Source: Verrucomicrobiaceae bacterium
GTDB taxonomy: Bacteria > Verrucomicrobiota > Verrucomicrobiia > Verrucomicrobiales > Akkermansiaceae
Direction of reading: 5' to 3'
DNA: 64,000 nucleotides
Assembly (NCBI GenBank): GCA_027485615.1
Contig: JAIXQS010000167.1
Coordinates: 1 to 64,000 of the forward strand
Shown one piece after another: positions 1 to 64,000 of the stretch. A program made the position numbers and the translations under genes. How positions within the stretch are numbered: position 1 is the stretch's first letter; the number at the start of each line of letters is the position of its first letter. The notes below the pieces were generated by a model that was given only the letters and a program-made list of their open reading frames with translations, did no database searches and had not been told where the DNA came from.

Positions 1-119
1 CAACCACCGCCCCCACCAGTCCCTCAAATACCTCTCCCCAAACCAATACCACCAACAACAATGCAACCAAGCAGCCTGAATAACACAAATGGCTGTCCAA
101 CTTCCGAGGGAGCGCTACA

Positions 120-224
120 CATTTCGACTCAAGCAATGAGCATTTCGACTCAAGCAATGAGCATTTCGACTCAAGCAATGAGCATTTCGACTCAAGCAAC
201 GAGCATTTTGGCTCAAGCAATGGC
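120..224. repeat. 21-bp tandem repeat, 5 copies
   Basis: Five head-to-tail 21-bp units (catttcgactcaagcaatga plus g). The first three are identical, the fourth has one change (t to c) and the fifth is degenerate. The array lies just past the 3' end of the lipoprotein gene that ends at 248. Being a multiple of three, it reads as a heptapeptide repeat in two frames, but neither frame has a credible start or family match, so I treat it as a non-coding minisatellite. The first 119 bases of the window hold no gene I can support. Confidence 0.95.
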
Positions 225-247
225 TGGGCTTCGTAACGAAACCAAAG

Positions 248-577
248 TCAGCGGCTGCGGGAGTATTCCTCGTAGTATCGGCTCCGGCGCGGGGCTTCGG
301 CGACGACGTAGCCGCCGGAGTGCCGCTGATAATAAGCGCCGTTGTGGTAGTAGTAGGTGCTTCCGCCGAGGTTTTCGCTGCGGTATCCGCTCGGCAGGCT
401 GTCGAGCCTGTATCCGGGCTGATGGGTGGTGATCGTGGAGGTGGATCCGTACCGCCCATCGTCATAGGGGTAAACGCACGAGGCGAGCGACAGGCAGAGG
501 GCGGTGCCGGCGAGGGCGGGCAGGAGGCGTGAGCGGCTGGTTCCCTTGCGGGCTTCGGTCGGGTTCTCGGTTTTCAT
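248..577 (-). CDS. small tyrosine-rich lipoprotein (DUF6515-like)
   Basis: A 109-residue protein with a basic N-terminus, a hydrophobic stretch and a lipobox ending LASC at about residue 34, so probably a lipid-anchored envelope protein. The mature part is rich in Tyr, Gly and Ser, and the segment around GGSTYYYHNGAYYQ and GGYVV resembles the YYY-x-G-x-YY pattern of short DUF6515-type proteins. A GAGG sequence lies about 6 bases before the ATG and supports this start. Function is unknown. The 21-bp tandem repeat starts about 25 bases after its stop codon. No operon partner is evident. Confidence 0.75.
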   Translation of the reverse strand: MKTENPTEARKGTSRSRLLPALAGTALCLSLASCVYPYDDGRYGSTSTITTHQPGYRLDSLPSGYRSENLGGSTYYYHNGAYYQRHSGGYVVAEAPRRSRYYEEYSRSR

Positions 578-701
578 GATGTCCTCGTTTCCGTTCGCAG
601 GTTGGTTGTGCGGGCTTGTCCCGGTATGGGACGTGTCGGGGGATTTTTGCGAAGCGTTTCACCGTGGTTCGTCCCAGCCGCCTTTGCCATGGGGTGTTTC
701 C

Positions 702-878
702 CTACAGGCTGCCGGTGGGCTTTTGGGAGGCGATCTCCCGTTTCGCCCGTTCATAGTCGGCCTGCCTGATCTGGTGGGGAGCCCTGCCCGCGAGCATCGC
801 CAATTCCAGGGTGCGTTCGGACACGCGCTGCATGCTGTATTCGTGGTCCTGTTCGGCGGTCATCAATGTGTCTTGCAT
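702..878 (-). CDS. DUF2934-like small protein
   Basis: A 58-residue protein whose core (ERTLELAMLAGR, then ADYERAKREIA) matches the DUF2934 pattern of an RAY-x-LA helix followed by a D-x-x-A-x-x-E helix. DUF2934 proteins are small, common in Verrucomicrobiota, Acidobacteria and some Proteobacteria, and have no assigned function. The reading frame is open further upstream, but that part looks like noise and overlaps rlmN; an alternative ATG lies at 863. A second DUF2934 domain occurs about 3 kb away at 3701-3940. Start uncertain. Confidence 0.6.
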   Translation of the reverse strand: MQDTLMTAEQDHEYSMQRVSERTLELAMLAGRAPHQIRQADYERAKREIASQKPTGSL

Positions 879-936
879 AGGTGCCGCCAGGATATCGACG
901 CCGCCAGCCCGCATCAATGGGGTGAAATGCTCCTTT

Positions 937-1147
937 TCAGGCCTTGCTTGAGGAAAAGCCGCCGGACAAGCCGGTAATCCGCAGATCAGAACCGTCCTTC
1001 CGGACAAAAACCCCCAACCCATCCATGTCAAGATCCTTGTCCTGGCTATCATCCATGCGATTCGCGGCCTCACCCATCGCGACGACCATCGCGAAAAGGC
1101 CGCCGAGAGCCAAGTGAAGGCAGAGGCCGTTGGTTCAATTTCGCCAT
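937..1147 (-). pseudogene. possible small membrane protein, apparently frameshifted
   Basis: From an ATG at 1147 the frame reads MAKLNQR and would then shift by one base into a frame that reads LCLHLALGGLFAMVVAMGEA and continues for about 45 more residues to a stop at 937. The joined product would be a 68-residue protein with one membrane segment and an acidic tail (DDSQDKDLDMD). In the DNA as given, the hydrophobic frame is closed upstream by a TGA near 1137, so only a TTG (1113) or ATG (1089) start is available without a frameshift. It is either a decayed gene, an assembly indel in the run near 1127, or a shorter real gene. No family recognised. The rest of 879-1269 shows nothing else. Confidence 0.3.
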
Positions 1148-1269
1148 GGTGCAAATCCCCGGGCAGCCGCTCGTGCCTGACGGGGAGACGGCGCGCCATT
1201 TCGTCTTCGCCGGGGTGCGGGCTCATGGCCTCGATGATCGCGAGCCTGACATCACCCTCACCCTGGGCA

Positions 1270-2342
<1,073 letters not shown>

Positions 2343-2346
<4 letters not shown>

Positions 2347-3596
2347 GGCTCAACGGGAAGGGCGCGGGGAGCGGGCGGCTCCTCGACGAGCGAGGCTTTT
2401 AAAACGGGGGGCTCCTCGGGAACGGGCGTCGCCTTGAGCGGTTCAGGCTCATGGATGATGGCGGGTTTCACCATGACGGCTTTTGGCGGCGCGGGTTCCG
2501 GCGCGGGCGGCGGGGTTGGCTCGGGCACCGGGCGGGCTTTCGGCGTGACCTTGACCGGCTCGTCGGTGGGCGGGGTTTTCCGCATCCGGATCTCGACCCG
2601 GCGGTTGGGAGCCTGCGCGTCCGCATCGCCGTCCACGACCAGCGGCTGGGATTTCCCGAAGCCACGTGTGATGATGCGGTCGGGGTTCATGCGCATCGAG
2701 GAAACGAGGTATTGCTTCACCGATTCCGCGCGCTTGCGGGAGAGCTCGATGTTGAATTCCTCGCCGCCGATCAAGTCGCTGTGGCCTTCGATCCAGCAGT
2801 AGAGGTTCGGGTTTTTGTCGATCAGCAGGGCGAGCTTCATCAGCCCGACCTTGGCGCTCTCGCGGAGTTCGGTGCGGTTGAACTCGAAGAGCAGGTCGCT
2901 GGGCAGGAGGGTTTTCTTGGAAAGCAGGATGTTCGGAGGGAGGTCGAGCAGCTCGTCGAGCGATTCGATGCCGTCGAGCTTGCCGTTGTCCACCAGGCCG
3001 TTGTTTCCGCGCTTGATGAGGTCTTCGGTGAATTTTGTCATCTCGCCGTCATCCACCTGCACCGCGCCGGGATCGACCGTAATCTGCCCGACGGCCGCCG
3101 GTTTCAGCTCCGATTCCATCCGTCCGAAGTCCGGCAATTCCGAGTCGAGGTCGAAGTTCGAGGAAACCGTGGTGTCCGGGGCATCGAGTTCGCCTTCCGC
3201 CAGCGGGCTGGAAATTTTCAGGGCGTAAGCGGGATCGACCACGTCAGGCGCGATGTCGATCTCGGTGTCCTCGGGCAGCAGGTCGAGCAGGTCCGCTTCC
3301 TCCAGCAAGGCTGCGGATTCCAAGGGCGGGGTGATCGTTTCCTCGGGCGGTAATGCCTTGTCCGGTTCGTACGGCCTCACCTCCACTTGGCGGACGTTGA
3401 TTTGCCCGGTGGAAATTTCCTCCGGCTGTTGGATGCCAAGCGCGATTTTCACATGATCCAGCGCGAAGAACACCAGCACATGAAGCAGGATGGATACGAA
3501 CATGGCCGCCGTCGCCCAGAGCCCGAGGTGCTCGGGGCCGGGGAGGCGGTAGGTGCCTTCTTCGCGCGTGTCGCTCCAGCGATACCCTTGCTCCAT
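2343..3596 (-). CDS. membrane-anchored OmpA-domain protein with TonB-like features
   Basis: With the ATG at 3596 the product is 417 residues (an in-frame ATG at 3665 would add 23). It has a single N-terminal membrane helix of TonB/MotB type (WATAAMFVSILLHVLVFFAL), a long acidic linker rich in D, E and P, and an OmpA-like peptidoglycan-binding domain around residues 230-345 with the typical DLLFEFN, IEGHSD and NRRVEI segments. A Pro/Glu-rich tail of about 80 residues follows. It probably links the inner membrane to the cell wall. The order is the reverse of TonB, where the proline-rich spacer precedes the C-terminal domain. It is translationally coupled to rlmN and divergent from the histone-like gene. 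Confidence 0.75.
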
Positions 3597-3700
3597 GGGG
3601 CGTATGATAATCCATAGAAAGATGCTGGCAATACCGTAAAAAAATGCATATACGCGTATCGGCATCGAACGTGCTTAACGAACCCCATCCCCCTGAAACA

Positions 3701-3940
3701 ATGTCTGCCAAAAAAACTACCACGAAGGCAGCGGCCAAAAAAACCGCTGTCAAAGCCGCTGCAAAAAAAGTCGCAGCGAAGAAGGTGACGGCCAAAAAAG
3801 CTCCCGCCAAGAAGGCCGCCCTTTCCATCGAGTCTGTGGCCAAGGCCGCTTACCTGAACTACCGCCGTCGAGTGGAGAAGGGCCTTCCCGGGTGCCATGA
3901 TAGCGATTGGCTGGAGGCCGAGCGCTCGCTTGCAGATTGA
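3701..3940 (+). CDS. histone H1-like basic tail fused to a DUF2934 domain
   Basis: A 79-residue protein. Residues 1-40 are almost entirely Lys and Ala with Thr and Val (AAAKK and VAAKKV repeats), like the AKK-rich tails of bacterial histone H1-like proteins. Residues 41-79 (IESVAKAAYLNYRRR, then DSDWLEAERSL) match DUF2934. The ATG at 3701 was chosen because the basic tail begins there; the frame is open to an ATG at 3644. Family knowledge suggests the tail binds DNA without sequence preference, while the role of DUF2934 is unknown. It is divergently transcribed from the OmpA-like gene across about 100 bases. Confidence 0.8.
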   Translation: MSAKKTTTKAAAKKTAVKAAAKKVAAKKVTAKKAPAKKAALSIESVAKAAYLNYRRRVEKGLPGCHDSDWLEAERSLAD

Positions 3941-4156
3941 TCCGGTTATGCTTTCCGGTCTTCCGGACATGAAAATCCGGACGCGGTGAATTTAGCGATT
4001 GTCAACCCATGGGAATCATAGATAGTTCAGTTATCTTGATTAAATGCGCTGTCAGTAGGCCAGCTTTTGCGGGCCCTGCACGGATCCTTTCCGATCCAGC
4101 CCACCCCTCCCCCGGTGCGGCGGCCTCCCCCGCATTCCTTTCCTGCGTCCAATTCC

Positions 4157-5695
4157 ATGAACCACAAACCCGTGAACCCCGCCATAGAGGTTATGCAACC
4201 CGCCCTTTTCGAAGAATCACCCGCCATCGCCCTTCCCAAAAGAACCCGCCGCACGGCCGCCCAAGCCATTGAGGAATTCGGTCTCAAGGCACCGTCGAAG
4301 CACGGGAAAAATTACGTCCTGGACACGAACGTCCTGCTACATGACCCGGCCTGTTTGGAGCGTTTCAAGGAAAACCATCTCTGCATCCTGGTCGACGTTC
4401 TCGCCGAGCTCGACAAGTTCAAGAGCGAGCAGACCGAGCGCGGAGCCAACGCCCGCCGCGTCCACCGCCGCCTGACCGACATTTTCTCCAATACCTCAGC
4501 AGTGACGCGCGGCGTGCCCACCGAGGGCGGCGGCACGATCCGCCTCGTGATCTACGATCCCGATGCCTGCCCGGACAACTCCGACCAGCTCAAGCAGTTC
4601 TACCGCATTTTCCCCGACCGCGAGCGCGTTGATCACCGCATCCTCGCCGCGTGCTTCCTCCTCCGCCAATACAACCCGGACGGCCAGGTCGCGCTCGTCA
4701 CCAAGGACATCAATCTCCAGCTCAAGGCCCGCGCGGTAGACATCGAGTGCCAGGACTACCTAAACGACAAGGTCGATGCCCGCGAAGTCTCGAACTATGA
4801 GGTTCGCCGCGTCGAGGTGGACACCGCGGAGCTGCACCGTTTCGCCAGCAGCGGCGAGCTCGATATCGAGGAGCAGCGCCGCTTGGGGGTCGCGATCAAT
4901 GAATACGTCCTGCTCGCCTGCGGGGAAAAGCAGACCATCCCCGCGCGCCTTCATTTCAGCGGGAGCTTCGTCCGGCTGAACATCCCTGAGGTTCTGAAAA
5001 TCCCCGACGGCCAAGCGCTCAAGCCGCTCAACCTCGGCCAGCGCTGCCTGATCGACGCCCTGCTCAACCCGGACATTTCCCTCGTGACATGCTACGGCCA
5101 CGCGGGAACCGGCAAGACTCTCGTCGCCGTCGCCGCCGGCCTGCATGAGATGTTCAACCGCCGCTACAACGGCATCACCGTCAGCCGACCCGTCGTTTCG
5201 ATGGGGGATCAGCTCGGGTTCCTGCCCGGCTCGCTCGATGAGAAAATGCGCCCTTGGCTGCAGCCCATCCACGACGCGCTCGATCTCCTGATGCGCCCGA
5301 ACGTCCCGCTCGGGCCGAAGCGCAAGCAGCCCAAGCCGGGGGATTCGGTGACGGCCAAGAAGCCCTACGAACTTCTCATGGAGCAGGGCATCCTCGAGAT
5401 CGAGGCGCTCTGCTACATCCGCGGGCGCTCGATCCCGAACCGCTTTTTCATCCTCGATGAGGCGCAGCAACTCACCCCGCAGGAGGCGAAAACCATCGTC
5501 ACCCGCATGTCGCGGGACTCGAAGCTCGTCCTCGTCGGCGACCCCGCGCAGATCGACAACCCCTACGTGGACAGCCGCAGCAACGGCCTGGTCTACACCC
5601 GCAACCGCCTCAAAGGCCAGCCCTTCGTCGCCCACGTCGCCCTCAACCGCGGCGAGCGCTCCGAACTCGCCGAGGCAGGCGCCCAACTGATGTGA
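4157..5695 (+). CDS. PIN domain-PhoH family ATPase
   Basis: A 512-residue cytoplasmic protein combining an N-terminal PIN nuclease-like domain (YVLDTNVLLHD near residue 57, conserved acidic residues after it) with a C-terminal PhoH ATPase domain. The ATPase has a Walker A (GHAGTGKT) near residue 316 and a Walker B with helicase-like context (FFILDEAQQLT, then LVGDPAQID). This architecture matches PhoH2-type and YlaK-type proteins, some of which act as RNA helicase/ribonucleases. The ATG at 4157 starts the conserved part; an upstream in-frame extension is not family-like. Despite the name, a link to phosphate is not implied. Confidence 0.92.
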   Translation: MNHKPVNPAIEVMQPALFEESPAIALPKRTRRTAAQAIEEFGLKAPSKHGKNYVLDTNVLLHDPACLERFKENHLCILVDVLAELDKFKSEQTERGANARRVHRRLTDIFSNTSAVTRGVPTEGGGTIRLVIYDPDACPDNSDQLKQFYRIFPDRERVDHRILAACFLLRQYNPDGQVALVTKDINLQLKARAVDIECQDYLNDKVDAREVSNYEVRRVEVDTAELHRFASSGELDIEEQRRLGVAINEYVLLACGEKQTIPARLHFSGSFVRLNIPEVLKIPDGQALKPLNLGQRCLIDALLNPDISLVTCYGHAGTGKTLVAVAAGLHEMFNRRYNGITVSRPVVSMGDQLGFLPGSLDEKMRPWLQPIHDALDLLMRPNVPLGPKRKQPKPGDSVTAKKPYELLMEQGILEIEALCYIRGRSIPNRFFILDEAQQLTPQEAKTIVTRMSRDSKLVLVGDPAQIDNPYVDSRSNGLVYTRNRLKGQPFVAHVALNRGERSELAEAGAQLM

Positions 5696-5756
5696 TCGCT
5701 GGCAGATCATATCAATGGTTGTCGAAAACCGCGCCGACGGCTACAAGCTCTCGCGA

Positions 5757-7178
5757 ATGAATTACCCGACGAGATTTCAGCAAAAGACTTTATGGAGCGC
5801 CCTCACCGGCGTGGCCATGCTGGTGCTGGGTTCCCTGCTGGTAGGGCTGGTTTGGCTGATCGGCCAGATCTTCGGGTTCCTGCAGCCGGTTCTGATACCG
5901 CTGATCGTCGCGGGCATCGTCGCGTATCTCTTGGATCCGGTGGTGCGCTTGTTGGAAAAACGCGGGTTGGGCCGTCTTTGGGCGGTCGTCTCCGTGTTCC
6001 TGGCCACGCTGGCTGCTGTCACTCTCATGGTTGCCGCGGTTCTTCCCGCGATCCAAGGGGGCAGAACTTTCTTGCGCGGAGTCTTCGCCCAAACCGCGGT
6101 GCCCGTAAAAGTCGAGGCGGTAGAAAGCGCGGTCGAGGAGACCGTTGCAGAGCCTGTCGAGACGGAAGTCATCACCCCGGACGGCGCCGAGACGGAAGTC
6201 ATCGCCGCGGACGGCGCCGAGACGGAGAGCCCGGAGCTGGACAAGCCCTTGACGAAACCCAATGAGGAGCCGGATCTGTCCCCTGCGCTGGCAAAGTCGC
6301 TTCACGACCTTAGGAAGAAATACAAGGACGGGCCGGTCGGCTGGGTGCTTACGGAAACAACCGACGGCGGCGAGCCGATCGCCTTCGCCAATGGCTCTCC
6401 TTCGCCTGAATCCCTGGAATTCTTCTGGCGAACCCGCGCGGGGCGCACGCTTTTCGAATACAAGGGCGAGATCCTGGAGACGGGGAAACGCTGGCTATCC
6501 GTGGGTTCCTCGAAAATCTTCGGCTTCCTGGGTCTGGTTTTGGGCATGATCATGGTGCCGGTTTACCTGTTCTTTTTCCTCAAGGATTCCGCCTCGATCC
6601 GCGACCACTGGCATGAGTATATGCCGCTGCGCGCCTCCCGCTTCAAGACCGAGCTGGTCTCCACCCTCCAGGAAATCAACGGCTACCTCATCTCCTTCTT
6701 CCGAGGCCAGGTGTTGGTGGGCGTGATCGACGGCATCCTCGTTGGCATCGCGCTGTTTTTCTTCGACCTGCCCTATGCGCTCCTGATCGGGGTCTTCATG
6801 GCCATCCTCGGCATCATCCCCTACATCGGGAATATCCTCTGCCTGATACCCGCTTGCATCATCGCCTATCTCCATGCGCAGTCGGCGGAAGTGCCTTTTG
6901 GCTTGGAACCATGGCCATATGTAGGCTTCGTGGTCCTGATTTTCGCGGGCGTCCAGCAGATCAATTCGCTCCTGACCGCCCCGAAAATCGTAGGTGATTC
7001 CGTGGGACTGCACCCGCTGACCGTGATTTTCTCGATGCTGTTCTGGTCGCTGGTGCTCGGCGGTTTTGTCGGCGCCTTGCTCGCTGTGCCGCTCACAGCA
7101 GCCGTAAAAGTGATTTTCCGCCGTTATTTCTGGGAGAGAACCCTGCGCGAACCCAACGTCCCCGGATTCCCGGGCTAA
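5757..7178 (+). CDS. AI-2E family transporter (PerM/YdiK-like permease)
   Basis: A polytopic membrane protein of about 473 residues. The first three membrane helices lie at residues 10-105, a hydrophilic insert of about 150 residues follows, and the C-terminal half carries the family core (VYLFFFLKD, then the IPYIGN and GLHPL segments). Members are proposed to export autoinducer-2 or other small solutes, but most are uncharacterised. The insert carries a short acidic tandem duplication (TEVITPDGAE/TEVIAADGAE, near 6160-6230) not usual in the family. An alternative start at 5715 would add 14 residues. It stands alone between phoH and the sigma factor. Confidence 0.85.
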   Translation: MNYPTRFQQKTLWSALTGVAMLVLGSLLVGLVWLIGQIFGFLQPVLIPLIVAGIVAYLLDPVVRLLEKRGLGRLWAVVSVFLATLAAVTLMVAAVLPAIQGGRTFLRGVFAQTAVPVKVEAVESAVEETVAEPVETEVITPDGAETEVIAADGAETESPELDKPLTKPNEEPDLSPALAKSLHDLRKKYKDGPVGWVLTETTDGGEPIAFANGSPSPESLEFFWRTRAGRTLFEYKGEILETGKRWLSVGSSKIFGFLGLVLGMIMVPVYLFFFLKDSASIRDHWHEYMPLRASRFKTELVSTLQEINGYLISFFRGQVLVGVIDGILVGIALFFFDLPYALLIGVFMAILGIIPYIGNILCLIPACIIAYLHAQSAEVPFGLEPWPYVGFVVLIFAGVQQINSLLTAPKIVGDSVGLHPLTVIFSMLFWSLVLGGFVGALLAVPLTAAVKVIFRRYFWERTLREPNVPGFPG

Positions 7179-7237
7179 GGCGATTTTCGGATTTTTGGGG
7201 AAAGACACGCCCCGCCGGAGGTGTTACATAGTTCCCA

Positions 7238-7903
7238 ATGTCCGATGAAAAAGTGGAGAAACCCAAGGATGAGGATGCCGTAATCCTCCAAGCCTACGCA
7301 AAGACGCGCAAAAGCCTCATCGCCCGGCTCGACAACTGGGAGGATCAGAAAACCTGGGACGAGTTTTACCAAACCTACTGGCGGCTGATCTATTCCGTCG
7401 CCGTCAAGGCGGGGCTGCGTCCCGAGGAGGCCTTCGACTGCGTGCAGGAAACGATCCTCTCCATCGCGAAGCAGAGCAAAAAAAAGCTCTACGACCCCGA
7501 GCAGGGCTCCTTCAAGACCTGGCTGATGAACATGACCCGCTGGCGCATCAACGACCAGTTCCGCAAGCGCAAGAAGGACACCGCGATGACCGGCGGTGAA
7601 TGGGACGACGACCGCAAGACTGCCGTGATCGACCGCGTCGAGGATCCCAACGGCGATGTCCTCTCCCGCCTCTGGGACGTGGAGTGGAAAAAAAACATTG
7701 CCGACGCCGCGCTCGCCCGTGTCAAGGCGCAGGTTTCCCCCAAGCAATACCAGATCTTCGATTTCTACGTGATCCGGCAATGGGACGCACAGAGGGTGCA
7801 GGAAAAGCTCAACGTGAGCATGGCGCAGGTCTATCTCGCGAAGCACCGCGTCGGCTCCGTGCTGAAAAAGGAACTCGCGAAACTGGAGGACGAGATCGAC
7901 TGA
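7238..7903 (+). CDS. ECF-type RNA polymerase sigma factor
   Basis: A 221-residue sigma-70 family protein with region 2 near residues 45-110 (EFYQTYWRLIYSVAVKAG, CVQETILSI, FKTWLMNMTRWRINDQFRK) and region 4 near 170-215 (QYQIFDFYVI, VQEKLNVSMAQVYLAKHRV). It directs RNA polymerase to a set of promoters I cannot identify from this window. The stop is 2 bases before the start of the kinase/FGE gene, so the two form an operon. Similar sigma-kinase pairs are frequent in Planctomycetes and Verrucomicrobiota, where the membrane kinase is thought to control the sigma factor instead of a classical anti-sigma. Confidence 0.9.
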   Translation: MSDEKVEKPKDEDAVILQAYAKTRKSLIARLDNWEDQKTWDEFYQTYWRLIYSVAVKAGLRPEEAFDCVQETILSIAKQSKKKLYDPEQGSFKTWLMNMTRWRINDQFRKRKKDTAMTGGEWDDDRKTAVIDRVEDPNGDVLSRLWDVEWKKNIADAALARVKAQVSPKQYQIFDFYVIRQWDAQRVQEKLNVSMAQVYLAKHRVGSVLKKELAKLEDEID

Positions 7904-7905
7904 CC

Positions 7906-10479
7906 ATGCCCGCCGCGAACCGCACACACCCGAACATCCCGGACCACGACGTCCTGCGCAAGATCGGCGGCGGCGCGTATGGCGAGGTATGGATGGCGCG
8001 GGGTGTGACTGGCGCGATGCGCGCCGTGAAAGTGGTCTGGCGCGAGGACTTCGACGACGAGCGCACCTTCGAGCGGGAGTTCGAGGGCATCCTGAAATTC
8101 GAGCCGATTTCCCGCGACCACCCCGCGCTGGTAAACATCCTCCACGTCGGCCGTAGCCCGGACGGCGTCTCCTTTTACTACTACGTGATGGAGCTCGGCG
8201 ATGACGTCGCCACGGGCCAGGAAATCAACCCCATCGAATATGAGGCGCGCACGCTGCGGCCTGACGGGAAGTCCGGTGTCCGCCTGGAAACGGGTTTGTG
8301 CATCGATGTCGGCTTGCGGCTCTCGGAGGCGCTCGATTACCTCCACTCCTTCGGCCTGGCACACCGCGATGTGAAACCGTCGAACGTGATTTTCGTCAAG
8401 GGCAAGGCCAAGCTCGCGGACATCGGGCTTGTCGCCGCGCGTGACCAGCGGACATTGGTGGGCACCGAGGGCTTCGTCCCGCCGGAGGGCCCCGGCTCCG
8501 CGCAGGCGGATGTCTATTCCCTCGGAAAGGTGCTTTATGAGATCGCCACGGGGAAAGACCGGCTGGATTTCCCGGAGCTGCCCGACGAGTTGCCGACCGG
8601 CCTTGATCGGAAGCGCTGGCTGGATCTGAACCGCATCATCTGCGAGGTCTGCGAGCCCCGCATCAGCAAGCGCAACATCTCCACCGCCGCCGATCTCGCC
8701 GCCGCGCTCCGCCATATCCAGCGGGGCAAGCGCCGCCGCCGCCACGGCCTCTCGATATGGGGCACCACGCTGGTATTGCTTGGCTTCGCGGGTTGGGCCT
8801 CGATCGAGGCGCTCAAGAACAGCTCCGTTTTTCCCTGGCAGGAAAATCCGACGAAGCCCGTCGCAACGACCCAATACGGCTTGCTTCGGGTGGTCACCAC
8901 ACCGGAAGGCGCGGAAGTTTTCAAGGACGATGGCACTCCGGTCGGCATCACGCCCACCGAAACCCTACGCATCAAGGTGGGTAGCGAGGTGAATTACATG
9001 ATCCGCAAAAAAGACTACCGTCCCTTGGCTGTGACCGCCGTGGTCACGCCGGAATCGGTGAAGGATCCGATGATCATCTTCGGCGAACTTCTCAATTTCT
9101 CCCCGCCCGCCACCGGAGAAAAATGGGTGGATCATCTGGGTGTCACTTACCTGCCGCAAGGGGACGGCCATATCAGCTCCGGTTTCGTCAACAACCGGGT
9201 TTGGATGGATTTTCTGAAATCATCGAAGCGGTCGCCCCGCGGGGTGGAGCTCATCAACGTTTCCGAAAACGGCAAGCCATCCGAAATCGTACTCGCATCG
9301 CAGCCGGAAATCATCGCGTTCAGCGACTGGGTGCGCGCCGGAGGAATCCGCGACGGTTATCTCACTCAGGATCATGAGGTGGCTGCTGCGGTGGAGCGCT
9401 CTTTCGATGACCCGAAGCTCAGCGACCGGGCGCGGCGGGAGAGGCTCCTGCCGTTTCGTATCCTCGTCCGCGAATACACCTATGGCGGCATTCAGTTGGT
9501 CAGCGATCCGCCCGGAGCCGAGGTATATATGAACGGTGTTGCCGTGGGTGCTACGGATACCACCCTGCTCATCCCCAAGGTGAAACCGGGTGCCGTGGAG
9601 CTGCTTCTCATCCTGGAGGGCTACAAGCCGCTCACCCTGAAAGCCAACGTCAAGGCCGGCGAAAACCTGCCGATGAGCGCCGCCCTTGTGAAAAGCGATA
9701 GCGTGGTCTTCGGCAAGCCATGGCAGAACGGGATGAAGATGAAATTCGAACCCATCACCCAGGATCTCATGGGTGCTGTCTGGGAAACGAGAGTCAGGGA
9801 TTACCAAATTTTCCTGAGCGAAACGAAACGCGAGCAAGCTCCGCTGCTCGATTTCCCGCACACCCCCGATCACCCCATCCTGAATGTCTCGCGCGAAGAT
9901 GCCATCGCATTCTGCGGATGGTTAACCCGGCGGGAATTCGATCAGGAACGCATCGCCCAATCCCATCAATACCGCCTGCCGACGGATGAGGAGTGGAGCC
10001 TCATGGCGGGCCTGGGCGACGAAGAGGGCGACGACCCCAGCCAACGCAACACCAACAAGAGCACCGTCTATTCGTGGGGAGCGAAGTGGCCACCTCCCAA
10101 CGCCGTGGCGAATTATGCAGACAGCACCGCTGCCGTGCTGCCCGGAGTTGCTCCCGAGAGTGTCATACAGGATTACGATGACGGCTTTCCCTACACCGCG
10201 CCGGTCGGATCTTTCCTGCCCAACGAACTGGGCCTCTTCGACATCAGCGGTAACGTTCAGGAATGGGTCTCTGATGACATTTCGGAAACCAACCCTCTTG
10301 GTGTTGTCCGCGGTGCAGGCTGGAACAATTTCATCAGGGAAAATCTCCTGCTTGGCTGGCGAAACCCCGTGCCCGCCACCTTGCGCAGTCCGTTCTACGG
10401 TTTTCGCATCGTCCTTTCCCGGGGCGATCCGGCTGCGGAAACCATGGAAGATGGCGATACCGTCACACCGGAAGGATAG
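7906..10479 (+). CDS. membrane Ser/Thr kinase with PEGA and sulfatase-modifying-factor domains
   Basis: An 857-residue protein. Residues 15-270 form a Hanks-type kinase: glycine loop IGGGAYGEVW, catalytic lysine in AVKVVW, and HRDVKPSN near residue 153. The DFG motif is replaced by DIG (near 170) and the APE motif by PPE. A membrane helix lies at about 281-303. The outer part has a PEGA domain (about 323-390), a degenerate FGE-like stretch, a second PEGA domain (about 525-595) and a C-terminal FGE/SUMF1 fold (about 614-855, with YRLPTDEEW and GNVQEWV). It probably senses an envelope signal and phosphorylates a cytoplasmic target, plausibly the sigma factor encoded 2 bases upstream. Kinase activity with DIG is unproven, since the metal-binding Asp remains. 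Confidence 0.88.
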   Translation: MPAANRTHPNIPDHDVLRKIGGGAYGEVWMARGVTGAMRAVKVVWREDFDDERTFEREFEGILKFEPISRDHPALVNILHVGRSPDGVSFYYYVMELGDDVATGQEINPIEYEARTLRPDGKSGVRLETGLCIDVGLRLSEALDYLHSFGLAHRDVKPSNVIFVKGKAKLADIGLVAARDQRTLVGTEGFVPPEGPGSAQADVYSLGKVLYEIATGKDRLDFPELPDELPTGLDRKRWLDLNRIICEVCEPRISKRNISTAADLAAALRHIQRGKRRRRHGLSIWGTTLVLLGFAGWASIEALKNSSVFPWQENPTKPVATTQYGLLRVVTTPEGAEVFKDDGTPVGITPTETLRIKVGSEVNYMIRKKDYRPLAVTAVVTPESVKDPMIIFGELLNFSPPATGEKWVDHLGVTYLPQGDGHISSGFVNNRVWMDFLKSSKRSPRGVELINVSENGKPSEIVLASQPEIIAFSDWVRAGGIRDGYLTQDHEVAAAVERSFDDPKLSDRARRERLLPFRILVREYTYGGIQLVSDPPGAEVYMNGVAVGATDTTLLIPKVKPGAVELLLILEGYKPLTLKANVKAGENLPMSAALVKSDSVVFGKPWQNGMKMKFEPITQDLMGAVWETRVRDYQIFLSETKREQAPLLDFPHTPDHPILNVSREDAIAFCGWLTRREFDQERIAQSHQYRLPTDEEWSLMAGLGDEEGDDPSQRNTNKSTVYSWGAKWPPPNAVANYADSTAAVLPGVAPESVIQDYDDGFPYTAPVGSFLPNELGLFDISGNVQEWVSDDISETNPLGVVRGAGWNNFIRENLLLGWRNPVPATLRSPFYGFRIVLSRGDPAAETMEDGDTVTPEG

Positions 10480-10565
10480 AACGGCGGATTTTTTCCCAAA
10501 TTCGGAAAATTCGCGTTCATTCGTCCGCCATCGCGCCTAAAAGACCGCCGCAAACAAACACGACC

Positions 10566-10973
10566 ATGGTTCGCATCCATCTCCATTATCAGGGCGGCCT
10601 CCGCTGCTCCGCCACCCACGAACCCTCGGGAAACACGATCAGCACCGACGCGCCCCTCGACAACAACGGGCGCGGCGAGTCCTTCTCGCCGACGGATCTC
10701 GTCGCCACCGCGCTCGGCGCGTGCATGGCCACCGTCATGGGCATCGTCGCGGAAAGGAAAGGCATCCCCCTCGAAGGCCTGCGCATCGAAGTCCGCAAGC
10801 ACATGTCCGAGGACGCGCCGCGCCGAATTTCGCGCCTCGAAGTCGATCTCCACGTCCCCGTCCCCGCCGCCCACCCCGAGCGCAAGCTCCTCGAAAGCGC
10901 CGCCCGCGGCTGCCCCGTCCACCATTCCCTCCATCCGGACATCGAGACCGTTTTCAACTGGATCTGGGCCTGA
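10566..10973 (+). CDS. OsmC family peroxiredoxin-like protein
   Basis: A 135-residue OsmC/Ohr-fold protein. The two redox cysteines are visible in LGACMATVMG (near residue 53) and in GCPVHHSL (near residue 116), and the family segment SPTDLVATALGAC is intact. OsmC proteins reduce organic hydroperoxides with thiols. The closest subfamily by pattern is the YhfA/OsmC-like group. It is followed after 30 bases by the dehydrogenase gene and may be co-transcribed with it. No regulator is adjacent. Confidence 0.88.
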   Translation: MVRIHLHYQGGLRCSATHEPSGNTISTDAPLDNNGRGESFSPTDLVATALGACMATVMGIVAERKGIPLEGLRIEVRKHMSEDAPRRISRLEVDLHVPVPAAHPERKLLESAARGCPVHHSLHPDIETVFNWIWA

Positions 10974-11003
10974 AACCTTTTCCAACCAACCTCCCAAGAA
11001 ACC

Positions 11004-12236
11004 ATGCACAACATCCTCATCATCGGAGCCGGCGGAGTCGGCAGCGTCGTCGCCCACAAATGCGCCATGCTTCGCGAAACCTTCGGCGAAATCACCCTCG
11101 CCTCGCGCACCCTTTCCAAATGCGACGACATCGCCGCCTCGGTGAAAAAACGCACCGGCCGCGTGATCGCCACAGCCAAGGTCGATGCCGACAACCCGGA
11201 CGAAACAGCCGCCCTCATCTCCAAAACCGGTGCGAAGCTGCTCATCAACGTAGCCCTCCCTTACCAGGATCTCAACCTCATGGACGCCTGCCTCAAGGCC
11301 GGCATCCCCTACATGGACACCGCCAATTACGAACCGCTCGACGTCGCGAAGTTCGAGTATTCCTGGCAGTGGGCTTATCAGGAAAAGTTCTTGGACGCCG
11401 GTCTTTCCGCGCTGCTCGGCTCCGGTTTCGACCCCGGCGTCACCAACGTTTTCACCGCATGGGCGCTGAAACACCATTTCGACGAGATCCACACCCTCGA
11501 CATCATCGATGTGAACGGCGGAGACCACGGGCGTGCTTTCGCCACCAACTTCAACCCCGAGATCAACATCCGCGAAGTCACCGCCGAGTGCCGCCACTGG
11601 GAGGATGGGAAATTCGTCGAGACCGCACCGATGTCCCTCCACCAGCCCTTTACCTGCCCGGACGGCGTCGGCACCTACGAGATCTACCGCATGTATCACG
11701 AGGAGCTTGAGTCGCTGGTGAAACACATCCCCACGATCAAACGCGCGCAGTTCTGGATGTCGTTTTCGCAGAATTACATCAACCACCTCCAGGTTCTCCA
11801 GAACGTCGGCATGACGCGCATCGACGAAGTGGAATACAACGGCGTGAAAATCGTGCCGCTCCAGTTCCTCAAGGCCGTCCTGCCCAACCCTGGCGATCTC
11901 GGCGAGACCACGAAAGGCAAGACCTGCATCGGCAACGTGATCACCGGCCTCAAGGACGGGAAACCCAAGGCGATCTACATCTACAACATCTGCGACCACG
12001 AGGCCTGCTTCGCGGAGGTCGGCTCACAGGCGATTTCCTACACCACAGGCGTCCCCGCCATGATCGGAGCGAAACAGATGCTCACCGGCGGCTGGGCAAA
12101 ACCCGGTGTCTGGAACATCGAGCAGCACGATCCCGATGCCTTCATGGCGGATCTCAACGAAAACGGCCTGCCTTGGCAGTTTGTCGAACTCACACCGGAA
12201 CAGGCCGCCCGTTTCGAGGTCGTCGCGTGCCGCTGA
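11004..12236 (+). CDS. saccharopine dehydrogenase family, probable carboxynorspermidine dehydrogenase
   Basis: A 410-residue enzyme with an N-terminal Rossmann nucleotide-binding motif (ILIIGAGGVGSVVAHK) and the family C-terminal domain. The segments YQDLNLMDACLKAGIPYMDTANYE, GSGFDPGVTNVF and DVNGGDHG match carboxynorspermidine synthases, which reductively condense aspartate semialdehyde with a diamine during spermidine-type polyamine synthesis. The partner decarboxylase (NspC) is not in the window, so the assignment to polyamines rests on sequence pattern alone. A general saccharopine dehydrogenase-like role remains possible. Confidence 0.78.
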   Translation: MHNILIIGAGGVGSVVAHKCAMLRETFGEITLASRTLSKCDDIAASVKKRTGRVIATAKVDADNPDETAALISKTGAKLLINVALPYQDLNLMDACLKAGIPYMDTANYEPLDVAKFEYSWQWAYQEKFLDAGLSALLGSGFDPGVTNVFTAWALKHHFDEIHTLDIIDVNGGDHGRAFATNFNPEINIREVTAECRHWEDGKFVETAPMSLHQPFTCPDGVGTYEIYRMYHEELESLVKHIPTIKRAQFWMSFSQNYINHLQVLQNVGMTRIDEVEYNGVKIVPLQFLKAVLPNPGDLGETTKGKTCIGNVITGLKDGKPKAIYIYNICDHEACFAEVGSQAISYTTGVPAMIGAKQMLTGGWAKPGVWNIEQHDPDAFMADLNENGLPWQFVELTPEQAARFEVVACR

Positions 12237-12366
12237 GTCCAAACGCTTCGTGGTTTCCCTTGAAATTCTAAAAAAATCACGCTGCAGCGGTTCACAGTAT
12301 TGCGAAAAGTGAGCGGGAATCGGAATTTGCGCTTGTAACAAGGAGCGGATCGGACAATTTCCTCAC

Positions 12367-13881
12367 GTGCACACCACACAAAAAATCCTTTCGTTGGCAG
12401 CTCCGCTTGTTCTTGCTGCCGGCACTGCCCATTCTCAAACTGCTGCTACGACCTTTGCGTTTATAGCCGATTCCACCGGCAATTACCGTCAGGCTCCAAC
12501 CGGAACGGCGTTTGAGGGAGGAGTCTTCTCTTTCAACATCAGGGATGGGGTCATCATATTCGATGGCTGCGAGGCACCCTTTTTCTACAACCCAAGCCCC
12601 CTTTGTCCCATCGGATCCACGGGTTTTGTTTCGCGCGGACTGGAGGATGATCCCTTGCTCAACGGGCTCGGCCCCTATTTCAGTGTGACGGAAATATCCC
12701 CGGCCATCATCCTGAGGCCATTCGCCCCGCAAAATGCGCTTCTCGTTTCCGCTCCCCCGTCCCAATTGCCGCGTCCGCTTCTGGGCTTTGAGAACCGGTC
12801 TATCAGCTGCTTCTACAACCTGTTCACAAATTTCATCCGGCAGTATGACGTATCCATCTACGATTTCGCACGCGATTACGCGGCGGGAGAGCGCAAGCGC
12901 TTCGACGGCGAAGCGGTTCCCGGCACCTACCGTTTCAACTTTGCCGCCCTTGCCCATCCGGTCAATCCGGCGGTTCTCAGCATCAATTTGTTCCCCAAGC
13001 TGGATGGATTCCGCAAAATCAACAATCAGAACCAAGGTGTGCGATTCCTCAATGTCGCCTACGATGATGGTTTCGCGGTTCTCGATCCCTTTGAGCTGAA
13101 TACGGTCAAATGGGAGGGCAACGGGGTAAACTTCCTCTCTACGGCAAGTGATGCCGCCTATTTTTCCATCAAGCGATTGGAAGACCCTTCCGATCCGCTC
13201 TCCGACCCTGACCTGGAAGCCGTGCCCTTGTTTCCCAACTTCTCCGGACCCAATACGAGCCGAGTCGTGCTGCAGAGTCCGCTCGTCAATTCCTTCATCA
13301 TCCCCCCGAATTTCATGCAACCCGGAAACACCGGTGTCATTGATCTGGAGTTCGTCGTCGTCAGGAGAACCACCGGGGTTATCATTGAACAGGCCACCAG
13401 GCGTTTCCGTTTGCCTGTGAGGGTCACCAATCCGTTCTTCAGCGCCATCGCCGCATCCCTGCCACCAGGTGCCACGACCAAACAGCTCTCGGCTGAACAT
13501 GATTTTGACGGAGATGGGTTGAGCAATTTCAATGAGTGGGTATTCGGCTCCAATCCCGCATCGGCTTCCAGTTTGCCGGCGTCATTGGGCATACAGATGG
13601 TATCGCCGGCACCAGCCAATAAATTCGGCACCGCGGCAGCTGCCAGTGAAATAAGCTCCCCGGGAGCCTTTGAATTCCGGGTCCCAAAACTCACGGAAAC
13701 CGTCCCCAAACTCAGGTATTCCATCGAGTTCAGCGAGGACATGATCACTTGGAACGAAATCCAACCGGCGGATCCGGCATGGAATCTTGTGAACGGTTAC
13801 AGCGAAATCAAGGTTACCAGCACGGCAACCAACGAAGCGCCGGGCGGTTTCTTCCGCGCCAAAGTCGAAGTTGCCAACTAA
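12367..13881 (+). CDS. secreted protein with calcium-binding DGDGLSNFNEW repeat
   Basis: A 504-residue protein starting at a GTG. A signal peptide (about residues 1-24, ending AHSQ) is followed by about 340 residues of unrecognised beta-rich sequence. A thrombospondin type 3/dockerin-like motif (DFDGDGLSNFNEWVFGSNP) lies near residue 380, and a C-terminal module (LRYSIEFSEDMITW, GGFFRAKVEV) follows. That end is a recurrent C-terminus of verrucomicrobial exported proteins as I know them. Likely extracellular or surface-associated; function unknown. No close neighbour suggests a pathway, and a good terminator follows. Confidence 0.75.
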   Translation: MHTTQKILSLAAPLVLAAGTAHSQTAATTFAFIADSTGNYRQAPTGTAFEGGVFSFNIRDGVIIFDGCEAPFFYNPSPLCPIGSTGFVSRGLEDDPLLNGLGPYFSVTEISPAIILRPFAPQNALLVSAPPSQLPRPLLGFENRSISCFYNLFTNFIRQYDVSIYDFARDYAAGERKRFDGEAVPGTYRFNFAALAHPVNPAVLSINLFPKLDGFRKINNQNQGVRFLNVAYDDGFAVLDPFELNTVKWEGNGVNFLSTASDAAYFSIKRLEDPSDPLSDPDLEAVPLFPNFSGPNTSRVVLQSPLVNSFIIPPNFMQPGNTGVIDLEFVVVRRTTGVIIEQATRRFRLPVRVTNPFFSAIAASLPPGATTKQLSAEHDFDGDGLSNFNEWVFGSNPASASSLPASLGIQMVSPAPANKFGTAAAASEISSPGAFEFRVPKLTETVPKLRYSIEFSEDMITWNEIQPADPAWNLVNGYSEIKVTSTATNEAPGGFFRAKVEVAN

Positions 13882-13937
13882 GTCCGGCGGAACATATTTC
13901 AGCCCCACTCATCCTTTTCCGTTGAGTCTTCCATCTC

Positions 13938-13972
13938 AGCCGCGCACTTCCGAAAGGAAGCGCGGCTTTTTC
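13938..13972 (+). terminator. rho-independent terminator after the secreted protein gene
   Basis: A stem of agccgcgc-a-cttcc pairing with ggaagcgcggct (12 bp with one bulged A), GAAA loop, followed by a run of five T. It lies 57 bases after the stop of the secreted protein gene and just before the convergent yebC 3' end. The opposite strand lacks a T tract, so it acts in the + direction only. Confidence 0.85.
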
Positions 13973-13982
13973 CTTGGATGGA

Positions 13983-14693
13983 TCAACCTAGGTTCGTGTA
14001 AACCGACTGGACATCATCGTCATCCTCGATTTTGTCGAGCAAGGCCTCGACATCCTCGATCTGCGCTTCGGTGAGCTCGATGGGCTGCGTGGGTAGGCGC
14101 TGGAGTCCGGACTTGGTGGGTGCGATACCCGCCGTCTCGATGGCGGCGCAAAGGCTGGAGAAGGAAGTGTAATCACCGATCGCCGAAACCACTCCTTCAT
14201 CCACGGAAAGCTCCTCAAGTCCCGCGTCGATGAGTTCGAATTCCAGCTCCTCAAGGTCTTTCCCTTCGGGCACCGGGAACTCGATGACTGTCTTGCGGGT
14301 GAACATGAAATTGAGCGCGCCGCTGGGTACGATCTCGCCGCCGTTCTTGCCTAGGATCACCTTGAGGTTGCCGATCGAGCGGTTCGTGTTGTCCGTGGCG
14401 CACTCGATATAGAACTGGGATCCGTGCGGCCCCTTCGCCTCGTAGACCACCTCGGTGATCTCGGAGGCGTCCTTGCCGGCCGCGCGCTTTATCGCGTTCT
14501 CGATGTTTTCCTTGGAAAGATTCGCCGCCTTCGCGTTCTGGATCGCGACGCGGAGCGGAGCGTTGGATTCCGGATCGGGCCCGCCGTTTTTCGCAGCGAT
14601 GGTGATGGATTTCGCCAGCTTGGGAAATATCCTGGACATGGATGCCCAACGGGATTCCTTCGCCCTTCTCCTGCATTCGAAATGCCTGCCCAT
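13983..14693 (-). CDS. YebC/PmpR family protein
   Basis: A 236-residue protein of the YebC/PmpR/TACO1 family. Typical segments are present: MGRHFECRRRAKESRWASM at the start, NGGPDPESNAPLRVAIQNAKAANLSKENIENAIKRA (read here as separate motifs), YEAKGPHG, and the acidic C-terminal end. Members were named transcriptional regulators, while more recent work shows some act on ribosomes as translation factors, so I do not assign a target. It lies 9 bases downstream of the dnaN stop on the same strand and is probably co-transcribed. Confidence 0.93.
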   Translation of the reverse strand: MGRHFECRRRAKESRWASMSRIFPKLAKSITIAAKNGGPDPESNAPLRVAIQNAKAANLSKENIENAIKRAAGKDASEITEVVYEAKGPHGSQFYIECATDNTNRSIGNLKVILGKNGGEIVPSGALNFMFTRKTVIEFPVPEGKDLEELEFELIDAGLEELSVDEGVVSAIGDYTSFSSLCAAIETAGIAPTKSGLQRLPTQPIELTEAQIEDVEALLDKIEDDDDVQSVYTNLG

Positions 14694-14702
14694 GGCTGCG
14701 GA

Positions 14703-15800
14703 TCAGTTGGTAACGCGCATCGGCATGAGCACGTAGAGGAAGGAACCGTCGATGCGCAGCACTCCGGGGCTCATCTCGTCTATCAGGTCGAGATAGACGT
14801 TGTCCGTGTCGAGAGCGCGCAGCGGGGCTTGCAGGAACTCCGGGTTGAAGGCGATCTGCATGTCCGGGCCGGTATAGCCGACCTCAAGGGTTTCCTGCGC
14901 CTCACCGACATCCGGCGAGTTCGCAGTGACCTCGATCTGGTTCTCGCTGAAAATGAGTTTCACCGAGTTCGACTTGTCGGAGGAAAGCAGCGAGACGCGG
15001 CGAACGGTCTCAAGGAGATGCTCGCGGGAAATGACGACGCGTTCATTGCTGTCGCCGGGGATCACTTGGCGGTAGTTCGGGTAGTTACCCTCGATCAGCT
15101 TGCTGGCGAGGAAGGTGTCGCCGACGGTGAAAGAGATCTGACTGTCGCTGAGCTTGACCTCCACCTCGCCGGAATCCCCGAGCAGGCGCTGGATTTCCTG
15201 AACCGCTTTCGAGGGGATGATCACATCCGTCTCATGCGAGGCGGGGAACTCCAGATCCATGTCAGCCATCGCGAGGCGGCGTCCGTCGGTCGCGACAAGC
15301 GCGAGCTTGCCCTCACGGAATGAGGCGAAGATGCCGTTGAGCACGTATCGGGTCTCGTCGGTTGAGATCGCGAACGCGGTCTTTTTCAGGCCGTTCTTGA
15401 GTTCCACCTGCGGAATCTTGAAGGTTTTGGCGCCAAGAAAATCAGGTAGGGGCGGAAACTCGGAATCGCTGAGGCCGATGATCTTGAAAGTCGACGGACC
15501 GCTTTTGATGGTTGCGTAATTTTTCGCGTCCACGGTGACGTGCACTTCGCTTGAGGGAAGCTCCTTGACGATGCTAACAAGGCGTTTTGCGGGAAGCGTT
15601 GTCGCGCCCTCTTTTTCGACCGATGCCTCCACGGAGCCGGTGATGCCGACATCGAGGTCAGTGGTCGTGAATACGAGCCGTCCGCCTTTGGCTACCAGAA
15701 GCACGTTCGACAGGATCGGCAGGGTGGAGCGGGAACTCACGACGTGCTGCACTTTTTGCAAACCTTCCAGGAAAACGTCTTTCGAGATAGTGAACTTCAT
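14703..15800 (-). CDS. dnaN: DNA polymerase III beta subunit (sliding clamp)
   Basis: A 365-residue sliding clamp that tethers the replicative polymerase to DNA. The start MKFTISKDVFLEGLQKV and the segments RSTLPILSNVLL, GRRLAMADM and the C-terminal YVLMPMRV are characteristic, and length is normal. The ATG at 15800 matches the family start; 14 extra residues upstream are not conserved. Neither dnaA nor recF is adjacent, so this is not the classic origin-type cluster, and I see no DnaA-box cluster nearby. Confidence 0.97.
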   Translation of the reverse strand: MKFTISKDVFLEGLQKVQHVVSSRSTLPILSNVLLVAKGGRLVFTTTDLDVGITGSVEASVEKEGATTLPAKRLVSIVKELPSSEVHVTVDAKNYATIKSGPSTFKIIGLSDSEFPPLPDFLGAKTFKIPQVELKNGLKKTAFAISTDETRYVLNGIFASFREGKLALVATDGRRLAMADMDLEFPASHETDVIIPSKAVQEIQRLLGDSGEVEVKLSDSQISFTVGDTFLASKLIEGNYPNYRQVIPGDSNERVVISREHLLETVRRVSLLSSDKSNSVKLIFSENQIEVTANSPDVGEAQETLEVGYTGPDMQIAFNPEFLQAPLRALDTDNVYLDLIDEMSPGVLRIDGSFLYVLMPMRVTN

Positions 15801-15886
15801 AAGATATGCACGAGTGCTTGAGGGAGTTTCTGCTTTCATCACCTCTTGGCAAGCACTCAGTCATGGCAGCGACAAGATATTTAGGT

Positions 15887-15915
15887 CACAACCACAATAT
15901 GTGGTGGTTAGTGTG
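15887..15915. promoter_or_regulatory. imperfect inverted repeat between dnaN and a divergent membrane protein gene
   Basis: CACAACCAC-aatat-GTGGTGGTTAGTGTG forms an imperfect inverted repeat roughly midway in the 194-base divergent intergenic region. It could be an operator for either gene, but there is no second copy to support that. Confidence 0.3.
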
Positions 15916-15994
15916 AAATCAGGCACATTTTACGGATCGTGATGGGAAAATTTTCGCCTAGCCGCGCGAGCATTGCGGCGATTAGTTTCGGGCC

Positions 15995-16570
15995 ATGACA
16001 CGCTTGTTGCCTTTGGGTTTGATCCTCGTCCTTCTTGCCACCTTCCGCCTGATCGGCAGCGCGTTTCCGGAAACCTTACCGAACTTCCAGCCGCTCGCCG
16101 CGCTGTTTTTCTGCGGTGCGATCGTAGCAAAAGATTGGCGCGCTTGGGCGATCCCGCTCACCGCCTGGTTCGTGACCTATCCCGCACCCGCGATCCTTGA
16201 TGGGAATGCGGCGTACCTTTCCCCCGGGGTCATCGCGGTTACGGCGCTCGCTTTCATCGCGACGTTTTTCATCGGGAAATCCCTCGCCGGAAAACACGCG
16301 GCCGTCCTGCTCGCGGGATCGGTGGCCGCAGCTTTGGCGTTCCACGTCATAACGAACGGAGCGGCCTGGATCGGTAGCCCGATGTATCCCAAGTCACCTC
16401 TCGGTCTCTGGCAATCGCTCTGGGCCGGCCCTCCCGGCAGCTCCTTGCCGAGCTGGGTGTTCCTGCGCAACATGACTGCGGCGAACCTGCTTTTCACGGC
16501 GATCTTCTTGTCCGCACGTTTCGCCCTTCCCCGCCTCTCGCCTCAAGCCCAGCCAGTCGCCGCGAGATAA
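15995..16570 (+). CDS. DUF6580 family putative membrane transport protein
   Basis: A 191-residue protein with about five predicted membrane helices and conserved segments (RLIGSAFPETLPNFQPLAALFFCG near the start, then FHVITNGAAW) matching the DUF6580 family, which resembles the ECF transporter S-component fold. Substrate unknown. It is divergent from dnaN and 63 bases before the pyruvate dehydrogenase E1 alpha start. Confidence 0.8.
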   Translation: MTRLLPLGLILVLLATFRLIGSAFPETLPNFQPLAALFFCGAIVAKDWRAWAIPLTAWFVTYPAPAILDGNAAYLSPGVIAVTALAFIATFFIGKSLAGKHAAVLLAGSVAAALAFHVITNGAAWIGSPMYPKSPLGLWQSLWAGPPGSSLPSWVFLRNMTAANLLFTAIFLSARFALPRLSPQAQPVAAR

Positions 16571-16633
16571 AACTTGCCGTCGCCGCTCACTCCTCCTAAC
16601 CAAGCCCCGGTTTCACCGCATCCCCGCTCAACC

Positions 16634-17695
16634 ATGTCCGCCCTCGATTTCGCCTCCTCGCAGATCAACCATTCGCTTACCGCCGAAAAAAAGATTGAGC
16701 TCTATTCCCTGATGGTGCGGATCAGACGCTTCGAGCAGGTCGCCCTCGCAAACTACCAGAAGCCCGGTCGTATGGGAGGCTTCCTGCATCTATACATCGG
16801 CCAGGAGTCCGTTGCCGTGGGAACCCTTTCGCTGCGCGGCGAAAACGACCACAACATCACCGCTTACCGCTGCCATGCGCATGCTCTCGCTTCGGGCATG
16901 AACATGAACGAATGCATGGCCGAGCTTTACGGAAAAGCGACCGGTTGCTCGAAAGGGAAAGGCGGATCGATGCACTTCTTCGCGCCGGACAAAAACTACT
17001 GGGGCGGCCACGGCATCGTCGCCGGGCAGACGCCGCTCGGTCTCGGTCTCGCATACGGTGTGAAATACCTCGGCAAGGAAGGCTGCTGCCTCTGCTTCCT
17101 CGGCGATGGCGCTGTCAACCAGGGTGCGTTCCACGAGTCCCTCAACATCGCCTCCCTTTTCGGGATCCCCGTCATTTATGTGATCGAAAACAACGGCTAC
17201 TCGATGGGCACTTCGCAGAAACGTTCTTCCGCCTACACCGGCTGCCTCGCCCAACGCGCAGAGGCCTACGACATTGAGTGGGACGTGATCGACGGCTCCG
17301 ACATCTACGAGGTTCGCGCGAAAACCCACATCGCCATGGAGCGCGCGCGCAAGCAGCACAAGCCCACCGTCCTCGAGATCGAAACCTACCGCTACTACGG
17401 CCACTCCGTCGCGGACGCGAACGCGCAGAAATACCGCACTCCGGAGGAGATCGAGAACTACAAGAAAAACCACGATCCCCTCGCCGTCTTCCGCCGCAGG
17501 CTCACCGAAGAAGGGATCCTCAACGACGCGCTGGCCGATGAGATCGGAAAAGCCGCCAACGCCGAGGCCGCCGAGGCCGTGAAATTCGCGGAGGATTCGC
17601 CGCCTCCGAGCATTGCCGATATCGCGACTGATGTGTATTGGGAAACCGACAACAACACCGAGGCATCAAAAATCGGCCATCACTTCTTCGCTTGA
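16634..17695 (+). CDS. pdhA: pyruvate dehydrogenase E1 component alpha subunit
   Basis: A 353-residue thiamine-diphosphate enzyme subunit. The TPP-binding motif GDGAVNQGAFHESLN lies near residue 157, with YRCHAHALASG and GKGGSMHFF before it and the phospho-loop-like RYYGHSVAD near 255. With the beta subunit it decarboxylates pyruvate and transfers the acetyl group to the E2 lipoyl domain. The ATG at 16634 starts the conserved region; an upstream TTG would add 20 weak residues. First gene of a pdhA-pdhB-TM2-lpd cluster. Confidence 0.95.
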   Translation: MSALDFASSQINHSLTAEKKIELYSLMVRIRRFEQVALANYQKPGRMGGFLHLYIGQESVAVGTLSLRGENDHNITAYRCHAHALASGMNMNECMAELYGKATGCSKGKGGSMHFFAPDKNYWGGHGIVAGQTPLGLGLAYGVKYLGKEGCCLCFLGDGAVNQGAFHESLNIASLFGIPVIYVIENNGYSMGTSQKRSSAYTGCLAQRAEAYDIEWDVIDGSDIYEVRAKTHIAMERARKQHKPTVLEIETYRYYGHSVADANAQKYRTPEEIENYKKNHDPLAVFRRRLTEEGILNDALADEIGKAANAEAAEAVKFAEDSPPPSIADIATDVYWETDNNTEASKIGHHFFA

Positions 17696-17730
17696 TTCTT
17701 CCGCTAACCTTTTCCCAATCCCTTTTCCCC

Positions 17731-18714
17731 ATGCGCACTCTCACCTACCGTGAAGCCCTCCGTGAAGGCCTCGATGAGGAACTCGCCCGCGATTCCAATG
17801 TTGTTATCATGGGCGAAGAAGTCGCCCAATACAACGGAGCTTACAAAGTCACCCAAGGCCTCTGGGAAAAATGGGGTGACAAGCGCATCGTCGATACGCC
17901 GATCTCCGAGGCCGGCTTCATCGGCATGGGCATCGGTGCATCGATGCTCGGCGTGCGCCCGGTGATGGAGCTGATGTTCTGGTCCTTCCACTCCGTCGCC
18001 TTCGACCAGCTCGTCAACAACGCCGCCTGCGTCCGCTACATGTCCGGCGGCCTCTGTAATTGCCCCATCGTCGTCCGCGGACCGGCCAACGGCGGCACCA
18101 ACGTCGGCGCGACCCACTCCCACATCCCCGAAGGCCTCTTCGCCGCCTTCCCCGGCCTGAAAGTTTGCTCACCTGCCACTCCTGCCGACGCGAAAGGCCT
18201 CATCAAGGCCGCCATCCGTGATAACGACCCGGTCTATTTCATGGAGAACACGCTGCTCTATGGAATGACCGGCGAAGTGCCGGATCCCGCCGAAGGTGAT
18301 TTCGTCATCCCTCTCGGAAAAGCGGAGGTGAAACGCGAGGGCACCGACATCTCCCTCATCGCCCACGGCCGCTCGGTGATCCATTGCCTCGAGGCCGCCG
18401 AAACCCTCCAGAACGATCACGGCATCAGCGCCGAAGTCCTCGACCTCCGCTCGATCCGCCCGCTCGATGTGGACGCGATACTCGCCACCGTCGCCAAGAC
18501 CCACCGCGTCGTCCTCGTCGATGAATCGAAGCCCTTCGGCGGAGTTTCCGCCATGGTATCCCACCTCATCCAGGAGCACGCCTTCGACGAACTCGACGGC
18601 CCGATCAAACGCGTCTGCACCATAGATGCCCCGGCGATCTATTCCCCGCACGTCGAGAACGACCAGCTCCCGAATCCGAAACGGATCGTGGAGAAGGTGC
18701 TTTCGATGATCTGA
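17731..18714 (+). CDS. pdhB: pyruvate dehydrogenase E1 component beta subunit
   Basis: A 327-residue transketolase-like beta subunit. MRTLTYREALREGLDEEL at the start, the MGEEVAQYNGAYKVTQGL segment, DTPISEAGFIGMGIGA and the C-terminal EVLDLRSIRPLD are typical. It follows pdhA after 35 bases and would form the alpha2-beta2 E1. The predicted length is normal for the separate-subunit type. The E2 acyltransferase expected next is not present in the window. Confidence 0.95.
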   Translation: MRTLTYREALREGLDEELARDSNVVIMGEEVAQYNGAYKVTQGLWEKWGDKRIVDTPISEAGFIGMGIGASMLGVRPVMELMFWSFHSVAFDQLVNNAACVRYMSGGLCNCPIVVRGPANGGTNVGATHSHIPEGLFAAFPGLKVCSPATPADAKGLIKAAIRDNDPVYFMENTLLYGMTGEVPDPAEGDFVIPLGKAEVKREGTDISLIAHGRSVIHCLEAAETLQNDHGISAEVLDLRSIRPLDVDAILATVAKTHRVVLVDESKPFGGVSAMVSHLIQEHAFDELDGPIKRVCTIDAPAIYSPHVENDQLPNPKRIVEKVLSMI

Positions 18715-18729
18715 TTCCCGCACCCTTCC

Positions 18730-19119
18730 ATGCCCACCCATTCCAAAACCATCGGCTACCTCCTTTGGATTTTCGGCTTCACCGGCGCGCACCGTTTCTA
18801 CTTCGGGAAACCCGTCACGGGAGCAATCTGGTTCTTCACGCTCGGCCTGCTCGGCATCGGCTGGATCATCGACCTCTTCCTCATCCCCTCGATGGCGCGC
18901 AACGCCACCTCGCGCTACGCCAAAGGCCCCATCGACTACTCGGTCACGTGGATCCTCCTCACTTTCCTCGGGCTTCTCGGAATCCACCGCTTCTACATGG
19001 GGAAAATCCTCACCGGCATCCTGTGGCTTGTGAGCGGCGGCCTCTTCGGCATCGGCTGGCTCTACGATTTCTGCACGCTCAACTCCCAGGTCAACGAGCG
19101 CAACCAGGCTTCCGCCTGA
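18730..19119 (+). CDS. duplicated TM2-domain membrane protein
   Basis: A 129-residue membrane protein made of two TM2 units (residues 5-60 and 70-125), each with the pattern GxHRFYxGK followed by two helices and a GIGWxxD turn (GAHRFYFGK/GIGWIID and GIHRFYMGK/GIGWLYD). TM2 proteins have no settled function in bacteria. It sits between pdhB (15 bases upstream) and lpd (79 bases downstream) on the same strand. Confidence 0.88.
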   Translation: MPTHSKTIGYLLWIFGFTGAHRFYFGKPVTGAIWFFTLGLLGIGWIIDLFLIPSMARNATSRYAKGPIDYSVTWILLTFLGLLGIHRFYMGKILTGILWLVSGGLFGIGWLYDFCTLNSQVNERNQASA

Positions 19120-19198
19120 GCGATTTCCCCTCATCCTCCTTTGACAATCCCAGCGCCGCGAACCACTCTCGGCGCGAACCTCTTTTCAAAGAAACATC

Positions 19199-20581
19199 AT
19201 GTCCTACGATCTCATTGTCATCGGTGGCGGCCCCGCCGGATACGTCGCCGCCATCCGCGCCGCTCAGCACGGGAAAAAAGTTGCCTGCGTCGAGGCGGAT
19301 CGCGCGGGCGGCACCTGCCTCAACTGGGGCTGCATCCCCACGAAGGCACTGCTGAAAAACGCCGAGCTTTACCAGACGCTCATGCACAAGGCTGCAGAGA
19401 TGGGAATCTCCATCCAAGGTCTTTCCTACGATTGGAGCACGGTGGTGGGTCGTTCGCGCAAGGTTTCCGATAAGCTCGCCGGCGGCATCGAGTTCCTTTT
19501 CAAGAAGAACAAGGTCGATTACATCCGCGGCTTCGGTTCCATCGAGGCTGAAGGAAAAGTCGGCGTGAAAGCAGCGGACGGCAGCACCCAGACGCTTGAA
19601 GGCAAGGCCATCATCATCGCCACCGGCTGCAAATCCCGCCCGCTGCCGCCGCTGCCGTTCAACGGAAAATCCGTGATCGGATCCAAGGAAGCGATGGTGC
19701 TCGCCGAGCAGCCGAAGGAAATGATCATCATCGGCGCGGGCGCGATCGGCGTCGAGTTCGCCTACATCTACAACGCTTTCGGGACGAAGGTGACCCTCGT
19801 GGAAATGCTGCCCAACGTGCTTCCCGTCGAGGACACGGAGGTAGGTGAGGCACTGGAAAAATCCCTCACCAAACAGGGTATCCGCTGCCTCGTGAACACC
19901 AAGGTCACCGCCACCAAGGATCTCGGCGACCGCGTCGAAATCACCGTCGAGGGACCGAAGGAAAACGGCGTGATCTCCGCCGATGTCTGCCTCGTCGCGA
20001 TCGGCATCCAGCCCGTCCTTCCCGGCGGCTATCAGCCGGAGCTCACGGACCGCGGCTACATCAAGATCGGCGACCGCTACCAAACGAACCTTCCCGGCGT
20101 TTACGCCATCGGCGATATCAACGGCCCGCCTTGGCTCGCGCACGTCGCTTCCTTCGAGGCGTTCCAATGCGTCGATGGCCTTTACGTGGATGGCCACAAG
20201 CCGCGCATGGTCACGAATTTCCCCGGCTGCACCTACTGCCATCCGCAGGTTGCCTCGGTCGGCAAAACCGAGCGCGCACTCAAGGAAGAGGGCGTTGATT
20301 ATATCGTCGGGAAAATTCCCTTCGTCGCCATCGGCAAAGCGGTCGCCGCCGGTGAGACGGACGGCTTCGCGAAACTGCTCTACGGCAAAAAGCACGGCGA
20401 GCTGTTGGGTGCGCACATCATCGGCGACAACGCCACAGAGCTTATCGCTGAGATGGGGCTCGCGCTCGACCAGGAACTCACCATCGACGAGATCCACGCC
20501 ACCATCCACGCCCACCCGACCATGTCGGAGGTGATCCACGAGGCCACCCTCGCGGCGGAAGGCCACGCGATCCACTTCTAG
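19199..20581 (+). CDS. lpdA: dihydrolipoyl dehydrogenase (E3)
   Basis: A 460-residue flavoprotein that reoxidises dihydrolipoyl groups using NAD+. FAD-binding GGGPAGYVAAIRAAQ at the start, the redox disulfide in GGTCLNWGCIPTK (residues about 38-50), the NAD-binding GAGAIGVEFA near 178, and the catalytic HAHPTMSE near 440 are all intact. Together with E1 it points to a pyruvate dehydrogenase complex, but E2 must be elsewhere. Its TAG stop shares the CTAG palindrome with the stop of the convergent hydrolase gene. Confidence 0.97.
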   Translation: MSYDLIVIGGGPAGYVAAIRAAQHGKKVACVEADRAGGTCLNWGCIPTKALLKNAELYQTLMHKAAEMGISIQGLSYDWSTVVGRSRKVSDKLAGGIEFLFKKNKVDYIRGFGSIEAEGKVGVKAADGSTQTLEGKAIIIATGCKSRPLPPLPFNGKSVIGSKEAMVLAEQPKEMIIIGAGAIGVEFAYIYNAFGTKVTLVEMLPNVLPVEDTEVGEALEKSLTKQGIRCLVNTKVTATKDLGDRVEITVEGPKENGVISADVCLVAIGIQPVLPGGYQPELTDRGYIKIGDRYQTNLPGVYAIGDINGPPWLAHVASFEAFQCVDGLYVDGHKPRMVTNFPGCTYCHPQVASVGKTERALKEEGVDYIVGKIPFVAIGKAVAAGETDGFAKLLYGKKHGELLGAHIIGDNATELIAEMGLALDQELTIDEIHATIHAHPTMSEVIHEATLAAEGHAIHF

Positions 20582-21381
20582 GAGACGAATTCCGCGATCT
20601 TCTCCGCCAGCCACTCCTCGTTTTCCCATGGGACGCGGTGGCCGGAGTCCAGGGCGATCTGCAGGGAAAAATTTTCCGAAAGACCGGCTGCTTCCTCCGC
20701 TAGTGAGCGGAATTTCGGATCATTTTCCCCGGCGATCCATAGGGTCGGGATCTTGATCGCGGAAAGTTTTTCCCATAACGGCTCCTGGTTTCCCAGAGAC
20801 CAATCGACGAAGCTGCGCGCGATCTCGCGGCGCCTCTGCATGAGCTTGCGGTCTTCCCGCTCATCGCGGATCGCGCCGCCGAGGATGGGCTGCGCGTTCC
20901 ATTTCCCGAGGAAATCCGGCCAAGGCAGGGTCAGCGCCTGCGTCGCCCAAACGGCGTCCGCGACGCGCCGAGCCGAGGCCTCCGCCGTGTCACGCAGACC
21001 CGGGTTTCCGGAAATGATCACCGCCGCCTCCCACGGCCCGTCTTCAAGCAAGGCATGCAGCGCGAGCCGCGCCCCCATCGAGTAGCCGATTAGGATCCGT
21101 CGCTGCCCATGCGAAACCTCTCCTTCCGCGTTCGCGTTGAGACGCTTGCCGAACTCCGGCATCGTCACGCTTTCGCATTGCAGGAAACGCCAGAGATCGA
21201 CGGCTCGGGTGGAAATACCCCTTGTGGCGAGGCGGGCGGCGATCCCCCTCCAATCGGCAGCCGCGCCCACTGCGCCGTGCAGGCACCAGCACTCGGCGGC
21301 GATCACAGCCTCGTCGCCCGCCTTCGCCGCGGGCTTTTTGGCGTCGCGGCGTTCGTCGGTTTCCTTGGATGTCTGGATCAC
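20578..21381 (-). CDS. alpha/beta hydrolase, MenH-like
   Basis: A 267-residue alpha/beta hydrolase with nucleophile elbow GYSMGAR (Ser near residue 100), oxyanion-side LHGAVG near residue 35, acid in GENDPKF and catalytic His in DSGHRVPW. The pattern WxLHG, GYSMGAR and GH near the end resembles 2-succinyl-6-hydroxy-2,4-cyclohexadiene-1-carboxylate synthase (MenH), and menB lies about 4 kb away, but many hydrolases share it. The N-terminal 25 residues are charged and probably not part of the fold. Specific function is an inference. Confidence 0.65.
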   Translation of the reverse strand: MIQTSKETDERRDAKKPAAKAGDEAVIAAECWCLHGAVGAAADWRGIAARLATRGISTRAVDLWRFLQCESVTMPEFGKRLNANAEGEVSHGQRRILIGYSMGARLALHALLEDGPWEAAVIISGNPGLRDTAEASARRVADAVWATQALTLPWPDFLGKWNAQPILGGAIRDEREDRKLMQRRREIARSFVDWSLGNQEPLWEKLSAIKIPTLWIAGENDPKFRSLAEEAAGLSENFSLQIALDSGHRVPWENEEWLAEKIAEFVS

Positions 21382-21533
21382 CGCTTCTCCTGCGCCTCCT
21401 GGGGTTTCTCGATGTTCAAAAGGCGCTTCTCAATGGCGAACAGCCCGTCGCTCGGACATTCCTTGACCGGAGCTGATAACAAGGGAATACGGCTATCAGA
21501 GGCAGCCGGAGGTGTCAACTGCACGGCGGGTGT

Positions 21534-21953
21534 TCATTCGGCGGACTTCACTTCCTCTTCGAAGGCCTTGGCCTTTTCGCGGTCGGGTGCTCCATCGAGC
21601 TTGGCCACCAGCTTCTCGCAAGCGGCATCGGTCACGACGATGCGGGGCAAGGAGCCTTGGGCGGAGACGGCGGAAGGCAGCTTGTCCATGTCCTTGTCGC
21701 CCTTCTCGATCTCAATGATCACAACCTCGGAGCGGGGAACCGCTTTCTTGATCGCACTGTTGTTGGCGTTGACCGTCCGGACGCACGTCGGGCAATTCGG
21801 CAGGTAATAATCCTGATAGAACACGAAAGCGATTTTCTTATCCGAAGCGGAGGCCCTCTTCATGGCCGACTCCAGCTTGCGCTCCGTGAAGCCCGCGAAA
21901 GCGGCGGAAGCGCAAACGAGAAGGAGGGTGGTGATGGCAAAGGTTTGTTTCAT
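21534..21953 (-). CDS. exported thioredoxin-fold protein
   Basis: A 139-residue protein with a clear signal peptide (MKQTFAITTLLLVCASAAFAG) and a CPTC active-site-like motif near residue 54 (LPNCPTCVRTV), plus the cis-proline-type segment SLPRIVV near 103. It is probably a periplasmic thiol-disulfide protein, although CPTC is not the standard CGPC or CPHC. The preceding gene on the same strand is the transglutaminase-like protein, whose stop lies about 100 bases upstream, so co-transcription is possible. Confidence 0.7.
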   Translation of the reverse strand: MKQTFAITTLLLVCASAAFAGFTERKLESAMKRASASDKKIAFVFYQDYYLPNCPTCVRTVNANNSAIKKAVPRSEVVIIEIEKGDKDMDKLPSAVSAQGSLPRIVVTDAACEKLVAKLDGAPDREKAKAFEEEVKSAE

Positions 21954-22053
21954 GGCGTGGCTTGGTTCGTATTCCGGTTTATTGGAGAAACATCTATCCA
22001 GACGAGGGGCACTCTCCCATCGGCGGGGGAAACGGCAAGATCATTCCCCTTCC

Positions 22054-24132
22054 TCATTTCGCCGCCTTTAGGGTGAAGTCCTTGATCGTGACCCCGCGGC
22101 TGCCCGCCGCGAGCTGGACGGAGATCGTGTTTTTCCCCTGCGCGAGATCCAGCTCAACGGCTTGGGTCGGCTCCCACATGCCGAGGGTATAGGGCACGTC
22201 GATGGGATTCGGTTGCGCATCTCCTTTTCTGGAAACCAGCAACTTCTGCCCGGTCTGCACGGTCGCCACGCGGGCGCTGAGATTATATTTACCTTCAATC
22301 GGGACGGTGACCTCATACTCCGCCGTGAAGCCGCCGAGGGCGTGAAGTTGCATTCCGCTGTCAATGCTCCTCATGGCCGCTCCTTTGCCGGCGGACTTCA
22401 CGTGGGCAACGGCGGGGATGTTGATTTCACCCGGACGCACCGTGATTTTCGTGTCCTCCGCGGACACCTTCGCGGATGACACTTTCTGCTCCTTATCATT
22501 CGCCTCAGCGAGTTCCTTGCCCAGCGGCCCGAGGGAGGCGGCGGACGAGGCGAGAATCCTGGTCTGGTAGAGGGCGATCTTGCTCCAGAAGCCGCCTTCC
22601 ACTTTCCGGCGCTCGTTGTAGGCGGGCTCGCCGAGGATGCGGCTGATCCATTGGGCGCGCAGCACCTGCGTGTATTCCGTGGAATGGGCGCGGGCCTGGC
22701 TTTCCATGAGGAACTGGTTGCCGCTGAGGGAAACCTCGTCCTTGTCCCACCAGCTCGATCCGTAACCGGCTCCGAGGTTCACCACCCAACCCTTCGGAGT
22801 CCAGTGGCTCAGGGCGGCATGGGCTTTCTGCGTCACGCCCCATGTGGGAATGCCGAAGCTGCGAAGGATGAAGCGTCCGAAAAACGCGCGCCGCCCGCAG
22901 ACTCCGCCGTTTAGTATGATATTCTGGTATTGGTGGAGGTCGGGCTTGTCGAATTGCACGTTTTGCGAACCGTAGGGAACTTCCGTCCGGACAGAGGAAA
23001 CGTAGCGCCAGCCGTAATCGGGGTTGTAGATATGGTCGGGGCGGTAGGTGCGCAGCATGTTGCGACCCCACTGCAGGATCTCGTCGGGCGCCTCGCAGTT
23101 CACGATGTGGCGGTATTCCCATGTGGTGAAAGTTTTGAAGGCAGGATCGAGCTCTCCGTCGAGGTTGGCCTTCTCATAGTGCAGGTAACGCTTCACCGGA
23201 TCGATGTTATCGATCGGTTTTGCGTGTTCCAGGGCAGTGGCGAGCGCGAGGCGTTGGAAATGGCCTTCCACGGCCTTCGGGCTGGCCTTTTCGATACCGT
23301 CGAGGATTTCCATGGCGCGTCCGTATTGGCCGTGGTTGGCACCGCCCGCGATCAGCATCTCTTTCATCAAGGCCGGAGAGGCCAGGAGTTTGTCCACCAG
23401 CGCTACCTTGTCGGTTCCTTGAGCGGCGAACGCTGCGAGGGCTTTAGGGGTGCCAGCTGCTAGAACCACGGCCTTGGCCAGCTTCGCGTCCATCGCATCG
23501 CTCGTCAGCGCGGAGCCGAGTGACGCCAGCAAATCCTTGGACGCCTTGGTCTCGTTCTCCTTCGCTTTCGCCAAAGCGGCCTGGGCGGCCTCGTTCGCCT
23601 TGCGGAGTTTCGGCTCGTCGCGCCGCGCCGCGTCGAGGGCGGCCTGGCGCTCTGCGAGGGCTTTCTCACCTTCTTTCCGGTTCGCCTCCCAATTCGCAAG
23701 CTCCTTCTCCGCCGCCGCGCGTTCGGAGGCGTTGGTGGCTTTCGCGAGAGCGGCTTTCGCGGCGGCGATGCCCTTGTCCGCGCCGCCGATCCATTTGCCC
23801 TTGGCATGATCTACCAACGCTTTCCCGGTGCCGATTTGGCCGAGCCCTTTTGCAGCCGCATCCGCTGCCACGGTCGCTTTGAGGACTTCTTCCCGGGCGC
23901 TTTCGAGGTCTTTGCTTTTCCGCTCGTCGGCGCGCGGCAGGGATCGGGAAATGTCCGTTTTCAACGCTTCGAGCCCGGCGGAGTATTTCGCCTCAAGGTC
24001 AGCGGCCGAAGGATTCGCCAGCGCGGCAAGTGAGCTAAATCCGAGGATCAGGCCAAGTCCGGACGATAGGATTTTTGGGAAAGTTGCGCTTTGCATGGCG
24101 AGATAACGCGAGGAAGACGCGTATTTTTTCAT
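22054..24132 (-). CDS. secreted coiled-coil protein with a transglutaminase-like domain
   Basis: A 692-residue exported protein (an ATG at 24096 would remove 12 residues and keep the signal peptide). After the signal peptide, residues 45-230 are Ala/Lys/Glu-rich and predicted coiled coil. A central region contains GGVCGRRAFFGRFILRSFG (Cys near 414) and AHAALSHW (His near 441), resembling the Cys and His of transglutaminase-like cysteine proteases. The next Asp, in GSSWWDKDE, is not clearly equivalent. The last 110 residues resemble a carbohydrate-binding beta sandwich. Extracellular protein or cell-wall remodelling is plausible, but the substrate is unknown. Confidence 0.6.
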   Translation of the reverse strand: MKKYASSSRYLAMQSATFPKILSSGLGLILGFSSLAALANPSAADLEAKYSAGLEALKTDISRSLPRADERKSKDLESAREEVLKATVAADAAAKGLGQIGTGKALVDHAKGKWIGGADKGIAAAKAALAKATNASERAAAEKELANWEANRKEGEKALAERQAALDAARRDEPKLRKANEAAQAALAKAKENETKASKDLLASLGSALTSDAMDAKLAKAVVLAAGTPKALAAFAAQGTDKVALVDKLLASPALMKEMLIAGGANHGQYGRAMEILDGIEKASPKAVEGHFQRLALATALEHAKPIDNIDPVKRYLHYEKANLDGELDPAFKTFTTWEYRHIVNCEAPDEILQWGRNMLRTYRPDHIYNPDYGWRYVSSVRTEVPYGSQNVQFDKPDLHQYQNIILNGGVCGRRAFFGRFILRSFGIPTWGVTQKAHAALSHWTPKGWVVNLGAGYGSSWWDKDEVSLSGNQFLMESQARAHSTEYTQVLRAQWISRILGEPAYNERRKVEGGFWSKIALYQTRILASSAASLGPLGKELAEANDKEQKVSSAKVSAEDTKITVRPGEINIPAVAHVKSAGKGAAMRSIDSGMQLHALGGFTAEYEVTVPIEGKYNLSARVATVQTGQKLLVSRKGDAQPNPIDVPYTLGMWEPTQAVELDLAQGKNTISVQLAAGSRGVTIKDFTLKAAK

Positions 24133-24398
24133 CTTTTATCGTTCGGTATACGGCAAACGCTCTCCAACTTCCCTTCACAGAAAGTCCAGGTAGCCTGTTC
24201 ACCATGTCGCTGGTATCCGCCCTCTCCCGGGTTCGCCTCCTGCAGCGCACCGGGCGCTTGTTCGCTGCGATTCCAGCCGAAAGTCCTCGCCGGAACCACC
24301 TCGGTGAAACCGCCCGCCTACACCGCCCGCGAGGCCGTTTCCGCCACGCTCGACACGAACGAGATCGCCGCCGCGTATGCTGTGAGGAACCGGTGGCA
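24133..24398. other. intergenic region without recognised gene
   Basis: Both strands were read; open frames exist but none resembles a family or has a matching start. It may carry the promoter of the transglutaminase-like gene (a TATACC-like element near 24150 on the minus strand). Confidence 0.4.
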
Positions 24399-24680
24399 TC
24401 ACTCCAACAACCTGCTCTGGAATACCTCGTAGATCCATTTCCGTGGCCCGGCGAACACACAGGTGATTACCCTGACACCCTCGATGATCTCGTATTCGAA
24501 AACGACCCGATGCGACCCGACCCGCAGGCGGTAGAAGCCCTCGAGTTCATCCGTGAGCGCCTTGATATCGCCTTTCTCATGCGCCAGATCCTTGATGGCC
24601 AGCCGCAGCGCATGGCGCGGCTGCGGAGCCAAGCGGCGGAGGTAATCCACCACCTCATCCTGGATCCGGACGTTGATCAT
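24399..24680 (-). CDS. ParE/RelE-type toxin
   Basis: A 93-residue protein of the RelE/ParE superfamily with the core LTDELEGFYRLRVGSHRVVFEYEI and the C-terminal ITCVFAGPRKWIYEVF read in short segments. These toxins either cleave mRNA at the ribosome or inhibit gyrase, and subtype cannot be decided here. Its ATG overlaps the antitoxin stop (ATGA), the usual order for this module. Confidence 0.82.
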   Translation of the reverse strand: MINVRIQDEVVDYLRRLAPQPRHALRLAIKDLAHEKGDIKALTDELEGFYRLRVGSHRVVFEYEIIEGVRVITCVFAGPRKWIYEVFQSRLLE

Positions 24681-24925
24681 ATGCCGTCGAGCACCGAGAC
24701 ATCATGGTAATTCGCCTTGCCCTCGCGGTGCTTGCGGATCGCGGACATCGCTTTCGGATCGACCAGGAGTTCCATGGTTTCGCCGATGGCTTCCATCCGC
24801 TCGATCGAGACCAGCACCGCCACAGCGCGCCCCTGCTTCGTGATCGTCACCGGATGATCCGCCGCCTCCTCTACCAACGCCGAGAGCCTTTGTTGCGCGG
24901 TCTTGATCGTGTAGCTGTCGGCCAT
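24677..24925 (-). CDS. Phd/YefM-type antitoxin
   Basis: An 82-residue protein with the Phd/YefM DNA-binding fold (TIKTAQQRLSALVEEA, then PVTITKQGRAVAVLVS). It should neutralise the toxin encoded directly downstream and repress its own promoter. The upstream perfect 9-bp inverted repeat fits such autoregulation. Confidence 0.87.
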   Translation of the reverse strand: MADSYTIKTAQQRLSALVEEAADHPVTITKQGRAVAVLVSIERMEAIGETMELLVDPKAMSAIRKHREGKANYHDVSVLDGI

Positions 24926-24932
24926 GCCGTGA

Positions 24933-24965
24933 ATGTATTCCGTTTTATAGAAAAAAGGAATACAT
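24933..24965 (-). promoter_or_regulatory. inverted-repeat operator overlapping the antitoxin promoter
   Basis: ATGTATTCC and GGAATACAT form a perfect 9-bp inverted repeat separated by 15 bases. On the minus strand the spacer contains TATAAA, a good -10 element, and the proximal arm ends 7 bases before the antitoxin ATG. This layout is expected for an antitoxin-bound operator. Confidence 0.7.
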
Positions 24966-25069
24966 ATTTCCCTCCGCCAGGCGTGACAAGCCGAGTTGGC
25001 GAATGCTGTGACGCGCTTTCCCCGATTCGCGGTTGAACCGGCGCGGGGGACGGTTCAGATTGCGCGGCG

Positions 25070-25885
25070 ATGTGGATTTCCAAACATGACTTCGAAGACA
25101 TCCGTTACGAGACGACGGAAGACGGCGCGATTGCCAAGATCACCATCAACCGCCCGGAGGTGCGCAACGCCTTCCGCCCGCTGACGGTCACGGAAATGCT
25201 CCGCGCCTTCGACATGGCGCACGAGGATCCGCAGGTCGGGGTCATCATCCTTACCGGCGAGGGAGATCTCGCGTTCTGTTCCGGTGGCGACCAGAAGGTG
25301 CGCGGCCACGCGGGCTACATCGGCGGCGACGGGGTGCCGCGCCTGAACGTGCTCGATCTCCAGAAAAAAATCCGCTCACTGCCGAAGCCGGTTGTCGCGA
25401 TGGTCGCGGGCTACGCGATCGGCGGCGGGCACGTGTTGCACATCGTCTGCGATCTCACCATCGCGGCGGACAACGCGCGCTTCGGCCAGACCGGCCCCAA
25501 GGTCGGCAGCTTCGACGGCGGGCTCGGCTCCAGCTACCTCGCCCGCATCGTGGGCCAGAAAAAGGCGCGGGAAATCTGGTATCTCTGCCGCCAATACGAC
25601 GCGCAGCAGGCGCTCGACATGGGCTTGGTGAACACCGTCGTCCCCCTCGCCGATCTCGAAAAGGAAACGCTCCAGTGGTGCCGCGAAATGCTCGCCCACT
25701 CACCGCTTGCCCTGCGCTGCCTCAAGTCCGCCCTCAACGCCGATTGCGACGGCCAAATGGGCCTGCTCGACCTCGCCGGCAACGCCACCCTGCTCTACTA
25801 CATGTCCGAGGAAGGCCGTGAGGGCAAAGAGGCGTTCCTTGAGAAACGCGCGCCGGATTTCTCCAAATTCCCGAGGGTGCCGTGA
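25070..25885 (+). CDS. menB: 1,4-dihydroxy-2-naphthoyl-CoA synthase
   Basis: A 271-residue crotonase-fold enzyme that closes the second ring in menaquinone synthesis. Family marks are [24 protein letters not shown] near residue 68, the oxyanion-hole [11 protein letters not shown] near 118, [13 protein letters not shown] near 143 and the C-terminal [15 protein letters not shown]. Length is normal. A MenH-like hydrolase lies about 4 kb upstream, but no other men genes are present. Confidence 0.96.
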
Positions 25886-25973
25886 TTTGTTGATGGAGCG
25901 TTTTTCGACGCATCCGGAGAGCGGCGGGAAAATTTTCCTTTCATCGCGGCGGTGCGGTGTTTCCCTCCGTCCC

Positions 25974-26678
25974 ATGCATGGGGCGCTGATTTTTGATCTG
26001 GATGGCACGCTGGTGGAATCGCTGCCGGGCATCTCCGCCTCGCTGAACCGGGCGCTTATGCGGCACGGTTTTCCAGGCCACGGGGAGGCGGCGGTGCGGG
26101 GATTCATCGGCGATGGTGCGCGAATGCTCGTTACCCGCGCGTTGGGGGCCGGTGTGGCGGAGCCGCATCTCGAAAGCGTGTTACGGGGTTTCGGAGAGGA
26201 TTATGCCGCCTCATGGCAAAACGGCACATCGCCTTACCCCGGCATCACCGACCTGCTCGCCGACCTTCGGGCGCGCGGTGTGGCTCTCGCAGTCCTATCC
26301 AACAAACCGCATACCTTCACCACGGAGATCGTTGCCAAGCTCTTTCCCGAACACACCTTCGCCGCCGTGCTCGGACACCGCGAAGGCATGCCTCACAAAC
26401 CCGATCCGGCCGGCGCATTGGAAATCGCCGCCGCCCTCGGGTGCGCCCCGGAAAAGTGCATCCTGATCGGCGACTCCACCATGGATCTCGAGACCGCTCG
26501 TAACGCCGGCATGGTGTCCATCGCCGTCACGTGGGGCTACCATGATCGCGAACGCCTGCTCGGCGCGGATAAGGTGGCGGAAAACATGCAGGAACTCGTA
26601 GCGTTGCTGGCCGGTTTTTTCCCGGGCCACCGGGCGCCCGGCCGGAACCCCTCATCCGCATGCTTTCCGAACGGATAA
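25974..26678 (+). CDS. HAD-family phosphatase, phosphoglycolate phosphatase-like
   Basis: A 234-residue HAD hydrolase: motif I DLDGTLVES at residues 7-15, motif II SNKPH near 110, the lysine in HKPDP near 141, and motif III GDSTMDLETARNAG near 163. The four-helix cap resembles Gph. Most likely it dephosphorylates 2-phosphoglycolate or a similar small sugar phosphate. The 3' end overlaps the convergent cyclodeaminase gene by 27 bases. Confidence 0.85.
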   Translation: MHGALIFDLDGTLVESLPGISASLNRALMRHGFPGHGEAAVRGFIGDGARMLVTRALGAGVAEPHLESVLRGFGEDYAASWQNGTSPYPGITDLLADLRARGVALAVLSNKPHTFTTEIVAKLFPEHTFAAVLGHREGMPHKPDPAGALEIAAALGCAPEKCILIGDSTMDLETARNAGMVSIAVTWGYHDRERLLGADKVAENMQELVALLAGFFPGHRAPGRNPSSACFPNG

Positions 26679-27596
26679 GGCCCCGCAGAGATCCCCGAGG
26701 GCGCAGCCGACGGATTTGAAAAGGGTGATCTCGGTTTCATCGCGGCGGCCGGGCGTGTCGCCGCGGCAGAGGTCGGCCAGTTCTCCAGCCACCTGATCTA
26801 GGGAGAAAACGCCTTCGCTCACAGGCACAAGGATTTCGCCGGCCTCGCGGAAACAGTTTTCCCGGCTATCGACGAAGACCCGGGCGCGGGTGACGAGTTC
26901 GCTGTCGCATTCGCGTTTGTCGGCGTGGTGGTTGCCGAGGAAATCGGTGTGGGTTCCGGGGCGCATCCACTCGCCTTTTACCAGGATTTCCGTACTTCCT
27001 GTGGCGCAGACCACGATGTCGGCCATGCCGCAGGCTTCGCTCAGGTTGGTCACGCATTCGAATGTGATCATGGGAAATTCCCCGGCCATCGTTTCCCTGA
27101 GCGATTCGACACGCTGCGGCGTGCGGCCCCAAAGCAGGATGCGTTTCAACGGGCGGACGCTGGCATGGGCGCGGATCAGGAAGGGCGCGAGCTTACCGGT
27201 TCCTAGCAGCAGGAGGGTTTGCGAATCCGGGCGGGATAGGAAACGCGAGGCGAGCGCGGATACCCCGGCGGTGCGCCAGCAGGTGACGCTCACGCCATCG
27301 ACCAGGGCAAGGGGTGCTCCGGTTTTGCGGTCGAAGAGCAGGATCTGGGAATGGAGCGTCGGTGCGGGCGGTTGGTTGCCGGGGAAGTAGGTGAAGGCTT
27401 TCTGGCAGATCACCTCTTCGTTCCAGCTCGGTAGCATCGCGAAGGCGTCATGCGATCCGGATGCGGGGTCGAGCAGCAGCACTTGCCGCGGCGGCATGGT
27501 GTGCGGCGCGGCGAAAACCTCTTGGAGGGAATCGACGAACGCCGGATAGCTGAGCGACGCGTGGACCTGCTCGGCGGAAATCACTTTCGGACTCAT
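26652..27596 (-). CDS. ornithine cyclodeaminase/mu-crystallin family protein
   Basis: A 314-residue NAD(P)-dependent enzyme. The Rossmann segment LLLLGTGKLAPFLIRAH near residue 127, LVDGVSVTCWRTAGVSALAS before it, and the VCATGSTEIL and GTHTDFLGNH segments are typical. Members include ornithine cyclodeaminase, alanine dehydrogenase and pyrroline-2-carboxylate reductase, and I cannot tell which. The ATG overlaps the stop of the DUF1501 gene (ATGA), suggesting co-translation. Confidence 0.85.
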   Translation of the reverse strand: MSPKVISAEQVHASLSYPAFVDSLQEVFAAPHTMPPRQVLLLDPASGSHDAFAMLPSWNEEVICQKAFTYFPGNQPPAPTLHSQILLFDRKTGAPLALVDGVSVTCWRTAGVSALASRFLSRPDSQTLLLLGTGKLAPFLIRAHASVRPLKRILLWGRTPQRVESLRETMAGEFPMITFECVTNLSEACGMADIVVCATGSTEILVKGEWMRPGTHTDFLGNHHADKRECDSELVTRARVFVDSRENCFREAGEILVPVSEGVFSLDQVAGELADLCRGDTPGRRDETEITLFKSVGCALGDLCGALSVRKACG

Positions 27597-29026
27597 GCGA
27601 TAATGCCCTTGATCGCCTTCGCGGGCTCGACGCCGGTGAGCTTGTAGTCGAGGCCTTGGAATTTTTTGGTGAAACGCGTGTGGTCGATGCCGAAGCGGTC
27701 GAGGAGGGTGGCGTGGAGGTCGTGGACGCTGACGACGTCCTCGACGGCGGCGTAGCCGAGCTCGTCGGTGGCACCGTGGACGTGGCCGGGCTTGATGCCC
27801 GCTCCGGCCATCCAGAGGGAGAAGGCCTTGATGTGGTGGTCGCGGCCGGTGCCTTGGCCCATGGGGGTGCGCCCGAACTCGCCGCCCCAGATCACCAGTG
27901 TGTCCTCAAGCATGCCGCGCTGTTTCAGATCCTTCACCAAAGCGGCGGAGGCCTGGTCGGTGAGCAGCGCGGATTTGGGCATCTGTTGATCGATGGCGTT
28001 GTGCTGATCCCAGCCGCGATGATAGAGCTGCACGAAACGGACGCCGCGCTCCAGCATGCGGCGGGCGAGCAGGCAGTTCGAGGCGAACGAGCCGTCGCCC
28101 GCCTCTTTCACGCCGTACATGTCGAGGATGTGCTGCGGCTCGCCCTTCATGTCGGTGAGCTCGGGCACGGAGGACTGCATGCGGAAGGCCATTTCGTATT
28201 GGGAAATGCGGGTCTCAATTTCCGGATCGTAGCGGTGCTCGCGCAGCATGCCGTTGAGGCGCTGGACCTCCTCGATGACCTGCCGCTGCGTGGATTGGCA
28301 CACACCCTCCGGGCTGCCGACGTAGTGAACGGCATCGCCCTTGGACTGGAACTGCACGCCCTGGAACCGCGATGGCAGGAAACCCGACGACCATTGGCGG
28401 GAAGAGATGGGCTGATCCGAGAACTCACCCCTTGATACCATGACGACGTATCCGGGCAGGTTTTGCGAATCCGAGCCGAGGCCGTAGAGCAGCCATGAGC
28501 CCATGCTCGGGCGGCCCTTGAGGATGGAGCCGGAGTTCATGAAGGCGTGCGCCGGATCGTGGTTGATCTGCTCGGTGACCATGGAGCGGATCACGCAGAT
28601 CTCGTCCGCGATGGAGCCGATGTGGGGGAAAAGGTCGGAGATCTCGATGCCCGCCTCGCCGTATTTCTTGAAACCCGTGAAGGAGCCGCGCGCGATCAGC
28701 TTGTGGCCCTGGAGCTGGGCGAGCTGCTGGCCTTGCGTGAACGATTCCGGGAAAGGCTGGCCGTTGAGGCGGTTGAGTTCCGGCTTGGGATCGTAGGATT
28801 CCAGATGCGAGGGGCCGCCGGCCATGCAGAGATGGATCACGCGTTTCGCTTTCGCGGGGAAGTGGAGCCCGCCCTGCTGGTGTATTTGGGGGAGGGTTGA
28901 CCCGCGGGCGAACTGCGAAAGCGCGATCCCGCCGAGACCGGCGAAGGATTTTTTCAGGAACGTCCGGCGCGACCAGTCCTGCTGCCATGCGTTGTGGAGG
29001 GCGAGTTGTTTTTGGAGGGCGTTCAT
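27593..29026 (-). CDS. DUF1501 protein with Tat-type signal
   Basis: A 477-residue sulfatase-superfamily-like DUF1501 protein. The N-terminus has a twin-arginine signal (SRRTFLKKSFAGLGGIALSQ). Family segments such as HLCMAGGPSHLESYDPKP, GSWLLYGLGS, QLYHRGWDQH and IWGGEFGRTPMGQ are present. These proteins occur beside DUF1549/DUF1553 cytochrome-type proteins in Planctomycetes and Verrucomicrobiota and are presumed exported. The DUF1553 partner is the next gene upstream on the same strand, separated by a toxin-antitoxin pair on the opposite strand. Confidence 0.92.
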   Translation of the reverse strand: MNALQKQLALHNAWQQDWSRRTFLKKSFAGLGGIALSQFARGSTLPQIHQQGGLHFPAKAKRVIHLCMAGGPSHLESYDPKPELNRLNGQPFPESFTQGQQLAQLQGHKLIARGSFTGFKKYGEAGIEISDLFPHIGSIADEICVIRSMVTEQINHDPAHAFMNSGSILKGRPSMGSWLLYGLGSDSQNLPGYVVMVSRGEFSDQPISSRQWSSGFLPSRFQGVQFQSKGDAVHYVGSPEGVCQSTQRQVIEEVQRLNGMLREHRYDPEIETRISQYEMAFRMQSSVPELTDMKGEPQHILDMYGVKEAGDGSFASNCLLARRMLERGVRFVQLYHRGWDQHNAIDQQMPKSALLTDQASAALVKDLKQRGMLEDTLVIWGGEFGRTPMGQGTGRDHHIKAFSLWMAGAGIKPGHVHGATDELGYAAVEDVVSVHDLHATLLDRFGIDHTRFTKKFQGLDYKLTGVEPAKAIKGIIA

Positions 29027-29086
29027 GGTTGTTGGTCAGAAATTCTCAATGCTTGAAAAACGTAGGGCAAAGGCTAGCCTCTGGGA

Positions 29087-29293
29087 ATGATTGCAGTGAA
29101 ACTGGCACCGGATTTGGAAGCGCGGGTCGCCGCCTTGGCGAAATCGACCGGGCGGACGAAGGCTTCCGTAGCTCGCGAGGCGATCGCCCAGCAGTTGGAG
29201 GATCTTGAGGATTACTATGCGGCCGCGAAGGCCGCGAAAAATCCGGGGCGCATTTACAGCTCGAAGGAAGTGGAACGTGAGCTGGGATTATAG
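29087..29293 (+). CDS. ribbon-helix-helix antitoxin (RelB/CopG-like)
   Basis: A 68-residue protein beginning MIAVKLAPDLEARVAALAKSTG with a following TKASVAREAI helix, the RHH pattern of RelB/DUF6290 antitoxins. It overlaps the toxin gene by 17 bases. A TTGAAA / TAGCCT promoter-like pair with 16-base spacing ends about 11 bases before the ATG. Confidence 0.82.
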   Translation: MIAVKLAPDLEARVAALAKSTGRTKASVAREAIAQQLEDLEDYYAAAKAAKNPGRIYSSKEVERELGL

Positions 29294-29540
29294 CTTCAAC
29301 GAAAAGGCGCTGAAACAGTTGCGCAAGCTCGGGCACGAACCTGCCCGGATGATCGTTGCTTTCCTTCGGGAGAAGGTCGCGGGCGACGAGGATCCGCGGC
29401 GATTCGGCAAGCAGCTCAAGGGAGAACTGGGCGAATTCTGGCGCTACCGCGTGGATGACTTCCGCATCATCTGCCAAATCGAAGACGTTCAGATGGTTGT
29501 ATTGGTGGTGAAGGTGGGTCATCGGAAAAACGTGTATTAG
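29277..29540 (+). CDS. RelE-type mRNA interferase toxin
   Basis: An 87-residue RelE/StbE family toxin starting at GTG 29277 (VSWDYSFNEKALKQLRKL). The family C-terminal segment is FWRYRVDDFRIICQIED, then VVKVGHRKNVY, which contains the conserved arginines and the final tyrosine. Overlap with the antitoxin and the family start pattern decide the GTG. The pair is on the opposite strand to the flanking DUF1501/DUF1553 genes. Confidence 0.87.
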   Translation: MSWDYSFNEKALKQLRKLGHEPARMIVAFLREKVAGDEDPRRFGKQLKGELGEFWRYRVDDFRIICQIEDVQMVVLVVKVGHRKNVY

Positions 29541-29551
29541 CGGTTCGCTTC

Positions 29552-32500
29552 TCAATATCTCGTGATCGTTTCGTGGAGGTTGAGGATGACTCGGCAGAGC
29601 TGTTCGATGGGGTCGACGGTGGTGTCTTCCTTGCGGATTTTTGTCAGGAAGGCGGTGAGGTTTTCCCGTTCCTCGGCGCTCGGTTCGCGGGAGAGGGCGA
29701 GGAGGTAGGCGCGGTTGATCTTGTCGGCATCGGTCGGCTCGGATTCCAGGCGGGCTGCGAAGGCCTTGGCGGCCTCGACGAAGGTGGGGTCGTTGAGGAG
29801 GGTGAGGGCTTGCTGGGGTGAGTTCGACTGGTAGCGATCCACGGCGCATTCCTCGCGGGAGGGGGCGTCGAAGGCGGCGAACATGGGGTGGATGAAGGTG
29901 CGCTGCCAGTGGGTGTAGAGGCCGCGGCGGTATTGGTCGGAGCCTTTCGAGGAAATGTATTTCCGCTCGGGGAAGTTGAGGTTTTCCCAATAGTTTTCGC
30001 GCTGGTAAGGCAGGATGGAGGGGCCGCCGATCATGTCACCGGAGATGAGGCCGGAGATGGCGAGGGCGTTGTCGCGGATGAACTCGGCCTCAAGGCGGCG
30101 GGCGGATTGCTCGGAAAGCAGGCGGTTGGCGGGATCGATCTCGGCGAGTTCCGGGTTATTCGCGGAGGTTTGGCGGTAGGTTTCCGAGGTGACGAGGAGG
30201 CGCACCATGTGTTTCACGTCCCAGCCGGAGGATTGGAATTCGGCGGCGAGCCAGTCGATGAGATCCGGGTGGGAGGGCCACTCGCCTTGGTTGCCGAGGT
30301 CGTCGAGGATGTTTGAGAGGCCTTTGCCGAAGAACTGTTTCCAGAGGCGGTTCGAGAAATGGCGGGAGGTGAGCGGGTTCTCCGGCGCGAGGAGCCAATC
30401 GGCGAGATCCATGCGGGTGAGGCGCTTCCCGGCGGGGGACGTGTCCTTCGCGAGGAATGCGGGGAAGGCGGGCTCCACTTTCTCGGCGGGGTTCATCCAA
30501 TCGCCGCGCGGGAGGAGGTGTGCCTGCGGGATTTTCTCCGGCGGCAGGGTCTGGGCGATCATCGAGTGGGCGTAACCGGCGTGGGCGGCGAGCATGTCGG
30601 CGCGGGCTTCCTTGTAGGCGGGCGGGAGCTTGTCGTCCGGCGTGTTGGCGAGGAGGAAAGCGGCCTCGATCTCCGGGTGGGCGGTGTTGTCCGTGTTGAA
30701 AGCGGATGCCAGCGCAGGGCGGAGGGCGGCGTGCTCACCGGGAATGGGATCTGCGAAGGGGCTGGTGCTGAGGCGGAATTTCCCGATGTCCGCGGACGTA
30801 AGGGTGAGCGTGAGCGTGGCGTCCCCGGCGGGGGAAACGGACTGCTTCAGGTGATAGTGGGCGTGGTGGGGAAGGCTGGCGGCGTCGGATGGTTCCTCGA
30901 AAATCGCGGGGGCGGATTGCCAGGTTCCCTCAAGCTCCGGTGCCTGATAGCCGTTGCGGTATCTTGCGGGGGTGCGGCGGTCGGCCTGTTGGTACGAGAA
31001 ACCTAGTTTTTCACCGTTGATCGCGAAGGCGGGGGTCGCGGTGAACTTGCCGTCCGCGTTGCGGCCGATGCGGTTGTTGTTCGCGGCGTCCGGCAGGACC
31101 TCCAGGCGGAGGGTTTTCACCGGTGTGCCGGGAGGCAGGGCGTAGGTGACGGTGATGGTTTCCTTTTCCGGCGCGCCGGTGATGAGGATGGAGCCGTCGG
31201 CGGCCTGCGTGGGCTGCTGATGCGCGCCGCCACGGGTGATGGCGGTGGCTTTGAGGGGGAGCCAGCCGTCGCGGTTCGCGGTGAGGAAGGCGGCGGCGGA
31301 TTTGCGCCATGCCTCCAGTGTGGCGGCATCGTAGGGCATGCCTTTCACAGCGGCGAGGGTGGCTTCGCGGGCGGTCTCCAGGCGCTGCTGGACGGCCTTG
31401 TTTTTCGCGAATAACTCGGGAGGGAACGGCGATTCGTTGTTGAAGCCAGGCAGATCCTTGTTCGGGGTGTTTCCATACGTCGTGTAAATGCCCCACTGGC
31501 GCACGTCGTTGAAGAAGGCTGCCAGCGAGTAGAAATCCTTGGCGGTGAAGGGGTCGAACTTGTGGTCGTGGCACTCGGCGCAGCCGGTGGTGAGGCCAAG
31601 CCATGCGCCGCCGATGGCGCGGACGCGGTCGCCGGCATATTTCGCAAGGTATTCCTTGTCCTGTGCGCCGCCCTCGCGGGTCATGAGGTTCAGGCGGAGG
31701 AAGCCGGTGGCGATTTTCTGCTCCTCGGTCGCGTTCGGGATGAGGTCGCCGGCGAGCTGCTCACGGGTGAACACATCGAAGCGCTTGTTCGCGTTGAAGG
31801 AGTCGATCACGTAATCGCGGAACGGGAAGATGCGGGCGTTCTGGTCGCCGTGGTAGCCGACGGAATCGGCGTAACGGACGGCGTCGAGCCAGGTGACGGC
31901 CATGCGCTCGCCGTAGCGAAGGGAGGCGAGGAGGCGATCCACTTGTTTTTCGTAGGCGTCGGTGGATTCGTCGGAAAGGAAGGCCTGAAGTTCCTCGGGG
32001 GTTGGCGGGAGGCCGGTCAGGTCGAGGGAAAGGCGGCGAAGCAGGGTGGCCTTGTCGGCGGGTGGGGAGGGTTTCAGGCCGTGCTTGGTGAGGTTCGCGC
32101 GGACGAAGGCGTCGATGGGATTTTTCGTATCCGCTTGCGGCACGGGGGGTTTCGCGATGGCGGCGAAGGCCCAGTGCTCCTGGTATTCAGCGCCTTGCTC
32201 GATCCAGCGGGTGATGAGGTTTTTTTCCTCTTCGGAAAGGGGTTTGTGGAAATCCTCCGGCGGCATGGGATCCTCTATGTCGTGGATGCGCTGCCAAGCG
32301 ATGCTGTCCGCCGTTTTTCCGGGGACGATGGCGTGTTTCTTGGCATCACTTTCGAGCGCGGCGTAGGCGCCCTCGGCGGTGTCGAGGCGGAGGTTTTCCT
32401 CGCGTTTCGTGGAGTCGAAGCCGTGGCAGGCAAAGCACTTGTCCGAGAGGATGGGGCGGATGTGGGCGTTGAAGCTGACGGTTTCGGGAGATTTAGGGGC

Positions 32501-32662
32501 AGGAGTGCCGGTTGCCGCCGCAGCGGGAGAGTGGGAGAGCGAGAGAGAGGGGGCTGGATCGCGAAAACCGATCCAGACCAGCGCTCCGATCAGCACGGCG
32601 AGGCAGAATGCGGAGAAAATGCGGAATCGCGATGGGGAGTGGGACATGGCGGAGCGGGACAA
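29552..32662 (-). CDS. planctomycete-type cytochrome protein (PSCyt1, DUF1549, DUF1553)
   Basis: A 1036-residue exported protein. An N-terminal hydrophobic anchor is followed by a cytochrome c-like domain with heme motif CFACH near residue 80 (SDKCFACHGFD), DUF1549 (about 180-390, with RRLSLDLTGLPPTP and the CAECHDHKFDP motif) and DUF1553 near the C-terminus (LTSRHFSNRLWKQFFGKGL, SNSPQQALTLLNDP). Proteins of this type pair with DUF1501 proteins, and their substrates are unknown. A second start 15 bases downstream is possible. Confidence 0.93.
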   Translation of the reverse strand: MSRSAMSHSPSRFRIFSAFCLAVLIGALVWIGFRDPAPSLSLSHSPAAAATGTPAPKSPETVSFNAHIRPILSDKCFACHGFDSTKREENLRLDTAEGAYAALESDAKKHAIVPGKTADSIAWQRIHDIEDPMPPEDFHKPLSEEEKNLITRWIEQGAEYQEHWAFAAIAKPPVPQADTKNPIDAFVRANLTKHGLKPSPPADKATLLRRLSLDLTGLPPTPEELQAFLSDESTDAYEKQVDRLLASLRYGERMAVTWLDAVRYADSVGYHGDQNARIFPFRDYVIDSFNANKRFDVFTREQLAGDLIPNATEEQKIATGFLRLNLMTREGGAQDKEYLAKYAGDRVRAIGGAWLGLTTGCAECHDHKFDPFTAKDFYSLAAFFNDVRQWGIYTTYGNTPNKDLPGFNNESPFPPELFAKNKAVQQRLETAREATLAAVKGMPYDAATLEAWRKSAAAFLTANRDGWLPLKATAITRGGAHQQPTQAADGSILITGAPEKETITVTYALPPGTPVKTLRLEVLPDAANNNRIGRNADGKFTATPAFAINGEKLGFSYQQADRRTPARYRNGYQAPELEGTWQSAPAIFEEPSDAASLPHHAHYHLKQSVSPAGDATLTLTLTSADIGKFRLSTSPFADPIPGEHAALRPALASAFNTDNTAHPEIEAAFLLANTPDDKLPPAYKEARADMLAAHAGYAHSMIAQTLPPEKIPQAHLLPRGDWMNPAEKVEPAFPAFLAKDTSPAGKRLTRMDLADWLLAPENPLTSRHFSNRLWKQFFGKGLSNILDDLGNQGEWPSHPDLIDWLAAEFQSSGWDVKHMVRLLVTSETYRQTSANNPELAEIDPANRLLSEQSARRLEAEFIRDNALAISGLISGDMIGGPSILPYQRENYWENLNFPERKYISSKGSDQYRRGLYTHWQRTFIHPMFAAFDAPSREECAVDRYQSNSPQQALTLLNDPTFVEAAKAFAARLESEPTDADKINRAYLLALSREPSAEERENLTAFLTKIRKEDTTVDPIEQLCRVILNLHETITRY

Positions 32663-32910
32663 GAGTAGAATGAGTATGCAAGCAAAGCACGGGTGCGGAG
32701 GGTTGTCACCCCCATGATGCGTTCGATGGGAACGGTTCTGGTTACGGCGCTGTTACTGGTGCAACTTTCGTTTTTCCAACCCGCAGCATGGTTTTCCAGT
32801 ATTTCGGAAAGGACAGGCCGTGGATGAAACTACCGGTCGCGACGAACCAGAAACGTTGCTGCCACTGCTTTTTCGGCGACGAGCTGAGCTGGACGAAGAC
32901 CGGTGGGCGT

Positions 32911-33222
32911 TCATGGCGGGGCGGTGCCGGAGAGGCGGAGGAGGCAGTGGCCGAAATCGATGTGGGTTGCTCCGGGGGCGGGGCGGTAGGCGGGGGCGAG
33001 GGTGTAGAGGCGGCCGAGGCCGGCTTGGGCGAGGCCTGCTTTGCGGATGACGGCCATGTGCTTGGAGGTGCTGTCCTCGCTGATGCCGATGCGGCGGGCG
33101 ATGAGGTTGACGGGGAGGGGCTCGCCTTTGCCCAGTTCGCGGAGGATGGCCCAGCGGCTGGGATCGCCGAGGACGCGGCTGAGTCCGGGGAGGGAAACGG
33201 AAGGGGTGGCGGGATTTTCCAT
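32911..33222 (-). CDS. ArsR-type winged-helix regulator
   Basis: A 103-residue protein with the winged-helix pattern LSRVLGDPSRWAILRELGKGE, then LIARRIGISEDSTSKHMAVIRKAGL. The usual ArsR metal-binding CVC motif is absent, so it is not a simple arsenic sensor. Target unknown. The frame is open upstream through the whole 21-bp repeat array back to the ppk1 stop codon, but the ATG at 33222 fits the domain start. Between its stop and the DUF1553 start (32663-32910) I see no gene. Confidence 0.75.
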   Translation of the reverse strand: MENPATPSVSLPGLSRVLGDPSRWAILRELGKGEPLPVNLIARRIGISEDSTSKHMAVIRKAGLAQAGLGRLYTLAPAYRPAPGATHIDFGHCLLRLSGTAPP

Positions 33223-33240
33223 GGCGTAGTGATGATGGAA

Positions 33241-33471
33241 GCGGAAGTTGCGTTCGGCGTAGAGGTAAAAAGAATCGGCGTTGCGGAAGTTGCAAGCGGC
33301 AGACAGGAAAATGTAGGCGTGGAAGCGGAAGTTTCCTAAGGTGAAGAGGAAGTTGGGCGCGGCGGCGCGGAAGTTGCGATTAGATGAGCGGAAATTGGGG
33401 TTGGCGAAGCGGAAGATGCGGTTGGTGATGCGGAAGATGCGGTTGGCAAAGCGGAAGGTGCGCTCGGTGGG
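33241..33471 (-). repeat. degenerate 21-bp tandem array, 11 units, coding-like heptads
   Basis: Eleven consecutive 21-bp units; + strand consensus about GCGGAAGwTGCGgttgGyga. The last four units (33388-33471) are the most alike and the earlier ones are diverged. On the minus strand the array reads as heptapeptides ending NFR or IFR (FANRIFR, ITNRIFR, FANPNFR, SSNRNFR) with no stop codon. This frame is that of ppk1 after its TGA at 33490-33492 and also that of the ArsR-type gene. I see no ATG, GTG or TTG codon inside the array in that frame. Confidence 0.9.
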
Positions 33472-33489
33472 GTGCGGTTTTGCTGAAAC

Positions 33490-35580
33490 TCAATCCTGCG
33501 GGACGTGGGGCTCGAAGGTCATGGAGCGTTCGTGCTCGCGGGCTTTGGCGGCGCGGCGGGACTGTTGGTAGAAGTGCTCCTGGGCGCGGAAGGGTTTTTC
33601 GCCTTTGGCGGGGAGGACAGGGGTGGAGGTTCCGTCGCGGAGGATGCGCCAGGCGTTGCGGTTGTCGTTGAAATACGTTTCGAGGATTTTGATGAGGCGG
33701 CGCTTGATGGTTTTTTCATCGATGGGGATCATCAGCTCGACGCGTTTTTCGAGATTTCTCGTCATCCAGTCGGCGGAGGCGATGAAGACCAGGGGGTCGC
33801 CGCCCTGGTGGAAGTAGAAGAGGCGGGCGTGCTCGAGGTAGCGGTCGATGACGGAGATGACGGTGATGTTCTTCGAAAATTTCTCGCCGGGGATGAGGCA
33901 GCAGATGCCGCGGACATTGAGCTTGATCTCGACCCCGGCCTGGGAGGCGGCGTAGAGGGCGGCGATGATGTCGGGATCCTGGAGGGCGTTGGTTTTCGCG
34001 ATGATTTTCGCGGGGAGGCCTTGCTTGGCGCGCTCCGCCTCGCCGGCGATGAGGTCGAGCAGGCGGGGCTTCATCGCGGAAGGCGCGGGGATGAGGCGCT
34101 GGAAGCGGAGGAGCTTGGAGCGGCCGGTGACGGCGTTGAAAAGGAGGGAGGCGTCGTTTCCGTACTCCGACTTGCAGGTGAGGTAGGAAAGGTCGGTGTA
34201 GAGGCGGGAGGTGGTCTCGTTGTAGTTGCCGGTGCCGAGGTGGACGTAGCGGCGGATGTGGCCGGACTCGCGGCGCAGGACGAGGCAGATCTTGGCGTGG
34301 GTTTTGAGGTTTTTCACGCCATAGACGATCTGGGCGCCGGCGCGCTGGAGTTCATCGGCGCGGTTGAGGTTGCGCGCCTCGTCGAAGCGGGCTTTCAGCT
34401 CAACGAGGACGGTGACGTGCTTGCCGTTTTCCGCGGCGCGGATGAGGGCGTCGATGATGCGGGACTGGCGGGCGGTGCGGTAGAGGATCTGCTTGATGGC
34501 GATCACATCGGGATCGGCGGCGGCTTCCTCGATGAGTCGGATGACGGGATCGAAGGATTCGTAGGGGTGAAAAAGCAGGACGTCGCCGGCGGCGATCGTC
34601 TCGAACATGGAGGCTCCGGGGGCGATGGAGGGGGAGTTCTGCGCGGGCCAATCCTCATCGCGGAGGTGGTCGTAATCTGGCAGGAAAGCGAGCTCCATGA
34701 AGGAGGAAAGGCCGAGCGGGCCGGCGTGGCGGTAGATTTCCTGCGCGGAGGAGGCGGTGACTTTCTGGACGAGGGCGGAAAGGTCGCGCGGGGCGTCGGC
34801 GCGGATTTCCAGGCGGACGGTGTCGGCGAAACGGCGGGCGGTGAGGACGTCTTCCATCTCGTCGGCGAGGTCGGTGGCATCCTCTTCCTGGACGGCGATG
34901 TCGCCGTTGCGGGTGACGCGGAAGGCGGTGGTGGCGGTGATGTTTTCGCCGGGAAAAAGCCGGTCGGCGTGGGTGGCGATGAGATCCTCGATGAGGATGA
35001 AGGCGGTCGTTTCGTCATCGGTGGAGATGGAAATGCGGCGCGGGAGGTTCTCGGGGATGGGGATGAGGACGTGGCGCGAGGTTTGGTCGGCCGGATCGTG
35101 GAGGGTGCAGGCGAGGACGATCTGGAGCGCGGGGACGATGGGCGGCGCGGAATCGGGATCGACGGCGAGGGGCGTGAGGAGCGGCGAGATGTTGTCGTCG
35201 AAGGCGATGGCGGTCTGGGCGCGCTGGGAATCGGTGAGCTGCGCGGCGGGGAGGAGGACGATGCCTTTTTCCGCGAGGGTGGGGAGCAGGGTGCGGTTGA
35301 GGAGGCCGTATTGGTCCGCGTTCATTTTCAAAACGCGCTCGCGGATGGCGGCGAGGTTGCGCGAGGGGGTGTAGCCGGAGTTGTCCCGTGTTTTCCGGCC
35401 GCTGCGGCGCAGAAGCATGAGGGAGCCAACGCGGACCTGGAAAAACTCGTCGAGGTTGCTGGCGGAGATGGCGAGGAATTTCACGCGCTCCAGCAGCGGA
35501 AGGTCATCGCGGAAGGCCTGGGCGAGGACGCGTTGGTTGAATTCGAGCCAGGAGAGTTCGCGGTTGTGGTATTGGGGCAT
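33490..35580 (-). CDS. ppk1: polyphosphate kinase 1
   Basis: A 696-residue enzyme that reversibly polymerises ATP gamma-phosphate into inorganic polyphosphate. NRELSWLEFNQRVL at the start, LLFHPYESFDPV with the catalytic-type His, VLVELKARFDEARN, the GNYNETTSRLYTDLSYLT segment and SADWMTRNLEKRVELM near the C-terminus are characteristic. Length is normal. It lies 37 bases downstream of the ppx/gppA-like gene on the same strand, so the two are probably co-transcribed. Confidence 0.96.
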   Translation of the reverse strand: MPQYHNRELSWLEFNQRVLAQAFRDDLPLLERVKFLAISASNLDEFFQVRVGSLMLLRRSGRKTRDNSGYTPSRNLAAIRERVLKMNADQYGLLNRTLLPTLAEKGIVLLPAAQLTDSQRAQTAIAFDDNISPLLTPLAVDPDSAPPIVPALQIVLACTLHDPADQTSRHVLIPIPENLPRRISISTDDETTAFILIEDLIATHADRLFPGENITATTAFRVTRNGDIAVQEEDATDLADEMEDVLTARRFADTVRLEIRADAPRDLSALVQKVTASSAQEIYRHAGPLGLSSFMELAFLPDYDHLRDEDWPAQNSPSIAPGASMFETIAAGDVLLFHPYESFDPVIRLIEEAAADPDVIAIKQILYRTARQSRIIDALIRAAENGKHVTVLVELKARFDEARNLNRADELQRAGAQIVYGVKNLKTHAKICLVLRRESGHIRRYVHLGTGNYNETTSRLYTDLSYLTCKSEYGNDASLLFNAVTGRSKLLRFQRLIPAPSAMKPRLLDLIAGEAERAKQGLPAKIIAKTNALQDPDIIAALYAASQAGVEIKLNVRGICCLIPGEKFSKNITVISVIDRYLEHARLFYFHQGGDPLVFIASADWMTRNLEKRVELMIPIDEKTIKRRLIKILETYFNDNRNAWRILRDGTSTPVLPAKGEKPFRAQEHFYQQSRRAAKAREHERSMTFEPHVPQD

Positions 35581-35617
35581 AAAATTTCAAATTTCAAAAC
35601 TCAAGGTAGAGGGTTAG

Positions 35618-37180
35618 TCAGTTATCCTCCTCGATGACGACGGAGAGGCCGAAGACCTGCTCGAAGAGGTCGGCCTTGGAGTCCATGGCGAGGCGCTCGA
35701 TGGCGGCGTCCTTGAGGCCGGGGAGGCGGATGCGGAGCTTGTCCGCGGTGCGGATGATCTCAATCTTGGAGATGCGCTGGGCGTGGGTGCGCTCGAGGGC
35801 ATCGGCGACGCGGAGGATGGCGGCGAGCTTGCAGACGCGGATGCGGTCTTCGACGCTGAGTGCGGCGTAGGACGGGTGATCGAGCTTCGGGCCCGAGTGG
35901 CGGTGGTAGCGGGAAACGAGGGCGACGATGGTGACATCGAGACGATCCAATCCGAAGATTTCCGAGTTCAGGATGATGTATTCCGAATGCTTGTGGTGGG
36001 CGCGGGGGCTGACGTAGGTTCCGACCTCGTGGAGGATGGCCGCGACCTGGAGGAGCAGCGCATCATGCTCGGGGAGGTGGTGGAGATCCTGGAGATTGGT
36101 GAGGAAATGGGCGCAGAGTTTCCCGACATGCTCGCCGTGACCGGGATCGGATTGGTAACGCTCGGCGAGGATGCGTGCAGAGCGTAGCACCTCGGTGGCG
36201 AAGGAGCCGCTCATTTCGCGGGAAACGAGTAGATCGTGCAGCAGGCCCTGCTCGTATTCGGAGTTGGGAATGTGGACTTCCTTCATCCCCAGTGCCTCGG
36301 CGATGGCGAGATTGATCTCGAGCGCGGGGATCAGCGCCTCGGCGGTCTGGTAATCGAGCTGGAAGCGCTTCACCGTGCCGAGATCGCTGAGGATGGCGGT
36401 TTCCGTCGTGAATTTCCTGAAATCCTTGAGGGTACACGCCTCGTTGTTTTTCGTGAGGAAAGAGGAGACGGATTGGATCTCGTAGCCGATGAGGATGATG
36501 CCGTCGATGGAGACATCGGAGAAATCGAAGCGGAGCTGGGCGAGATTTCCCGAGGCGTGCTCGCGGATCACACGGAGCAGAGCCGGTCCCTCGGCGTGGG
36601 AGGCCTCGACAGCCTCGCGCGTGCGGTGCGTGCCCATGCGGTAGCTGGTGTAGCGGGTGATGAGGCCTTCGTGGAAAAGCAGCGCGCGGGTATTGCCCGG
36701 CCCGACGTGAACGACGAGCGCGGTGCGGCGTGTCATGGCCGGCAGGTGCTGGAGGCGGCGGCGCGTCTTGAGGTAGATCAGGCGCGTCATTTCGCCGTCG
36801 TCGATCATGGAAACGGGCAGCCCGCAGGCGATGCGGATGCGGTTGAGGACGGATTCGTGGTTCGTGGCCTCGTGGAGCACGTTGGTGGCGACGGCGCGGG
36901 TGAGGTTGTGGGGATCGAGACCCATTTCGGAAAGCGTTTCCTGATAGCCGTGGATGATGGAAACGATGCGCTCGGTGGTGGCGTTGGAGACGATGTTCCC
37001 GCCGAAAACATCCTGCGCGAGCGGCGCGGGCTGCTCCAGGAAATCGACGGGTGTGGGGTTTCCTTCCGCATCACGCTCCGCGATGATGATGGAGACGGAA
37101 CTCGCGCCGATATGCAGCGCGGTCAGCAACAACGTCGGATCGGCGGGGGGAAGGGTGTGCGTTTTCCGCGCTCGGGACAT
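35618..37180 (-). CDS. divergent Ppx/GppA phosphatase family protein
   Basis: A 520-residue protein with the two-lobed Ppx/GppA actin-like fold and a C-terminal HD-like domain (LLLQVAAILHEVGTYVSP, then HHKHSEYIILNS). Context next to ppk1 suggests a polyphosphate-related role. The phosphate-binding loops are altered: the usual D-x-G-S-N-S is H-I-G-A-S-S, and the usual D-x-G-G-G-S is H-V-G-P-G-N. The GEEEA region reads DDGEMT. It may therefore be a sensor or a changed enzyme rather than a standard exopolyphosphatase. The ATG at 37180 is preferred over an upstream GTG. Confidence 0.75.
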   Translation of the reverse strand: MSRARKTHTLPPADPTLLLTALHIGASSVSIIIAERDAEGNPTPVDFLEQPAPLAQDVFGGNIVSNATTERIVSIIHGYQETLSEMGLDPHNLTRAVATNVLHEATNHESVLNRIRIACGLPVSMIDDGEMTRLIYLKTRRRLQHLPAMTRRTALVVHVGPGNTRALLFHEGLITRYTSYRMGTHRTREAVEASHAEGPALLRVIREHASGNLAQLRFDFSDVSIDGIILIGYEIQSVSSFLTKNNEACTLKDFRKFTTETAILSDLGTVKRFQLDYQTAEALIPALEINLAIAEALGMKEVHIPNSEYEQGLLHDLLVSREMSGSFATEVLRSARILAERYQSDPGHGEHVGKLCAHFLTNLQDLHHLPEHDALLLQVAAILHEVGTYVSPRAHHKHSEYIILNSEIFGLDRLDVTIVALVSRYHRHSGPKLDHPSYAALSVEDRIRVCKLAAILRVADALERTHAQRISKIEIIRTADKLRIRLPGLKDAAIERLAMDSKADLFEQVFGLSVVIEEDN

Positions 37181-37274
37181 GCGCACATCACAACGGCGGC
37201 GGCGGCCTTTTACAATGGCGAAAACACAGAGAGACTGGGCTTGTCATCGCTGCGGCGAGCGCGGATAAAAAAAC

Positions 37275-38102
37275 ATGCCAGTCAGCGGTGCCTTGGAAAA
37301 ATATTTGGTGAAGCCCGGATCGAAAGTGGATCTGCGGAAAATCGACGCCGACGACCGCCACCTTTTCGACGACGGTGGGAAAGAGGAGAGCCTCAAGGCC
37401 TTCGACAAGCTGCAGGACGAGCTGAAGCTTCTCCAGACCTTGCTCTACGCGCAGAACAAGCACCGCATTCTCGTGGTGATGCAGGCGATGGATACCGGCG
37501 GAAAGGACGGCTGCATCAAGCACGTCTTCTCCCGCATCGACCCGCAGGGCATCCATGTCCGCTCTTTCAAGAAGCCCAGCGAGGAGGAGCTGGCGCGGGA
37601 TTTCCTGTGGCGCGTCCACTCGAAGGTGCCGCGCAGCGGCGAGCTGGTCATTTTCAACCGCAGCCACTACGAGGACATCATCGCAGTGAAAGTGAAGAAG
37701 CTGTTCCCGGAAAAGGTCTGGAAACAGCGCTTCGGGCATGTGGTGGACTTCGAGCGCATGCTCGCCGAGGAGGGCACGACCATCGTGAAAATCTACCTCC
37801 ACATTTCGCGGGACGAGCAGAAGCAACGGCTGGATTCCCGCCTCGCGAATCCCGACAAACATTGGAAATTCAACCCCGACGACCTCAAGGATCGCGCCCT
37901 GTGGCCGGACTTCATGGACACCTATGAGGAAGTCCTATCGAAAACCTCCACCGAACAGGCGCCTTGGTATGTCGTCCCCGCAAACCGTAAATGGTACCGC
38001 AACCTCGTCGTCGCCCGCATCATGGTGGATACGATGAAGCGCCTGAACATGAATTTTCCGGAGACCACTTGGAATCCGGCGGATATGGTCGTGGAGGATT
38101 GA
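37275..38102 (+). CDS. ppk2: PPK2-family polyphosphate kinase
   Basis: A 275-residue PPK2 enzyme that transfers phosphate between polyphosphate and nucleotides. Walker A QAMDTGGKDG near residue 70, FNRSHYED as Walker B near 127, and the lid segment are intact. The pattern (GKDGCIKHVFSRIDPQG, then WYVVPANRKWYRN) fits the polyphosphate:nucleotide phosphotransferase group. Subclass (ADP or AMP preferring) cannot be told by eye. It is divergent from the ppx-like gene across about 94 bases, so ppk1, ppx-like and ppk2 form one polyphosphate locus. Confidence 0.94.
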   Translation: MPVSGALEKYLVKPGSKVDLRKIDADDRHLFDDGGKEESLKAFDKLQDELKLLQTLLYAQNKHRILVVMQAMDTGGKDGCIKHVFSRIDPQGIHVRSFKKPSEEELARDFLWRVHSKVPRSGELVIFNRSHYEDIIAVKVKKLFPEKVWKQRFGHVVDFERMLAEEGTTIVKIYLHISRDEQKQRLDSRLANPDKHWKFNPDDLKDRALWPDFMDTYEEVLSKTSTEQAPWYVVPANRKWYRNLVVARIMVDTMKRLNMNFPETTWNPADMVVED

Positions 38103-38210
38103 TATCCTACTTTTCTTATGATTGAACATCAATCTAGGTGATGTGTGAACGAATGGGCAGTCCCATCACCACCCACCAACAGCCAACCGACTTCCGCCGC
38201 GCGGGTCATT

Positions 38211-39047
38211 TCAGATAAACAGCCTTCCGAGGGATGGTGGCGTTTTTTCCGCCGCTTTGTAGATCAGGTTGCGGATCTGCCCGATGAGACGGCGGGCGGC
38301 GAGATTGTCCCGGCAAAGGGCGCGGACGACAATGACTTCACCGCCCACCAGTGATCCGTGGCCGATATAGGCGTCCGGGCCGCCAAGGGAATCCACTTCG
38401 GCGGCGGGAAAGTACCTGATCATCGCTCCAGCCAGATAGATGGAGACGTAATGTCCGGCCTCAAACAACGCAGTGACACCCTCCGGCCCGGCACCCGACA
38501 TGTCATACCGCTCTCGGGCGAGCAGCTTGCCGTCAAAACTCAGGTCGAATTCGAACCTCAGGTTTTCGTATTGGAAGATTTCGCCCCTGGCGACACGACC
38601 GGGCGAAATCCAGTCAATGAACATCAGTCCGGCTCCCCGCTCGATGTTCACCTGCGTTTTCTGGATGTATCTGGCTCCGGCATGCGGGATGAACGCCTCC
38701 GGATTCCATTCGAGAAAGCCGCCGGACTCGACGGAAAACGACTGGTCGCAGATGGCTGGCTTGCCGGATCTGGTGCGGAAAACCCTCGAGGAACTGGGAA
38801 TGCTCAGCGCGAGGGAAGCTCCCTGCCCGACGGTGACATCGCTCTCGATCCGATCCCCGTCGAAGAAACCCGCCGTGGGGTTCATGAGGGAGAGCACAAG
38901 GAATTCCCCGTCGTCGGAGAGGTGGGCTTTGCTTAAGTGGATGGGGGCCTGGAAACTCTGCGCGGAAAGGAACGGGACGCCATCCGCCCTTGTTTCACAG
39001 CGCAGGCGCAGGTGGCCGCTCAAGGAGTTTCCCGTCACCCGCTGCAT
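38211..39047 (-). CDS. ureD: urease accessory protein UreD
   Basis: A 278-residue UreD/UreH chaperone that, with UreF and UreG, loads nickel into urease. Typical segments are LSLMNPTAGFFDGDRI, the LEWNPEAFIPHAGARY motif and FIDWISPGR. The ATG at 39047 gives a TGATG junction with the ureG stop; the frame stays open to 39077. Last gene of the urease operon, an unusual position but seen in some clusters. Confidence 0.9.
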   Translation of the reverse strand: MQRVTGNSLSGHLRLRCETRADGVPFLSAQSFQAPIHLSKAHLSDDGEFLVLSLMNPTAGFFDGDRIESDVTVGQGASLALSIPSSSRVFRTRSGKPAICDQSFSVESGGFLEWNPEAFIPHAGARYIQKTQVNIERGAGLMFIDWISPGRVARGEIFQYENLRFEFDLSFDGKLLARERYDMSGAGPEGVTALFEAGHYVSIYLAGAMIRYFPAAEVDSLGGPDAYIGHGSLVGGEVIVVRALCRDNLAARRLIGQIRNLIYKAAEKTPPSLGRLFI

Positions 39048-39679
39048 CAGACGAAGAGGTATTCGCGCTTCAGCCAAGCGAGGAGATCTTCCTTTCCTTT
39101 CTCCGATTTGAGGTCGGCAAAAATGACCGGGCGCTCTCCACGCTGGATTTTGGAATCCCGCGCCATCACATCCAGATCCGCGCCGACGTAGGGCGCGAGA
39201 TCGATCTTGTTGATGAGGAGAAGGTCGCTGGTTCGTATGGCCGGGCCTCCCTTGCGCGGGATTTTGTCGCCCTCCGCGACATCGATCACGTAGATGTAGG
39301 CATCGACGAGTTCGGGGGAAAAAGTGGCGGAGAGGTTGTCGCCGCCGCTTTCGATGAGGATGAGTTCGAGATCCGGATGGCGTGCTTCGAGGTCGGAAAC
39401 GGCGGCCATGTTCATGCTCGTGTCATCGCGGATCGCAGTGTGGGGGCAGCCGCCTGTTTCCACCCCGATCACGCGGTCCGCGGGGAGGGCGTTGGCGCGG
39501 AGCAGAAACTCGGCATCCTCGCGGGTGTAGATGTCGTTGGTGATGACGGCGAGGGAGACCTCGTCCCCGAGCCACTGGCTCAGGCGCAGGACACACATGG
39601 TTTTCCCGGAACCAACCGGGCCGCCGACGCCCAGGCGGAAGGGGCGTTTCTTGGTTTCAGGAAATGAAGAGTCGTTCAT
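39047..39679 (-). CDS. ureG: urease accessory GTPase UreG
   Basis: A 210-residue SIMIBI-class GTPase that powers nickel insertion into urease. P-loop [12 protein letters not shown] near residue 20, [14 protein letters not shown] with the metal-binding Cys-Pro-His near 76, [15 protein letters not shown] near 104 and NKIDLAP near 152 are intact. It overlaps ureF by 23 bases and joins ureD by TGATG. Confidence 0.97.
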
Positions 39680-40331
39680 GGGAGTAGGCGTGTTTCAGGG
39701 ACGCAATTTCTAACAGAGGGTTGAAAAATCCGTCGGCTTCCCTTTCGAGCGATGCGTCCACCTCGGAGCCGAGCGCACCAAGGACGCGGTGGAGGATGCT
39801 CTGGCAGGCGATCTGGCCGATGCGCATGAGCTTCATGGAGGCAGCCGTGCTAGCGACGATGGATTGGTAAGCAAAGGCACGCGCCGCCTCCGCGACCGGG
39901 ACGCTGCGCAGTTCGATCGCGGTGACGACGAGATGGTGAGCGCGGGGATTGGATTTCCGGAAGCCGGTGATCAAAGCGGAATCATCCAGCTCGCAAAGCA
40001 AACTGAGCCGCTGGGAGCCGACGCGACGGCTTGCGTCGCGAAGCTCGGGGGCGATGCGCCATGCGTCCAGCTCCGCATCGATTTCGCGGAGCTGATCCGG
40101 ATCTTCTGCGGAGGCTGCTTCATGGGCTTTTTTAAAGAAAGGCAGTTCGAAGCGAAACAGCGCAGGGACGACCTGCTTCATGAGAAAACGCTCCAGGCTT
40201 TCCGGATCTTTGACAACGCCTGCCCGAACCAATTCCTCCAAGCCATACGAGTGCGCGTATCCGCCGGATGGGTATCCGGTGTCGTTTGACTGGAGGAGCC
40301 AGAGGGTTGGGTCGTTTTGAGTTTTTGCCAC
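39657..40331 (-). CDS. ureF: urease accessory protein UreF
   Basis: A 224-residue all-helical UreF protein that bridges the urease apoprotein, UreD and Ure[20 protein letters not shown] near residue 17, the EAASAED loop and GALGSEVD near the C-terminal part are family-like. It follows ureE after 34 bases and overlaps ureG. Confidence 0.92.
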
Positions 40332-40365
40332 AATGAGGATTGAAAAAATTAGAGCAACGGGTCAC

Positions 40366-40791
40366 TCAATGAGCCATTGCCTTCATTGGCGTGAAGAGGA
40401 CTTCCGGTTCGGTGAACGGCCAACCTTCGCGCGCGAGGAGCTGCTTCATCGCATCGTCGTGCAGGATGCGGAGCGAGCTTTCCATGATTTGTGCCGGGAG
40501 GTGGAGGTTGCCGACTTTCCAGCCGATCAGTGCGCCTTCCGCCGGATTTGTAAACGCCACCTCAAAGACCTTCTCGGGAAGCTGGCGGACGATGTAATCG
40601 GTATTCCCGTCCTGATAGATGACGCAGCCATCGGTGAGGCGGCTTTCGAGATCGAAGCCGAAATCAGTGCCATCCGAGGCCGTGGCGCGCCAACGCCGTT
40701 TGAGAAACTTCCTGCGCTCGATCGCCAGTTCGATGCGGTTTTCCGGGGGTTTATCGGACTTCACGGCGATCATGCTCTCGATCAGGTGCAT
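40366..40791 (-). CDS. ureE: urease accessory protein UreE
   Basis: A 141-residue nickel metallochaperone with the two UreE domains (N-terminal RRKFLKRRWRATASDGTDFGF, C-terminal VGNLHLPAQIMESSLRILHDDAMKQLL, given as separate motifs). The C-terminus ends MKAMAH and lacks the polyhistidine tail of some homologues, so nickel storage capacity should be low. Starts 2 bases after the ureC stop. Confidence 0.9.
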   Translation of the reverse strand: MHLIESMIAVKSDKPPENRIELAIERRKFLKRRWRATASDGTDFGFDLESRLTDGCVIYQDGNTDYIVRQLPEKVFEVAFTNPAEGALIGWKVGNLHLPAQIMESSLRILHDDAMKQLLAREGWPFTEPEVLFTPMKAMAH

Positions 40792-40793
40792 GG

Positions 40794-42515
40794 TCAGAAG
40801 AGGAAATAGCGCTGCGCCATCGGCAGGATCGAATGAGGCTCGCAGCGGAGCTCGCGGCCGTTGGCGACCACGGAGTAGGTTTCCGGATCCACCGTGATAT
40901 GCGGAAGCGCGTCATTGAAGGGAAGATCACGCTTCGAGACATGGCGGCAGCCCTTGACTGCAGAGAGTCGCTTCCGCAGGCCAAGGTGGTCGAGGCCGCC
41001 TGATGCCAGCGAAGCGGCGCTGACGAAAGTGAGCGAGGTGCTGGCGATGGCTCTTCCGAAGGCTCCGAACTGCGGGCGGTAGATCGTCGGCTGCGGAGTG
41101 GGAATGGAGGCGTTGGGGTCGCCCATATTCGCCCATGCGATCAAACCGCCCTTGATAATCGTTTCCGGTTTCACCCCGAAGAAGGCCGGTTTCCAAATGA
41201 CGATATCGGCGAGTTTCCCCACTTCAAGGCTCCCGACCTCGTGGGCGATGCCATGGGTGATGGCGGGGCAGATCGTGTATTTCGAAACGTAGCGGAGGGC
41301 GCGGAAGTTGTCGGCGGCGGGATGGGTGGCACTCTCCAGCTTTCCGAACTGAACCTTCATCTTGTGTGCCGTCTGCCAAGTGCGCGTGATCACCTCGCCC
41401 ACCCGGCCCATTGCCTGGCTGTCGCTTGACATCATCGAGATCGCCCCCATGTCGTGGAGCAGGTCTTCGGCGGCAATCGTTTCCGGACGGATGCGGCTTT
41501 CCGCGAAGGCGACGTCCTCGGGAATGCGCGAATCGAGGTGGTGGCAGACCATCAGCATGTCCAGATGCTCAGCGATGGTGTTGGTGGTGAAAGGGCGCGT
41601 AGGGTTGGTGGAGGAAGGAAGGACATTTGCCTCACCGCACACGCGGATAATGTCCGGTGCGTGCCCGCCACCTGCGCCCTCCGAGTGGTAGGTATGGATT
41701 GTGCGGCCTTTGATGGCGGCTAGGGTGCTTTCCAGGAAACCCGCCTCGTTGAGGGTGTCCGTATGGATCGCAACCTGGACATCGAGTTCATCGGCGACCG
41801 TAAGGCAGCTGTCGATGGCCGCGGGCGTGGTGCCCCAGTCCTCGTGGAGCTTGAGCCCGATCGCGCCGGCGAGCACCTGTTCGCGCAGCGGTTCGTGGGT
41901 GGAGCAATTGCCTTTGCCAAGGAAGCCGAGGTTCATCGGAAATGCCTCAGCGGCTTCCAGCATGCGGTGGATGTTCCATTTCCCCGGCGTGCAGGTGGTG
42001 GCGTAGGTGCCATGCGCCGGGCCGGTGCCGCCGCCGAGCATGGTGGTGATCCCGCTGGCCATGGCATGCTCAATCTGCTGGGGACAGATGAAATGGATGT
42101 GCGTATCAATCCCGCCGGCTGTCACGATACAGCCCTCCCCGGCGATGACCTCGGTGGCGGCGCCTATGGTCATGGAGATCCCGTCCTGGAGCAGGGGGTT
42201 TCCCGCGTGGCCCACGCCAACAATGCGCCCGCCTTTGATGCCGATGTCCGCCTTGATGACACCGTGGGCGGCGTCCAGGATGAGGGCGTTGGTGATGACG
42301 AGATCAAGGGAATCCGCATCGAGCGCGAGCGGCGATTGCGCCATGCCGTCACGGATGACTTTTCCGCCTCCGAATTTCACCTCGTTGCCATACCCTCCGC
42401 CTTCCGTGACTAGGTCGCGTTCGACCTCGATGAAAAGTTCGGTATCTGCCAGGCGCACCTGGTCACCGATAGTCGGGCCGAAGGTTCCCGCGTAGTTTCT
42501 GCGTGACTGTTTCAT
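40794..42515 (-). CDS. ureC: urease alpha subunit
   Basis: A 573-residue catalytic subunit that hydrolyses urea to ammonia and carbamate. Nickel ligands and active-site residues are visible: [14 protein letters not shown], the carbamylated Lys in GLKLHEDWG near residue 220, [26 protein letters not shown] and the flap His in MVCHHLD. Length is normal. The ATG overlaps the ureB stop (ATGA). Confidence 0.98.
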
Positions 42516-42826
42516 GGGAGTTTTCCGTTCACCCGGCCATTGAAGCCATGGATTTCCCGCTGGCCCGCGAAAGCGACGAGGGGAACCTCACGGGTGTCGC
42601 CGGGTTCGAAACGTATCGCAGTTCCGGCAGGAATATTGAGCCGATAGCCAAGCGCCGCATCGCGGTCGAAGGACAGCCCGGCATTCACCTCGGCGAAATG
42701 GAAATGACTGCCCACCTGCACCGGCCTGTCACCACGGTTAGAAACCACCATCGAAAGCGTGGCCAGCCCGACATTCAGCTCGATGTCGGGCGCGCCTTCG
42801 GGACAAATGATTTCACCAGGTATCAT
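42512..42826 (-). CDS. ureB: urease beta subunit
   Basis: A 104-residue structural subunit; [20 protein letters not shown] at the start and [17 protein letters not shown] near residue 35 are characteristic. It overlaps both ureA and ureC by ATGA. Separate ureA and ureB genes, rather than the Helicobacter fusion, indicate the common three-subunit enzyme. Confidence 0.97.
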
Positions 42827-43125
42827 CGGATCGGGTCATGGACGGTGACGAGCTTGGTGCCATCCGGAAAAGTCGCTTCGACCTGGATGTCGTGGATCAT
42901 TTCGGCGATGCCCTCCATGACATCGTCCCGTTTAAGGAGGGTGGTTCCGAAGCTCATCAATTCGGAGACAGATCTTCCGTCCCTAGCGCCTTCGAGAATC
43001 TCCGCAGTGATGAAAGCCACGGCTTCGGGATGGTTCAGCTTCAGGCCGCGATCCCTGCGCCTGCGTGCCAGATCCGCCGCGACGACGATCAGAAGCTTTT
43101 CCTGCTCTCTTGGGCTTAGGTGCAT
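42823..43125 (-). CDS. ureA: urease gamma subunit
   Basis: A 100-residue structural subunit starting [20 protein letters not shown], with the [21 protein letters not shown] and [15 protein letters not shown] patterns. It is the first urease structural gene, 15 bases after the small His-rich membrane protein. Confidence 0.97.
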
Positions 43126-43140
43126 GGCCGGAAAATGGGA

Positions 43141-43419
43141 TCAATGATCCACGCTCACATCCTTCCAGATTCCCCCATCCTTTTGCAAAAAAGCGAAGCC
43201 AAGGCAGGCTCCCAGCGCGATGAGGACAAGAATGCCGCCCAGATTGATATCGTGACGCTCTTCTGCGGTGGTGGAAACCATCGCCACTTGGTCGAATTCG
43301 TCCACCTCATCCGGATGGTAGTGCCCGGGTGGCCCGGGGTGGGCGTTTGCAACTGCCCCCGATCCAAGAAAAAGGACTACAGCAAGGATGCGGCAGATGC
43401 GGGGTGTTGTGGCTTTCAT
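43141..43419 (-). CDS. small His/Asp-rich exported membrane protein of the urease unit
   Basis: A 92-residue protein with a signal peptide (cleavage likely after AVANA), then HPGPPGHYHPDEVDEFDQ, which could bind a divalent metal, and a C-terminal membrane helix (GGILVLIALGACLGFAFLQ). The start is set by the sigma-54-type promoter: its predicted transcription start lies near 43436, so the ATG at 43437 is unlikely and 43419 is used. It is the first gene of the urease unit. The AHPG start after the signal peptide recalls HupE/UreJ nickel transporters, but the protein is far too short to be one. Function unknown; nickel handling is a guess. Confidence 0.72.
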   Translation of the reverse strand: MKATTPRICRILAVVLFLGSGAVANAHPGPPGHYHPDEVDEFDQVAMVSTTAEERHDINLGGILVLIALGACLGFAFLQKDGGIWKDVSVDH

Positions 43420-43446
43420 GAATGTGTCGGATGTCATTGAGGATTT

Positions 43447-43462
43447 AGCAAGCACCGTGCCA
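43447..43462 (-). promoter_or_regulatory. sigma-54-type promoter of the urease unit
   Basis: On the minus strand TGGCACG-GTGC-TTGCT, a full match to the -24/-12 consensus (TGGCACG-N4-TTGCW). The predicted transcription start is near 43436, 17 bases before the small-protein ATG at 43419. Right behind the urtA terminator. Confidence 0.85.
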
Positions 43463-43468
43463 CAAATC

Positions 43469-43493
43469 AAAAAACCCGACCCCCGAAAGTCGG
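43469..43493 (-). terminator. probable terminator after urtA
   Basis: On the minus strand CCGAC, loop of 8, GTCGG, one more G, then six T. The stem is short but GC-only in part, and it lies 30 bases after the urtA stop and just before the urease promoter. Confidence 0.5.
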
Positions 43494-43522
43494 AAGCCGG
43501 GCTCAGGAATGATGAAGGAAGA

Positions 43523-44767
43523 TTACTTGTAGGTGCCTTTCAGGAAAGGCTCGCCGACGACGTCCTTGTATTCTTTCAGGATCTTGAACTGGCCGTTGGC
43601 TTTCGTCTCACCGATGAACACGTTCTTGGTAAGGTGGTGGTTGGCTTGGGATGTAACCTTGCCGCCCGGGCCGTCGAACTTGATGCCCTTCTTGAGCTCG
43701 GCCATGACCTTCTCGGTCTCAAAGGATCCCGCTTTTTCGACAGCAGCCTTCCAGAGGTAGACGCCGACGTAGGAAAGAACCATCGGCGAGCATGTCACGC
43801 GGTCATCCTTGACGATTCCGGGAACCGTGGACTTCTCAAGCCATGCCTGGAAGTCGGAAACGAACTTCTCGTTCGCCTCGGACTTGATGGATTGGAAATA
43901 GGTCCAGCAACCGAGCTGACCAACGAGCTGGCTGGCCGGAAGGCCGCGGAACTCATCTTCGGAGACCGAGAAGCTGACCACAGGGCAGGTTTCGGCATTC
44001 AGACCGGAGGCCGCGTATTCCTTGAAGAAAGGGACGTTGGTATCGCCGTTCAGGGTGCTGATCACGCAGGCGTCGCCAGAGGCTGCGAACTGCTTGATCT
44101 CGGAAACGATCTGCTGGTAGTCGGTGTGTCCGAACCCGGTGTATTTGCCGGCGGAAATGATTTTTCCGTCGCCATCCTTGGTGAATCCGCCGCCGATGTT
44201 TTCGAGAGGCACGCCTTTGCTGAGAAGATACTCAAGCAGGACGAGATTGGTGGTCTGCGGATAGACGTAGTCCGTGCCGAGGAGGTAGAACTTCTTCTTC
44301 CCTTCCTCAAGGAGGTAATCCACGGCGGGGGTCGCCTGCTGGTTCACCGCCTCGGCAGTGTAGAAGATGTTCGGGGACATCTCCTCGCCCTCATACTGAA
44401 CGGGGTAAAAGAGAAGGCCTTTCTTCTCCTCGAAAACGGGGAGAACCGATTTGCGGCTGACGGAAGTCCAGCAACCGAATGTCACCGCGACCTTGTCCTG
44501 ATCCAGGAGCTGCTTGGCTTTTTCCGCGAAAAGCGGCCAGTCCGAGGCGCCATCGACAACGACGGGCTCGATCTTTTTGCCCATCACGCCGCCGGCGGCG
44601 TTGATCTCGTCGAAGGTGAAGAGCAGGATGTCGCGCAGCGAGGTTTCACTGATGGCCATGGTGCCGCTCAGCGAGTGCAGAACGCCGACCTTGACGGTAT
44701 CCTGAGCATGAGAGAGTGGGAGCACTGCGGCGGTGGCGGCAGCGACTATTGAGAGGATTCGTTTCAT
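43523..44767 (-). CDS. urtA: urea ABC transporter substrate-binding protein
   Basis: A 414-residue periplasmic binding protein with signal peptide [21 protein letters not shown]. The segments [36 protein letters not shown], the [16 protein letters not shown] motif and YVYPQTTN are those of UrtA in the FmdD/amide-urea group. It captures urea for UrtBCDE. It is preceded by a strong stem-loop and the porin gene, and followed by a terminator, so binding protein and permease are in separate transcripts. Confidence 0.95.
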
Positions 44768-44803
44768 ATTTTTATTTGGGGGAAATGCGATTGAGAGAGA
44801 AAT

Positions 44804-44846
44804 GCAGGAGGGCTTGAGGCCGATTCAGGATCAAACCCTCCTGCAA
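44804..44846 (-). terminator. strong stem-loop between porin-like gene and urtA
   Basis: TGCAGGAGGG and CCCTCCTGCA are a perfect 10-bp inverted repeat. In RNA the stem extends through a G-U pair and UUGA/UCAA to about 15 bp, with a 13-base loop. On the minus strand it is followed by TTTCTCTCTC, a weak terminator tract. It may terminate part of the transcription from the porin gene or protect an mRNA end, giving different urtA and porin levels. Confidence 0.6.
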
Positions 44847-44877
44847 GCAACCGATACAACAGAGATGTGTTTAGGGA

Positions 44878-45720
44878 TTAGAACGACAGCGCCAGACCGA
44901 GGTTGGCTGTCAGGAAGGAGTCTTGTGGATTGTTCGGGATGACGTCGTCATCGGTGAGGAAATAGGTGAGTCCCCCGTTGAGGGTCCAGTCACCATAAGC
45001 TTCTCCGATGTATGGAGTCAGAGGCAACGATGCTCCAACTCCTAGGGAAACGTAGCCGAAGCCATCATCAGCCCCGCCTGCTGTGCTGGGATTGTGGAAA
45101 TCATCCGTGAGGAAATACGCGATGTTCACCGGAAATGAGAACGTAACGGGTCCTGCTTCCACGCTGTGCGAAAGACCGAGCACTAAGATAGTGCCTTCGT
45201 CGCCGAACGCAGCGCCTTGGTCGAGGCGTTCGTGAATGGTGAGCGATGGGGCGAGAAACGTGTCGTAGGCGAACTTAACGTCCAGGATGTTTTCGGTATC
45301 CGAACCATACATCCATGCCTGATAAGTGGCGCTCATGGTGAGTTTTTCGTAGGTGTACGAAATACCAGTCCAGACATCAACCTCTTGGATTCGTCCGCCA
45401 ATCGCGCTATCGATCTTTGAGTTCACATCCCACCAGGTACCCAGCGTGAGGGTGAGATCGGCAGGCAGGGCAACCGCCAGTTCCACCATGGGGTTGAAGG
45501 TGGGATCCGACATCGAGGATCCGTCACTCCACACATCCGCACCATAGGAGATGAAGTGAGTGTTGAAATCGAGTTTCAACACTCCAGAAATCACATCCTC
45601 AACGGGAGCGGGAGTTACTGGAGCAGTTTCTTCGGCGGTGCCTGCATAGGCTGCGGAACTTGTCAGTGCGGTGGCGAGAACCACGGACTGTAGGATGGTG
45701 CGATGATATTTGTTTTTCAT
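44878..45720 (-). CDS. outer-membrane beta-barrel, probable urea-cluster porin
   Basis: A 280-residue protein with signal peptide (MKNKYHRTILQSVVLATALTSSAAYA) and alternating amphipathic strands with aromatic girdles (TLTLGTWWDVNSK, MSATYQAWMYGS, ITFG-like turns). It ends in phenylalanine (LGLALSF), the usual C-terminus of outer-membrane barrels. Its place between urtE and urtA, behind a sigma-54-type promoter, suggests an entry path for urea or short amides across the outer membrane. No specific family recognised. The start is the ATG at 45720; frame extends upstream without a signal peptide. Confidence 0.75.
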   Translation of the reverse strand: MKNKYHRTILQSVVLATALTSSAAYAGTAEETAPVTPAPVEDVISGVLKLDFNTHFISYGADVWSDGSSMSDPTFNPMVELAVALPADLTLTLGTWWDVNSKIDSAIGGRIQEVDVWTGISYTYEKLTMSATYQAWMYGSDTENILDVKFAYDTFLAPSLTIHERLDQGAAFGDEGTILVLGLSHSVEAGPVTFSFPVNIAYFLTDDFHNPSTAGGADDGFGYVSLGVGASLPLTPYIGEAYGDWTLNGGLTYFLTDDDVIPNNPQDSFLTANLGLALSF

Positions 45721-45775
45721 AGTTTGGCGTTGTGTTGTTGGAGCCTGAGGTTTCGAGCAGGCTTGTCTTTGAAAT

Positions 45776-45791
45776 AGCAAGCGACGAGCCA
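45776..45791 (-). promoter_or_regulatory. sigma-54-type promoter of the porin-urtA unit
   Basis: On the minus strand TGGCTCG-TCGC-TTGCT: one mismatch (A to T) from TGGCACG-N4-TTGCW with exact spacing. Predicted start near 45765 gives a 5' leader of about 45 bases before the porin ATG. Confidence 0.8.
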
Positions 45792-45943
45792 CCGCGTGCA
45801 TATCGACAATTCATGGCGTGAAATCTATTCATGGCTGGCGCGATTTGCGTGAGTAGAATAAATATGGTGATGACTGGCACGGCACGGCCGCCGGGCATAC
45901 GCCGATCCGGGCTGGAAAGCCCTTTGGGAAAACACGCGTCTGA

Positions 45944-46666
45944 TCAGACGGTGAGGAACTCTTTGACGGTATCGTCGCTGAGTTCGGCCATGGTGCCGGA
46001 GGCGCAGACCGCTCCGCGCTCAAGGATGGCGAAGTCATCACCGAGCTCGCGGCAGAAATCCAGGTATTGCTCGACGAGCAGTATCGCCATTTTACCCTCC
46101 TCGCGGAGCATCCGGATCGCATCCCCGATCTGGTCGATGATGTTGGGTTGGATACCTTCGGTGGGTTCGTCAAGAATGAGGAGGTTGGGCTTTGTGAGGA
46201 GTGCGCGGCTGATCGCGAGCTGCTGCTGCCCGCCGGAGAGCATGCCTCCCTTGCGATGCAGGAACTCCTTTATGATGGGGAAAAGCGTGTAAACGCGGTC
46301 AATCTCCTCCTTATCCTTTTTCATGCCCCGCGCTTTCAGTCCGATGAAGAGATTCTCTTCTACGGTGAGGTGTGGAAAGATGTCACGGCCTTGGGGGACA
46401 TAACCGAGGCCTGCGCGCGCTCGGATTGCGGTGGGCATCGGGTGCACCGGCGCTCCGCCAAGATGGATACTGCCCGCATCGAGAGGCAGCAGGCCCATCA
46501 GCGCCTTGAGCGTGGTGCTTTTACCAACACCGTTCCTGCCCATGAGGCAGAACACCGTCTTCTCACGTATGGAAAACGTCACCCCGCGAAGGATCGCGCT
46601 GCCTCCGATGGAAACGCGCATGTTGTCGAGGGCTAGCCGATGTTCGGATGGGGCTGCGACTGTCAT
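45944..46666 (-). CDS. urtE: urea ABC transporter ATP-binding protein UrtE
   Basis: A 240-residue LivF-type ATPase: Walker A GRNGVGKST near residue 44, signature LSGGQQQ, Walker B LLILDEPTEGIQPN, plus the GYVPQGRDIFPHLTV segment. Energises urea import with UrtD. Starts 19 bases after the urtD stop. Its stop codon lies within the perfect palindrome CGTCTGATCAGACG (45937-45950). Confidence 0.94.
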   Translation of the reverse strand: MTVAAPSEHRLALDNMRVSIGGSAILRGVTFSIREKTVFCLMGRNGVGKSTTLKALMGLLPLDAGSIHLGGAPVHPMPTAIRARAGLGYVPQGRDIFPHLTVEENLFIGLKARGMKKDKEEIDRVYTLFPIIKEFLHRKGGMLSGGQQQLAISRALLTKPNLLILDEPTEGIQPNIIDQIGDAIRMLREEGKMAILLVEQYLDFCRELGDDFAILERGAVCASGTMAELSDDTVKEFLTV

Positions 46667-46685
46667 GGATTCGGATCGGGTGGGG

Positions 46686-47453
46686 TTAGGCGGCCTTGGA
46701 TTTGCGGCCGAGATAAACTTCGATGACGCGTTCGTCGGACTGGACTTTTTCGACAGGGCCTTCGGCAAGGACGTGGCCTTGGTGAAGCACGGTCACGGTG
46801 CGGCCTTGGGAGATCTGGCGGACGAACTCCATGTCGTGCTCGATGACCATGATCGTGTGTTTTCCGGCAAGGGACAGGAGCAGCTCGCCAGTACGGTAGG
46901 TTTCCTCGTCCGTCATGCCGGCGGCGGGTTCGTCGACGAGGAGAAGCCTGGCCTCCTGGGCGAGAAGCATGCCGATCTCGAGCCATTGCTTCTGGCCATG
47001 GGCGAGCTCGCCGGCCTTGCGGTATGCCTGGGTGTTGAGCTTGATCGTCTCCAGGATTTCCGCGAGACGTTCCTTCTGGGCGGCGGTGACACGCCCGAAA
47101 AGGCTGTGCCAGATGCTGCGCGGGCCGGCCATGGATAGGAGCAGGTTCTCAATGACCGTGTGGTCGCTGAAGACGGTGGGGGTCTGGAATTTCCGGCCTA
47201 TGCCCATCCGGTAGATCTCGTATTCATTGAGCTTGAGGAGATCGTGATCCGTGTCCCATTCGAGGTTGCCGCTGTCCGGACGTGTGCGTCCCGTGATGAT
47301 GTCGAGAAAGGTCGTTTTCCCGGCTCCGTTAGGCCCGATGACCGTGCGGAGCTCCCCTTCCGTCAGGTAGAAATTGAGATCGTTGATCGCCTTGAATCCG
47401 TCGAACGATTTGTTGATACCCTCGGCGGCGAGAAGGAATGGTTTTTTTTTCAT
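46686..47453 (-). CDS. urtD: urea ABC transporter ATP-binding protein UrtD
   Basis: A 255-residue LivG-type ATPase: Walker [10 protein letters not shown], the [11 protein letters not shown] motif, [15 protein letters not shown] in place of the usual signature, Walker [12 protein letters not shown], and H-loop VIEHDMEFV. The ATG overlaps the urtC stop (ATGA). The upstream in-frame extension is not family-like. Confidence 0.94.
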
Positions 47454-48589
47454 GGTTCGGTTACCTCCGCGTCCTGTTTGGTTGTGACGGGTTGCCTTGA
47501 GTTCGCACCCCTGTTTTTCATCTTCGCGATCAAAGCTCTGACCTGCGCCGGAATGCCGATGATGCCCTTGGGCATGAACATGACAACCAGCACGAAGGAA
47601 CCTCCCAGAATCAGGAGCCACATATCGGGATAAGCGCGTGTCGCCCAGCTCTTGAGCGCGTTCACGCTAACCGCGCCGAGAACCGGGCCGACCAATGTTC
47701 CGCGACCGCCCAGGGCAACCCAGACGACGGCTTCAAGGGAGCGCTCGGTGGTCATTTCTCCGGGATTGATGATGCCGACCTGCGGTACGTAAAGGGCTCC
47801 GGCGGCGGCGGCGATCATCGCGCAGAGGACGAAGATGAAGAGCTTGAAATTGGCGGTGGCGTATCCGGAGAAGAGCACGCGGTTTTCCGAATCGCGTATC
47901 GCGCGCTGGATCAGGCCGAAGCGGGTGGAGGTGAGCCATTTGCATCCGGCGACGACCGCGACCAGCAAGATGGCGGAGACGATGTAGAGGATGCGCTGGG
48001 TTGGGGCTTCGCGGAGGTTCGCGCCGAGCAATGTGCGGAAGTCGGTGAAGCCGTTGTTTCCGCCCATCAGCAGCTCGTTGCGGAAGAACAGGAGGGCGGC
48101 GGCGTAGGTGAGCGCCTGGGTGAGGATGGAGAAATAAACCCCCTTGATCCGAGATCTAAAGGCAAGGAAACCGAAGATCAGCGCGAGAATCCCGGGCACA
48201 AGGAACACCATCAGCATCGCGAAGGGAAAGGAATAGAAAGGCTGCCAGATGGCCGGCAGCTTGGTGTGTCCGAGGAATACCAGGAAATCGGGAAGATCGC
48301 TGTTATAGGATCCGAGTTTCCCGATCATCAGCATGAGATGCATGCCCATCATGTATCCGCCGAGGGTGAAAAACAGGGCCTGCCCGAGGCACAGCAAACC
48401 GGTGTATCCCCACAGTAGATCGATGGAAACCGCCATGATGGCGTAGCATAGGTATTTACCCCAGACGTTGAGCGTGAAGTCCTCGATCACACCGGCGACG
48501 TTCAACACCGGCATCACGATCACGAGAAAGACCGCCATGGCGATGAGCAGCGGCGTCCTGATTTTCGAAGCGGCGGGGGCTTTGTTCAT
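47450..48589 (-). CDS. urtC: urea ABC transporter permease UrtC
   Basis: A 379-residue LivM-type permease with about ten helices. Segments such as [41 protein letters not shown] and [20 protein letters not shown] are typical of UrtC. The ATG follows the urtB stop in a TAATG junction. Confidence 0.95.
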
Positions 48590-50319
48590 TAGTCTAGGCT
48601 GCGGGAGCGGGTTACGAAGAGTCCTTGCGGGCGCCACTGTAGGAAGAGGATGATTCCGAACAGGACGAGGATTTTGCCGATCACGGGATTGCCGAGATAC
48701 TGCTGGAGGCTTTGGTCGGCCATGCCGATCCCAAGCGCGCTGATCACCGTTCCAAGTATGTTCCCCACGCCGCCGACAACCACCGTCATGAAGGCATCAA
48801 CGATGTAGTTCTGACCGAGCGAGGGGCCGACGTTGGAGATCTGGGAGAGGAAAGCGCCCGCCAGCCCGGCCAGGCCGCAGCCGAAGGAGAATGTCAGCAT
48901 ATTCACCCGCTCGGTGCGGACTCCCATGCAAGCGGCCATGTTGCGGTTCTGCATCACGCTGCGGATCAGGAGACCCAGGGAGGTTTTGTTCAGCACCAGC
49001 CAGGTGGCGACAATGATCAGCAACGCGAAGCCGATCACGAAAAGGCGGTTCCAACCGAACACCACATCGTTCACCGTCCAGTTTCCCGAAAGCCAGAGAG
49101 GGCTGGATACCTGCACGTTGTTCGGGCCGAAGGTGAGCCGGAAAAGCTGCTGCATGACAAGTGACACGCCCCATGTCGCGAGCAGCGATTCAAGCGGCCT
49201 ACGGTAGAGAAACTGGATCACGGAGCGCTCCAGCAAAAGGCCTACCAAGGCCGCCACCAGGAAGCTGAGGGGCAGGGCAACCACGAAGTAGAGGCTCATC
49301 CCCGTCCCCGTGAGGCCGAGCCCGGGGATTTCGAAAGACTGCCCGAATGGCGAGAGGCGCAGGCCGCTGGCGAACACGTTTTGCACTACGTAGGTGGTGT
49401 ATGCCCCCACCGCGATGAACTCGCCGTGCGCCATGTTGATGATCCCCATCAGGCCGAAGGTAATCGCGAGCCCGATCGCCACGACAAGCAGGACGGATCC
49501 GGAGGAAACCCCGCGGAACAGCGTGCCTGCGGCGTTGATGCGGGAAATGTGCATCTCGATGCGGCTTACTGCGAGCAAGGCCGCTTTCTCCATCTCCTTG
49601 TCACCCGATTTCTTGGATTCGAGGGCGATGGTCTTGAGAAGATCGAAGGCTGGCAATGACCCGCGATTCCCAAGGAACTCAGCGGCAGCAAGGCGCTTTG
49701 CCTTGTCATCGGAGCGCAGATTGATGATCGCGATGGCCTGTTCGAGTGCCTTATTCGCTTTGCTGTTGGTCTCGATTTTCTGAAGTTCCAGAAGCCCCGG
49801 CAGCTTGTCCTGCCTCTGACCCACCGACGAGTTTTCGATGGCCTTGATCCGCTTTTCGACATCTGGATCGGCCAGTGCGGCGAGGTCGGAAACCTCCCTC
49901 ATCGCCTTGCGCAGCGACGAACTTGTGTCCGCCAGATCGAGTTCAAACTTCGTCACACCCACCTGGTTTCCCGTCCCATCGACCACCGGCGCATCGTCGG
50001 AAAGCTTCCGTATCGCGATCTTGCGGGTGCCCTCGATCTTATCCCCCATCAGAACAGGGACGATGCTGCCGTCCTCCGCCTCATACATGAAAATCAAGCC
50101 TTCTTTCCATTTGTCGAGCCAACCGACAATCTCCGGGCTGGGATTTTTTTTCAGATCAAGGACGACGGCGATCCTACCTTCCTCATCCGGCATCACGATG
50201 GCTGCCGCGATTTTTGACCTCACCGTTTCCTCCTGCGCCGCAGCCTTCTGGGAGGCGAAAACAAAAGCCCCGATGCCGGCAACCATGAGGACTTTTCTTA
50301 TGAGGCTGCCGCAGGACAT
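48589..50319 (-). CDS. urtB: urea ABC transporter permease UrtB with long periplasmic N-terminus
   Basis: A 576-residue protein. A signal-like first helix is followed by about 250 residues outside the membrane, including helical repeat-like segments ([28 protein letters not shown]). The LivH-type permease domain then runs from about 275 ([53 protein letters not shown]). Long N-termini are common in UrtB. First gene of the urtBCDE unit, directly behind a sigma-54-type promoter. Confidence 0.94.
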
Positions 50320-50334
50320 GAATGGCTATGTATA

Positions 50335-50350
50335 AGCACTGCCTATGCCA
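50335..50350 (-). promoter_or_regulatory. sigma-54-type promoter of urtBCDE
   Basis: On the minus strand TGGCATA-GGCA-GTGCT: GG and GC dinucleotides are correctly spaced (TGGCA-N6-x-TGC-W), with weaker -12 element. The predicted transcription start lies near 50324, only about 5 bases before the annotated ATG. Either translation is nearly leaderless or it starts at the ATG at 50286. Confidence 0.6.
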
Positions 50351-50655
50351 TGTGGCATTTGGGTTTGCGCCTGTTGCCTTGGGATGGAGCGGAAGCGTCC
50401 TGAGAAATCGGATTGTTGTCGGTCCGCAGAGCGGTGACATTTCCGGATGTTGGTGAATTTTCTTCATGACGCGAAGCCGGTCGTAAAAAACCTTGCTGAA
50501 CCACAGCGGCATTCACAGGCCGGAACGCTCAATCAACTCCCGCTAAACGGCACGAATCCCATTCTTGAGATAAGGCACAGTTAAAAATGAAGCCCGAGGA
50601 TGCCTTCGCTGCCCAATTTCCTTGAGAACATCGCTCTTGAAGTAATGATCCGACG
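50351..50655. other. intergenic region upstream of urtB and the SLOG-like gene
   Basis: Divergent intergenic stretch of about 300 bases. It should hold upstream activator sites for the urtB promoter and the promoter of the SLOG-like gene. I see no gene and no clear activator palindrome. Confidence 0.5.
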
Positions 50656-51267
50656 ATGAGTGACACGGCGGATCAACCGAAGCTGCTGGGCTTCACCGGC
50701 CAGCACGACGTGCCGGATCCGGAGGGCTTGCGTGTCGCGATGCGCCGCGAGGTCGTTGCGATGAGGGACCTGTTAGGAAAACGGATGATCGCAATCACCA
50801 GCGCAGCGGCGGGCGCTGATGGGGTTTTCCTGAAAACCTGCGTGGAACTTCGCATTCCCGCCATCGTGATCCTGCCGTATCCCGAAGAGCGGTTCGCCAA
50901 CGATTATGAGGACGCTGAGGAATGGGCGATGACGCGGCGGCTCTGCGGCGTCGCTCTCGCGAAGTATGTCGCTCCCGGCGGCCATGAAGCCCCGGAAGCC
51001 CGCCAGGTGGTCTCGCGGCTCTTGCTGGAATGGGCGGATGCATTCCTCTTTGCATGGAGCGGCGAGCCGCAAGAAGGAGCGGGCTGCACCGGGAAAACCG
51101 TGGAAGAGGCGCGAGATCTCGGCATTCCCTCACGAATCATCGATGTGGCGAGCTACGCAGCGAAATGGGAAACACCGCCCGACCCGAGCCGCAAGGCGAG
51201 ACACGGCTTCGATACGAGGACGGATCTGCTGGATTTCCTGGATGCGCGTTTTTCAGAGCAAGGGTGA
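50656..51267 (+). CDS. SLOG-superfamily-like nucleotide-binding protein
   Basis: A 203-residue Rossmann-like protein. LGFTGQHDVPD at the start, ITSAAAGADGVFLKTCVEL near residue 47, IVILPYPEERF near 72 and ADAFLFAWSG near 126 follow the SLOG/YspA pattern (a GxTGHRD-like start, GAD, and a late [DW]G element). SLOG proteins bind or process nucleotides or nucleotide-derived signals and often occur in conflict systems. No effector gene is fused or adjacent, so the role here is open. Confidence 0.6.
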   Translation: MSDTADQPKLLGFTGQHDVPDPEGLRVAMRREVVAMRDLLGKRMIAITSAAAGADGVFLKTCVELRIPAIVILPYPEERFANDYEDAEEWAMTRRLCGVALAKYVAPGGHEAPEARQVVSRLLLEWADAFLFAWSGEPQEGAGCTGKTVEEARDLGIPSRIIDVASYAAKWETPPDPSRKARHGFDTRTDLLDFLDARFSEQG

Positions 51268-51322
51268 TCGCTGCCGGAGGCCTTGGAAAGCTACAGCAGG
51301 CAGTAGCAGTCCAGGGTGTCCA

Positions 51323-51859
51323 CTAAACTTCAACCTGCTGCGTTTGGGCGGAGTGAAGGAACGCGCCGATCTCGGCGAGCAGGACGTCGCACTGGCGGGT
51401 CCACTTCGATTTTCCGCGCAGAATCATCGCGCTCTCGCGCAATCCGGTAAAGCGGATGTCCTCCGCGCCCGCTTGGCGGAGCTGTGATAGTTCGGCGCGG
51501 ACCGTTTCGAAAAACGCCAGCTCGAAGCCGTTACCGGCGGAGCGCGCGGCCTCGACCAGCGAGACGGTGAGCGGCGGGGCCAAGGGCTCCAGTTTCTCCG
51601 CAATGCGTTCGCATCCGATCTTCACCAGCATTTTACGCATCCGCTCGAAGAGATCCCCGAGGTGGAGCAAGCGCAGTGAGCATTGGTTCTCAAGGTAAAG
51701 CTCCACGCCGTTGCGGATCTCGGCGACCAGGGGGAAATCCGCGTGGTCGGCGGCGCGGGCGGCGCGGCGCAGGGCATCCTCCAGCCACGCGGTGTCGTAA
51801 TCGAGCACCTGGTGGGAGCCGATCTGAAGCGCGGGGCGGTTGCCAATGAAGGAGATCAC
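51323..51859 (-). CDS. conserved-looking hypothetical protein linked to nrdR
   Basis: A 178-residue protein starting at GTG 51859 (VISFIGNRPALQIGSHQVLDYDT), 19 bases after the nrdR stop. It is mostly helical, with LYLENQCSLRLLHLGDLFERMRK as a notable segment; no cysteine cluster, signal peptide or membrane helix. I recognise no family. The close spacing suggests an operon with nrdR, so a link to deoxynucleotide metabolism is possible. Confidence 0.6.
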   Translation of the reverse strand: MISFIGNRPALQIGSHQVLDYDTAWLEDALRRAARAADHADFPLVAEIRNGVELYLENQCSLRLLHLGDLFERMRKMLVKIGCERIAEKLEPLAPPLTVSLVEAARSAGNGFELAFFETVRAELSQLRQAGAEDIRFTGLRESAMILRGKSKWTRQCDVLLAEIGAFLHSAQTQQVEV

Positions 51860-51878
51860 GGATGTATGGTAAAAAATT

Positions 51879-52370
51879 TCACTCCTTGAAGAGGCGGCGC
51901 TGGAAGGTGTCGCGAGCGGCGCGGCGGGAGAGGGATTGGATCTCGGCGATGAATTCGTTGACGTTCTCGAACTGCCGGTAAACGGAAACGTAACGGACAT
52001 AGGCCACCGGATCGATCTGGTGGAGCTTGTCCATCACCTTCGCGCCGATGGACGCGGAGGGCACTTCGCTCAGATGGTCCTTGTGGAGATCGGTCAAAAT
52101 CTCCTCCACTGCGCGGTCGAGCCGCTCCATGGAGACGGGGCGTTTCTCGCAGGCCTTGATCAGGCCGCCCATCAGTTTCTCGCGGTTCAGTGACTCCCGT
52201 GTGCCGTCCCGTTTCACCACCCGCAGCTCCGTGCGCTCGATCTGCTCGTAGGTCGTGTAGCGGTAGGAGCACTTCAGGCATTCCCTGCGCCGACGGATCG
52301 TCGTTCCGTCTTTCGAGGAGCGCGAGTCGAGCACTTTGTCTTTCTGGGAACCGCATTGGACGCAACGCAT
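51879..52370 (-). CDS. nrdR: transcriptional repressor NrdR
   Basis: A 163-residue repressor of ribonucleotide reductase genes. Zinc-ribbon cysteines are in MRCVQCGSQ and RECLKCSYRYTTYE, followed by the ATP-cone domain (VVKRDGTRESLNREKL, GGLIKACEKRPVS). It senses the ATP/dATP balance and binds NrdR boxes, none of which I identified here. Divergent from the glycosyltransferase-phosphoesterase gene across 241 bases. Confidence 0.97.
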   Translation of the reverse strand: MRCVQCGSQKDKVLDSRSSKDGTTIRRRRECLKCSYRYTTYEQIERTELRVVKRDGTRESLNREKLMGGLIKACEKRPVSMERLDRAVEEILTDLHKDHLSEVPSASIGAKVMDKLHQIDPVAYVRYVSVYRQFENVNEFIAEIQSLSRRAARDTFQRRLFKE

Positions 52371-52520
52371 GGAGGAAACGGGAAACTACTTGGCACAGCC
52401 TATTGGCACCCATGGCGTCGTCAAACCAAAAACTACGGCATATTTAGTAGTTGAATCCGGATAGTTCGGACACCTTGCCTGTTAGTTTTTGGAAAATCCG
52501 CACACATATCCAGCAAAAGT

Positions 52521-52580
52521 GTGACAAAACCGTCACCGCTTGGGGGGTGCGCCCGGAAGGTGCTTGGGATGTTTTATGAG
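52521..52580 (+). promoter_or_regulatory. Pho-type operator and promoter of the lipid-remodelling fusion gene
   Basis: Palindrome GTGAC-aaaacc-GTCAC (52521-52536), then 38 bases, then a TATGAG -10-like element (52575-52580). No good -35 element is visible, which fits an activator-dependent promoter. The same layout precedes pstS and pstC. Confidence 0.7.
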
Positions 52581-52611
52581 GCGTAGTGGAAGTTGACCTA
52601 TCTTGACTATC

Positions 52612-54621
52612 ATGAAAATCGACATAGTGACAGATACCTTCGCGCCGGATGTGAACGGGGTGGCCATGACCTTGGGTCGGCTCAGCGACGGATTGCGGAA
52701 CCGGGGGCACCGCGTCCACGTGATCCGCACCGGCGAGGGCAAGCGCGGCGAGACCATCGCCGCCTCGGTTCCGCTGCCGGGATACAAGGAGGTGCGCGTA
52801 GGGCTGCCCGGGCCGTTCAAGCTCCGCAAGCGCTGGATCCGCAAGCGTCCCGATGTCATCTACGTCGCCACGGAAAGCCCGCTGGGGAAATCCGCCGTGA
52901 AAGCGGCCAAAGCGCTCGGCATCCCGGTGGCAACCGGTTTTCACACGAACTTCCACGAGTATATGGAGCGCTACAGCCTCGGCGGCCTGCAGCCGATGGC
53001 GATGGCCTATCTGAAACGTTTCCACGGACGTGCGGACTGCACCTTGGCTCCTTCCCCGGAGCTGGTGGAGCGGCTCAAGGCCGAGGGTTTCGGAAACGTG
53101 CACCTGCTCGGGCGCGGCGTCGACACCTCGCTTTTCGATCCGAGGAAACGCTGCGAGAACCTGCGCGGTCAGTGGGGCGCGCGGGCGGCGGCTCCCGTCG
53201 CGATGGTGGTGGGCCGCGTGGCTGCCGAGAAAAACCTGGAACTTGCGATGATCGCTTTTTCCGAAATGCGCGCCGCCGTGCCGGACATGCGTTGCGTCGT
53301 CGTCGGCGACGGGCCGATCCGCGAAAAACTCGCCGCGAAGCATCCGTGGATTCACTTCGCGGGCGTGCAGACGGGTGAGGACTTGGCGAAGCATTACGCT
53401 TCCGCGGACATCCTGCTTTTCCCCAGCGAGACGGAGACCTTCGGAAACGTCGTGCTCGAGGGCATGGCAAGCGGTCTGGCGACGGTGGCCTATGATTATG
53501 CCGCCGCCGCCCGCTTCGTGGAGCACGGAGTCAACGGCCTGAAAGCGCCCAAGGGCGATTCCGCCGCTTTCCTCGAGCACGCCCATGCCGCTCTTGCCAT
53601 CCGTGCGGGTCACGGGATGCGCATCGCCGCCCGCGAACTGGCGGAGACGCAGGGCTGGGCAGCGGTCGTCGCCGAGTTCGAGGCGCGCCTCGAATCGATC
53701 ACCGATTCACAGGAAAGCCCCCGCAAGCCCTACTCGAAGCCGCCCCGCATCGGGAAACGCCTAAAGGTTTCCTACCGCACTGTTTTCCTCTCCGACATCC
53801 ACCTCGGCACGCTCGACAGCAAGGCGACGGAGGTCGTCGATTTCCTGAAACAAATCCGCTGCGAAAAGCTCATTCTAAACGGCGACATCATCGATGGCTG
53901 GGCGCTCAAGCGCGGTTCAAAATGGCTGCCGCGCCACAGCCGTGTGATCCGGAAAATCCTAAAAATGTCGGAGAAAGGGAAAACCGAGATCGTCTATCTC
54001 CGCGGCAACCACGACGACATCCTCGAGCGTTTCCTGCCGCTCGCCTTCGGGAAAATCCGTTTCACCAAGGAGCATATCCATGAGGCCGCGAACGGCACCC
54101 GCTACCTCGTCGTCCACGGCGACGGCTTCGACAGCGTCTCCACGAACCACAAGTGGCTCGCCTCCCTCGGCGCGGTCGGATACGACACCCTCCTCCACAT
54201 CAACCGCTGGTACAACCGCTGGCGGGCATGGTGCGGAAAAGAGTATTTCTCCCTCAGCAAACGCGTGAAGGCGAAGGTGAAATCCGCCGTCAGCTTCATC
54301 GACAAATACGAGTCCCTGCTCCAGGAACTCGCCGTCCACAAGGGCTGCGACGGCATCATCTGCGGCCACATCCATACGCCCGAGGACAAGCGCGTCGGCG
54401 ACATCCACTACCTGAACTCCGGCGATTGGGTGGAGAGCCTCACCGCCATCGTCGAGCACCACGACGGGCGCATGGAGCTGATCCATTTCGAGGAATTCAT
54501 GGCGCAGTGCCACATCAAAAGCATCGAGCGTGCGAAGGCCGCCGAGCGCGAGGTGGAACCCGTTTCCACCGACAGGCGGATCTCGTCGGAAACGGAAATC
54601 CTGCTGGCCGAACCTTTGTGA
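52612..54621 (+). CDS. GT4 glycosyltransferase-metallophosphatase fusion (Agt-PlcP-like)
   Basis: A 669-residue fusion. Residues 1-365 are a GT4 glycosyltransferase (DTFAPDVNGVAMTLGRLSDGL at the start, ATGFHTNFHEYM, the E-x7-E element in FPSETETFGNVVLEGMASG). Residues about 386-640 are a calcineurin-like phosphoesterase with SDIHLG, NGDIIDGW, RGNHDD, VVHGDGFD and CGHIHTPE, plus NSGDWVESLTAIVEH. The latter is the PlcP pattern (often annotated as UDP-2,3-diacylglucosamine pyrophosphatase). PlcP releases diacylglycerol from phospholipids and Agt glycosylates it, so one polypeptide could convert phospholipid to glycolipid. Immediately upstream of pstS and behind a Pho-type operator. An LpxH-like role is the alternative. 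Confidence 0.82.
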   Translation: MKIDIVTDTFAPDVNGVAMTLGRLSDGLRNRGHRVHVIRTGEGKRGETIAASVPLPGYKEVRVGLPGPFKLRKRWIRKRPDVIYVATESPLGKSAVKAAKALGIPVATGFHTNFHEYMERYSLGGLQPMAMAYLKRFHGRADCTLAPSPELVERLKAEGFGNVHLLGRGVDTSLFDPRKRCENLRGQWGARAAAPVAMVVGRVAAEKNLELAMIAFSEMRAAVPDMRCVVVGDGPIREKLAAKHPWIHFAGVQTGEDLAKHYASADILLFPSETETFGNVVLEGMASGLATVAYDYAAAARFVEHGVNGLKAPKGDSAAFLEHAHAALAIRAGHGMRIAARELAETQGWAAVVAEFEARLESITDSQESPRKPYSKPPRIGKRLKVSYRTVFLSDIHLGTLDSKATEVVDFLKQIRCEKLILNGDIIDGWALKRGSKWLPRHSRVIRKILKMSEKGKTEIVYLRGNHDDILERFLPLAFGKIRFTKEHIHEAANGTRYLVVHGDGFDSVSTNHKWLASLGAVGYDTLLHINRWYNRWRAWCGKEYFSLSKRVKAKVKSAVSFIDKYESLLQELAVHKGCDGIICGHIHTPEDKRVGDIHYLNSGDWVESLTAIVEHHDGRMELIHFEEFMAQCHIKSIERAKAAEREVEPVSTDRRISSETEILLAEPL

Positions 54622-54678
54622 CGAATCCGTCGCACAAGTCCTTTCCGCGTCCGCGACAAGATCGGGGATTGATATAAG
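54618..54678 (+). promoter_or_regulatory. Pho-type operator and promoter of pstS
   Basis: GTGAC-gaatcc-GTCGC (54618-54633; one mismatch in the palindrome), then 39 bases, then TATAAG (54673-54678). It overlaps the last codons of the fusion gene and lies 94 bases before the pstS ATG. Confidence 0.65.
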
Positions 54679-54727
54679 CGCTTCGCGTCCGTATTGGATG
54701 CGGAGCGAATACGAAAAGAAACAAACC

Positions 54728-55690
54728 ATGAGAACAAAATTGACCTTGATGATGATGGGCACGGCGCTCGCCGCCATGAACCTGAACGCGGAGGAATCCC
54801 ACATCGACCCCGCGATCCCGCATTACCAAACCGTCAGCGGCGTTTCCGGAAACCTGAACTCGATCGGTTCCGACACCCTCAACAACCTCATGACCCTGTG
54901 GGCGGAAGGTTTCAAGAAGTCCTACCCGAACGTGAACGTCCAGATCGAGGGCAAGGGCAGCTCCACCGCACCGCCGGCCCTGATCGAGGGCACCGCCCAG
55001 CTTGGTCCGATGTCACGCCCGATGAAGGCGGAGGAGATCGATGCCTTTGAGAAAAAATTCGGCTATAAGCCGACGGAAGTGAACGTCGCCGTGGATGCGC
55101 TCGCGGTCTTCGCCCACAAGGACAACCCGCTGAAGGGCATGTCGATGGAGCAGGTGGACGCCATTTTCTCCTCCACCCGCAAAAAAGGCGGCGCTGACAT
55201 CACGGAGTGGGGTCAGCTCGGTCTCGACGCATGGAAAGGCCGCGCGATCTCGCTGTTCGGGCGTAACTCCGCCTCCGGCACCTACGGCTTCTTCCAGGAA
55301 CACGCGCTGGACAAAGGCGATTTCAAGACCTCGGTGAAAGAGCAGCCCGGCTCCTCCGCCGTGGTGCAAGGCGTCGGCGGCGACATCTATGCCATCGGCT
55401 ACTCTGGCATCGGCTACAAGACCTCAGGTGTCCGCGCCCTGCCGCTTTCCAACGATGGCGGCGAGTTTTTCGAGGCCACCTATGCAAACGCCCTGTCCGG
55501 AGATTACCCGCTGGCTCGTTTCCTCATCGTCTACGTGAACAAGAAACCCGGCGAGCCGCTCGACAAGCTCACCCTTGAGTTCCTCAAGTTCGTTCTCTCG
55601 AAGCAAGGCCAGATGATTGTGGAAAAGGACAATTACTACCCGATGCCCGCCGAACTCGCCGCCGAGACGGTCGAAGGCCTCTCCAAGTAG
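54728..55690 (+). CDS. pstS: phosphate ABC transporter substrate-binding protein
   Basis: A 320-residue periplasmic phosphate-binding protein with signal peptide (MRTKLTLMMMGTALAAMNLNA). GSDTLNNLMTLWAEGF, the IEGKGSSTAPPALIEGTAQ segment (phosphate-binding Ser/Thr), GPMSRPMK and GRNSASGTYGFF match the PstS family. First gene of the pst unit, with its own Pho-type promoter. Confidence 0.94.
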   Translation: MRTKLTLMMMGTALAAMNLNAEESHIDPAIPHYQTVSGVSGNLNSIGSDTLNNLMTLWAEGFKKSYPNVNVQIEGKGSSTAPPALIEGTAQLGPMSRPMKAEEIDAFEKKFGYKPTEVNVAVDALAVFAHKDNPLKGMSMEQVDAIFSSTRKKGGADITEWGQLGLDAWKGRAISLFGRNSASGTYGFFQEHALDKGDFKTSVKEQPGSSAVVQGVGGDIYAIGYSGIGYKTSGVRALPLSNDGGEFFEATYANALSGDYPLARFLIVYVNKKPGEPLDKLTLEFLKFVLSKQGQMIVEKDNYYPMPAELAAETVEGLSK

Positions 55691-55749
55691 TTTCGTTGTC
55701 GGAAGGTCTCGAAATCGCGGGGGCGGTGCCGGAAGGTTCCACCCGTTTG

Positions 55750-55809
55750 GTGACGGCTCTGTCACATTCCGCGCTTTGCCCAGGGCGGGAGTTGGTTCAC
55801 AAATACGAG
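55750..55809 (+). promoter_or_regulatory. Pho-type operator and promoter of pstC
   Basis: GTGAC-ggctct-GTCAC (55750-55765), then 38 bases, then TACGAG (55804-55809), 49 bases before the pstC ATG. It lies between pstS and pstC, so the permease genes can be transcribed apart from pstS. Confidence 0.7.
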
Positions 55810-55858
55810 TAAAACACGGGTCGCATCGGAAAAAACGGCCATCCATCCATATTTAACA

Positions 55859-58120
55859 ATGCTCCCCGAGCCAACCAACAATCCGGACCCGAGGCGGTTT
55901 GATGTCTCCAGGTCGACCCTTTGGTTCGACCGTTTCATGGGCTGGGCGATCCGTTTCGGCGGCATCGGCGTGATCATCGCGGTGTTCGGGATTTTCTGGT
56001 TCATCGGCAAGGAAGTCATCCCGCTGTTCAAGCCGGGCGCGGTGGTGAAAGCCGCTTCCGCGACCTCAGGGACCGCTCCTGTCATCCTCGGCGTGGATGA
56101 GTGGGGGGAAATGCCGTTTTTCTACTCCGGCGGCAACAAGGTGGTCTTCGTCGACGGGGAAACCGGTGAGCGGAGCGAGCTGGAGGTGCCGGGCTTGGAA
56201 GGGCTGAAAATCACCGCGAGCTCCTATGATCCGCTGAAACGCCGCATCTCGCTGGGCTTGGAGGACGGGCGGGTGGGTTCTTTCATCGTCGGCTACGAGC
56301 GGCTTTTCGAAAACGGCGAGGCGAAGGGCGTGAAGCCATCCATCGCCGTAGAGCCGTGGTTCGTGCTGAAAAACGCAGGCGGCCCCGTTACGGCGATCAG
56401 TTACGGCGACGCCGGCTCCTCGCGCATCATGGCGGTGAAAACCGCCGAGGGCAAAGTCGAGGTGGTCCGTCTCGGCCTGAAAGGCGGACTGATCGGCGGC
56501 AAGAAACTCTCGGTGCTTGCCGAGGTGGACATCACGCCGGAGATCAGCGGCGAGGTGGTGTTTCTCCGCGCTTCGCAGAACGGCCAGATAGTGCTGGTGG
56601 CGGACAAGGCCGGCAAGGTTTCGTATTTTCTCGCCGATAGCTCGGGAGTCACGAAGCGGCAGGACTTCACACCCTTCGGCGGTGTCGGTCTGGCGCAGAT
56701 GGATTTCCTTTTCGGCGGCGTTTCCGCGATCCTCACCGCCGAGGACGGCACCCAGGAACAGTGGAGCCTTTTCCGCCAAACCGAGGACGCCGAGCGGCTC
56801 TTCGGCATGACCAAGGATTTCCCCGATGTCGGCGACGGCCGGATCGCCTTCGCCAAGAGCCAGCGCAACCGCACTTTCCTCACCGGCGCGGGACGCGAGC
56901 TTTCGATCCGCCACAGCACCTCCGGCGCGGTGCGCTGGGAGGGGTCAGTGGACATTGATCCCGCCGCCGCGATCCTCGACGCGAAGGGCGAATCGTTCTG
57001 GATCGCTTCGGCGGCGGGCGAGGCGCGCAAGTTCGAGATCAAGGATCATCATCCTGACGCGGGCGTGCAGGCGTTCTTCGGGAAAGTCTGGTATGAGGGC
57101 GGAGCGGGGCCGGTTTTCCAATGGCAGTCCACCGGCGGCTCGGATGATTTCGAGGCGAAGCTTTCCCTGATGCCCCTGATCTTCGGCTCGCTGAAAGGCA
57201 CCGCCTACGCGCTGCTTTTCGCCATCCCCGTCGCGCTGCTGGCCGCCGTTTTCTCCGCGGCGTTCCTGCCGGCTGATGTGAAACGGATCGTCAAGCCGAC
57301 CATGGAGATCATGTCCTCGCTGCCCTCCGTGGTGCTCGGTTTCCTGGCCGGCCTGTGGCTCGCGCCCATACTTTCCGACCGCGTGCCTTCGGTGATGATG
57401 CTTGTTATACTCGTCCCGCTTTCCGCCCTGCTCGTCGGTTACGTCTGGTGCCGCATGCCTCTCGCTTTCCGCAACCGCTTCGAGGGCGGCAATGAGTGGA
57501 TGATCGTGATTCCTTTCCTCGCCCTCGCCGCGATGATCGGCTGGTGGTCGGGGCCCTTGGTGGAGAAAATGTTCTTCGTTTACACCGAGCCGGGCACCGG
57601 GAAAAAGATCGCGGACTTCAGCCTCTGGTGGCCGCAGGCGACAGGGACGAGCTTCCAGCAACGCAACTCGCTCGTTCTCGGTTTCATCATGGGCTTCGCG
57701 GTGATCCCCGTCATTTTCACGATCGCCGAGGACGCCCTCTCCAACGTCCCGAAAAATCTAACAGCCGCCGCCTCCGCGCTCGGCGCCAACCGCTGGCAGG
57801 TCGTGTGGACGGTGATGCTGCCCGTCGCCTCCTCCGGCATTTTCTCCTCGCTGATGATCGGCTTCGGACGCGCCGTCGGCGAAACGATGATCATGGTCAT
57901 GGCCACCGGCAACACGCCGATCATGGAGTGGAATCTTTTCAACGGCATGCGCACTCTCTCCGCGAACCTCGCCGTTGAGCTGCCCGAGGCGCCAGTCGGA
58001 TCCACCCACTACCGCACGCTTTTCCTTGGCGCGATCGTCCTTTTCGCCATGACATTTGTGCTCAACACCATCGCGGAAATCCTCCGCCAGCGCCTGCGCG
58101 AGAAAAACAAGCTCGTCTGA
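55859..58120 (+). CDS. pstC: phosphate ABC transporter permease PstC, large form
   Basis: A 753-residue protein. One N-terminal helix (about 28-52), then about 370 residues outside the membrane with repeated beta strands (FVDGETGERSELEVPG, VSYFLADSS, EQWSLFRQT), suggestive of a beta-propeller-like domain. A PstC permease domain follows from about 435 (GTAYALLFAIPVALLAAVF, SSLPSVVLGFLAGLWLAP, ALGANRWQVVWTVMLPVASSG, GRAVGETMIMVMATGN). Ordinary PstC is about 300-320 residues; the long form is known in several Gram-negative groups. Confidence 0.92.
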   Translation: MLPEPTNNPDPRRFDVSRSTLWFDRFMGWAIRFGGIGVIIAVFGIFWFIGKEVIPLFKPGAVVKAASATSGTAPVILGVDEWGEMPFFYSGGNKVVFVDGETGERSELEVPGLEGLKITASSYDPLKRRISLGLEDGRVGSFIVGYERLFENGEAKGVKPSIAVEPWFVLKNAGGPVTAISYGDAGSSRIMAVKTAEGKVEVVRLGLKGGLIGGKKLSVLAEVDITPEISGEVVFLRASQNGQIVLVADKAGKVSYFLADSSGVTKRQDFTPFGGVGLAQMDFLFGGVSAILTAEDGTQEQWSLFRQTEDAERLFGMTKDFPDVGDGRIAFAKSQRNRTFLTGAGRELSIRHSTSGAVRWEGSVDIDPAAAILDAKGESFWIASAAGEARKFEIKDHHPDAGVQAFFGKVWYEGGAGPVFQWQSTGGSDDFEAKLSLMPLIFGSLKGTAYALLFAIPVALLAAVFSAAFLPADVKRIVKPTMEIMSSLPSVVLGFLAGLWLAPILSDRVPSVMMLVILVPLSALLVGYVWCRMPLAFRNRFEGGNEWMIVIPFLALAAMIGWWSGPLVEKMFFVYTEPGTGKKIADFSLWWPQATGTSFQQRNSLVLGFIMGFAVIPVIFTIAEDALSNVPKNLTAAASALGANRWQVVWTVMLPVASSGIFSSLMIGFGRAVGETMIMVMATGNTPIMEWNLFNGMRTLSANLAVELPEAPVGSTHYRTLFLGAIVLFAMTFVLNTIAEILRQRLREKNKLV

Positions 58121-58123
58121 CCC

Positions 58124-59755
58124 ATGCCCGCCGAAATCGAAAACTCGAGGTTCGCGACCACCGGAAGGTCACGCAAGGGCGAGCCGCTCGTCTGGCTCAC
58201 CGCCGCGGGGTTGGCGGTCGGCGTCATCATGGCGCTCGGGCTGTTCCTCCTCATCCTCGTGAAAGGCGCGTCGTCCTTCTGGCCGAAGCGGATCGAGCTT
58301 TTCGAGGTAAAGCGCGGCGAGACCTCGGAAATGATCGCCGGTTATGTCACACAGACGCAGGAGCGGAAGGATGCGGAGGGCAAGCCCGTCGAGGAACTCC
58401 AGATTTTCCGCGGCAACAAGGACGTCAGCGGCGAGGCGTTCATCTACGTGGATGTCCGCGACATCGTCAGCCGCAGCGCTCCGGAAAAATTGCTGCTCTT
58501 CGAGCGCCTCACCTATGGCCCGGCCATCGGCGAGGCGGTCGCCATCGAGACCAAGGACGGCCGTACCGAGGCCGCGGCCGCGGATTTCATGGGGAAACTC
58601 GACGCCCTCATTTCCAAAAGCGAAGAGATCCGGGCGAAGGCGCTGTATATCGAGCGCAAACAGATCGGCAAAATCAGCGCGGAGATCGAGGAGATCGGCT
58701 TCGACCTCAAAGCGGATCGCATCACCGAGGCCAACGCCGCCGCGCGCAAGGCTGAGCTGGAGAAACAGTTCGCCACCCTCAAGGCCGAGGCCGACGGACT
58801 CAACGACGGCATGGCCGCCACCAACATCATCTACAGGATCGCCGATGGCCGAGAAAGACCGCTGCCTTCCGGCCAGTTGCTTAGCGTTTACACGCCCAAC
58901 AGCACCGGATTTTTCGGACGTCTCGGCGAGGCGCTGCGCCGCGCCTGGCATTTCCTCAAAGAGGATCCCCGCGAGGCGAACACCGAGGGCGGCGTTTTCC
59001 CCGCCATCTTCGGCACCGTGGTGATGACCCTGGTGATGAGCCTTTTCGTGACACCCTTCGGGGTCATCGCCGCGGTCTATCTGCGTGAATACGCCAAGCA
59101 GGGACTCATGGTCCGCATCGTCCGCATCTGTGTGAACAACCTCGCCGGCGTGCCCTCCATCGTCTTCGGCGTCTTCGGTCTCGCGTTCTTCGTGTATTTC
59201 GTCGGCGCGGGGATTGATGATACTTTCTACTCCGAGAAACTCCCCACGCCCACCTTCGGCACGCCCGGCATCCTCTGGGCCTCGCTGACCCTTGCGCTGC
59301 TGACGTTGCCGGTCGTCATCGTGGCGACGGAAGAAGCCCTCTCCGCCGTGCCGCGCGGTGTCCGCGAGGCGGCTCTCGCATGCGGCGCCTCGAAATGGCA
59401 GACGATCCAGCGTATCGTGCTCCCCGCCTCCCTTCCCGGGATTCTAACAGGCGTCATCCTCGCGATGGCCCGCGGCGCAGGCGAGGTCGCGCCGCTCATG
59501 CTCGTCGGCGTGGTGAAGCTCGCGCCGACCCTGCCCATCGATGGCATCGCCCCCTTCATCCACGCCGAGCGCAAGTTCATGCACCTCGGCTTCCATATCT
59601 ACGACCTCGGCTTCCAATCCCCCGACGCCGAAGCCGCCAAGCCCTTTGTTTACGCCACCGCCCTGCTCCTAATCCTCGTCGTCGTAACCCTCAACCTCAC
59701 CGCCATCCTCATCCGCAACCGCCTGAAAAAACGCTTCGCCGTGAGCAGCTTTTGA
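58124..59755 (+). CDS. pstA: phosphate ABC transporter permease PstA, large form
   Basis: A 543-residue permease. An N-terminal helix is followed by about 250 residues with a charged, coiled-coil-like stretch (EEIRAKALYIERKQIGKI onward), then the PstA permease domain (GTVVMTLVMSLFVTPFGVIAAVYLREYA, NNLAGVPSIVFGVFGLAF, ALACGASKWQTIQRIVLPAS, GAGEVAPLMLVG). Starts 3 bases after the pstC stop. The extra N-terminal domain mirrors that of PstC; the two may interact. Confidence 0.93.
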   Translation: MPAEIENSRFATTGRSRKGEPLVWLTAAGLAVGVIMALGLFLLILVKGASSFWPKRIELFEVKRGETSEMIAGYVTQTQERKDAEGKPVEELQIFRGNKDVSGEAFIYVDVRDIVSRSAPEKLLLFERLTYGPAIGEAVAIETKDGRTEAAAADFMGKLDALISKSEEIRAKALYIERKQIGKISAEIEEIGFDLKADRITEANAAARKAELEKQFATLKAEADGLNDGMAATNIIYRIADGRERPLPSGQLLSVYTPNSTGFFGRLGEALRRAWHFLKEDPREANTEGGVFPAIFGTVVMTLVMSLFVTPFGVIAAVYLREYAKQGLMVRIVRICVNNLAGVPSIVFGVFGLAFFVYFVGAGIDDTFYSEKLPTPTFGTPGILWASLTLALLTLPVVIVATEEALSAVPRGVREAALACGASKWQTIQRIVLPASLPGILTGVILAMARGAGEVAPLMLVGVVKLAPTLPIDGIAPFIHAERKFMHLGFHIYDLGFQSPDAEAAKPFVYATALLLILVVVTLNLTAILIRNRLKKRFAVSSF

Positions 59756-59854
59756 GAAGCACGAAGCACGAAGCATAAAATCCAAAATGAAAAAGTTTCG
59801 ATCAAAACTCTTCCTTTAGACATCAGTGCCTAGAATTTAGAATTTTTTATCTCC

Positions 59855-60646
59855 ATGTCTGCTTCATCTCAAGTGCCCGAAAAAGCACCCCGCCCCGATT
59901 TCATCCGGGTGGAGGACTTCAGTTTCCACTACGGTGAGAAGCAGGCGATCTTCGGCATCGACATGGCGATCCCCGAGAACGAGATCACCGCCCTCATCGG
60001 CCCCTCCGGCTGCGGGAAATCCACCCTGCTGCGGAACATGAACCGCATGAACGACCTCATCGACGGCGTCCGCCACGAAGGCGACATCCGGCTCGACGGC
60101 GTGAGCCTCTACGATCCCTCCGTCGAGGTCATTTCGCTGCGCAAGCGCGTCGGCATGGTGTTCCAGAAATACAATCCCTTCGCGAAGTCGATCTACGAGA
60201 ATGTCGTCTTCAGCCTCCGCGTCGCGGGGCGCAACGGCAAACGCGAACTCGATGAGACGGTCGAGCGCGCCCTCCGGGACTCGGCACTCTGGGACGAGGT
60301 GAAAGACCGCCTGCATGACAGCGCATTCGGCCTTTCCGGCGGGCAGCAGCAACGCCTCTGCATCGCCCGCGCCATCGCGAACCGCCCGGAAATCCTCCTG
60401 ATGGACGAGCCTTGCGCCGCGCTAGACCCGCTCGCGACGCTGAAGATCGAGGAACTCATCACCACCCTCAAGAACCGCTACACCATCGTCATCGTGACCC
60501 ACAATATGGAGCAGGCCACGCGTTGCTCGGACCGCACCGCGTTCCTCTACATGGGCAAGCTCATCGAATACGGAAAGACGGTGCAGATTTTCGAGAACCC
60601 CAAACAGGAGCAGACCGAGTCCTACATCACCGGAAGGTTCAGCTGA
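59855..60646 (+). CDS. pstB: phosphate ABC transporter ATP-binding protein PstB, copy 1
   Basis: A 263-residue ATPase: Walker [10 protein letters not shown] near residue 50, Q-loop VFQKYNPF, signature LSGGQQQR, Walker [13 protein letters not shown], and H-loop VTHNMEQ. The C-terminal ESYITGRFS is the PstB ending. The 99-base gap after pstA is AT-rich, unlike the rest of the operon, and may carry a promoter. Confidence 0.96.
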
Positions 60647-60647
60647 A

Positions 60648-61421
60648 ATGGAAAACCATCCTCCAATCCCCGCCATCGAGGTGCGCGACGTCGATTTCTC
60701 CTACGGGAAATCCCGCGCCATCAAGGGCGTGACCCTGGACATCGCCCGCAACCAGGTCACCGCTTTCATCGGCCCCTCCGGCTGCGGGAAATCCACCCTG
60801 CTCCGCTGCTTCAACCGGATGAATGATTTCATCCCCGGCGCGAAGGTCACCAAGGGCGAGATCCTCATCAACGGAGTCGAGATCCACGACAAGGAGGTCG
60901 ATGGCGTGGAGCTACGCCGCCGCGTCGGCATGGTGTTCCAGAAATCCAACCCCTTCCCACGCAGCATCTATGAGAACGTCGCCTACGGCCCGCGCATCCT
61001 GGGCGAGAAGAACAAGGTGAACCTCGACGCCATCGTCGAAAAATCCCTGCGCGGTGCCGCGCTCTGGGACGAGGTGAAAGACCGCCTCAACGAAAGCGCC
61101 TACGGCCTTTCCGGCGGGCAGCAGCAGCGGCTCTGCATCGCCCGCACCACCGCCGTCGATCCCTCCATCATCCTGATGGACGAGCCCTGCTCCGCCCTCG
61201 ATCCCATCGCCACCGCCCGCGTTGAGGAACTTATCTACGACCTCAAGCGCGATTACACCATCGTCATCGTCACCCATAACATGCAGCAGGCGACGCGGGT
61301 TTCCGATATGACCGCTTTCTTTTACCTCGGCGAGCTGATAGAATACGACCGAACCTCGAAAATGTTTTCCAACCCGTCCTTGCCGCAGACGGAGCAATAC
61401 ATCACGGGCCGGTTTGGCTGA
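60648..61421 (+). CDS. pstB: phosphate ABC transporter ATP-binding protein PstB, copy 2
   Basis: A 257-residue second PstB in tandem, 1 base after the first. All ATPase motifs are intact ([57 protein letters not shown], and the ending EQYITGRFG). It resembles the classic PstB more closely (PFPRSIYEN) than copy 1 (PFAKSIYEN). The two may form a heterodimer or serve different conditions. Confidence 0.96.
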
Positions 61422-61522
61422 AACACTTTTAATCGGGGACATGTATGCAATCACTATGAATCCAGGCCTTTTAGCGAACCATCGATTGGCTCGCCCATAG
61501 CTTATGCGAGAAGCAAATAACC

Positions 61523-62224
61523 ATGAACAGTTCTCCCCATATCCTCCGTGATTTCGACCAAGCCATGTCCTCGCTCAAGGGCGAGGTGCTCGGAATGGCC
61601 GCCCTCACCCGCCTGAACCTCGAGCGGGCGATCCGCGCCCTCATGGAGCGCAACGCCGAACTAGCCAACTCGGTAATAGCCGATGACGACGAGATTGATG
61701 AGGCCGAGCGCGTCATCGACCAGCTCGGCATGGATATACTGATGAAATACCACCCCATGGCCACGGACCTGCGTCTCGTCGTTTCCTCGATGAAAATCTC
61801 CATGAACCTGGAGCGCATGGCTGACCATGCGGTGAACATCGCCAAGCGTGCCAAGAAAATCTCCGCCGCCCCGGAGCTCAGCGAGGTGAACCTCATCGAG
61901 CCGCTCTACACCCTCGCCGACCACCTCCTGCGCGACGCGATCTCCTCCTACAGCGACGGCAACGGCCCCCTCGGCGCTTCCTTGCACACGCGCGACAAGG
62001 AGTTGGACAAAATGCACAAGCAGACCACCGCTCATTTCTCCTCCCGCATCGAGGAAACCCAGGGCCGCTGCCAAGAATACCTGCACCTCATTTTCATCGT
62101 CCGGTCGCTCGAGCGCGTCGGCGACCTCGCCGCCAACATCGGCGAGGACGCCGTTTACCTCGAGCACGCGAAAGACCTCCGCCACAAGAGCAAGCTTGAG
62201 CGCGAGATGCCCGATGACGACTGA
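61523..62224 (+). CDS. phoU: phosphate signalling protein PhoU
   Basis: A 233-residue protein of two three-helix PhoU repeats (metal-binding E/D-x3-D/E pattern in ERMADHAVNIAKRA and ERVGDLAANIGEDAV). In characterised systems PhoU links Pst to the PhoR/PhoB two-component system, holding it inactive when phosphate is plentiful. phoR and phoB are not in this window. Confidence 0.96.
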   Translation: MNSSPHILRDFDQAMSSLKGEVLGMAALTRLNLERAIRALMERNAELANSVIADDDEIDEAERVIDQLGMDILMKYHPMATDLRLVVSSMKISMNLERMADHAVNIAKRAKKISAAPELSEVNLIEPLYTLADHLLRDAISSYSDGNGPLGASLHTRDKELDKMHKQTTAHFSSRIEETQGRCQEYLHLIFIVRSLERVGDLAANIGEDAVYLEHAKDLRHKSKLEREMPDDD

Positions 62225-62309
62225 GGCGCGCGGCCCAAAATAACCCGTTTTCTTCCCCTTGAAGTTCCCAAGCGCGTGGGCTACCTAAGGGCGACTCCGC
62301 ACCTGATCC

Positions 62310-62999
62310 ATGAACGCCCTTACCCGCAGCGCCGCCGCCTATTGGAATTCCTCCATCGGAAAAAAACTCGTAGTCGCCGTCACCGGGCTGGCCATGGTGG
62401 TGTTTCTGGCGGGCCACCTCACGGGCAACATGCTCATCTACGCGGGCAAGGAGGCGTTCGATGAATACGCGAAATTCCTCCATGAAGCCGGCCACGGCGC
62501 GCTGATCTGGGTCGCCCGAGCCGGGCTTCTCGTCGTACTCGTCCTCCATGTCTGGGCGACCATCCTTCTGACCCGGGAAAACAAGGCCGCGCGCCAAGCT
62601 TACCAATACAAAGCCACGATCCAAGCCTCGAAGTCCTCGCGGATCATGATCTGGTCCGGCCTCACCGTCCTCGCCTTCATCGTCTTCCACATCCTCCACT
62701 TCACCGTCCGCACGAATTCCCACCTCGCCGAGATCGCGAAGGAATCACCCTATGAAATGGTCATCGCCGGCTTCAGCGGCGGTTTTCTCCAAGCCCTCGT
62801 CGTCCTCTTCTACGTGATCGCCATGACCCTGCTCTGCTCGCACATCAGCCACGGCGTCGCCTCCATGTTCCAGACCCTCGGCTTCCGCTCGAAAAAAGCG
62901 GCGAGCCTCATCCAGTGCATCTCGCTCGGCTACGCGGTGGTCATCTGGGTCGGCTTCGTATCCATACCCGTCGCCATCCTCCTCGGATTCGTGAAATAA
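62310..62999 (+). CDS. sdhC: succinate dehydrogenase cytochrome b subunit
   Basis: A 229-residue membrane protein with five predicted helices of the Bacteroides/Wolinella-type b558 subunit. Heme-ligand candidates are the histidines in [25 protein letters not shown] and SHISHG. It anchors SdhA/SdhB and passes electrons to quinone, here probably menaquinone. Starts the sdh operon, 17 bases before sdhA. Confidence 0.92.
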
Positions 63000-63016
63000 T
63001 TTTTTCAAACACCGCC

Positions 63017-64000
<984 letters not shown>

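Follow-up and report, generated by a model that had tools for sequence, protein, structure and literature searches.

A glycosyltransferase–PlcP fusion with a Pho-box-like upstream site in Verrucomicrobiota: a probable one-polypeptide enzyme of phospholipid-to-glycolipid remodelling

Results

One reading frame joins a glycosyltransferase to a phosphoesterase

The window, that is, the whole 64,000-nucleotide stretch of a Verrucomicrobiaceae genome that was analysed, carries a long plus-strand gene immediately ahead of a set of phosphate-transport genes:

52612..54621, plus strand: fused glycosyltransferase-PlcP gene, 669 aa and a stop, ATG start, no stop inside (ORF list, Pfam, conserved fusion)
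52612..53706, plus strand: GT4 (GT-B fold) glycosyltransferase domain, Agt-like, aa 1-365 (Pfam, identity, fold search)
53689..53766, plus strand: interdomain linker, about aa 360-385, ~23 aa
53767..54507, plus strand: PlcP-type metallophosphoesterase domain, aa 386-632 (Pfam, identity to PlcP references)
54728..55690, plus strand: pstS, phosphate-binding protein, 106 bp after the fusion (TIGR02136, 263 bits, above cut-off)
55859..62224, plus strand: pstC, pstA, pstB, pstB and phoU (TIGR02138, just below cut-off; TIGR00974; TIGR00972 twice; TIGR02135)

A sequence-only reading had described this frame as a GT4 glycosyltransferase joined to a calcineurin-like phosphoesterase before pstS, and the reading frame, Pfam and the four phosphoesterase motifs all bear this out. 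Pfam placed PF13439 at aa 14-173 (105.8 bits), PF13692 at aa 195-327 (97.3 bits) and PF00149 (Metallophos) at aa 389-590 (47.3 bits), each above its curated cut-off. AlphaFold2 folded the two domains with confidence (mean pLDDT 88.4), pLDDT falling below 50 only in the linker (375-378) and at the C-terminus (659-669). The pTM of 0.65 means that the placement of one domain relative to the other is not fixed by the model.

The same reading had proposed looking for the fusion elsewhere in the phylum. In a survey of 388 Verrucomicrobiota genomes, it was present across one family, that of the window, in genera g1 and g18-g23. Carriers that are not metagenome-assembled are Haloferula sp. BvORR071, Rubritalea marina DSM 17716, Persicirhabdus sediminis and Luteolibacter marinus. 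About 28 of the 37 genomes of the window's own genus encode it as one frame; the exceptions include a copy with an in-frame TAG (L011) and two others broken by contig ends or an internal gap. In genus g18, 14 of the 24 sampled genomes had a match and 10 had none. An assembly artefact or a chance joining of the halves is ruled out, since the one-frame fusion recurs in many independently assembled genomes. Four apparent further fusions (G277, G059, G185 and G214) proved to be separate genes that share one frame with a stop in between. In the literature searched (subscription papers and preprints lay outside its scope), the portions available always present PlcP and Agt as separate genes and make no mention of a fused protein.

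Several neighbouring features were recorded. On the minus strand, nrdR (51879-52370) is divergent from the fusion, and the 241-bp gap between them contains a Pho-box-like site. Further upstream, at 45944-50319, also on the minus strand, lie branched-chain/urea-type ABC transporter genes with two ATPases and two permeases. PstC (753 aa) and PstA (543 aa), encoded at 55859-59755, have long additional N-terminal regions ahead of their permease domains.

The phosphoesterase half is of the PlcP type

The four metal-ligand motifs of the phosphoesterase half are as follows:

53791..53808, plus strand: SDIHLG, from aa 394; D395 and H397 invariant in 75/75 fused proteins
53878..53901, plus strand: NGDIIDGW, from aa 423; D425 invariant in 75/75
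54001..54018, plus strand: RGNHDD, from aa 464; N466, H467 and D468 invariant in 75/75
54361..54384, plus strand: CGHIHTPE, from aa 584; H586 and H588 invariant in 75/75

The PlcP metal ligands DxH, GD, GNHD and GHxH are thus complete in the window protein and unchanged throughout the fused set. Identity was 41% to Sinorhizobium meliloti PlcP, 45% to the Pseudomonas aeruginosa PlcP whose gene is paired with agt1, and 50% to a Parabacteroides PlcP homologue. The S. meliloti reference we take to be SMc00171, from the adjoining AHL synthase and LuxR-type genes (sinI/sinR). The P. aeruginosa reference was assigned by gene order to the PA3219-PA3218 pair given in PMC8528852.

It is extremely improbable that this half is instead LpxH, the UDP-2,3-diacylglucosamine hydrolase of lipid A synthesis, with an LPS glycosyltransferase as its partner. 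That identity would fit the usual database annotation of PlcP homologues and a weak hit to the NCBIfam LpxH model, but the 35.9 bits obtained lie far under the cut-off of 134, and the best score genome-wide was 38.5, so that the profile search found no LpxH above cut-off in the window's own genome. The genome contains LpxI (159 bits), on which it appears to rely. Against E. coli LpxH the identity was only 25% over 120 aa, well below that to PlcP, and the window protein has GNHD where LpxH has GNRD. A fold search with the whole model returned glycosyltransferase folds only, so the phosphoesterase half was folded and searched alone; LpxH structures were then the closest solved folds (Z 16.9, 202 aligned, rmsd 4.3). 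This demonstrates a common calcineurin-like fold, not a common function, and the substrates of the two would differ. A tree of this half, in which some branches are long, sets it with PlcP rather than LpxH, and a phosphate-type regulatory site at the gene (see below) also speaks against a role in lipid A synthesis. On these grounds LpxH was rejected, and by homology the phosphoesterase half is a PlcP-type enzyme, as the sequence-only reading had named it. That reading had also warned that PlcP is commonly misannotated; in the plasmid records H1-H29, PlcP homologues are indeed nearly always labelled UDP-2,3-diacylglucosamine diphosphatase.

The glycosyltransferase half is Agt-like

Three motifs hold the residues expected of an active GT4 enzyme:

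52936..52962, plus strand: GFHTNFHEY, aa 109-117, active-site His111; kept in 72/75 fused proteins
53212..53235, plus strand: GRVAAEKN, with R202 (75/75) and K207 (74/75)
53434..53460, plus strand: EX7E motif ETFGNVVLE, with E275 (71/75) and E283 (75/75)

All five catalytic residues (H111, R202, K207, E275 and E283) are intact in the window protein. This half has the GT-B fold, with MshA (Z 37) and PimA (Z 33) as structural neighbours. It shares 31% identity with P. aeruginosa Agt1 and 39% with a Sphingomonas glycosyltransferase adjoining plcP, and it groups with Agt1 and other plcP-linked GT4 enzymes in a tree that was built without a tested outgroup GT4 family. Judged by sequence, it probably falls in the GT4 group that contains the Agt proteins next to plcP, in agreement with the Agt-like naming proposed earlier. 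The nearest NCBIfam models, N-acetylglucosaminyl-PG synthase and monoglucosyl-DAG synthase, both scoring below cut-off, describe lipid glycosyltransferases. An identity of 31% to a tested Agt points to the group but is too low to settle the acceptor or the sugar.

One might suppose that this half glycosylates a lipid other than diacylglycerol, for example phosphatidylglycerol in the manner of a GlcN-PG synthase, and that the two halves work in separate steps. GT4 enzymes do vary in their acceptors, the phosphatidylinositol mannosyltransferase PimA is among the structural neighbours, and the best-scoring NCBIfam model was N-acetylglucosaminyl-PG synthase. Its score was 132.7 bits, far below its cut-off of 480, but the same model also ranks first for Agt1 itself, which makes MGDG (PMC8528852). 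Likely kinship to that enzyme, the tight association with PlcP (a producer of diacylglycerol), and the occurrence in related clusters of a lipid kinase together with an enzyme resembling diglucosyl-DAG synthase all argue for diacylglycerol as the acceptor. We therefore regard a different acceptor as rather unlikely.

A palindromic site links the fusion to phosphate genes

Pho-box-like sites precede the fusion and two of the pst genes:

52520..52537, no strand assigned: Pho-box-like site TGTGACAAAACCGTCACC, 91 nt before the fusion start
54617..54634, no strand assigned: Pho-box-like site before pstS, overlapping the fusion stop codon, 110 nt before pstS
55749..55766, no strand assigned: Pho-box-like site between pstS and pstC, 109 nt before pstC

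A TGTGAC-N6-GTCACA palindrome is common to the three upstream regions. In a scan of the whole genome, exact GTGACN6GTCRC occurred 16 times in the forward and 22 times in the reverse direction, compared with two hits in each for the reversed pattern used as control; one of the exact matches lay just before a PhoB/PhoR-type gene pair (TIGR02154, 227 bits, below cut-off). In 28 of 30 phoB orthologues from the family, the highest-scoring match sat 62-66 nt before the start (one at 71), with a mean score of 11.2 of the 12 fixed positions versus 7.5 in shuffles. Ahead of the fusion gene, a score of at least 10/12 was reached at 57 of 91 loci, as against about 0.8% of shuffles, the sites at fused loci lying mostly 75-99 nt before the start; these counts are taken over related loci and hence are not independent.

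The core also fits an E. coli-type Pho box as an 11-bp repeat at 14 of 19 positions, a level reached about once per shuffle, so a scan of the window alone for the E. coli-type box was not significant. Because the motif forms a palindrome and departs from the E. coli box at 5 of the 19 positions, PhoB is named here as its presumed ligand.

Conserved linkage to pst proved untenable as an argument for phosphate control: among fused loci, pst genes are near the fusion only in the window, L010, L038 and L045, and most have none nearby. The case thus depends on conservation of the site across genomes and on the sites at phoBR, pstS and pstC, not on the neighbourhood. The phosphate link drawn by the sequence-only reading consequently stands, on the palindrome common to the fusion, pstS, pstC and phoBR, and the fusion gene is very probably a phosphate-regulon member.

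Two other palindromes in the same genome deserve mention. One, at L213:2106-2121 (contig C111), is Pho-box-like and lies 53 nt before a gene at 2174-3895 that has no NCBIfam match and could be another gene of that regulon. The other, a second exact palindrome at L212:8690-8705 (contig C179), is 5 kb from phoBR and adjoins the end of a gene resembling a phosphodiester glycosidase.

The fusion probably derives from an adjacent gene pair

Beyond the family, the halves are for the most part encoded separately. At 43 Verrucomicrobiota loci with split halves, they always stand in the order glycosyltransferase then PlcP and on one strand. From the glycosyltransferase stop to the PlcP domain the distance is at most 270 nt in 28 of the 43, and 1-2.4 kb in the other 15. 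Five of the gapped loci were read from sequence: the one-gene gaps (L101, L115) hold lipid kinases, and the two-gene gaps (L099, L104, L111) hold a UgtP/MGDG-synthase-like glycosyltransferase followed by a lipid kinase. In NCBIfam searches of L101 and L111, a YegS-type lipid kinase scored above cut-off, and the match to the diglucosyl-diacylglycerol synthase model (159 bits) fell below its cut-off. The presence of kinase and glycolipid-synthase-like genes suggests that this neighbourhood is concerned with diacylglycerol. These and similar loci of the Opitutaceae type show a lipid kinase, and sometimes a diglucosyl-diacylglycerol-synthase-like glycosyltransferase, between separate agt and plcP genes.

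The trees of the two halves are congruent. The family's fusions cluster in both (SH-aLRT 90 and 99), both halves are orthologous to those of the split pairs, and two changes between the split and fused states are enough to account for both trees; the ancestral state is a gene pair. The second change concerns L155 (G040:C366:2856-4967), a fusion from another family of the order, known from one incomplete genome (83%). It groups with split loci (support 93 and 98) and has a Pro/Ala-rich linker region of 82 residues, compared with 18-27 in the rest. By these signs it is apparently independent of the family's fusion.

The glycosyltransferase half has decayed repeatedly

Within the family, the glycosyltransferase half has been lost or damaged in several ways while PlcP was kept. 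It has been deleted in frame in L036, L075/L076, L273 and L275, leaving a short start (e.g. MESEIVTDINPPEVNEVA) joined to PlcP; it is gone from L276 with no clear scar; L074/L274 carry two deletions inside it; and in the L033, L055 and L072 group 23 residues beside the active site are missing and E275 is replaced by D. In L149 and L150 (G285 and G153, genus g18) the frame of 643-649 aa persists and PlcP is intact, but the glycosyltransferase motifs are lost. These two glycosyltransferase halves share 34% identity, and their dN ratio (glycosyltransferase to PlcP) is 3.7, versus about 1.5 in intact pairs. In L272/L277 (G446) two overlapping genes occupy different frames, which represents either a true splitting of the fusion or a frameshift introduced in assembly. 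At least four such losses or decays are required to explain the tree; strongly supported branches alone force two.

The degenerate half of L149/L150 may have turned into a docking domain. That the glycosyltransferase half is already non-catalytic in general, serving docking or regulation while PlcP alone works, is a reading to which these two proteins and the shortened L033/L055/L072 group lend some colour; it is nevertheless very improbable for the window protein, which has every catalytic residue in a half that keeps 66% mean identity across the family.

BtaA was found in 4 of 7 genomes with glycosyltransferase loss versus 4 of 43 (Fisher p 0.0085, a value that ignores kinship). No BtaA was found in the two g18 genomes with a degraded glycosyltransferase half or in the window's own genome. 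Its presence in several of the loss genomes suggests that these may use diacylglycerol for betaine lipid; as a replacement partner after glycosyltransferase loss, BtaA is only a lead.

These decays bear on whether diacylglycerol is channelled from one domain to the other, as the sequence-only reading proposed, and whether selection favoured the joined form because the PlcP site could hand it on to the glycosyltransferase site of the same polypeptide. The fusion has been retained family-wide and made at least twice, both reactions require membrane-bound diacylglycerol, and the short linker varies little in length (18-27 aa in all but one of the 75 fused proteins). However, linker sequence is unconserved (25% identity to that of the window) and modelled with low confidence, the second fusion tolerates a far longer one, diacylglycerol is able to diffuse in the membrane, and one genome again reads as two genes. 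Since PlcP was kept through repeated loss of its partner, an obligatory hand-over is disfavoured. Channelling is thus an unlikely explanation, and the earlier proposal of it gains no support from a short, variable linker and an unfixed domain arrangement. A bolder version, in which the single polypeptide performs the complete phospholipid-to-glycolipid conversion by hand-over, as the first such enzyme, and some lineages later discarded the glycosyltransferase and redirected diacylglycerol, e.g. to betaine lipids, is slightly less likely again.

Discussion

Taken together, our analysis points, with good though not full confidence, to a bifunctional lipid-remodelling enzyme made under phosphate starvation, which combines a PlcP step with a GT4 step, is under PhoB control and arose by gene joining. 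The C-terminal PlcP half would cut the phosphate head group from phosphatidylethanolamine or phosphatidylglycerol to leave diacylglycerol, and the N-terminal GT4 half would add a sugar to it, with UDP-glucose or UDP-glucuronic acid as the probable donor. PhoB is predicted to induce the fusion gene along with pst and phoBR. A head-group remover, a sugar transferase and the site of phosphate-starvation genes in combination suggest that the gene probably saves phosphate by rebuilding the membrane. The fusion presumably originated when adjacent, co-transcribed agt and plcP genes lost the intervening stop at the base of the family. Its benefit most likely lies in equal production of the two activities and their co-localisation at the inner membrane, rather than in true channelling. 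To speak of a one-gene pathway, as was done earlier, is an overstatement while product and sugar are only predicted and pst genes do not accompany the fusion at most loci.

If this reading is correct, Pho-controlled lipid remodelling extends to a widespread family of Verrucomicrobiota, for which the palindrome defines a candidate Pho box. By homology, many genes labelled UDP-2,3-diacylglucosamine diphosphatase in these genomes are plcP. As a single transferable gene of natural origin, the fusion would let phospholipid-to-glycolipid remodelling be tested in E. coli with both steps introduced together, and the lineages that lost the glycosyltransferase constitute a natural experiment for comparing the fate of diacylglycerol.

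The closest relatives of the fusion are the split agt/plcP pairs of other Verrucomicrobiota (e.g. L078, L079, L084 and L160), which have the same gene order and strand, are sister to it in both trees and in some cases lie beside pst or phoU, as in the window. They differ in having two frames, many of which overlap or lie within a few bases of each other. In the Opitutaceae and their relatives, a lipid kinase, and often a second glycosyltransferase, frequently separates the halves. Among characterized systems, PMC8528852, PMC4796936 and PMC9239053 describe PlcP-Agt of P. aeruginosa (PA3219-PA3218), S. meliloti, SAR11 and Methylosinus, which belong to the same two protein families and, as here, combine the PlcP metal motifs, an adjoining GT4 and an upstream Pho box. 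As described there, those systems consist of two genes, plcP then agt, whereas the fusion is one polypeptide with the glycosyltransferase first; its Pho-box-like site, unlike theirs, is palindromic and family-specific. In phosphate-limited Desulfovibrio alaskensis G20, formation of MGDG and GADG requires the Agt homologue Dde_3613, which the part of PMC5193443 available describes as a glycosyltransferase only. Set beside these systems, the fusion looks like a way of making two known enzymes together on one tether, and hence like a variant of an established pathway.
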